DNA of 32,159 nucleotides from positions 1 through 32,159 of the IMG/VR virus record IMGVR_UViG_3300045971_000087; one strand, given 5' to 3'. The stretch comes from a virus. The first letter of the stretch is position 1, and each line of letters opens with the position of its first letter. A program made the translations under genes and the position numbers. Below the pieces are notes generated by a model. It saw only the letters and a list, made by a program, of their open reading frames with translations. It was not told the DNA's origin and made no database searches. Shown piece after piece: positions 1 through 32,159 of the stretch.

Positions 1-200
1 GTTGCGTAATGCTTGACTGGGTAAGCAGTGATATCTCTCGCTCATCCTATCAAGCATCAACACCATGTTTAACTCCGGGTTGCCTTCAATGAAGTCACTG
101 TTGGAACTCGTTGTGACTTTCCCAATTTCTCCATCACCTTTGTAAGAGCCTTAGCCATCAAGTTGGCATCTGGCATCTCCCCTTCGTTGAATGACTTAGT
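1..200. repeat. Left copy of the 200-bp terminal direct repeat
   Basis: Bases 1-200 match 31960-32159 in the same orientation except at one position: T at 128 against G at 32087. The repeat lies wholly inside the tail-chaperone coding region and has no noncoding or packaging-site character. The simplest reading is the overlap left when a circular or circularly permuted genome is written as a linear contig. The mismatch changes one chaperone residue (Lys96 in this copy, Gln in the other), so it is either a population variant or an assembly error. True terminal redundancy cannot be excluded from the sequence alone. Confidence 0.95.
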
Positions 201-413
201 GCCATCTTCTTCAAACAAGAGTCCAGATAGCAATGCTTCTGTCTTAACTGGATCTTTACCAAACGTTTGGCTGATCTCTAAGTAGGTGTGTAGTGGTTGG
301 CGGTCGTATGTCCAAAACTCTACTGCTTCGCCGTAGTCACGGATTGTGTCTTCGTCATCAATGATGAGTTGTACAAGTTTTGGTTTAGATGATAGTGATT
401 TTAGTGTAGCCAT
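69..413 (-). CDS. Tail assembly chaperone, gpG-like (short product)
   Basis: This 114-residue acidic protein sits between the major tail protein and the tape measure gene, the standard place of siphovirus tail assembly chaperones. These coat the tape measure protein during tail-tube assembly. The sequence alone is weakly informative; position and the frameshift signal carry the call. Codons 97-99 (Leu-Gly-Lys) are written T TG.G GA.A AG and contain GGGAAAG in the X-XXY-YYZ phase. The -1 frame stays open from there into the downstream ORF, giving a predicted 186-residue long form (99 + 87). Translation starts at 413 with an AAGGAG about 12 bases upstream. The 0-frame stop is at 69-71. Most ribosomes should make this short form. 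Confidence 0.8.
   Translation of the reverse strand: MATLKSLSSKPKLVQLIIDDEDTIRDYGEAVEFWTYDRQPLHTYLEISQTFGKDPVKTEALLSGLLFEEDGTKSFNEGEMPDANLMAKALTKVMEKLGKSQRVPTVTSLKATRS
117..123 (-). other. Programmed -1 ribosomal frameshift site GGGAAAG (left copy)
   Basis: Minus-strand heptamer GGGAAAG in the phase G-GGA-AAG relative to the gpG-like frame. It is the same heptamer known from the lambda G/GT frameshift. After slippage the ribosome reads GTC ACA ACG and on into the T-like frame without a stop. In this copy the extension runs off the contig at base 1; the same site at 32076-32082 lets the whole extension be read. Confidence 0.85.
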
Positions 414-419
414 GATCAG

Positions 420-629
420 TTAATCTCCTTTAGTTGGTTGATCTATATACATGTTTTCAGACTCGCGGTCGTGTAGCATGTTAATCAGCATCAAAGCGAA
501 TCCAATTCTGCCTTGTGCTTTCTTTATATCGCCTTCAGCACATTTGATTTCATTTGATGCTTTTGCGATTTCCTTTAATAGACTTTCTATGATGTCATAG
601 TTAGTCTGGTCCTTTAGAAACTTAGTCAT
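420..629 (-). CDS. Small hypothetical protein between major tail protein and chaperone
   Basis: A 69-residue charged, mostly helical-looking protein of unknown function. The start at 629 is firm because a near-perfect SD (AAAGGAGG) lies six bases upstream. It follows the paired hairpins behind the major tail gene and precedes the chaperone gene by a few bases, so it is probably co-transcribed with the tail genes at a reduced level. The heptad-like spacing of Ile/Leu with Lys/Glu in residues 12-50 suggests a short coiled coil. No motif points to a specific role. Confidence 0.65.
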   Translation of the reverse strand: MTKFLKDQTNYDIIESLLKEIAKASNEIKCAEGDIKKAQGRIGFALMLINMLHDRESENMYIDQPTKGD

Positions 630-685
630 TACGACCTCCTTTATATCTGCTTCGTATTTATGTGTTACATTCAGTCAAAGAGAAA

Positions 686-704
686 GGGAGGCTTTTAGGC
701 TCCC
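686..704 (-). terminator. Terminator-like hairpin after the major tail gene
   Basis: On the minus strand GGGAG-C-CT, loop AAA, AG-C-CTCCC forms a GC-rich stem with one C-C mismatch, followed by the pyrimidine run TTTCTCTTT. It fits an intrinsic terminator or attenuator just downstream of the major tail protein. It would separate very high expression of head and tail-tube genes from lower expression of the chaperone and later genes. The interrupted U-tract suggests partial termination. Confidence 0.6.
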
Positions 705-714
705 TAACTCAATT

Positions 715-734
715 GGCCCTAAGGTAGTAGGGCC
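715..734. terminator. Second hairpin GGCCCT/AGGGCC next to the terminator
   Basis: Perfect six-base arms GGCCCT (715-720) and AGGGCC (729-734) with an eight-base loop lie directly before the 686-704 hairpin on the minus strand, only 20 bases past the stop codon of the major tail gene. There is no U-run, so on its own it looks more like an mRNA 3'-end stabiliser or RNase barrier than a terminator. Confidence 0.45.
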
Positions 735-753
735 CTAACTATGTTAACTCAGT

Positions 754-1227
754 TTAAGACCAAGTATAGTCACCGCTGACCGTAAACGTCACTGGAGTTT
801 CCCAGATTGGTTGGTCTGCAGATGTCTTTGGTGCTAAACCAGTTAGGTATGCATCACAAGCAACGTTACCACCAACTGCGTTAGTCACTGTTAAGTGAAC
901 TTTACGCTTAGTAGAGCTTAACCCAGCAACACCTAAGTATTGTGCTGTGCCAGCCGTTGCTGCTGCGTTACCGATGAACGTTGGGCGTGTTAAGACCAAG
1001 TTAATAGCAACTGAGTTAGTTGAAGTTGTAGCGATCTGTAACTTTGCTGCTTCATTCATCTGTGTCCATGAGAATACGTCGTTAGACGCATTGAATACGA
1101 TGTCCTTAGAAGCGATAAGGTCTAGATTACCACCTGTTACGAGAGTTGTACCTGCTGCATCATACGCCTGGATAGTGATATCTGGGTATGTGGTACCTGG
1201 GGAAATAGCAATGTATGCTGTTGTCAT
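754..1227 (-). CDS. Major tail (tube) protein
   Basis: A 157-residue protein rich in Thr, Ala, Val and Asn with alternating beta-strand character and no transmembrane segment. It lies after the tail completion gene and before the chaperone. That order and size match the tail-tube subunit that stacks as hexamers around the tape measure. The C-terminus (VTFTVSGDYTWS) looks like a closing beta strand. The start at 1227 has AAGGAA about seven bases upstream. The paired hairpins directly downstream fit a highly expressed structural gene. A decoration or minor structural protein is the main alternative. Confidence 0.7.
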   Translation of the reverse strand: MTTAYIAISPGTTYPDITIQAYDAAGTTLVTGGNLDLIASKDIVFNASNDVFSWTQMNEAAKLQIATTSTNSVAINLVLTRPTFIGNAAATAGTAQYLGVAGLSSTKRKVHLTVTNAVGGNVACDAYLTGLAPKTSADQPIWETPVTFTVSGDYTWS

Positions 1228-1239
1228 GATTTTATTCCT

Positions 1240-1635
1240 TTATGAAATTAGTTTGCTGAATCTTAGTTCGATTACGGTTACCATAATGTCTGCTTCAAAC
1301 TCTGACTTGAGTTGCACATCGCGTTTGAAATATCCATTCGCTGCATACAGGCTCTTTGCCGATTTGATAACATTCACTACGTCTGCGTAATCTGCCGGTT
1401 GTGTTTTTGCGTCGTTTGCAAAATAAACTGTTACTGAGTCAATTTGCATGTCTATAGAATCTGATCCCATGATACCAATGAAAACTTCAGTGGTTTCTTG
1501 ATCTTCTCCTACATACACACTCTTTGTATTCTTCAAGTACAGAGGTATCCCTGAGTTGTCATAAGGTAGTTGGGTTGCTAGAGTGTAACTCCCCAACGAC
1601 TGAGCTCCCAGATAGTCTAAGACCTGTGATCTCAT
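1240..1635 (-). CDS. Tail completion / tail terminator-like protein
   Basis: A 131-residue protein between the connector and the major tail protein, the usual position of the ring that caps the tail tube and joins it to the head. The N-terminus MRSQVLDYLGAQ followed by beta-rich sequence resembles small neck or tail-terminator proteins in general form, but I recognise no diagnostic motif. Its start overlaps the previous stop by one base (TAATG), which implies translational coupling. The functional call rests mainly on gene order and length. Confidence 0.5.
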   Translation of the reverse strand: MRSQVLDYLGAQSLGSYTLATQLPYDNSGIPLYLKNTKSVYVGEDQETTEVFIGIMGSDSIDMQIDSVTVYFANDAKTQPADYADVVNVIKSAKSLYAANGYFKRDVQLKSEFEADIMVTVIELRFSKLIS

Positions 1636-2144
1636 TACCTAACCCTCTTCAAGTTGATATAGCCCGGTGCTTTTTCGTCACTGCTAATCGCTCCAGAGCC
1701 GTCAAAGTCGTAGAAGTCGCCAGCAGTAATCAACTCAACAAACAACTTTTCGCTTCGTTGTGCATAGTAAGCCATCTTTTGCCTTTCAGAAGTTTCTTCA
1801 TTGCTGAAGTCTGCAACCTTAGGATAAATGTACTCACTTAGCGCAACTGATACACAGAGTTCTGTGAAATCGTTGAAGCGGAAGATGATTTTGTTAGCAT
1901 CAAGTGCTGGAATGTCTGCGACTGAGTTGACGATAGTGAGGGAATCACGTTTTGTAAAGTAATTCCTCCACCAATCCGTTGCTCTTAACTGGGTGAGAAT
2001 CCGCTCCGTCGCTCTTTTCAACGATGGAGTGATGACTTCCTCAGAAAGGCCTTCATTATCTTGGAATAGTGTTGCGTCTTTGTCCACCACGTCTTGATAC
2101 TTGGCGAAACTAACCACCACACCATTTGATTTCATGAAAGCCAT
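1635..2144 (-). CDS. Head-tail connector/adaptor protein with an EF-hand-like loop
   Basis: A 169-residue protein directly after the major capsid gene, where siphophages encode the adaptor that docks on the portal. The central part (residues 38-66, then 90-136) looks helical, as in gp6/gp15-type adaptors. Near the C-terminus residues 146-157 read DFDGSGAISSDE, which matches the EF-hand loop pattern at positions 1, 3, 5, 6, 8 and 12 (D146, D148, S150, G151, I153, E157). This suggests a bound Ca2+ that may order the C-terminal tail. The start at 2144 has AGGGGAC eight bases upstream. The connector role is inferred from synteny. Confidence 0.6.
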   Translation of the reverse strand: MAFMKSNGVVVSFAKYQDVVDKDATLFQDNEGLSEEVITPSLKRATERILTQLRATDWWRNYFTKRDSLTIVNSVADIPALDANKIIFRFNDFTELCVSVALSEYIYPKVADFSNEETSERQKMAYYAQRSEKLFVELITAGDFYDFDGSGAISSDEKAPGYINLKRVR

Positions 2145-2199
2145 TCTGTTGTCCCCTATGTACTTGTGTTCAGTCTATTTACGCTATACGATATTGCGA

Positions 2200-3042
2200 T
2201 TAAGCAATGCTCGAGTCGAAGCTTAGAGCAACACCGTAGGCGTCGAGCAATTCGCCAACACCGTAAACGGCAGTAGCAACTAACTCTGTAGCACGTAGGG
2301 ATGCATCGCGCTGTGGTTCAATCTTGATGTCTTGCATCAATGCCAAGCCAAGTGCATTGCGGTGGAAGAGACCACCAATGCTATCACCTGCTACATCAAC
2401 AACGTTAGACGTTTCGAAGATTGGTACACCTGCTAAGGAACCAATGTAACCAGAAGCCATTGCCTGATTCTGGATCAAGCCAGCATTTGGATTTGCATAC
2501 GCATTTGTTAGGCTAGACTTTAGGTCATACGCAACCAATGGATTGACAACAGCAAACAAGTCACCACCGCTAACACCTTGAGCACGTAGTTTTGCTACTG
2601 CTTGGAAGATGTGCGCTGCTGTTGCTGCTGTAGCATTGCTACCAACAACTGTAGAGAAGCCAGAGAACAAAGCAGTTAAGTCTTGGTCCATCTTACGTGC
2701 AATCGCTTCACCGAATAAACGGCCGACGTCAGCAATAACATTGGATGCAGAAGCATTCATTGACAAGTCAGTAACAGTCGTCATAATACCAACTTCAGAT
2801 ACTGTTAGTACAGCACCACCTGTTGATACGGCTGTATTAGCCAAGTCAGTACCTTCGCCAACTGCGGATGCGGATACAATACCATATGTAGGGACGGTCA
2901 CTGTCTTACCAGTGCCCATGCCTACGTTGAACGTCTTTACCAGGTTACGCATAATGCTGCGTTCTGATGCGACGAAAAGAGCTTCTGCGACAATTGATGG
3001 AAGCAAGTCGTTTAGTGTCGTTGTTGAGGATTCGTTTGCCAT
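2200..3042 (-). CDS. Major capsid protein (HK97 fold, expected)
   Basis: A 280-residue protein in the capsid position, right after the scaffold gene. It opens with a helical N-arm (TTLNDLLPSIVAEALFVASE) and carries the hydrophobic, Ala/Val/Gly/Thr-rich body typical of HK97-type subunits. It includes the stretch VTVPTYGIVSASAVGEGTDL and later AGVPIFETSNV, which resemble the segments before and after the spine helix in this family. Its length is at the short end for HK97-like subunits and no protease gene is visible, so maturation cleavage is not evident. The start at 3042 has AAAGGAA upstream. No other gene here is a better capsid candidate. Confidence 0.85.
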   Translation of the reverse strand: MANESSTTTLNDLLPSIVAEALFVASERSIMRNLVKTFNVGMGTGKTVTVPTYGIVSASAVGEGTDLANTAVSTGGAVLTVSEVGIMTTVTDLSMNASASNVIADVGRLFGEAIARKMDQDLTALFSGFSTVVGSNATAATAAHIFQAVAKLRAQGVSGGDLFAVVNPLVAYDLKSSLTNAYANPNAGLIQNQAMASGYIGSLAGVPIFETSNVVDVAGDSIGGLFHRNALGLALMQDIKIEPQRDASLRATELVATAVYGVGELLDAYGVALSFDSSIA

Positions 3043-3071
3043 GTTAATATTCCTTTAAGGTTAGTGGCTGA

Positions 3072-3746
3072 TTAAACAATTCCGTGTTCTTTGCGATACT
3101 TCGCATAGATTTCACGATGTTCAGGTTTTGTCATATCGAGTTTTGAAATGTCCAGTTTATTCATATTTGCTGACAAAGAACTCTTAGTGTTCGAAGTTGT
3201 TGGAGTAGGAGCAACAAAATGGGGATTTGAATTTAAGAATTCCTGGACAAGATCTGCCACTGACAATGCAGTGCCCTTGTCGCTGTATCGCACTTTACCC
3301 GTTGTGTCCAAAATTTCAACTTCTCCGTCACCGTTAAGTCTTACATTGTTCTTCAAAAGAGCCTTGACTTGGTCTGGCTTTACTGCACGATAACGTGCAG
3401 CTTCTTCTAACAATGGTGTGTCAACTTTGTATGCTGCTATTAGAGCATCTCGCTTGGCTATTTCAGCATCCTTCTTTGAGGCCAGGTCTTTGAGAATAGT
3501 TTCGAACTCTCCTCTCTTAACTTGATCTTCTGTTCTGCGCTTTTCTGCATCAGCCTTTAATGCGCGAAGTTCTGCGGGATCACCTAAGTCCTCGTATTGC
3601 TTCTCGTATTTCTTTGCTAAGTTGCCTTTAGTTTTCGCCAATAAAGCGTTAACTTCTTCTTGCGTAAATGTTCTGCTGGATTCGCCTGCCTGATTTGTTT
3701 CTGTAGAGGAATCAGTTGCCTCATTTGCCAATGTATTGTCGGTCAT
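3072..3746 (-). CDS. Capsid scaffolding protein
   Basis: A 224-residue, highly charged protein directly before the major capsid gene. The N-terminus is acidic and disordered-looking, followed by TFTQEEVNALLAKTKGNLAKK, the opening seen in GP20-type scaffold proteins. A long coiled coil (about residues 30-110) comes next, and the tail is basic (EHREIYAKYRKEHG), typical of a capsid-binding end. It should template procapsid assembly and then leave. The start at 3746 has AAGGAG upstream. The alternative would be another internal head protein, but position and composition favour scaffold. Confidence 0.8.
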   Translation of the reverse strand: MTDNTLANEATDSSTETNQAGESSRTFTQEEVNALLAKTKGNLAKKYEKQYEDLGDPAELRALKADAEKRRTEDQVKRGEFETILKDLASKKDAEIAKRDALIAAYKVDTPLLEEAARYRAVKPDQVKALLKNNVRLNGDGEVEILDTTGKVRYSDKGTALSVADLVQEFLNSNPHFVAPTPTTSNTKSSLSANMNKLDISKLDMTKPEHREIYAKYRKEHGIV

Positions 3747-3779
3747 TGTAAACCTTGCTCCTTAAGGATAAACTTATTT

Positions 3780-3800
3780 AGTCATTTGGAATAAATGACT
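3780..3800. other. Perfect hairpin between portal and scaffold genes
   Basis: AGTCATTT (3780-3787) and AAATGACT (3793-3800) form an eight-base stem with a five-base loop. It lies 16 bases past the portal stop codon and about 30 bases before the scaffold SD. No U-run follows on the minus strand, so it is more likely a processing or stability element, which could set different portal and scaffold levels, than a terminator. Confidence 0.5.
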
Positions 3801-3816
3801 TCAAGTGTATGGTTAT

Positions 3817-5295
3817 TTATACGGGTTTAGCCGCCATGTTCGCCATTGCTTCTGGACTTAGCATAGGATTCATCGTAACTGGCTCTGGAATATCGCCAGG
3901 TTCAGTTACTGCATTCAGATCGATAAGATCAGGCATGTTGATTGCCGCTAACTCATCTTCATCCAAGTCCAAAAAGTCCAAAACTTTCATGTCAATTGCT
4001 GCGCGAGTACGTGGGTCAACTGGATTAGTTGCTGCTGCGATCTGTAACTCTTTAATCTCTTTACTTGAGTCGCGGATGTTAAACGAATCTGGGTACTCAA
4101 TGCACATGTCGTATCCTTGACCTTGATACTTGCACCACAGTCTCCACATCTGCTCCTCTGCGAGTTCTAAGTTAGATGCCATCATGGATAACTTAGCGTT
4201 AAGCATTTGAAAATCCACTTCCATCGCTACGCCCGACATAGTCTTTGCTTCAGTTGCACGTACAGATCCAACTGCTGCCATCTTATCAATAGCACCAATG
4301 GTATTGTTGATAGCAGTATAAATGTTATCAATGCTTGCGCCAGCAAAGTCTAGCACGTATGGTTTGAATGCTGGGTCTGTAGTTGTGTCAGGACGGATAA
4401 TTGCACCAGCGCCTGTGCCTACTTGAGTATCAGCAGAAGCGACAAGAGAAGGGTGACTATCAAGGCGAATAGAATCGTTGGCTTCTGATATGCAGTTGTA
4501 AATAAATCGTTGAGCATCAGCAATATCGTTGATAGCAGATATACCAACGCCACGAACAATACTGCGGCCATTATAGGCAATGACAGCGGGAATTTCTCCG
4601 AGACCATTTGCTTCCAGCGCATAACCTGTTAACTCCTTATTGTCTGTGTTGATTGAGTACGTTTCAATCTGCTCTGGTGTCCAGCAACGGATTACTTGAA
4701 TGTTGCCGTTGATTTCTTCCACATAGCGAAGGAAGCATAACTTATAGCGACCTGTTTCGTCACGTTCCCACTTCCAATCAAGCACTGTGAGTGGGGAGAT
4801 GATAGAAAGATAAGGGCGTAAGTTGACTGCTAACTCATCTGCCTTTGTAAGAGCGTTGATGTTGGGTTTGCTGACAATAATCCATGTGTGGCCAAATACT
4901 TCAGACCAAGTAGCAACTTCTAGCATGAACTGGTCAATGTTTCGCCCATCAAAGTCCACATCATCAATAAAGTCCTGTAGTTCTGGTAGGTTAGCAATGC
5001 TACCGTATTCACGGTCTGGTTCTTCACGGAATAGGAAGGAGTTGTAAACAGATACGATACTTGCACATTGATTGTCCAATGGAGTAGAGTCAATACGTGC
5101 TGCGTACTCACCATCAGTCTCTAATTGGTAGCGTGTAAGGTAATGACCATTCTTGTATTCCAATCCGCCCATAAAGGAATTTAATAAGAATTTCCAGCGT
5201 TTGTGGTACTGTTGATAGATGTAATTGCCAGATAGTAGTTGATCAACCTGGTCAGTTGTCATTGTTGGCATAGTTTGTATTGAGTTGATATCCAT
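3817..5295 (-). CDS. Portal protein
   Basis: A 492-residue protein following the large terminase. The N-terminal part (YHKRWKFLLNSFMGG, then IDSTPLDNQCASIVSVYNSF) and the later WSEVFGHTWIIVSKP segment resemble the clip and wing regions of portal proteins of the SPP1-gp6 and DUF4055-related types. A long helical segment with MSGVAMEVDFQMLNAKLSMM (about residues 352-371) fits the crown/stem region, and the C-terminus is acidic and Pro/Ala/Met-rich. As a dodecameric ring it would form the DNA entry vertex and dock the terminase. The start at 5295 has AAGGAC six bases upstream. Confidence 0.88.
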   Translation of the reverse strand: MDINSIQTMPTMTTDQVDQLLSGNYIYQQYHKRWKFLLNSFMGGLEYKNGHYLTRYQLETDGEYAARIDSTPLDNQCASIVSVYNSFLFREEPDREYGSIANLPELQDFIDDVDFDGRNIDQFMLEVATWSEVFGHTWIIVSKPNINALTKADELAVNLRPYLSIISPLTVLDWKWERDETGRYKLCFLRYVEEINGNIQVIRCWTPEQIETYSINTDNKELTGYALEANGLGEIPAVIAYNGRSIVRGVGISAINDIADAQRFIYNCISEANDSIRLDSHPSLVASADTQVGTGAGAIIRPDTTTDPAFKPYVLDFAGASIDNIYTAINNTIGAIDKMAAVGSVRATEAKTMSGVAMEVDFQMLNAKLSMMASNLELAEEQMWRLWCKYQGQGYDMCIEYPDSFNIRDSSKEIKELQIAAATNPVDPRTRAAIDMKVLDFLDLDEDELAAINMPDLIDLNAVTEPGDIPEPVTMNPMLSPEAMANMAAKPV

Positions 5296-5317
5296 ATCTA
5301 GGTCCTTAGTTCTTTAT

Positions 5318-6562
5318 TTATCGGTACACTGAAGCTGTCGCAACGCCGAATCGCTGTGGTGGTTGTGGTTTGATTTCTTTCTTGATTGGGAACAAAAAAT
5401 CCACTGCGTAGCGTACGGCGTCAGAAAAGTGATCCGTACCTGCATCTTTATCTGGAATTTGTGTTCCTTCTTTGTAAGCGTATTTTTCAACAGAGTCTAT
5501 TGCTTTCTTGCATTTAGGGTCAATGAACAATGTACGCTTACCAGTTGAACTCTTTAATTTAGAATTCACTGCATTGATTCCATCTCTTACTGGGTTGTGC
5601 TTATGTGGTGCTTTAACAGCAAAGCCTGCGTTAGTTAAGATAGTGTGGTCAGAGCGCCCACCTGACGATGTTTGCATACGCTTACCAGATGGGTCTGGAT
5701 AGACTACTATGTGTTGATTTGGGTAGCGATTGCGTATCTCCTCTACCATCTCATCAGTGTTAGAACTGTTCATAGAGATTTCATCAAACAGATGCATCGT
5801 GTCGTTAGTAACATCAAAGATTGCTGCTGTTAGTGGCGTCCTGTTAAAGTCCATCCCAATGTGTAGCGTCTTTGGAGTTGGGTTAGTGAATGGCTTTAGT
5901 GTTTCTTCACGACTAAATGCATAGTAGCAGGCATTAGAGTAAGTCTCAAAACTAGCGCAGTACTCTTGTAGGAAAGTTCTCAAATCCAAATCTTGCTTTG
6001 CTTGATCTATTTCTTCCTGAGTAACATTACCACCTTCAATAGTTGTATAGGTAAAGGACTCCCATCCCTTCTCTTTACTCTTACCCTTGTTGTATAGCTC
6101 ATGAGCAAAGGAACCTACACCGTTGGGTGTACCAATGAATAAGGCTGATCCTTGTCTATCACTAAGTGCAGGTCGTATAACTTCGTTCCATGCTTCTTTT
6201 TCTAGCATCTGAAACTCATCTAAGATAGCAGCATCAAGACCTACGCCTCGTAATGAGTCAAAGTTGTCAGCACCAACTAAGGTGATGAATGTTCCGTTCT
6301 TCAGTTCAATAGTCAGTTCAGTCTCATTGATCTTTGCTACCCAGTTTACTGCAATCATCTTCTTGCGCAATGGTTTCCAGAGAACTTTCTTCGCTTGTTT
6401 GTATGTTGGGTAGATACAATAGACATTCCTATTAGGGAAACGTGCTACTTTCGCAATCTCATGCATGGCTAGGAACGTCTTGCCAAATCTTCGTCCAGCC
6501 ACCACTACTCTAAATCGTGTCTTAGAATTAGAGATAGTTTGCTGTGGTTTACTCAGCGGCAT
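5318..6562 (-). CDS. Terminase large subunit (packaging ATPase-nuclease)
   Basis: A 414-residue protein with all the terminase landmarks: Walker A GRRFGKTF (residues 23-30), Walker B AAILDEFQ (about 111-118) and the coupling motif GTPNG (144-148). The C-terminal RNase H-like nuclease shows acidic residues in GMDFNRTP (D238), VYPDPSGKR (D290) and DHFSDAVRYAVDFL near the end. It packages DNA through the portal and cuts concatemers. Its start (6562) overlaps the end of the small-subunit gene by 14 bases and has a poor SD, so translation is probably coupled. I cannot safely tell a headful from a cohesive-end mechanism. Confidence 0.95.
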   Translation of the reverse strand: MPLSKPQQTISNSKTRFRVVVAGRRFGKTFLAMHEIAKVARFPNRNVYCIYPTYKQAKKVLWKPLRKKMIAVNWVAKINETELTIELKNGTFITLVGADNFDSLRGVGLDAAILDEFQMLEKEAWNEVIRPALSDRQGSALFIGTPNGVGSFAHELYNKGKSKEKGWESFTYTTIEGGNVTQEEIDQAKQDLDLRTFLQEYCASFETYSNACYYAFSREETLKPFTNPTPKTLHIGMDFNRTPLTAAIFDVTNDTMHLFDEISMNSSNTDEMVEEIRNRYPNQHIVVYPDPSGKRMQTSSGGRSDHTILTNAGFAVKAPHKHNPVRDGINAVNSKLKSSTGKRTLFIDPKCKKAIDSVEKYAYKEGTQIPDKDAGTDHFSDAVRYAVDFLFPIKKEIKPQPPQRFGVATASVYR

Positions 6563-6911
6563 CGTCGTCCAAACGTGTTACATCTACGTTATCATTCCAT
6601 GGTAAGATCTTATTGCTATCTGTATTGATAGTCTCGATTGGGCGTCCAATAATTCGGTCATGTACTGCAATAAGACACGCAGGATCACCCGTTGCTATTG
6701 CACGATCAATGACAGCAACCATGGCATTGTTGATTTTAGCAATCCACTGAGACTGATATTCATGAACTACCTGTTCAAATGCCTTTTTCATCGTTCGACG
6801 GTTGGCTCTTTCCTTCAAATGTTCAGCATGTTCTTCTGGTGTAAGTGACTTTAAGAACTCAGCGTATGGACTTTGCCCTGGACGCCAGAGAGTTTTTCTT
6901 GGCTTAGGCAT
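6549..6911 (-). CDS. Terminase small subunit, putative
   Basis: About 120 residues starting MPKPRKTLWRPGQSPY at 6911. An in-frame upstream ATG exists at 6956, but the 6911 start has GGAATAAG upstream and overlaps the preceding stop by a few bases. The protein has a basic N-terminus, a helical middle (EEHAEHLKERANRRTMKKAF) and a segment ending CLIAVHDRIIGRPIETI; the IGRPIE signature is common in a class of phage small-terminase-like proteins. It lies directly before the large subunit. It would recognise packaging sites on phage DNA and regulate the ATPase. Confidence 0.7.
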   Translation of the reverse strand: MPKPRKTLWRPGQSPYAEFLKSLTPEEHAEHLKERANRRTMKKAFEQVVHEYQSQWIAKINNAMVAVIDRAIATGDPACLIAVHDRIIGRPIETINTDSNKILPWNDNVDVTRLDDDAAE

Positions 6912-7623
6912 CTTTCTTATTCCAGGGTTTTTTTCCATAAGCAGGGTTATTTGCACCCTTCTTAGACTCAGAAAGTTTTCGTCGTGTTTCTTCTGAAACT
7001 ACTCTGTTACTCATGTAAGTTGATATTTTTTTCTTTGCTTCTTCAGACACAACTTTACCAGTATTCTTTTCTGAGATCTTATCCCTTGTACTTTGTTTTA
7101 CTTTATGTCCGAGAAGGGAATTAGATATCTTTTTTCTTTGTTCTTCCGTTACTTCTCTACCCAAACAGTATTTGTTGCCAGTTGATTTAATCCTTCCTGC
7201 CTCAATACATTGTGGTGTAGGTTTTCTTCCCGTTGCTACTGCTGACATTTTTGCTTTAGTCTCGTCAGATACAATCCTATTCGACGCAGCAATTGACATT
7301 TTTTTTCTTGTTAAGGAACCTATATTTACAAATCCCTCACCACCATCAGTAAGATTGCATAGAGTACCTTTGCCTAAGTCTTTACGACCATGCTTACTAA
7401 TAAATTCCTCCTCAACAAGAATAGCAAGTTCCTCGTCAACATTGGTAACTAAGAAGAAAATAGTTGGGATAATGCCATTCCTTTTCATCTTTTGTATTTT
7501 TTGTGTAAGAGGATGCATATCAGATCGTTTAAGATGAATCCATGCACGACGACCTGTTCCTTTGCCTACATAGAACGGAATTCCATTCTCATCTGAATAT
7601 ACATAAGTGTAGGATTTTTCCAT
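6904..7623 (-). CDS. GIY-YIG homing endonuclease with NUMOD3-type repeats
   Basis: A 239-residue protein. The N-terminal nuclease begins SYTYVYSDENGIPFYVGKGT (a GIY-YIG variant written YVY...YVG). It is followed by RRAWIH and a conserved acidic stretch with EEEF near residue 75. After residue 110 come repeated short DNA-binding modules of the form SDETKAKMS, TEEQRKKIS, STRDKISEK, SEEAKKKIS and SEETRRKLS, typical of NUMOD3. It probably cuts a site in related phages and spreads by homing. It sits immediately before the terminase small subunit, overlapping its start by 8 bases, and looks more AT-rich than its neighbours. The start at 7623 has GGAAAA upstream. Confidence 0.88.
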   Translation of the reverse strand: MEKSYTYVYSDENGIPFYVGKGTGRRAWIHLKRSDMHPLTQKIQKMKRNGIIPTIFFLVTNVDEELAILVEEEFISKHGRKDLGKGTLCNLTDGGEGFVNIGSLTRKKMSIAASNRIVSDETKAKMSAVATGRKPTPQCIEAGRIKSTGNKYCLGREVTEEQRKKISNSLLGHKVKQSTRDKISEKNTGKVVSEEAKKKISTYMSNRVVSEETRRKLSESKKGANNPAYGKKPWNKKDA

Positions 7624-7624
7624 G

Positions 7625-7786
7625 TTATTTTCCGTATGAATAAAGTATTTCTTGAACTATTTCTGCGTCAATAATCAACGGATCAGGAATAAATGGGGGT
7701 AACTGCTGCATGACATTTTGCTCTATGTCATTAAATGGCATCATGTCGAATAACTGTTCGACTTTATTTTGATCAATTTGTGGCAT
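7625..7786 (-). CDS. Small hypothetical protein upstream of the GIY-YIG gene
   Basis: A 53-residue protein starting MPQIDQNKVEQLFDMMPF at 7786. This start is chosen over an in-frame ATG at 7834 because AGGAG lies about eight bases before it. It is acidic and hydrophobic (LPPFIPDPLIIDAEIVQEIL) with no recognised domain. Its stop sits directly before the GIY-YIG start. The homing gene may have been inserted between it and the small terminase, in which case it is part of the original packaging operon. Confidence 0.6.
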   Translation of the reverse strand: MPQIDQNKVEQLFDMMPFNDIEQNVMQQLPPFIPDPLIIDAEIVQEILYSYGK

Positions 7787-7858
7787 TGTATGTCTCCTAA
7801 GACGCCCACTATTAAAGTTAGTGGTAAACTTCACCTAGATGATATACATCCAGTAAAG

Positions 7859-7981
7859 TTATTTAGTCTTAGGATTCTGGTCTGATTTCTGATTGAGTAA
7901 ACGCAACTGCTCAGCCATGGACAAAGGAAGCTTGGGTGCTTCCTTTACCTGAGGTTTAACTACTTTAGGCTTGATTGCCAT
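7859..7981 (-). CDS. Small Lys/Pro-rich hypothetical protein
   Basis: A 40-residue ORF starting MAIKPKVVKPQVKEAPKLPL, found by direct translation. It overlaps the 3' end of the glycosyltransferase gene by 17 bases in another frame. It is basic and Pro-rich in the first half, then helical (SMAEQLRLLNQ). The SD is weak, so translation would depend on coupling to the upstream gene. The composition is unlike random sequence and the ORF fills an otherwise empty gap. No function is recognised. Confidence 0.45.
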   Translation of the reverse strand: MAIKPKVVKPQVKEAPKLPLSMAEQLRLLNQKSDQNPKTK

Positions 7982-8864
7982 CTGCTCTGCGAATTTGCAA
8001 TTTGCTAATATCACCCTCGTAAACATAGGTGCCAATGTGATTCAAGGAGATTCTTGAGTCTGCCCAAATATCATATCCCAGTGCCTTTGCACGAATACAG
8101 AATGCCCAGTCTTCGCTGAGTAAGTGTCCATTGCTGATTGTGTTAGATTTATCAACATGTGTTGAGAAGATGTTATATAGGAATGGTTCGTATTGCTTAC
8201 CAAGTCCTACATCGTCAATATACTTTTCCTCTGGGTGCGCTCTCATCAGATCCTCATACACTTTACGTTTGAACAATAAGAAACCAGTCGCTGCGGTGTA
8301 CACTGTGTATATTGGGCCGCGAACTTTAGTTGTCTTTTCCAGGTTAACGTTGTAGTTGATTGGAAGAGTCTTCTTTGGGTAGATACCTGAGATGATGTCT
8401 ACGTCCTCAACAATCATTTGTACAATAGAGTGTGGGTCAAACTGAATGTCTGCATCAATGAACATAAAGTGTGTTGCATCGCTGTTGTGCATCATCTTTG
8501 CCATCAATCCGTTACGTGCCCTGTTGATTAGAGATTCGTTTACCATTGTCTCTAGTGACCAGGATAGACCTAGTTGTTGGGCAAGCATAAAGAACTGTAT
8601 CAGCGATGTCATGCAGTGAGTGTAAATCAAACCGCCGTAACATGGAATACCAATGTGTAGGTGTACTTTGCTAAAGTCAAAGGGTATACCAGTATCCTGT
8701 GGAGTTGCTTTCTTAGCACTCTCTGTGATTGCTGCCATGATTGATGCAGTTGCAGCCGAGCCGTCCTTTGAATCTTGAGGGATTGGTGAATCCATAAAGG
8801 TTGCACTATCGTTCTTGGCCATGATTACTGCTGGCCCGCGTTTTGGAAATTGTTGTTCTGCCAT
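7965..8864 (-). CDS. GT-A type glycosyltransferase
   Basis: A 299-residue protein. After a polar N-terminus (about 65 residues) the domain begins VHLHIGIPCYGGLIYTHCMT and continues with the substrate-site style segment ESLINRARNGLMAKM. The metal-binding motif in HFMFIDADIQFDP (DAD, about residue 137) follows, then GIYPKK and, further on, LSEDWAFCIRAKALGYDIW, where the ED is the usual late acidic motif of GT-A enzymes. It should transfer a sugar from a nucleotide sugar, possibly to phage DNA, a virion protein or host surface glycan; the acceptor cannot be told. The start at 8864 has AAGGAG 11 bases upstream. It lies between the early operon and the packaging genes. Confidence 0.85.
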   Translation of the reverse strand: MAEQQFPKRGPAVIMAKNDSATFMDSPIPQDSKDGSAATASIMAAITESAKKATPQDTGIPFDFSKVHLHIGIPCYGGLIYTHCMTSLIQFFMLAQQLGLSWSLETMVNESLINRARNGLMAKMMHNSDATHFMFIDADIQFDPHSIVQMIVEDVDIISGIYPKKTLPINYNVNLEKTTKVRGPIYTVYTAATGFLLFKRKVYEDLMRAHPEEKYIDDVGLGKQYEPFLYNIFSTHVDKSNTISNGHLLSEDWAFCIRAKALGYDIWADSRISLNHIGTYVYEGDISKLQIRRADGNQA

Positions 8865-8901
8865 AATCTGTTAAACTCCTTATCTGTTGATCTTTTATCT
8901 A

Positions 8902-9048
8902 TCACATACCTTCTGTCCACACAACCCAAGTTACCTTGTCGTCGTTTGAAACATACCGTTCTGAAATTACACCGTCTAAATAGACGATCTTATACCACTT
9001 GCCGTCCTTTGGAAAGACAACAATGGCGTTTGCGTAAATTGGGTCCAT
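8902..9048 (-). CDS. Small hypothetical protein (48 residues)
   Basis: This short gene was found by direct reading. It starts MDPIYANAIVVFPKDGKW at 9048 with a strong SD (AAGGAG) about seven bases upstream and ends at a TGA at 8902-8904. The protein has alternating hydrophobic and polar residues with aromatics (WYKIVYLDGV, VTWVVW), suggesting a small beta-sheet fold. It follows the terminator behind the holin-like gene and precedes the glycosyltransferase, so it probably opens a new transcription unit. No known family is recognised. Confidence 0.7.
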   Translation of the reverse strand: MDPIYANAIVVFPKDGKWYKIVYLDGVISERYVSNDDKVTWVVWTEGM

Positions 9049-9098
9049 TTGATTTACTCCTTGTATATGTATTTAGTAAGTTACGTTAATGCACTCAA

Positions 9099-9130
9099 GA
9101 AGAAGCCCCAAAGTGGGTTGGGGCGACTTC
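9099..9130. terminator. Terminator-like hairpin after the holin operon
   Basis: The core stem pairs GCCCCAA (9105-9111) with TTGGGGC (9118-9124) over a six-base loop. A 2x2 internal loop leads to a further four-base stem (9099-9102 with 9127-9130). On the minus strand the stem is followed by TTCTTCTTG, a weak U-rich tract. It lies between the end of the holin-like gene (9209) and the start of the next gene (9048), as expected for an operon boundary. Confidence 0.6.
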
Positions 9131-9208
9131 ATTTACTAACGGAGTTAAAAGTCCAAATGGCATTATGAACTTATGAGTATGTAGAAATGTCACTAACTAC
9201 ACATTTAT

Positions 9209-9541
9209 TTATTGTGGCTCGTCTACTGCTTGTTGGATTACAGGTCTTTTTATAGGAGGTCTTGGAGCAGGTACTTCTGGTACAACTACGGGCGGAGGTG
9301 AAGGCGGGGGTGGAACTTCGACTGGTTTAGATGTAATCTGCTTTGCCCCAATAGCAGCGCCAGCGCCAAAGAGTAACTGCATAATTCCACTAGCAAACTC
9401 TGTGATGTTGAATACTTGATGAAGAACCGTTTGATAAGCAACGCCAATAAGCAATGCAATAAGAGCAACCGCAGATGCAACTCTGCTCCAGCAGTAAGTG
9501 TTATTGTCGTCCTCAGTTAGGATGTCTTTAAGGAACTTCAT
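9209..9541 (-). CDS. Holin-like membrane protein
   Basis: A 110-residue protein. The polar N-terminus MKFLKDILTEDDNNTYCWSR resembles the start of small two-helix phage holins. Two hydrophobic helices follow (about 20-42, VASAVALIALLIGVAYQTVL, and 49-66, ITEFASGIMQLLFGAGAAIG), then a Pro-rich cytoplasmic or periplasmic tail (about 73-103). It would form membrane lesions at the end of infection and release or activate an endolysin. It is the last gene of a three-gene chain with ATGA overlaps and is followed by a terminator. A general membrane protein is the alternative, since no endolysin neighbour is seen. Confidence 0.6.
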   Translation of the reverse strand: MKFLKDILTEDDNNTYCWSRVASAVALIALLIGVAYQTVLHQVFNITEFASGIMQLLFGAGAAIGAKQITSKPVEVPPPPSPPPVVVPEVPAPRPPIKRPVIQQAVDEPQ

Positions 9542-9798
9542 TCGTCTGAGTCCTTAGTCATTTTGTTCCTTATACCATACGGCTCTTGCATGATGTCCTT
9601 AACTGTAATCAGTTTTAATGGTTCAAAGGTAGGACGTACTCCATCATAGCTGTTTGGCCTACCACGCATTGGTTTATCGGTAGGAGAACCAATTAACTCT
9701 GGACGACGAAGTCCTTTGCGATGGGAGTAGACAGCGATACCGTCTGGGTGCATCTCACGTACTGAACGAAGAAAAGTTTCTAATAGGAATGGACTCAT
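9538..9798 (-). CDS. Hypothetical protein in the holin operon
   Basis: An 86-residue soluble, basic protein (VYSHRKGLRRPELIG, then PMRGRPNSYDGVRP) with no recognised fold. Both ends overlap their neighbours through ATGA junctions (9795-9798 and 9538-9541), so translation of all three genes is coupled. The Arg/Pro-rich middle could bind nucleic acid or a partner protein. Its placement just before a holin-like gene makes an unrecognised lysis or virion role possible but unproven. Confidence 0.65.
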   Translation of the reverse strand: MSPFLLETFLRSVREMHPDGIAVYSHRKGLRRPELIGSPTDKPMRGRPNSYDGVRPTFEPLKLITVKDIMQEPYGIRNKMTKDSDE

Positions 9799-10247
9799 GA
9801 AATAAATTCTTTGCTGCCTAGGTAAGTGACAGCAATGATATTTAATCTTGGAATTGGGTAATCTAAGAACTCTGTGTTTAGTGAGTGTGTAAGTGCATAG
9901 GCAGAAGTTGCATGGACTTCGTAGTCAAATCGCTTCCTTCTAGCCATGAACTGGGTAAGAATCGTGCTTAAAGTGATGCTTTCTGCATAGTCCGCATCGT
10001 ACCCTATGTAGACAACTTCTAGAGGCGTAGAACGCATTTTCGTGAGTGCTTGATAGATGCGACGTGGTATCTCTTTATCTGGTGCTTGATTTGGTTCATA
10101 GACATTGAAGTCTAAAGTTGAAACGTAATCAGCACCATAAAGTGATGGAGTTGAATCTAAGTGCCAAAGGATTCGGTCTGTCCAATCAATCCACGTCTTG
10201 TTGAATCTGCGATCATTTACGGAAATTAGGTAGTTTTCATTTGCCAT
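9795..10247 (-). CDS. Hypothetical protein, first gene of the holin operon
   Basis: About 150 residues, starting MANENYLISVNDRRFNKTWI at 10247. A GGAG seven bases upstream supports this start rather than the in-frame ATG at 10259. The sequence mixes aromatic residues with beta-like segments (LEVVYIGYDADYAESITL; LNIIAVTYLGS) and has a helical middle (PRRIYQALTKMRS). No signal peptide, membrane segment or lysozyme-type catalytic pattern is visible. It is coupled to the next gene by an ATGA overlap. Function unknown. Confidence 0.7.
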   Translation of the reverse strand: MANENYLISVNDRRFNKTWIDWTDRILWHLDSTPSLYGADYVSTLDFNVYEPNQAPDKEIPRRIYQALTKMRSTPLEVVYIGYDADYAESITLSTILTQFMARRKRFDYEVHATSAYALTHSLNTEFLDYPIPRLNIIAVTYLGSKEFIS

Positions 10248-10370
10248 TGTGAGCTCCATGTACTAAAGTATTTACTCTTAGAAATGTTATTTTTTCTGGC
10301 TATGAGTTATTCTAAATCTCAAGACAAAGAGCTGCTTACTTGCACATGCAAATAAACAACCCATGCACGT

Positions 10371-10399
10371 ATAATACAGTTAAACACTAAACCTGACTA
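10371..10399 (-). promoter_or_regulatory. Possible sigma70 promoter for the holin operon
   Basis: On the minus strand TAGTCA (10399-10394), 17 bases, then TATTAT (10376-10371): four and five matches to the consensus hexamers at ideal spacing. It lies about 120 bases before the start at 10247. The leader contains the dyad TTGCA-CA-TGCAA (10340-10351), a possible regulatory site. This is a motif match only. Confidence 0.3.
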
Positions 10400-10602
10400 T
10401 TCTTCTGAGCAGCCTTCATACGTTTGTATTCGCGTTGGTACTCATTCCATCGATCTCTGTTGTTAGCAACCCACTCAGCAGCCTTCTTAATGAGATGTAC
10501 TCCGTTTTTCTCCCTGTACTTCTTTTGGTATTCGCGTTGATACGCTTTCCTGAACTCAGGTGTCCATTTGTTTTCTTTTGGAGTTTTATCTTGATTTTCC
10601 AT
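10387..10602 (-). CDS. Small basic YQREY-type hypothetical protein
   Basis: A 71-residue, strongly charged protein built of helical segments with a repeated aromatic pattern: AYQREYQKKYREKN near residue 20 and NEYQREYKRMKAA near residue 55. Such YxxxYxxxYR modules occur in small phage proteins and in front of some HNH nucleases, and look suited to nucleic acid binding. No nuclease domain follows. The start at 10602 has AAAGGAAA upstream. It lies between the candidate origin and the holin operon. Confidence 0.65.
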   Translation of the reverse strand: MENQDKTPKENKWTPEFRKAYQREYQKKYREKNGVHLIKKAAEWVANNRDRWNEYQREYKRMKAAQKNSQV

Positions 10603-10620
10603 GTTATTTCCTTTGAATTT

Positions 10621-10836
10621 TGGTGAGTTAGTGAGTTAGTTACAATACGTTAATACATACGAAAATATATATAAGAAAGAGTATTTTAACTTCGTCTAAG
10701 ACAAACGCAACTAACGCAACTAACTACAGCCCTAGATACCTAGAATGCCACTTACAGTTAGTGTAGCGTTAGTGTAAGTTTAACGTACTCGCAGTAAATT
10801 TATCATAATATTGTGATCATCGTTTTGCTAGTTAGT
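10621..10836. repeat. Cluster of GTTAGT/ACTAAC repeats around an AT-rich core (candidate origin)
   Basis: This mostly noncoding stretch holds three pairs of direct repeats. GTGAGTTA occurs twice in tandem (10623-10638), AACGCAACT twice in tandem (10704-10721), and GTTAGTGTA twice (10757-10765, 10768-10776). The shared hexamer GTTAGT or its complement occurs seven times: 10627, 10635, 10710, 10719, 10757, 10768 and 10831. Between the first two pairs lies an AT-rich segment (10650-10690). Repeats beside an easily melted region, immediately downstream of the primase and helicase-like genes, fit an iteron-type replication origin. A multi-operator regulatory region is the alternative. Confidence 0.45.
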
Positions 10837-12242
10837 TCGTCCTTTTCTACCTTAACTAATGAGCGTGCCATAAGTTCAGTAAGAACTTTTGATCTTTCAT
10901 CACTAGTAGTCTTTTGATAAGAAGGAGGTCCACGACGTACTGCATCAGAAACAGATATTGTTTTATAGTCTTTGGCCCTCATCCACGCAACTAACTTTGT
11001 TCCAATCTCAAGCACTGGCTTCTTTTTATCGTTAGTTGTAATCTCCATATTCAACCGTTGCTCAGTAAACCATTCGGTCAACGCGATAGCTAATGTAGCC
11101 CACTGTTCAGTAATCAAATCATCGCCTTCAAAAGTAGCCAATGTTGCTGCAATACGCAGTGCAATCTCGTAGCGTCTTACCATAAAGGAAGCATAACCAG
11201 AATGTGATGGTGAGCGGCTCAATACTTCTGACTCATTTACAAACTTTTCAAAGATGGGCATTGCTTTAGGATCAACTGACATCAATGGGAGCATAAGATC
11301 ACATTTGTCTTCTGCTACGTGTGTCATGCTTTGAGCAGTTTGATATTTCCTATTCACAGACTTCAAATCATTAGATTTTTGTGTTGCTGTTGTAAGTAAG
11401 TCGTAGATTCGATCATTAAACGGATCAATCTTTTTACGTTGCTTGTCCTTTTCTGCATTGCTAACTTCACTAAAGGAAACAATACCTTTATCATAGTCAG
11501 GAACTACAGTAATCAATAAACGTGGAATAAATCCTTGATCTCTATAGTTTTCATTAGCAAGGAAGTTAGCCATCTCTTCTTGGAGCATAGTAAGCATACC
11601 AAACCTACGTCCTTCAACAACAATGTTGTTTTCCTTTACTCCGGTCAACCTACCGACACGTTCACCCGAAAATAGTTTGGAAAGTATCGTAATCATTTCA
11701 GTGTCACGACCTGACTTACTATCTTGAAACGAATAGGAATTATAGAACTCAGCAGCATCTGGATTGATTAAAGAGCAAAATGGAACCCCATACAATGCAT
11801 CTAACAAACCGTTAGCAGTTGCTTTTCCAAGAACATAGTTGAATTCAATGGGTCTAGATGGTTCCTTTGGGATTGTAGTTCTGTCTTTAATCGCCTTCTT
11901 AAACTCTTTTTCCCAAAGAGCATGTTCAATATGATAGATGCTGATCTCTTTCAAGTACCTTGCCTTCTCATCTTGTTCAAACTCTTTAATGCCAGCCATT
12001 ACTTCTTCTAAGTTAGTAGATTTACGTCCACCAGACTTATTGATAACTGTAAAGTAAAGGCTCATGATACACTTTTTCCAAATAATTGGATCAATATCAA
12101 AGTGACCTTGTGTAGCAAAGTTGGCTACTGATAAGATGATTGGTATAACCATCTCATCTGGTGTGTTATGCAGGACTGTCATGGCATCCATAGCATCTTG
12201 AATCTTCTTTGGAAATAACTTCTTGTGTAAACTATCAAACAT
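10803..12242 (-). CDS. DUF3987-like P-loop protein (putative replicative helicase)
   Basis: A 479-residue protein with the layout of DUF3987 proteins: an N-terminal helical part, a P-loop-like motif in INKSGGRKST (residues 67-76), then conserved segments such as GRRFGMLTMLQEEMANFL and PRLLITVVPDY typical of the ATPase body. The C-terminal 100 residues look like a winged helix (AVRRGPPSYQKTTSDE). These proteins usually accompany primases and are thought to unwind DNA at the fork. Here it directly follows the AEP primase gene, so the two probably form a split primase-helicase. The P-loop varies from the textbook form. The start at 12242 has AGGAG six bases upstream. Confidence 0.7.
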   Translation of the reverse strand: MFDSLHKKLFPKKIQDAMDAMTVLHNTPDEMVIPIILSVANFATQGHFDIDPIIWKKCIMSLYFTVINKSGGRKSTNLEEVMAGIKEFEQDEKARYLKEISIYHIEHALWEKEFKKAIKDRTTIPKEPSRPIEFNYVLGKATANGLLDALYGVPFCSLINPDAAEFYNSYSFQDSKSGRDTEMITILSKLFSGERVGRLTGVKENNIVVEGRRFGMLTMLQEEMANFLANENYRDQGFIPRLLITVVPDYDKGIVSFSEVSNAEKDKQRKKIDPFNDRIYDLLTTATQKSNDLKSVNRKYQTAQSMTHVAEDKCDLMLPLMSVDPKAMPIFEKFVNESEVLSRSPSHSGYASFMVRRYEIALRIAATLATFEGDDLITEQWATLAIALTEWFTEQRLNMEITTNDKKKPVLEIGTKLVAWMRAKDYKTISVSDAVRRGPPSYQKTTSDERSKVLTELMARSLVKVEKDELTSKTMITIL

Positions 12243-12250
12243 TTTAACTC

Positions 12251-13195
12251 CTAAACGATTATGTTTCTTTTTAATCTTGGTTGCCCGTAAGCATCTGTGA
12301 ACGTAAGCTTCTCCTCTTTAAGACAATCGTCACCATACCTTGCTTTAAGGAAGTAGATGATTGATCCAAGTGAAATCTCATTTCTTGAACTATCGTTCCA
12401 AATATGCTTTGCATCATTGGCTGATTTCTGACTCATCATTCCAGTTGTCACGTATTGGTAGTCAGATAGGGAGAACCCTGCTGTTTTCATACCCCAACCA
12501 ATATTACGCCATTGGTGGTACTCACCAACATACGACTTATGCAGCAAATCAATGATTTCCTTTTTACGTGCATCAGACGGCGGGTTGTAAACTTTATTAT
12601 CAGACTCTTTATACTGACTACGATCGTATTCATCAATATCTTCAATGATACATTCAACTGCATCGTCAGTTAGGGGGTTATCCCTCTTTTCCTTCAAAAG
12701 GCAATCAACTGTACCAAAGAATAACCTTGCTGAGTCTTTGCAGGATGCATCTGCATCACCGTAGATACGCATCAACCCACGATATAGCTTGCGCATCTTC
12801 TCATGGGAAGTGATTGGTGTTTCAAGACGATGAATAATCCTAAACCTTGGATTCTCGTCTGTATGGGATGGGGTTGTATAGAATCCAGCACTAAATATGT
12901 TATAGAACTCGTGTTCAAACAGTTGAGGTATCGTCATCCCTTTATCAATGTCCACTAACGCAAAGGAATGTTCAACAAAGTTCTCTTCCTTTCTGTTATT
13001 AGACGACAGGTATGGTGCAGTAGCAAGACCCTCAACTGTAATCATATCAAAGACTGTATCCCAGTCAGCATCAGCGGGTTCCCATCCGTAACCCAAGTTG
13101 ACAATCTTACCGTCTTGCCATAGCCTTGGTCTTCCAGTAAGGTCGTCCCTCTTCTCTGGTTTACCTCTTACAATATCATGGAAAGAGAATTTCAT
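12251..13195 (-). CDS. AEP-type (archaeo-eukaryotic) primase with PriCT-like domain
   Basis: A 314-residue protein starting at 13195, where GGAG lies five bases upstream; a GTG at 13201 is less likely. Motif I appears as ALVDIDKGM (D82, D84), motif II as TTPSHTDENPRFRIIHRL (S110, H111 and Arg residues), and the third motif near CKDSARLFFGTVD (residues 152-164). The C-terminal part contains EYHQWRNIGWGMKTAG, the pattern of the PriCT-2 domain. It should make primers for phage replication. Its start overlaps the preceding stop by ATGA and the helicase-like gene follows eight bases after its end. Confidence 0.8.
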   Translation of the reverse strand: MKFSFHDIVRGKPEKRDDLTGRPRLWQDGKIVNLGYGWEPADADWDTVFDMITVEGLATAPYLSSNNRKEENFVEHSFALVDIDKGMTIPQLFEHEFYNIFSAGFYTTPSHTDENPRFRIIHRLETPITSHEKMRKLYRGLMRIYGDADASCKDSARLFFGTVDCLLKEKRDNPLTDDAVECIIEDIDEYDRSQYKESDNKVYNPPSDARKKEIIDLLHKSYVGEYHQWRNIGWGMKTAGFSLSDYQYVTTGMMSQKSANDAKHIWNDSSRNEISLGSIIYFLKARYGDDCLKEEKLTFTDAYGQPRLKRNIIV

Positions 13196-13632
13196 AACCA
13201 CTCCTCGTCTTCTAGAACTTGATATAAGTCGTCTTGTGCTTCGTCAAAAGTTGCGAATATTCTTCCAATTCGACGACTATCGTAATCATCACCTGTTTCT
13301 TTGTCAAAGATGAACCAAGTATAAACTCCGTTCTGTTCAACAACTACTGAAGTCTTTTTCTTATGTGTAGTATAACTAATGTCACAATCACTATTAGTGC
13401 CATCCTTCCATTTGAGTTTGTTCCGCCAAAAATAATCTTTTGAAAGATGCTCAGCACAAACACATCCTGTAGTAACTACCGTTGGCCAATTTGGGTGGGA
13501 AATAAAGTGCTCATGGCGAATGGTGGTGGTGCCACATAAACTACATTTTGTTGTTTCCTTTTCGTGATCAACAACATCAATAGTTTTCCATCCCTTTCGG
13601 GGCATTCCTTTTTCAACAATAATGTTTGTCAT
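13192..13632 (-). CDS. Zinc-finger hypothetical protein of the early operon
   Basis: A 146-residue protein with a probable zinc site: C30-x2-C33 in KCSLCGTTTIRHEHFISH, then GCVCAEHL (C57, C59, H62). The pattern CxLCGTxxIRxxHxxxHP...GCVCAxH is a recurring phage and plasmid signature of unknown function. The rest is beta-rich (VVVEQNGVYTWFIFD) with an acidic C-terminus. It overlaps the primase gene through ATGA and is probably co-expressed with it, so a role in replication or DNA handling is likely. The start at 13632 has GGAG eight bases upstream. Confidence 0.75.
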   Translation of the reverse strand: MTNIIVEKGMPRKGWKTIDVVDHEKETTKCSLCGTTTIRHEHFISHPNWPTVVTTGCVCAEHLSKDYFWRNKLKWKDGTNSDCDISYTTHKKKTSVVVEQNGVYTWFIFDKETGDDYDSRRIGRIFATFDEAQDDLYQVLEDEEWL

Positions 13633-13635
13633 TTC

Positions 13636-13854
13636 TTATTCTCCAAATGCCAATGTGCAGAGGCGAACGTAATCATCCTCGCTTACTTCTTTGTTTACTA
13701 TTGCATTTCCCAACTCATACTTGGCTTCTTTATCAAGTATCTTGAGTAGCTCGTCTAGATTGAATAGTTGAATTCGTAGAAGTTCTTTTTGTGCAGTAAC
13801 TTCCTGCCGTTGCTTTGCGATAGAGATTATTTTGTTTGATAGATTATTTTTCAT
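13636..13854 (-). CDS. Small coiled-coil hypothetical protein
   Basis: A 72-residue helical protein starting MKNNLSNKIISIAKQRQEV at 13854. The upstream reading would need a TTG start at 13914, inside the structured RNA element, and is rejected. Regular Leu/Ile spacing in residues 20-45 (LRIQLFNLDELLKILDKEA) suggests a coiled coil. It is the first gene after the structured RNA element on the minus strand and may be controlled by it. The SD (AGGA, 12 bases upstream) is poorly spaced. Function unknown. Confidence 0.6.
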   Translation of the reverse strand: MKNNLSNKIISIAKQRQEVTAQKELLRIQLFNLDELLKILDKEAKYELGNAIVNKEVSEDDYVRLCTLAFGE

Positions 13855-13913
13855 AGTCAGATCTTTCCTAGTTATGAAAGTTTTGTTTTTTGGAACAGAC
13901 TGACCTTCTAACA

Positions 13914-14036
13914 ATCTTTGGCTTTTAGCAGTTCACTACCTGCCGGTGCAGGGCTGCAATAAGGGGCTCATTCCTTACTCACCTAGAATCCCCAGTAAAG
14001 GGGATTTTTCGGTGAGATTTTTAGTAAGCCAAAGAT
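13914..14036. ncRNA. Cloverleaf-like structured RNA element
   Basis: An 11-bp perfect stem (13914-13924 with 14026-14036) closes three consecutive hairpins. One is GCAG/CTGC with inner CCTGC-CGGT-GCAGG (13928-13957). The second is TAAGG/CCTTA (13960-13977). The third is CTCACC/GGTGAG with inner AATCCCC/GGGGATT (13978-14016). Read on the plus strand the last inner stem is followed by TTTTT, like an intrinsic terminator. Read on the minus strand it would be a leader about 60 bases before the gene at 13854. Candidates are a cis-regulatory leader, a stable phage RNA or a DNA cruciform. It matches no RNA family I can name, and the strand is not decided. Confidence 0.55.
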
Positions 14037-14076
14037 ATGAGTGCATTGCACACCCACTGTTATATTTATACGCTGG

Positions 14077-14271
14077 TTATGTAGTTATGTTAATCCTTTC
14101 ATCATCCGCTTCACTCAAATATTCAGTCCATTCCTTTTCAAAGAACGTCCTCCCGTCTAACGTGTGCATGATTATTGCTCGCTCAATAATCCTATCTGGA
14201 TATCCTTTTGCACGAGCTTGTGCCCACATCATCATGTGTTTTGCTTTTACCATTTGATCTTTAGTTTCCAT
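14077..14271 (-). CDS. Small hypothetical early protein
   Basis: A 64-residue protein starting METKDQMVKAKHMMMWAQAR. It is helical and charged with a Met-rich N-terminus, and ends in an acidic segment. Its start overlaps the end of the preceding gene by 11 bases in another frame, so it is probably translated by coupling; the SD is a loose purine run. It is the second gene behind the consensus early promoter. No domain is recognised. Confidence 0.6.
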   Translation of the reverse strand: METKDQMVKAKHMMMWAQARAKGYPDRIIERAIIMHTLDGRTFFEKEWTEYLSEADDERINITT

Positions 14272-14428
14272 TTTCGTCTTTCTTTTTCAATTCTTGTTGC
14301 ATGTCTAAGATCCTCTTTTGATTGACTGCTATTTGTTGTAATAGCATCAAACAACGGGTGGTTAGACTCATCATAGAGGAGCCATTATTTTGCTTTTGCT
14401 TTGAAATTTTCTTAACTTTACTTACCAT
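14261..14428 (-). CDS. First gene of the leftward early operon, 55-residue hypothetical protein
   Basis: Found by direct translation: it starts MVSKVKKISKQKQNNGSSMM at 14428 and ends with TAA at 14261-14263. A strong SD (AAGGAG) lies six bases upstream, and a perfect sigma70 promoter lies just beyond. The protein is basic at the N-terminus and helical, with a charged C-terminus (MQQELKKKDENGN). As the promoter-proximal early product it may act on host functions or regulation, but nothing in the sequence shows which. Confidence 0.75.
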   Translation of the reverse strand: MVSKVKKISKQKQNNGSSMMSLTTRCLMLLQQIAVNQKRILDMQQELKKKDENGN

Positions 14429-14451
14429 AATCACTCCTTTGAGTTAACCTC

Positions 14452-14480
14452 ATTATACTTTATTTATCTGTTTATGTCAA
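14452..14480 (-). promoter_or_regulatory. Perfect-consensus sigma70 early promoter
   Basis: On the minus strand TTGACA (14480-14475), exactly 17 bases, then TATAAT (14457-14452). All twelve consensus bases match. It lies about 25 bases before the start codon at 14428, behind a strong SD. It should fire immediately on infection using host RNA polymerase, driving the leftward early and replication genes. Confidence 0.9.
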
Positions 14481-14518
14481 TAAGGCTAAATACTTGTATA
14501 GATCAAAGGACCGACGAA

Positions 14519-14698
14519 ATGAACATCGACGAATCAGTACGCACACCAGACGAGATTTTCTTGCAGTTCTGCGCTATTTCATTCAAAATTGGGTATCCGC
14601 TGACACTGACTGAACTGAACCAGTTCAGAGGAGTGATTTCTGATGAACTGATTCAGTTCGTCCTTGACAAACAAACTAAGGAGAGATTAAATGACTGA
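14519..14698 (+). CDS. Small acidic hypothetical protein, first of the rightward island
   Basis: A 59-residue acidic protein starting MNIDESVRTPDEIFLQFCAI. This ATG is preferred over one at 14474 because AAGGA lies eight bases before it and the upstream part overlaps the opposing promoter. Helical segments (LTLTELNQFRG, SDELIQFVLDKQTKE) suggest a small regulator or partner-binding protein. It opens the only plus-strand gene cluster in the genome. Its end overlaps the next start (ATGACTGA). Function unknown. Confidence 0.65.
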   Translation: MNIDESVRTPDEIFLQFCAISFKIGYPLTLTELNQFRGVISDELIQFVLDKQTKERLND

Positions 14699-15017
14699 TA
14701 ACGAAATGGCAATACGTGTATGGGAATGGATTGATGAGGCAAACGGATTAGGGAATAATACAAAGTTTATGGACGAAAAACTAGGAATCTTGCTTGATGA
14801 AAGCGACGTACACAACGATTTTGGTATTTTTGCGAGGCAAATAAGGACATTACTTGCCAATGTTCATGAAATTTATCATCTAAATTGGTCTCAAACACCA
14901 AGAATGCACGAAAAGTACCACAGACAAATTATAGATACTGCTGCCAAAGCATACCCAGGGCATCATCCACATCCACCATTCAAAGACATTCGTAAGGAGA
15001 TTGAAAATGACCAATAA
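14691..15017 (+). CDS. Hypothetical protein, second of the rightward island
   Basis: A 108-residue, mainly helical protein. The start has AAGGAG eight bases upstream. A His-rich region (HEIYHLNWSQTPRMHEKYH and later YPGHHPHPP) could bind metal or simply be a flexible tail, but no family motif is clear. It overlaps both neighbours, so the genes are translationally linked. Function unknown. Confidence 0.7.
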   Translation: MTDNEMAIRVWEWIDEANGLGNNTKFMDEKLGILLDESDVHNDFGIFARQIRTLLANVHEIYHLNWSQTPRMHEKYHRQIIDTAAKAYPGHHPHPPFKDIRKEIENDQ

Positions 15018-15606
15018 AGAAAAACGAGTATGGGTGTACAAGCACAGAGAAGCACCTCTCAAAGTACGTTCTAAACACGCAGAGCGAATCCGTCTACGCG
15101 ACGAAAAGACAGGTGTGGAATGGCATTACTCTCCAGACTCATGGGCAGATCGCTCTATCCCAGGTGTAGTAGAAAACTCCTGCTACGAATGGAAAGGTTC
15201 TTGGAATCAGAACGGAATGGGTATGTTCCCAATCAAACGTTTTAACGATGAAGCAAAGACTGGAATGATAAACGCACCTAGGTTAGCAATGGCAATACGT
15301 CTTGGTCGCCCACTACGAAAGACGGAATTCGTCTATTCACAGTGCCAAAATCCAGAGTGTACTAATCCAAAGCACTTAACGATTGGCACAAAACAGGATG
15401 CGATTCGTAATGGTAAGGGTCGTGAGAAATGGAGTGATGAATGGCTAGATGCTCATCTAGAGACACTTTTATACTCAACACAAGGCGAAGTAGTACTCGC
15501 ACTGGGGTTGACTAAAAACCAGGCATCAAACTGCAAGACTAAGGCAAAAAAGTACATGGAACGATTAGAGCGCGGTCTTGTTAATTTGAAAAAAGAGAAC
15601 AAATAA
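15007..15606 (+). CDS. HNH-family protein with a substituted catalytic His and a C-terminal helix-turn-helix
   Basis: 199 residues from the ATG at 15007 (AAGGAG seven bases upstream; a TTG at 15001 is less likely). CYEWKGSWNQNGMGMF (59-74), INAPRLAMAIRLGRPL (88-103) and SQCQNPECTNPKHLTIGT (111-128) follow the order of the phage HNH family that carries a HxCDNPxCVNPxHL core. Here the leading His is Ser111, while C113, C118, N120 and H123 remain, so cleavage may be lost or altered. Residues about 158-190 (VVLALGLTKNQASNCKTKAK) look like a helix-turn-helix. It may be a homing nuclease turned DNA-binding protein. Its 3' end is duplicated downstream of the next gene. Confidence 0.75.
   Translation: MTNKEKRVWVYKHREAPLKVRSKHAERIRLRDEKTGVEWHYSPDSWADRSIPGVVENSCYEWKGSWNQNGMGMFPIKRFNDEAKTGMINAPRLAMAIRLGRPLRKTEFVYSQCQNPECTNPKHLTIGTKQDAIRNGKGREKWSDEWLDAHLETLLYSTQGEVVLALGLTKNQASNCKTKAKKYMERLERGLVNLKKENK
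15517..15563 (+). repeat. 47-bp direct repeat, copy 1 (in the HNH-like gene)
   Basis: Bases 15517-15563 are identical to 16018-16064. This copy encodes the start of NQASNCKTKAKKYMERLERG in the current C-terminus of the HNH-like protein. After base 15563 the two copies keep the same amino acids for a few codons but use different codons. Confidence 0.95.
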
Positions 15607-15983
15607 TGGATATATGTACCTACTGCGGAACTTATTCGGGTAATACTCGGGATCATGTTATACCAGCAGCATACACTTCAATAATAAAGAACTTTTCATG
15701 CGGACAAATTGTACCTTGCTGTTCAAAATGTAACACATTACTGGGTTCTAAGATGTATTTGACTGTTCCCGAAAGAGCAGAGTTTCTATTCAAAAGATAT
15801 AAAGAAAAATATCGAGCAATTCTTACTTTTCCTGATTGGTCAAAAGACGAACTAGAGGAAATGTCTGTAACGTTCCAACGTTTAATTAATTCTGCTATTA
15901 GGAAACGTGAAGAATTTACTGAACGACTCAATCATTTAGACATAGTAAGAAACGGCTTTCAAACGCCAGATAACTATGATTAA
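15606..15983 (+). CDS. HNH endonuclease, probably a mobile insertion
   Basis: A 125-residue protein with an intact HNH layout: C4-x2-C7, then TRDHVIPAAY (D16-H17, catalytic His), and VPCCSKCNTLLGSK (C39, C42, N43). The two CxxC pairs should hold zinc. The C-terminal half is helical and charged. It starts in the last base of the previous stop (TAATG). It appears to have entered the 3' end of the upstream gene: the displaced original end remains at 16003-16098, while the element seems to carry a replacement end for its target. It probably acts as a free-standing homing nuclease. Confidence 0.85.
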   Translation: MDICTYCGTYSGNTRDHVIPAAYTSIIKNFSCGQIVPCCSKCNTLLGSKMYLTVPERAEFLFKRYKEKYRAILTFPDWSKDELEEMSVTFQRLINSAIRKREEFTERLNHLDIVRNGFQTPDNYD

Positions 15984-16002
15984 TCTTGATAACCACTCCT
16001 TT

Positions 16003-16098
16003 ATGGGGCGCGATCAGAACCAGGCATCAAACTGCAAGACTAAGGCAAAAAAGTACATGGAACGGCTTGAAAGAGGGCTGATTCAGCCACGAAAGTGA
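16003..16098 (+). pseudogene. Remnant 3' end of the HNH-like gene
   Basis: The reading frame MGRDQNQASNCKTKAKKYME...RLERGLIQPRK-stop matches the C-terminus of the gene at 15007 for about 21 residues, then ends differently. There is no SD before its ATG and the frame lacks the first 170 residues, so it is not an independent gene. It is best read as the original gene end, cut off when the HNH gene and its replacement 3' segment arrived. After the 47 identical bases the following codons (CGG CTT GAA AGA GGG CTG against CGA TTA GAG CGC GGT CTT) are synonymous, showing an origin in a diverged relative. Confidence 0.8.
16018..16064 (+). repeat. 47-bp direct repeat, copy 2 (in the remnant)
   Basis: Identical to 15517-15563, 501 bases upstream. 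Together the copies bracket the end of the HNH-like gene and the entire HNH endonuclease gene. Recombination between them would precisely delete the endonuclease and restore a full-length upstream gene ending in GLIQPRK. Confidence 0.95.
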
Positions 16099-16105
16099 CA
16101 CTATT

Positions 16106-16127
16106 TTCAGTAGGTACCCCTACTGAA
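16106..16127. terminator. Bidirectional hairpin between converging transcripts
   Basis: TTCAGTAGG (16106-16114) and CCTACTGAA (16119-16127) form a perfect nine-base stem with a four-base loop. It lies between the end of the plus-strand island and the last minus-strand gene, whose stop codon begins at the next base (16128-16130). Flanking A/T-rich bases on both sides are short, so termination strength is uncertain, but the position is exactly where converging transcripts need to stop. Confidence 0.7.
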
Positions 16128-16406
16128 TTACAGCTTTCCGTAGTTGGATTCAGTTAGGTGTTCTAGTGCAATTTTGAGGTAGTTTGTATCATCAATCAAC
16201 TTGATGACATGATTGCGGTATTGCTCATTTAGATTCTTGATTAGAGCAATTCTTGTTTCGTTCGCCTTATCTTGCTCACGCAAATACCCAATCACTTCAA
16301 TAAGTTGCTCAAGTACAACTAAGGTGAACTGCTCGTCATTCGTCTTGTCTATCTTTTCCTGTAATCTCTTTTTCAAGATCAGAGCGGATACGATGGATGA
16401 TTCCAT
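16128..16406 (-). CDS. Coiled-coil hypothetical protein, last of the tail-fibre transcript
   Basis: A 92-residue protein that looks helical throughout (ILKKRLQEKIDKTNDEQFTL; LREQDKANETRIALIKNLNE) with no membrane segment. The start at 16406 has GGAG five bases upstream and follows the previous gene closely. It is the final gene before the convergent hairpin. It could be a partner of the coiled-coil membrane protein before it, or a fibre accessory factor; nothing decides this. Confidence 0.65.
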   Translation of the reverse strand: MESSIVSALILKKRLQEKIDKTNDEQFTLVVLEQLIEVIGYLREQDKANETRIALIKNLNEQYRNHVIKLIDDTNYLKIALEHLTESNYGKL

Positions 16407-16415
16407 ACCTGCTCC

Positions 16416-16775
16416 TTAGTGAAATAACCACGAATCAATACGTGTCCACATTATGCCAATGACAGCACCAATGAATGAGAACACACCCCCAAGGACTTTG
16501 AAAGTCGTCTTGTAGTCGCGTAACTCGTCACGTATTGGTTCAATCTTTGTCTCTACGTGAGCATCAATAGTCATTGCTACATCCTTCTTCAACTCACGTA
16601 TTGAGTCGTTAATGTCAGTAAGCATCTGCTCTTCATCAGTGGCGTGTTTACCAAGCAGTTCCTCAACTCGCGTTAAGTGCTCTTGTATGTGGATACTTCT
16701 TTCTTCAAGCACAGCAACCTTTGATGCTAACTCTGCTCGCCTCTCAACTTGAATTATTTCTTGATCCGTTGCCAT
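16416..16775 (-). CDS. Coiled-coil protein with C-terminal membrane anchor (XhlA/holin-accessory-like)
   Basis: A 119-residue protein. Residues 10-90 form a long predicted coiled coil (VAVLEERSIHIQEHLTRVEE; INDSIRELKKDV; IEPIRDELRDYK), followed by one C-terminal hydrophobic helix (FKVLGGVFSFIGAVIGIMW) and a short tail. This coiled-coil plus tail-anchor plan resembles XhlA-type lysis accessory proteins and other small phage membrane proteins. The start at 16775 has GGAG six bases upstream and overlaps the preceding gene by 32 bases. It could contribute to lysis, superinfection control or tail-related membrane contact. The assignment is by architecture only. Confidence 0.6.
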   Translation of the reverse strand: MATDQEIIQVERRAELASKVAVLEERSIHIQEHLTRVEELLGKHATDEEQMLTDINDSIRELKKDVAMTIDAHVETKIEPIRDELRDYKTTFKVLGGVFSFIGAVIGIMWTRIDSWLFH

Positions 16776-16986
16776 CGAGTCTCCCTGAAAATGATTTTAG
16801 AGTCTGTTCAATGACTTGTTCAAGAACATTCTGACGTATCATATGTCCTCTAAACTTCTTCTCCATTTGTGACAGGAGTAAAGAAGAAGTCTCGGTGTTA
16901 GAGATGACGCGATCAACCTGATCATCCATTACTTTGGTTTCATTAAAGTCTTGAGACTCAAGATTTGTTCGCATCATTTCGTCCAT
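16744..16986 (-). CDS. Hypothetical protein downstream of the tail fibre
   Basis: An 80-residue soluble protein, acidic at the N-terminus (MDEMMRTNLESQDFNETKVM) and helical in the middle (LLLSQMEKKFRGHM; QNVLEQVIEQTLKS), with a Ser/Asn-rich tail. The SD is weak and an alternative start lies at Met4 or Met5. It begins 40 bases after the fibre stop and overlaps the next gene. It may assist fibre folding or belong with the membrane protein that follows; there is no recognised motif. Confidence 0.6.
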   Translation of the reverse strand: MDEMMRTNLESQDFNETKVMDDQVDRVISNTETSSLLLSQMEKKFRGHMIRQNVLEQVIEQTLKSFSGRLDGNGSRNNSS

Positions 16987-17025
16987 GGTATTTACTTTCT
17001 TAACTTATGTTATCTTACTACGCTA

Positions 17026-20000
17026 TTAAACGTAGAAGTTAGGTGCTTTTTGCTTAGTACCAATACCAGTGCTCTGGTAGTGCATGTCTGCCATGAACAA
17101 GAACGGCTCTGGACCACCATTGACTGTATTTGCAGTTAAGCGAACACGAATCATGAAGATACCATCTGGTTCAAACAATGAGTTATCAAGCAATGTAGCA
17201 CTGCCACCAGCAGAACTAATCGCTGTCTCAGCAATCATGTGCTGATATTGAACTGTACTTGCGTTCTGAGTTACAGTGACAATCTTACTTGCAGGGAATG
17301 CAGCCTGGTCGTGTCCCTTTGAATAGGTTGTCTCAAACTCCCAGGTAACTCCACCAGATGTAGTTCCAGCAGTAGACAATGCCCAGTGAGTATGCATATA
17401 GATATCTGAACCAGGAACATAATCGTGCCCTAAGTGGAACATTACTTCCACATAATCATTGACTGTAAATTGGTATGCACGTAAGTTATTACGGAAAGTA
17501 TTCAAAGTTGGATCAGTAGCAATACCTGTACCACGCACAATGATTGGGCCAAGTAAATCTTGCCATGCATAAGTTGGTGCTGATGGATCTACTTTGATAC
17601 CATTACCTGCTGTCTTAGGCATTACAATACTGCTTGCTGGATATACATCACCTGCTAAGTACGTCTTAGTTGTAGTTGATGTACCAAGTATAGTTGTATT
17701 GCTACCCATGCCTGTCACGCCCGTACCAATAACAATCTCGTTGTTATCGTTATAAGCAAGTGGCAGTGTATCTGCACCAAGGAAGATGTTGTTCCCGCCT
17801 GTCTGTAATGCATTAGCGGCACTATTACCTATACCAGCACGATAACCAATAGCAATGTTGTTATCCATTGTTGCATCGTAAATGTAAGCAGTACCAGTAC
17901 CTGTTGATCCAGTTACGTTTGCAGTAAAGATCCTACCCGCAGTGGATGCAGTAGAACCAATGGAAGTCCATGGAGTAGTACCTACAGAGTTAATCATATA
18001 AGTCTTACCTGATACGATATTACCTGCCGTTTGTGCTGAGCCTAAGTTCTGCAATGCTGTATGACCTAACGCTACGGAATTACTTACAGTAGCAGCATTT
18101 TGTAACGCATTCTTACCAAAGACTGTATTCAAAGAACCAGTCTGCATACCTAAACCAGCTGCTCCACCAATAACGTGGTTACCTTGACCCGTATAGCAGT
18201 TGTTCAACGTAGCATTACCAATAGCAATAGTGCCTGACATGTCGTTTAGAACTGCTGTGCCAGTGCCAGTGCCTTGTGCCGAACAAGTAAAACGTGTCCC
18301 AACTACATTGGCCGCTGCACCAATCAATGTAAAGTCAGTTGTGCCAAGAGTAACGATGTTATAAATTAGACCTGGAATCAGAACAGTTGCTGCTCTTGCT
18401 GCACCATAGTTAGAACCACCACCAATTAATGTATTTTGTGTGCCATACATTAAACTACTACCAGCACCGTTGCCAATAGCAATAGCAAAAGTGCTTCGTT
18501 GCATTTTGCTCAACGTATTATAACCAATTGCAGTAACACCAGTCGCGACATAACGAACTGTGCCAGTACCAGAACCAACACCAGTTGGCGTAAATGTAGT
18601 GCCAACGTTGTTATTGGCAGCACCAATTGCTGTGAAACTTGTTGTTCCAACTGTATCAATCACGCATGATACTCCAACTGGAATTGAACCAGCAGTGATT
18701 ACCGTAGCGGCATTTTGTAATGAATTGGAACCAACTGCTACAATCTGTGATAAGTTCTTCGAGTTCTGCATTGCTCCAGAACCAAGTGCAACGTTGTTTG
18801 AACCAGTTGGATCTATCAGCAATACATTAGCGCCAATGCCAACGTTATTTGCACCAGTAGTTAGGTTACCCATCACGTTGTCACCAACGCCAATGTTATA
18901 TGTACCAGTAGTTACGTTTGCTTGAGTTGTTGAGTTACCAATACCAATGTCAGTGGCAACATTTCCTTTAACTGTAATATTGGATAATTGAACTGTTCCA
19001 GATGTAGTTAAGTTTGTTGCTGTAACCGCTAATGGAGTTACGTTACCAATAACAACGTTATCTATAGTAAAACCTGATCCAGATACATCAGAAGACAGTG
19101 GGAAACTCGATCCACCACCTCCACCACCAGTAGACGAAATTACATTTCCAACAATTGTAATGTTAGTACCAGCAGTATAAGTTGGTGCTTGCGTGATCGT
19201 CGATGTGATCGTGTTACCAGTAATGCTGATTCCGTTTCCTGCCACATAGTGATACAACTCGTTACCTGAGGAAAAAACATGAGATGCATAGATATTACCA
19301 ACTGCCGTTATATCTGTGTCTGAATAAATTGATCCAGGAACAGATGTACCAGATACATGTAAGTTACCAAATAAAGTAGTCTTGGTGTTATAGATAGAAC
19401 CAATGACTGTGTTCCATGAACCACGACTTGCACCACCAATAACAATGCTATGAGTTTCACTGCTTGATTGTGGTACAATACTTGCACCAATAAGAATGTT
19501 ATCGTTACCTGTTGTTAGCGAGTTAGGTCCAAAGTAATCGACGCCCGTAGCAAAACCGATTCCAATATTATTATAGCCAGTTGTCACATCTCTAAATGCC
19601 TGTGAACCAAGTGCAAGGTTAAACCCACCAGTAGATGTATTGTAAAGTGTTAACGTACCAATACCTACGTTATTTGCACCATCAGTTTGGTTATTTAAGG
19701 AATACGCACCCAATGCCATGTTAAATGACTTGGAGTAATCTCCTGTATCAGGTGGTAAGATGTTAAGGGCACCAGCACCCAATGCTAAGTTAGTTGAGTC
19801 ACCACCGCTTGTACCACCACGACCAACCTTAACACTGTTGATATATGCATCACTTCCTGTAGTAAGTTGCTTGGCAATACCAACACCACCATCAACAATA
19901 ATTGCACCTGTTGTTGGAGTAGTTGAATCAGTACTATCTACGACATGCGTCTGGGGAACGGCAGCCCAATCAACTGTAGTACCACCCCCTGTACTAGAAA

Positions 20001-22203
20001 TTGTAACTGTCACGTTGCCACCAGACGCAGTCGCTACTACTCCGTTACCAACGAAGTTGATTGAACTTGCTACTGACGAAACAACATTTCCTTCGTCTGA
20101 AATAGAAACTGTACCAGCACCTGTGGCACCCACATTACCAAAGCGTGTAAAGATAACCCCAACATTATCGTTATCCGTCATCGTACCAGAGACGTAAACA
20201 ACTGGTACTGAGTAGTAATCGCTGTTGGTTGATGTAAGCGGTCCAACAACATTTCCATTCACTGAATAGATCAGAGATTTGTTGTTGTTAGCAATAACGA
20301 TATCGCCTTTGACTGTGCTATTTGAATCATCAAACGTTGCGATCCAGTTAGCGATGTTGCTACCAAACCAGTCTGAAGTGGAAACATACATCGTCGTTGC
20401 TGACGCCAATGTTGCATTATTAACTCGTATCTCAGCAGCACCAATCGCTGGGGTAGTTGTTGGTGATGTATGGTTGTCAAACCAAAGTGATACACCGCCT
20501 TGTGGTCCAGTGTTACCAGTTGCACCAACATTGCCTTGAGGGCCAGTCGAACCCGTTACTCCTGTATTACCTTGAATACCTTGTGGTCCAGTAGGACCCG
20601 TATTTCCAGTTAAGCCTTGAGGACCAGTTGGTCCAGTATTACCTTGAATACCCTGGGGGCCAGGTACTGTACTATCTGCCCCGGCCGCACCAACAAGTGA
20701 TGCCATCCACTCCGCTTCAGTACCACTGTATCCGTTAAATACTGCAATTTCATAAGCAGAGTAACCGCTTGGCCCCATAGGACCCACATCGCCTTGTATG
20801 CCTTGTGGTCCAGTGTTACCTTGGACACCTTGTGGACCAGGTACAGTAGAATCCGCTCCAGTAGCGCCTGTATTTCCCTGAATACCCTGTGGACCAGTGT
20901 TACCTTGAATACCTTGAGGGCCAGTATCTCCAGTAGCGCCTGTGTTACCAGTTACGCCTTGAATACCTTGAGATCCTGTATTGCCTGTTGCTCCGGTATT
21001 GCCTTGAATACCTTGTGGTCCAGTTGGCCCCGTATTGCCTTGAATACCTTGTGGCCCCGTATCACCTACGTTACCTTGAATTCCCTGAGGTCCAGTATTG
21101 CCTTGAATACCTTGTGGTCCAGTCGCACCTGTATCTCCAACATTTCCCTGAATACCCTGAATGCCTTGTGGTCCTGTAGCGCCTGTGTTACCAGTTACGC
21201 CTTGAATTCCCTGAGGTCCAGTATTGCCTTGAATACCTTGTGGTCCAGTCGCACCTGTATCGCCAACATTTCCCTGTACGCCTTGTAGACCTGTGTTACC
21301 TTGTATGCCTTGTGGTCCAGTGTCTCCAGTAGCGCCTGTGTTACCAGTTACGCCTTGTATGCCTTGTGGTCCAGTGTTACCTTGAATACCCTGTGATCCA
21401 ACATTTCCCTGTACCCCTTGAATGCCTTGCTCGCCCTGTGGGCCACGAATCGCACCAACATTGTTCCAAGTAGATCCAGACCATACATAACCATTGCCGT
21501 CTGCTAAGACGACATACAAGTCGCCCATTACATTGCCTGTTGATGGTAGGTCTCCAAATGTTGCTACTGATCCTTTTAGAACAACTGAAGTACCAGCTGC
21601 ACCTGTACCACCTACGTTACCTTGAATTCCCTGAGGTCCAGTATTGCCTTGAATACCTTGTGAACCTGTTGCTCCAGTATTGCCAGTTAAGCCAGTATCT
21701 CCCTTATCTCCTTTGATACCTTGTGGTCCTGTATCTCCAACATTTCCCTGGATACCTTGAGCGCCCGTTGCTCCTGTGTTTCCAGTAATACCTTGAATGC
21801 CTTGGATGCCTTGTGGACCTGTATCTCCTTGAATACCTTGAATACCTTGAGCACCCGTATTGCCTTGAATACCTTGTGGTCCTGTACTACCAGTCGCACC
21901 AGTAAGCCCAGTATCGCCCCTCGGGCCTACATCGCCAGTATCTCCTTTAACGCCTTGAATGCCCTGGACTCCTTGAGGACCAGTGTCGCCAGTTAAACCA
22001 ATGTTACCCTGGATACCTTGTGGCCCCTGAGCACCTGTATCACCTACATTACCTTGAATACCTTGCTCACCTCTTGGTCCTACGCCAGAGAAGGTTTGCA
22101 GATTTAACTTTGCTTGAGACTCAGTTAAGTTGAGTTGTGTGACTTGTTCAGTCACATTGATTTGTGTAACGTCTGTCGTTACATTGATTTTGTAATCAGC
22201 CAT
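17026..22203 (-). CDS. Giant collagen-like tail fibre / receptor-binding protein
   Basis: 1,725 residues, about 16% of the genome. A short N-terminal region with repeated NVTxxVTQxN (1-40) presumably attaches to the tail tip. Gly-X-Y triple-helix blocks (about 42-200, 250-475 and 505-570, mostly [10 protein letters not shown] units) are broken by two small globular inserts: a [20 protein letters not shown] domain (about 201-250) and a [18 protein letters not shown] domain (about 476-504). After a beta-rich spacer comes a long beta-roll of NNVGIGxxxL / GNNNIFLGA units (about 790-1500), like trimeric adhesin heads. The C-terminal domain (about 1535-1725, with [10 protein letters not shown] and FMADMHYQ) is probably the tip or trimerisation domain. 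It should form trimers. Confidence 0.88.
20530..21450 (-). repeat. Collagen-coding DNA repeats, second and third blocks
   Basis: Short related units, in 9-base steps, encode [12 protein letters not shown] and similar triplets. On the plus strand phrases such as ACCTTGAATACCTTGTGGTC recur many times with silent changes. The array is interrupted at about 20690-20775 by a non-collagen insert. Such arrays change length by slippage and recombination and are difficult to assemble from short reads, so the exact copy number should be treated with care. Confidence 0.85.
21600..22085 (-). repeat. Collagen-coding DNA repeats, first block
   Basis: This is the N-terminal Gly-X-Y array of the fibre, separated from the next block by the globular insert at about 21450-21600. 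Units are more varied than in the later blocks (GDT, GLT, GPR and GDK triplets alongside GIQ and GNT). They include KGDKGDTG, a charged pattern that stabilises bacterial-type collagen. Confidence 0.85.
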
Positions 22204-22205
22204 GA

Positions 22206-22670
22206 TTAGGACACTCCGTCGTTACTTACGAGTAAGATATATTGGAACTTTTGGATCTGTGGAGTTGGCGAACCGCCGTCATTTACTGACAAGAAGCCAG
22301 TATAGATAACTGGAACTGTTGAGTCTGGGTCGGCTGGTTCAGTGGATGTGAGTGTAGCTGGAATGTACAGCGTCAAATTACCTGTTAATGCGCTTGTTAC
22401 TGTGATATTGCCTGTAAGTGATACAACATTAGCACCAGGCATTGTACCTAGGCCAGAGATGGAGATACCATTCTTAGTATCTGTGATTGAATCAGCAGAG
22501 CGTTCAATGAACTCTGCATCAAATGTATAAAGTGAGATATCTACTGGTACTGCTGGATCACCTTGGGTGATTTGGTACTTGAGTAGGGTTGCTTCGCCTT
22601 GTTTAAGCGATAGGCATTGGACGTCTTGGTAGTAGCCCAAGGACGATTGAGTCTCTTTTGTAATTCGCAT
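22206..22670 (-). CDS. Tail-tip or fibre-attachment protein, putative
   Basis: A 154-residue beta-rich protein just before the fibre gene. The opening [20 protein letters not shown] followed by [15 protein letters not shown] resembles the first domain of baseplate/fibre adaptor proteins (BppU-like). This type takes a polymer-like sandwich fold and links fibres to the tail. The second half has repeated Thr/Val strands ([20 protein letters not shown]). The start at 22670 has GGAG seven bases upstream. The stop is two bases from the fibre start, so the two are made together. The role is inferred from position and general resemblance. Confidence 0.55.
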
Positions 22671-22744
22671 TGTCGTTCTCCACGGAAATAGAGTGTCACC
22701 AAAGCACTTCCTTAGTGATACTTGACAATGTATTTATGGTTTAA

Positions 22745-24277
22745 TTATTTACCGACTGTACAGATATTCCACGAAGCATCAAATTTGGCATCTACTGTTG
22801 GACTAGACTCAGTATATGTCATTGCCCCTAGTTCTACTCTATATACGACGCCTGCAACTAAGTCAGCATCAAAAACAACATTAAAGTCAGTCCAATAGAA
22901 AGTACCGTCGCCGCCTGAACCACCACCAGTAATGGATACACTATTACCATGAAATAATAGTTCTGCCTGAACCGCAGTATAATCTTTTGGTTCACCAAAA
23001 GTAGATCCCCTCCCGCCACGAGCACCACTTGTATTTTGATCGAATAAGAAGTTTGCGATATATTTTCCAGTTATACCTGGGGTAATAGTCATTGCATGAA
23101 AAATTGTAACATTGCTTGGGTTAAACACTGTTTGATACGGAATTATCGCATCACGAATAACACCATTAGATAACGAGAACATACCACCAACACCTGTTAA
23201 CGTATCAGAAATGCTACTTGCTCCATTTGCTGAAATATTACCTGCGACTGGTTTAGGATCGTACTCAATCAATCCAGATGGGTCTGAGTACGGACTTACA
23301 CCAAAAGCATTCTTTGCACGGCACTTGATAAGGAAGTTCTTCTTATCCATATCAGCAACATCAACTGTGATTGATTCGTCAAGCACAAACACATTAGCAC
23401 TCGTTGGTGGAACCGCAGTTGTTAACATGTGGTAAGTACGATCGTCGTCATTGCTCACAGCTGGAGGTACATCCTCTGTAACCCAGTACTCTACTTCGTC
23501 AACTAGCCCACCTACAAGACTTGTAGTTGCAGTAATACGTGGCACGGTCGCATCCTCGTACTTAATGATATCTGGAATACGTGGTGCAGGTAAGATGCTT
23601 GTATCAAATAATCCATTACTACCAGTACGGACGTAACGGTTTAGATTAGACTCATCATAGACAGACGCATCGTAATCCAGAGCCATAATCTCCACATCAA
23701 TGCCACCGTCTTGATTATCTACTTCACGAACTGAGATTACACGGAACAGATCAGCAACAAAGCTATAGACTGTATTTGCCACATCAATGATATCACCTGC
23801 CTTAACGCCAATCTTGCTGTAGTCTGTCTTGAAAGAGATAACCTTATCAACACGCGATTGTTTTAACTCAATGAATCCAAGTAGTTGCGCTTGAACTGGG
23901 TCCGTAACTAGATCATAGGTTAGCGAAAGTTCATTGGGTGTCTCATTAGGGAACTGATCCGTACTTGGTACTTCAATCTGAACGAAATCAGTCTGTCCGT
24001 CTAAGTCCTCATGCATGAAGGTCGCCTTCATTGAGTTGTACAATGTATCAATACCCGTATTGCTAAGGTTGATTGGACCAATGATATTGCTGTCGTCAAA
24101 GGAATACTGTGACGTGCCAGCACGATTGATGATGACTGCCCACTTGCCTTGATGCACGTCATAGGTAATCCAGCAGCCACATGAGTTAGCCATCTTTGCC
24201 ATGTTATCCATGACCGTATTTTCTGTTAGTACGGTACCGTTAATCGTGTATCGTGCATCTGTATATGATGTTCCCAT
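22745..24277 (-). CDS. Tail hub/tip protein, C-terminal half of a gpJ-like protein
   Basis: A 510-residue protein whose first 250 residues read like the central part of gpJ-type tail-tip proteins: TDARYTINGTVLTENTVMDN, MANSCGCWITYD, GKWAVIINRAGTSQYSFDDS, IELKQSRVDKVISFKTDYS, GVKAGDIIDVANTVYSF. A fibronectin-like region (about 250-340) and a beta-rich C-terminus follow. The matching N-terminal half is encoded upstream at 26599-27426, with another gene in between. The start at 24277 has GGAG nine bases upstream and is separated from the preceding frame only by TAA-TAG. The hub closes the tail tube and triggers DNA release. Confidence 0.8.
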   Translation of the reverse strand: MGTSYTDARYTINGTVLTENTVMDNMAKMANSCGCWITYDVHQGKWAVIINRAGTSQYSFDDSNIIGPINLSNTGIDTLYNSMKATFMHEDLDGQTDFVQIEVPSTDQFPNETPNELSLTYDLVTDPVQAQLLGFIELKQSRVDKVISFKTDYSKIGVKAGDIIDVANTVYSFVADLFRVISVREVDNQDGGIDVEIMALDYDASVYDESNLNRYVRTGSNGLFDTSILPAPRIPDIIKYEDATVPRITATTSLVGGLVDEVEYWVTEDVPPAVSNDDDRTYHMLTTAVPPTSANVFVLDESITVDVADMDKKNFLIKCRAKNAFGVSPYSDPSGLIEYDPKPVAGNISANGASSISDTLTGVGGMFSLSNGVIRDAIIPYQTVFNPSNVTIFHAMTITPGITGKYIANFLFDQNTSGARGGRGSTFGEPKDYTAVQAELLFHGNSVSITGGGSGGDGTFYWTDFNVVFDADLVAGVVYRVELGAMTYTESSPTVDAKFDASWNICTVGK

Positions 24278-24280
24278 CTA

Positions 24281-26602
24281 TTAAACTCCAAATTTTATGT
24301 ATGCAAGCCCGTTACCACCATTACTTGCCAAGTGTGTACCATCAATCGCCCCTGCACCACCACCGCCCGTAGTCGCTGCGGTTAATGTTAGTGCTGGTGT
24401 ATTCCAATGAGCGCCGCCACCTATACCACCAGTACCTGCAGACGATCCTGATCCGTTAAACGAACCACCACCGCCACCTAGATAGGTAGTTGATCCAGTA
24501 ATTGTTGTTGCTAAACCATCACCACCATTAGCAAGTATTGGATTAGCACCTGCACCACCACCTCCACCACCACGTTGTGTTACACCTGCTGCGCCGGAAT
24601 GAGCAGTTGGTGCACCTGAATCACCACCATTACCGCCCGTATGGAATATACCACCGTCACCGTCATAACCTCGCATACCGCCTATTGATGTCACTGCAAA
24701 GCCTGTTGTGTTATCCCCGTAACCTGTACCTGAGTAACGATTTCCACCTCCACCAATGACAATTGAATACGAAGTTGGTGTTGTTACAGCAAATGGAGCA
24801 ACTGTTCGAACTCCACCTGCACCTCCACCACCGCCTGGGGCTACTGGAGTTCCTGCATAAGTTCCTCCTGACCCACCACCTGCAACTAATACGGCAGTAA
24901 GGTTGTTTGTTGGGGCGTAATTAAGCATCTCATAGGTAACATTATAGGTATATGTACCTGGAGCAGAATAAGCTGTTAAACCTACGCCTGCAATTGGCGT
25001 AGATCTAGCCGTTCCTGTATAGTTGATAACTGCTGTCTTAACTGGAGTGGCCCCGCCGTCTTTATACAAATCAACTTGGAATGTCTGGGCACCTACCTTA
25101 TCCTTAGTCGGGAAGAAGTAAGGGCGCATGTACTGACCTCCAGACTGAGTTGTTGACGTATTGTTCAAGAAGGCATTCATCGCAGCACGATTCATTAATG
25201 ATGAAGTCCATGTTGCTACTGGAGCATCTAGAGTTGCGAATGTTGCTGCTGTTGATGGCACTTTGCCAAACTTACCACAACTACCTAAAGCAGTAAACTT
25301 GATCTGATAATTTCCAGACCTCGTATCCAAAATCTGCATGAACGTATTGGCAAACACTAATTGGTCGTATGTATTGCTAGTGAAGTATCTTGTTGCTGTT
25401 GTATTTGATAGTTGAGTGTCTGTATTCGCAACTGACAAGACTTGTGTCTTAGACGTAAACATAGATTCTGGAGTAGTAACTGACCAGTTCAAACTTATAT
25501 CAGATACAGTATCGTTTCCTGGCTGAATGTAAACATTGGCCATCAATGCATTTACTGCTGCCTTATTACCAGTCAAAGTTAAGATCTTGGTAGTTGCATT
25601 CGACGTGTATGCTCCAGAACTTAATGTTGTAATTGTAGATGTTGCGTTTGCATTTGGGCCAACTGTAACTATATATGTACCTAATGCATTACCGTCGACG
25701 TTTGTCACTTGTGGGAAGTTCAATACTTGTTCAACAACGTTCTTATCGTATGTGTAAGCACCCGGAATAGTTAAGAATAAGGATGCGCTCTCACGTAATG
25801 TTTGAGTTTGATTTGTTACAAAGTTCCTTCTTGTTTGGTTAATCAATGAATACTGCAAATACGCAGACGTTGAATAGCCAGCAGCAGGTGTGTAAACTAA
25901 GTTACCTAAGTGAGAGTTGATTGCTGCAATATTACCACCAACTGTTAAACTGCTTCCGCTCCATATAGAATTACCAATACCAGTAGATGATAAAGAGCCG
26001 AACTCAGACAAGATGTTCGACGAAATGCTTAATGCATATAAATCTTCATCAAATGCTGTATTTCCCATGTTAGATACCGTAGGCGTGCCCACAATGGTAG
26101 ACGGCAAGTTCATTGTATAGTAACCAATTGACGGAGCGACCAGTTGCCTTAATGAATTGACTGTTACGTGGTGAGTCCAGATCTTCGTATTTGCGTCATT
26201 ATTGTAAGCAAAGTTAGAGGTGAAGTCGTATATGCCAGGAGTATAAGCAGGCAATGTAACGACTGGGTGTTGTACTAACTGCCAATCACCACCTGAGCGG
26301 ATGTTGTGCAAAGTAGTTGCTGATCCATTTGACGAGACATACATCGCAGGAGTAGTCACTGGCCATGCTACTGATGATCCAGTTACCGCGGCCGTGTTAA
26401 CAGTTAATGTTGGGAATGTAGTCTGGCTGTACATCCTATCCACTGCGATTGGTGAACTCATAGTGAATTGCTGTCCTTCGTAGACAGATATCGAGTAATC
26501 CTCTACTGTCGCATCGGTGAACGTTAGAGTTGGTGGGCGATCGTCCTGGAAAGAGATACCTCCCACAAGACTCCAATTGTTGAGATCTGTTAAACTGTTC
26601 AT
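24281..26602 (-). CDS. Large glycine-rich adhesin lying between two halves of the tail hub
   Basis: A 773-residue protein. Residues about 15-560 are Ser/Thr/Asn-rich beta domains, including a repeated-looking module (FPQVTNVDGNALGTYIVTV, KILTLTGNKAAVNALMANVY) like cadherin- or Ig-type phage adhesin domains. From about residue 571 a classic glycine-rich domain follows (AVLVAGGGSGGTY, GGGGGAGGVRTV, YSIVIGGGGN), the kind that forms polyglycine-helix receptor tips. It starts in an ATGA overlap with the upstream hub half. It ends with TAA-TAG directly before the second hub half and in the same frame as it. It probably sits at the tail tip as a receptor-binding subunit. Confidence 0.8.
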   Translation of the reverse strand: MNSLTDLNNWSLVGGISFQDDRPPTLTFTDATVEDYSISVYEGQQFTMSSPIAVDRMYSQTTFPTLTVNTAAVTGSSVAWPVTTPAMYVSSNGSATTLHNIRSGGDWQLVQHPVVTLPAYTPGIYDFTSNFAYNNDANTKIWTHHVTVNSLRQLVAPSIGYYTMNLPSTIVGTPTVSNMGNTAFDEDLYALSISSNILSEFGSLSSTGIGNSIWSGSSLTVGGNIAAINSHLGNLVYTPAAGYSTSAYLQYSLINQTRRNFVTNQTQTLRESASLFLTIPGAYTYDKNVVEQVLNFPQVTNVDGNALGTYIVTVGPNANATSTITTLSSGAYTSNATTKILTLTGNKAAVNALMANVYIQPGNDTVSDISLNWSVTTPESMFTSKTQVLSVANTDTQLSNTTATRYFTSNTYDQLVFANTFMQILDTRSGNYQIKFTALGSCGKFGKVPSTAATFATLDAPVATWTSSLMNRAAMNAFLNNTSTTQSGGQYMRPYFFPTKDKVGAQTFQVDLYKDGGATPVKTAVINYTGTARSTPIAGVGLTAYSAPGTYTYNVTYEMLNYAPTNNLTAVLVAGGGSGGTYAGTPVAPGGGGGAGGVRTVAPFAVTTPTSYSIVIGGGGNRYSGTGYGDNTTGFAVTSIGGMRGYDGDGGIFHTGGNGGDSGAPTAHSGAAGVTQRGGGGGGAGANPILANGGDGLATTITGSTTYLGGGGGSFNGSGSSAGTGGIGGGAHWNTPALTLTAATTGGGGAGAIDGTHLASNGGNGLAYIKFGV

Positions 26603-27426
26603 GATACTAATATGTCCTCTATTGGAATGCCTGCACCATAGCGTGTGTTCGTCATGTAATCACAAAGTACATCACCTGGTTGATTCAATGAGTTAGTGAT
26701 TGTGAAATTCATGTTAGGCAAGTCCGTCAATCCTTTTTCTTTGTTGTATGTTACTTCAACGACAGCAAACACCAAATCAGTCATTGCTTTTGCTGACGTC
26801 CATGTTGGTACGTTATCGTATGCATTGCTTGGAGTGATTGTAAATCCCTCAGGAGCGATCTGATATGTACTTGCTGATCCACCAGCATAGCACCTAATCT
26901 TAATCATATCTTTAACCATACGGTTCAAATTACCGTCGCGGTCTGTGATATAGTTCGCAGTCACACCGTCTGCTTGAAATACAACACGGCTACCTGCCCA
27001 GCGCATTGAGTTGAAGTGGTAATGACTTGGTGTAAGGAAGTTGGAACTCATCAAGTTACCCGTTACCTCAGAGATAGCGAGTACATAGGTCATCTTCTTG
27101 TTGTCCTCGCTCTGTACTGCCTCAATGATTGTACCAGCGCATGTTGCACGACCGTAGATTACGGGAATACGGTTGTCTTGATTTGGTGGAATCTGGATCG
27201 TCACACCTGGATCAGCTGCTGGCGCCGTAGTTGTATTTGAACCGCTATTCGTTGGAGTTAAACTCGACGTTGGTGGAGTAGAAGTAGTTGTAGTCGCCTG
27301 GTCAGAACGGATTGATTCCTGCACCTTATACAGTGCATAACCCGTTACCGCAGTTGATGCAATAGAGGAGATCAACGGATTCTCGTTGAACCAGTTCCCT
27401 ATATCTTGAAATAAATTATCGCTCAT
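26599..27426 (-). CDS. Tail hub/tip protein, N-terminal half of a gpJ-like protein
   Basis: A 275-residue protein. After an N-terminal helix with a hydrophobic stretch (NPLISSIASTAVTGYALYKV) and a Ser/Thr/Pro linker comes VTIQIPPNQDNRIPVIYGRA, the usual opening of the gpJ-type hub domain. SHYHFNSMRWAGSRVVFQ follows, and the protein ends TNTRYGAGIPIEDILVS. In related phages the RYGxGIP segment is soon followed by the ARYTxNG region, which here begins a separate protein (24277). The gene therefore covers only the first hub domain. The pieces presumably assemble non-covalently. Confidence 0.8.
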   Translation of the reverse strand: MSDNLFQDIGNWFNENPLISSIASTAVTGYALYKVQESIRSDQATTTTSTPPTSSLTPTNSGSNTTTAPAADPGVTIQIPPNQDNRIPVIYGRATCAGTIIEAVQSEDNKKMTYVLAISEVTGNLMSSNFLTPSHYHFNSMRWAGSRVVFQADGVTANYITDRDGNLNRMVKDMIKIRCYAGGSASTYQIAPEGFTITPSNAYDNVPTWTSAKAMTDLVFAVVEVTYNKEKGLTDLPNMNFTITNSLNQPGDVLCDYMTNTRYGAGIPIEDILVS

Positions 27427-27436
27427 CTCTTAACCT

Positions 27437-28006
27437 TTATCTTGCACCAAAGTTCATCTTGGCGCCTGCTAAACTTGGTACTCTATCCATGGAAGTATCA
27501 CTTGGATAGAACTTCTTTTGATCTAACGGGTTAGTTCTACGGCCCGCTTTCTTGTATTGCATCAGTCCCACCATGCTCTTACACATGAATGAGATTGTAG
27601 TTGTGGAATCTAATCCACCCCAGGTCTCTGCAACACTAAAGTTATTTATAATGCCGTAGAAACGCCCGACTGGGTTCCCAGGAATAGCAAGGATTGTATC
27701 TGTAGTTGTCTCCATAATGACACGACGAACAGAGATCTTAGATCCTTTAACCTTGTTATTCATCACCATGCTGATATTTGCAGTTGGGATGCCTGAGATA
27801 GTGATTGTTACTTCAGAGTTCAATGCCTTCAAGTCTGATGTTGCTTCAGATACAGATAGCAATGATCCAAGACTGGTGTAAGAGCCATCATCTAAGTTGA
27901 TGCTCTTTGTATAATCAGTGAATAGCATTGTACCGTAGTCAGGCACGACGATCTTGCAGCAAAGAGCAGTCTTGATATCGCGGTATGTAGTTAGATCAAT
28001 AGTCAT
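27437..28006 (-). CDS. Minor tail protein (tail-tip, gpL-like position)
   Basis: A 189-residue protein between the distal tail protein and the hub. It is beta-rich, with SEVTITISGIPTANISMVMN and KGSKISVRRVIMETTTDTIL followed by GRFYGIINNFSVAETWGG. This looks like the tail-tip family in which a jelly-roll-like protein reports on surface features of the tube end, as in DUF2163-related proteins. Later Cys and Lys-rich segments (FMCKSMVGLMQYKKAGRRTN) could hold a cofactor, but no complete Cys cluster is seen. It overlaps the previous stop by one base (TAATG). Confidence 0.65.
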   Translation of the reverse strand: MTIDLTTYRDIKTALCCKIVVPDYGTMLFTDYTKSINLDDGSYTSLGSLLSVSEATSDLKALNSEVTITISGIPTANISMVMNNKVKGSKISVRRVIMETTTDTILAIPGNPVGRFYGIINNFSVAETWGGLDSTTTISFMCKSMVGLMQYKKAGRRTNPLDQKKFYPSDTSMDRVPSLAGAKMNFGAR

Positions 28007-28404
28007 TATGCAACATACTCTGTAAACTCAAATGGTCCTGACCAGTTCACTTGCTTGCTACCTGTTAATGTCCATTGTGGCATTGATGTACAAATGAGTG
28101 AGTACGTGTTGCCGTAGAAACCGCCTTGTGCTGTGTTGCCGATCCATGCATGACCTGGGTCGTTGATTGTAACTGAGCCAATAGTAAAGCGATCTGATGT
28201 ATCAAGTAATACAACATTGGCACTCACTTCCTGCCATGGCATACCGTTTGGTAGAGTTACTGTGAACTTCTTTGGTTGAGCACCACGTGATACAGAACGT
28301 ACCACACCTGATCTAGTTGTTGATTGTGCAACTACATGGCGCCTATTGAGGCTCATCTCTTGTGCAAAGTCGAATACGAATTGAAAACCTGTTGTATCAG
28401 CCAT
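28006..28404 (-). CDS. Distal/minor tail protein (gpM-like position)
   Basis: A 132-residue beta-rich protein immediately after the tape measure. Segments RHVVAQSTTRSGVVRSVSRG, KKFTVTLPNGMPWQEVSANV and PQWTLTGSKQVNWSGPFEFT suggest a small sandwich fold like those that cap the tail tube below the tape measure. It shares TAATG overlaps at both ends with the tape measure and the next tail gene, so stoichiometry is probably coupled. Function is assigned mainly by synteny. Confidence 0.65.
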   Translation of the reverse strand: MADTTGFQFVFDFAQEMSLNRRHVVAQSTTRSGVVRSVSRGAQPKKFTVTLPNGMPWQEVSANVVLLDTSDRFTIGSVTINDPGHAWIGNTAQGGFYGNTYSLICTSMPQWTLTGSKQVNWSGPFEFTEYVA

Positions 28405-31400
28405 TATCTTGCTCCTGGAATGCCCTTGTTACCTTGCATTACTAATGCTGATAGGAACGATGGGTCTTTTGCTAACATCTGTTTGAACGACAATGCATCG
28501 TTAGCGTAAATTGTAATCTGTGTTGATCCGCCTAACTTGTCCAGCGGGGTTACTGTTGCTGGGCCAGAGATCAATTCGGCACCCTTCTCACCAGCAATAC
28601 CATATTTACCTGCTGGGATTAGGCCGCCCTTTGCATAGTAACCAACAAACTCTTCTCCGTACGATAAAGTGTCTTGAGACCCCACGTCGTAACTTGAACC
28701 GTAGTTGTCGTATGATCCAGTAGTGTAACCTGAGTAGTCACCACCACCTGCGTATGGATCAGAATACGAACTGGAGGTATCTTTTGAGCCACCACCTGAG
28801 AATAGGTTACCAATGCCTTTAATTAGATCGCCTAAACCACCTGAACTTGAACCACCAGAACTGCCCCCTGACGAGCGAGCTTGGCCACCACCTGCACTCC
28901 CTGATCCGCCTCCTCCGCCAAGTAATCCGCCTAATGCACCAATCTGCCCACCCATATCACCCATAATTTGTGTAAAGATTTTCTGGATACCCCAGCGAAG
29001 TAATGTCTCAAGCATGTCACTTAGTAAGTTCTTCCATTCAAACTTACCCGTCTTGGCTAGTCCAACAATGGCATCTTCCATGCCCTTTGTGCCCTTAGTG
29101 AACAACTCATTTGCTTTACCCGCTGAGTCACCTGCTGCTTGAGCATATTCGTTAAGTGCCTTATTCCAGCCAGTCTTAAATTCATGTGATTGGTTGATAA
29201 CTTTACCAGTCGTAGTGTAAATCTCACCGTATGATACGGCGATCTTATCGTTGATAGTAGCAATCTCTTGTGATGTTGCTTTGCGTCCTGCTGCTGCCTC
29301 AAATGCTTTGATAGCAGCATCTTTCTCTGCTTGTGCCATCCACTGAATATCATTCATGCGCTTCTGATCTGAGTTCATAGTCATCTGTTGTGACTCTTTA
29401 TTCAGATCCTTAATCATATTGGATGACTTCTCTTGAATACCTAGCAATTGGTTCTGCAATTCAATTGCACCCTTACGTTCGTATTCCAAGTCTTTCAACT
29501 TAGTAGCGCCAGCAACTAGATCATCAATCTTAGTCATCTGATCGTTGTATGCAGAAATCTCTGCAATAATGGCAGCACGTTTGTTGTCGCTTAACTTTGT
29601 ATCTTTTAGTTGATCCTCTAGTTTAGCAACTTCAAGTGCAATTTTTGCTTTATCTTGATTGGCTTTGTTTATTGCATCAATGTTGTTTAAGTAAGTGTCT
29701 AAGTAACGCTTTGCTGCATTGGTTTGCTGGTCATTGGCACCAATCATGATCTTTGCCGCTGCTAATTCATTAGTAGCACGTTGTATAGATGCAGTTTGCT
29801 GATCTTGCATTGATTGAGTCAACTGTCTAATAGATGCAGTTTGCGCATTGATACCTTTAACTGCTTCTGAGTTAGCAAACTTCTGTTGTTCTTCAGTTAA
29901 CTTTTTCTGTTTCTCTTCAGCATCTTTGATCGCATCAGCGTAACTACCTGTTGCTTTGGCTGAATCATCTGTTGCACCTTTTACTCCAAAGAAACTCTTT
30001 GTTGCTTCAACACCCCATGCAATTGTTTTAGATAAGAAGTTGTCTGAAGCAGCCGCAACTACATCAGTACCATCCTTCCATGCAATAAGAGCCTTACCAA
30101 CTATTTGAATAGCACCAACTACACCAGCGACAACTAATGCTATTGCAGTAAAGCGCAACATCATAGCGCCCATTGCTACCGCCGCTGCGCCTACTGAAGT
30201 TGCGTATGCCCTCCAACCAACTGCGCCTACTGCTGCACCTGCTCCAGATGCTGCACCTGCTGCCCCGGCACCTGTTGCTGATGCGCCTACTGCTGTTGAC
30301 GATGTAGCCAGCGCATAGTTCTCAACTCCGGCAAGTTTTGTTGCTGTAGCATATTTTGCTGCTTCTGATGCTGCTGCTGCTTTGGCGGAGGTCATATTTC
30401 TAAGAGCCATTTCAGCATTTTTAATCTGACCTGCCGATGCTGCTGTGGCTGCTGCTTCTTCATAAGCCGCTGCTTTATTCAATGCCCCGTCCATGGCAAT
30501 CTTTGCTGACTGAGCAGAACGTGCTGCTGAGTTGCGCAAGATAGCCGCTGCATTAGCATCCATGGCTACTGAGTCTAAGTTAGTGGCTGTGGTCGCGCCT
30601 CCAAATGCTGTGGCAACACCACTTACAATCTCAGACAAGAACTTAAATCCAGATAGAACTGAGTTACCTACAATACCAACCAATGCGATACCTAAGCCAA
30701 CTGCTAACACCTTGGCAATGTTAAACTGATCGTTAACTCCGCTGAATGCAGATACAAAGTTAAGGATTGGAGTAAGCATTGATAAGAACTCGTTCTTGAC
30801 AAGTCCCATCTGCATTTCAAGTTGTTGTGTGACCGCGGCCGCTGCCTTCTGTGATTCCTTATACTTCTCAAATGATCCGTATAGTTGGTCAATGGATTTA
30901 ACAAAGGACCCTGGGTCCATACCTTTGAATCCCTTACCAAGTAAATCAATGCCTGCTGCTGTCCGCTCTGCTGGATCTTGTATCTCAGATAGTGATTTTG
31001 CTACCTTATAGAACAACTCATCTGGTGCAAGCGTCTTGATATCACCAGCACTGATCTTTAACTTCTCAAAGGACCCTTGTAACTTATCGTCGCCTTCAAT
31101 TGCTGATTGAGTGTTTTGCTCTAACTTGGTCATCATTGCGCCAAGCTTTTCTAAGTCGCTACCTGCTTGTCCAGCGGCCATACCCATCTCTTGTAAGCGA
31201 GCCGTATCTACACCCAATGATGCAGCCATATCGTCTAATGCATCTGCAGACTTGAGCATGTTAGTAATTAAAGCACCCATACCAATGGATGCAATCATAG
31301 TACCTAGTCCTGAGAACTTGCTACTTAGACCTTCAAGTGATGTGGATAAGTTGGCTACTCCGCCTTTTGCTGAGTTAAATGCCGTATTGGAAGTGGTTCC

Positions 31401-31490
31401 AAATAGTTTTGCTGCTGTTTCAGCAGTCTTTAGTTTATTGGTGTATTGACTGTCGTCTAACGAGAGGGTGACGCTTACATCGGATGCCAT
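28404..31490 (-). CDS. Tape measure protein
   Basis: 1,028 residues. The N-terminus (VTLSLDDSQYTNKLKTAETA) is a common tape-measure opening. Ala-rich helical regions with two hydrophobic segments (about 267-287 and 440-467) and a long coiled coil (about 520-720) follow. Near the C-terminus come a Gly/Ser-rich linker (about 863-903) and the recurrent motif GGLIPAGKYGIAGEKGAELI. It sets tail length and probably helps form the DNA channel through the host envelope. By the usual proportion of about 0.15 nm per residue the tail would be roughly 150 nm. No lytic transglycosylase or peptidase domain is evident. The start has AAAGGAAA upstream. Confidence 0.92.
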   Translation of the reverse strand: MASDVSVTLSLDDSQYTNKLKTAETAAKLFGTTSNTAFNSAKGGVANLSTSLEGLSSKFSGLGTMIASIGMGALITNMLKSADALDDMAASLGVDTARLQEMGMAAGQAGSDLEKLGAMMTKLEQNTQSAIEGDDKLQGSFEKLKISAGDIKTLAPDELFYKVAKSLSEIQDPAERTAAGIDLLGKGFKGMDPGSFVKSIDQLYGSFEKYKESQKAAAAVTQQLEMQMGLVKNEFLSMLTPILNFVSAFSGVNDQFNIAKVLAVGLGIALVGIVGNSVLSGFKFLSEIVSGVATAFGGATTATNLDSVAMDANAAAILRNSAARSAQSAKIAMDGALNKAAAYEEAAATAASAGQIKNAEMALRNMTSAKAAAASEAAKYATATKLAGVENYALATSSTAVGASATGAGAAGAASGAGAAVGAVGWRAYATSVGAAAVAMGAMMLRFTAIALVVAGVVGAIQIVGKALIAWKDGTDVVAAASDNFLSKTIAWGVEATKSFFGVKGATDDSAKATGSYADAIKDAEEKQKKLTEEQQKFANSEAVKGINAQTASIRQLTQSMQDQQTASIQRATNELAAAKIMIGANDQQTNAAKRYLDTYLNNIDAINKANQDKAKIALEVAKLEDQLKDTKLSDNKRAAIIAEISAYNDQMTKIDDLVAGATKLKDLEYERKGAIELQNQLLGIQEKSSNMIKDLNKESQQMTMNSDQKRMNDIQWMAQAEKDAAIKAFEAAAGRKATSQEIATINDKIAVSYGEIYTTTGKVINQSHEFKTGWNKALNEYAQAAGDSAGKANELFTKGTKGMEDAIVGLAKTGKFEWKNLLSDMLETLLRWGIQKIFTQIMGDMGGQIGALGGLLGGGGGSGSAGGGQARSSGGSSGGSSSGGLGDLIKGIGNLFSGGGSKDTSSSYSDPYAGGGDYSGYTTGSYDNYGSSYDVGSQDTLSYGEEFVGYYAKGGLIPAGKYGIAGEKGAELISGPATVTPLDKLGGSTQITIYANDALSFKQMLAKDPSFLSALVMQGNKGIPGAR

Positions 31491-31492
31491 AT

Positions 31493-31813
31493 CTATTTTC
31501 CTTTTTTCTGTGCGGAGGCATGAATCAACTTATCCATTTCCTGCTTAGTGGGTGTGACCATACCCTTAGGTGCTTGGACTGATCCTTGCATCTTCTTTCC
31601 TACCTTTTTACGACCTTCGTTTAAGACTTCAGCATACGGATAATCTGCTTCAATAACGCCGTTGATTAACTTCGTATTGCGTCTTGCATTACCTTTGTTT
31701 ATTGGTGTATTCTTAATGAACAAAGGTAATACTTGTTTCATGACATCAACTTTAACGCCGGCAAGAGCAGCGAGTTTCTTCTTCAGTCCGTCGTCGTTAA
31801 AGTTGTTAGCCAT
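31493..31813 (-). CDS. HK97-gp10-like minor virion protein
   Basis: A 106-residue basic protein. ALAGVKVDVMKQVLPLFIKN, then NTPINKGNARRNTKLINGVI and ADYPYAEVLNEGRKKV, matches the pattern of the HK97-gp10 family (helix, TPxxxGNARR-type turn, strand, YAxxxExG). These proteins act in head-tail joining or tail completion. Its place here, between chaperone and tape measure rather than among the connector genes, is less usual. The start overlaps the chaperone-extension stop by one base. The C-terminus is Lys-rich. Confidence 0.75.
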   Translation of the reverse strand: MANNFNDDGLKKKLAALAGVKVDVMKQVLPLFIKNTPINKGNARRNTKLINGVIEADYPYAEVLNEGRKKVGKKMQGSVQAPKGMVTPTKQEMDKLIHASAQKKGK

Positions 31814-32076
31814 TATTTTGTTCTCTTCTTACTATTTACTATCGCCCAAAGTTGTTCCTCTGACAGGTTAGACGATTTGTTCGCATACTTGTCTGGATTC
31901 CTTTGTCTATCATAGTATTCAAGTGCTCTAGTAAGAATAAAGACATCAAGAGTGTTTGCGTTGCGTAATGCTTGACTGGGTAAGCAGTGATATCTCTCGC
32001 TCATCCTATCAAGCATCAACACCATGTTTAACTCCGGGTTGCCTTCAATGAAGTCACTGTTGGAACTCGTTGTGAC
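31813..32076 (-). CDS. Tail assembly chaperone long-form extension (gpT-like, -1 frame)
   Basis: The 87-codon -1 extension of the chaperone. It begins at the base after GGGAAA (reading VTTSSNSDFIEGNPELN), enters the segment starting MVLMLDRMSERYHCLP at 32025, and ends with TAA at 31813-31815. No stop occurs on the way. The product fused to the first 99 residues of the short form would be 186 residues. In lambda the T part binds the tape measure while the G part recruits tube subunits. An internal ATG at 32025 lacks a good SD, so expression by frameshifting is the better explanation. It spans the contig junction on the circular map. Confidence 0.8.
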   Translation of the reverse strand, partial: VTTSSNSDFIEGNPELNMVLMLDRMSERYHCLPSQALRNANTLDVFILTRALEYYDRQRNPDKYANKSSNLSEEQLWAIVNSKKRTK

Positions 32077-32159
32077 TTTCCCAATTGCTCCATCACCTTT
32101 GTAAGAGCCTTAGCCATCAAGTTGGCATCTGGCATCTCCCCTTCGTTGAATGACTTAGT
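32028..32159 (-). CDS. Tail assembly chaperone, partial second copy at the contig end
   Basis: The 3' part of the gene at 69-413 repeated in the terminal overlap; the 5' end lies beyond the window edge. It differs by one codon (Gln instead of Lys at residue 96, from G at 32087). It is not a second gene on the circular map. Confidence 0.9.
   Translation of the reverse strand, partial: TKSFNEGEMPDANLMAKALTKVMEQLGKSQRVPTVTSLKATRS
32076..32082 (-). other. Programmed -1 ribosomal frameshift site GGGAAAG (right copy)
   Basis: This is the right-hand copy of the slippery heptamer, in the same phase. Reading -1 from here gives 87 codons ending with the TAA at 31813-31815. The single mismatch between the terminal repeats (32087) lies just upstream and does not touch the heptamer. 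Confidence 0.85.

Follow-up and report, generated by a model that had tools for sequence, protein, structure and literature searches.

Homing systems that exchange the end of their target gene have been described in yeasts and in fungal mitochondria. In the WHO elements found at FBA1 of Torulaspora and Lachancea yeasts, a nuclease gene is preceded by a replaced 3' end of the host gene and followed by the old fragment; the latter has been proposed to serve as the right homology arm and the differences in the replaced end to give resistance, and nuclease cleavage was shown for Who6 (PMC7282813). The WHO nucleases are intein-related, harbour zinc fingers, are independently transcribed and are often clustered. 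The mORFs of Allomyces atp6 and of Glomus mitochondrial atp6, atp9, cox2 and nad3 similarly come with foreign C-termini (PMC3630166): an inserted C-terminus with few protein differences follows the core gene, and an endonuclease ORF separates it from the native C-terminus left downstream. Among phage systems, intronless homing of the T4 seg/mob type involves free-standing endonuclease genes, with co-conversion of the flanking target known for the class and cleavage sites usually distant from the insertion (PMC2988022).

Here we describe a phage locus with an end-replacing layout, in the IMG/VR virus record IMGVR_UViG_3300045971_000087. The whole stretch of 32,159 nucleotides that was analysed is hereafter called the window. 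It carries a 200-bp direct terminal repeat (1-200 and 31960-32159, one mismatch); the record gives no completeness value but probably represents an entire genome of some 31,959 bp. The locus consists of the following features:

15007..15563, plus strand: core of gene A, HNH-family (phrog_826, E=1e-9; phrog_6254, E=2e-9; alignment to six homologues)
15517..15563, plus strand: 47-bp repeat, left copy, read in frame as part of gene A (NQASNCKTKAKKYME plus 2 bases)
15564..15606, plus strand: gene A 3' end, presumed replacement (RLERGLVNLKKENK, stop), GC 0.30-0.31
15606..15983, plus strand: small HNH endonuclease gene, intact, encoding 125 aa (phrog_36777, HNH_5-like), GC3 0.256
15984..16017, plus strand: junction, 34 bp, GC 0.50
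16018..16064, plus strand: 47-bp repeat, right copy
16065..16098, plus strand: gene A 3' end, presumed old and displaced (RLERGLIQPRK, stop)
15976..16098, plus strand: 40-codon frame holding the displaced end, without visible ribosome-binding site or phage homologue

As in WHO elements, the host gene is intact but ends in a substituted, DNA-diverged 3' segment, the endonuclease gene comes directly after it, and a remnant of the former 3' end lies further downstream, if the direction of replacement is as we infer. The phage nuclease is an HNH protein, not an intein-related nuclease with zinc fingers as in the WHO family proper; its gene seems to be translated as a continuation of the host gene, it is present as a single copy, and the repeat is perfect. 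The likeness to mORFs extends to the order of core gene, foreign C-terminus, endonuclease ORF and stranded native C-terminus. However, mORFs encode LAGLIDADG or GIY-YIG nucleases, lie in essential respiratory genes and have yielded hybrid transcripts, whereas the phage locus has an HNH gene; moreover, the native end of mORF targets was identified via close relatives, while here the direction of replacement is deduced. The locus shares a free-standing HNH gene with the T4 seg/mob class, but the T4 review (PMC2988022) mentions no duplicated gene end. It is neither an intron, an intein nor a case of ordinary intronless homing: the region between 13 and 18 kb gave no Rfam match, and a stop codon separates the reading frame of gene A from that of the HNH gene, which argues against an intein or another interrupting splicing segment.

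The two copies of the repeat (15517-15563 and 16018-16064) are identical over all 47 bp, as the earlier note on this sequence had claimed. The terminal repeat and the collagen-like fibre gene aside, the window has no longer exact repeat; when 20.5 kb of it were shuffled base by base, none exceeded 18 bp. Immediately beyond the repeat, the next six codons (cga tta gag cgc ggt ctt in one copy, cgg ctt gaa aga ggg ctg in the other) differ at eight bases, such that 6/6 codons are changed and 8/8 differences are synonymous; none of 400,000 random versions with eight changes retained the RLERGL residues. Codon differences thus pass from 0/15 inside the repeat to 6/6 after it (p = 1.8e-5 under a uniform rate of change), which argues that two gene ends that diverged long ago under protein selection are now joined to a recent 47-bp duplication. 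On this codon pattern, the C-terminus of gene A was under purifying selection in both lineages. Past RLERGL the ends differ, with VNLKKENK and a stop at 15606 in one and IQPRK and a stop at 16098 in the other, also in agreement with the earlier description. When one repeat unit is taken out and its flanks are joined, the result is an open, in-frame gene of 196 aa with a GLIQPRK C-terminus, so that the proposed restoration of the gene by deletion between the copies holds at the level of the reading frame.

One might consider that the locus stems from tandem diverged copies of gene A with the HNH gene between them, the second copy having been mostly lost and a short tract homogenised by conversion. 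The residues ahead of the right repeat, MGRDQ compared with LGLTK, could represent weak homology, but upstream of that repeat the similarity stops at MG/LG, and a duplication, a deletion and a conversion tract with a sharp edge would all be required. We regard this scenario as improbable. Still less credible is a chimeric assembly in which a strain bearing the VNLKKENK tail and HNH gene was merged with another bearing the IQPRK tail. The record is metagenomic, and the one-base mismatch between the terminal repeats indicates that strain variation or error exists in it; nevertheless, the 16017/16018 junction connects non-overlapping sequences, which calls for a real molecule, and the stretch is devoid of gaps or N.

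Gene A (15007-15606, plus strand, 199 aa) belongs to the phrog_826/phrog_6254 group of HNH proteins, distinct from that of the downstream HNH gene. An alignment with six homologues showed that the zinc-ligand positions C113, C118 and H123 are retained, and that Ser111 and Ala132 take the place of the catalytic His and Asn residues found in most homologues. The catalytic roles of these His and Asn residues are known from His-Me/HNH_3 enzymes. In their absence, the gene A product is probably a nuclease-dead DNA-binding protein; its structure was poorly predicted from the single sequence (pLDDT 43). The presumed target is itself a catalytically degenerate HNH-family protein and no ordinary host gene, which qualifies the proposal that the insertion kept a host gene functional without intron or intein.

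The gene between the repeat copies is open from end to end, and its product harbours the Cys4 zinc site and the DH and CN motifs of the HNH family (HNH_5/phrog_36777), at positions that are invariant in a 13-sequence alignment; the intact HNH gene of the earlier note is thus borne out. The protein matches phrog_36777 (E 4.5e-18) and, by profile comparison, solved HNH endonucleases (PDB 4h9d, 2.6e-5), while its HNH_5 match (E=1.3e-4, 22.3 bits) lies under the Pfam cut-off of 27.5. Its structural model has a pLDDT of 80, and a Foldseek search with this model returned no match below E 0.8, so that structure prediction contributed no further evidence. Relatives of the gene are found in cyanophages, Klebsiella phages, Vibrio phages and IMG/VR contigs; a scan of GTDB genomes for the family gave one weak match.

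The stop codon of gene A overlaps the start codon of the HNH gene (TAATG), and the replacement end contains AAAGAG, a Shine-Dalgarno-like motif for the HNH gene. We infer a functional role for this site, which reads AAAGAGAACAAATAATG within the tail. The end of another gene (31813-32025), at 31813-31845 on the minus strand, encodes VNSKKRTK (AAGAGAACAAAATAATG) and resembles the VNLKKENK replacement end at 15579-15608 on the plus strand (AAGAGAACAAATAATG), a likeness that possibly reflects shared start-site constraints only. The 40-codon frame at 15976-16098 starts just ahead of the HNH gene stop; no homologue of it was found in phages, and it is probably a non-functional relic. Elsewhere in the region, a sigma-70 consensus promoter (TTGACA, 17, TATAAT; 12/12 match) at 14480-14452 on the minus strand faces the leftward genes.

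Base composition bears on which part is new. The segment 15564-15983, comprising the replacement end and the HNH gene, has a GC content of 0.345, compared with 0.445 for the gene A core and 0.50 for the displaced end; of all 420-bp stretches in the genome, 99.8% are richer in GC. Together with the low GC3 of the HNH gene (0.256), this favours a joint arrival of the HNH gene and the tail that encodes VNLKKENK, although the tails by themselves (34-43 bp) are too short to decide. That GC3 value is the lowest among the genes tabulated, and the next lowest belongs to a GIY-YIG/NUMOD3 homing-type gene (6904-7623, minus strand; 0.259), flanked by a small gene at 7625-7834 and the probable small terminase gene. 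In three relatives (L003, L004 and L005), a small gene with a similar start directly precedes the terminase gene, with no endonuclease gene between. That this site is empty in relatives indicates that the phage lineage does receive homing-type genes.

The reading that we favour, with some reservation and for a single case, is that this phage carries a probable homing unit of the WHO/mORF type. What moves would comprise the HNH endonuclease gene and, upstream, a recoded but protein-preserving 3' end of the target gene. On entry into a gene A allele, it would swap the 3' end, retain the frame and strand the previous end downstream, and this fragment would then provide homology on the right-hand side at the next transfer, as proposed for WHO elements. 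Cleavage is predicted to occur in rejoined gene A near 15563/16064 or slightly upstream, and the silent recoding of RLERGL would shield the occupied allele. The replacement end would also provide the translation signals of the HNH gene. The lack of alleles in relatives and of a duplication at 17 other HNH family loci (see below) counts against this homing unit, and a further observation sits poorly with it: the right fragment retains the presumed sensitive sequence (16059-16079) unrecoded, so that the enzyme would hit its own genome unless its site also takes in sequence ahead of 16018, or unless it makes nicks only, as has been reported for MobA and MobE (PMC2988022). The perfect repeat would fit homing if the donor fragment already had the allele type of the recipient, or after later conversion; one simple insertion, or a single cut in a single molecule, does not fully account for it. 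The earlier notion of a homing element that re-supplied the C-terminus from a diverged relative is supported by the architecture and the codon-level signal, but needs more than one simple insertion to explain the 47-bp repeat.

The repeat is explained more simply by a template switch, unless the donor fragment shared the recipient's allele type. A one-off illegitimate recombination or template switch between two related phages would have copied a diverged gene A tail and the HNH gene, and a return to gene A a little ahead of the position where copying had left it would directly yield the exact 47-bp duplication; the HNH protein would then be uninvolved and the unit immobile in this form. For such an event, however, it would be a coincidence that the insert comprises exactly a complete gene end and an intact endonuclease gene whose signals for translation overlap, and we consider it rather unlikely. 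The absence of the layout from HNH family loci elsewhere and the lack of a second example in the phage sequences scanned, both detailed below, speak in its favour.

Neither an empty nor an occupied allele of the locus was found in IMG/VR or INPHARED using a phage DNA search, IMG/VR protein scans with gene A, the HNH gene and a primase-like gene, and exact and degenerate repeat patterns. The three terminase relatives (85-87%) are short contigs that fall short of the locus. Other relatives (L113-L129) are different phages with only the fibre end in common. The collagen-like fibre gene (17026-22203, minus strand, 1725 aa) has a C-terminal domain that is shared at 84-86% with the otherwise unrelated contigs L113 and L114, which suggests that a fibre-end module has been exchanged.

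No duplicated gene end was present at 17 other HNH family loci, three of which have little or no downstream sequence, and the layout was accordingly rejected as a general trait of the family. A C-terminal fragment across an endonuclease gene was likewise absent from 131 loci (1.09 Mb), and no comparable case was detected in T4, ICP1, SPO1, Twort, CP81, 949, S-PM2, Aeh1 and most of KentuckyRacer, where the other matches were judged by eye to reflect paralogy, zinc fingers, repeats in structural proteins or chance similarity with low scores. Altogether, more than 2 Mb of other phage sequence, including the nine large phages and the 17 HNH gene relatives, yielded no second example, and the layout does not appear as a common phenomenon in the phage sequence surveyed. 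In the open-licence literature we found fungal and yeast cases only and no phage one, and a report elsewhere is possible.

The end-replacing layout, already described in yeasts and fungal mitochondria, was thus seen in no other virus examined here. If the homing unit is real, end-replacing homing would have arisen outside eukaryotes too, with an unrelated nuclease, and this phage would offer a model, amenable to simple crosses, for testing the mechanism proposed for WHO elements, with the fragment as a homology arm and silent changes conferring resistance. It would also serve as a warning that gene ends next to phage endonuclease genes may differ in history from the remainder of the gene.
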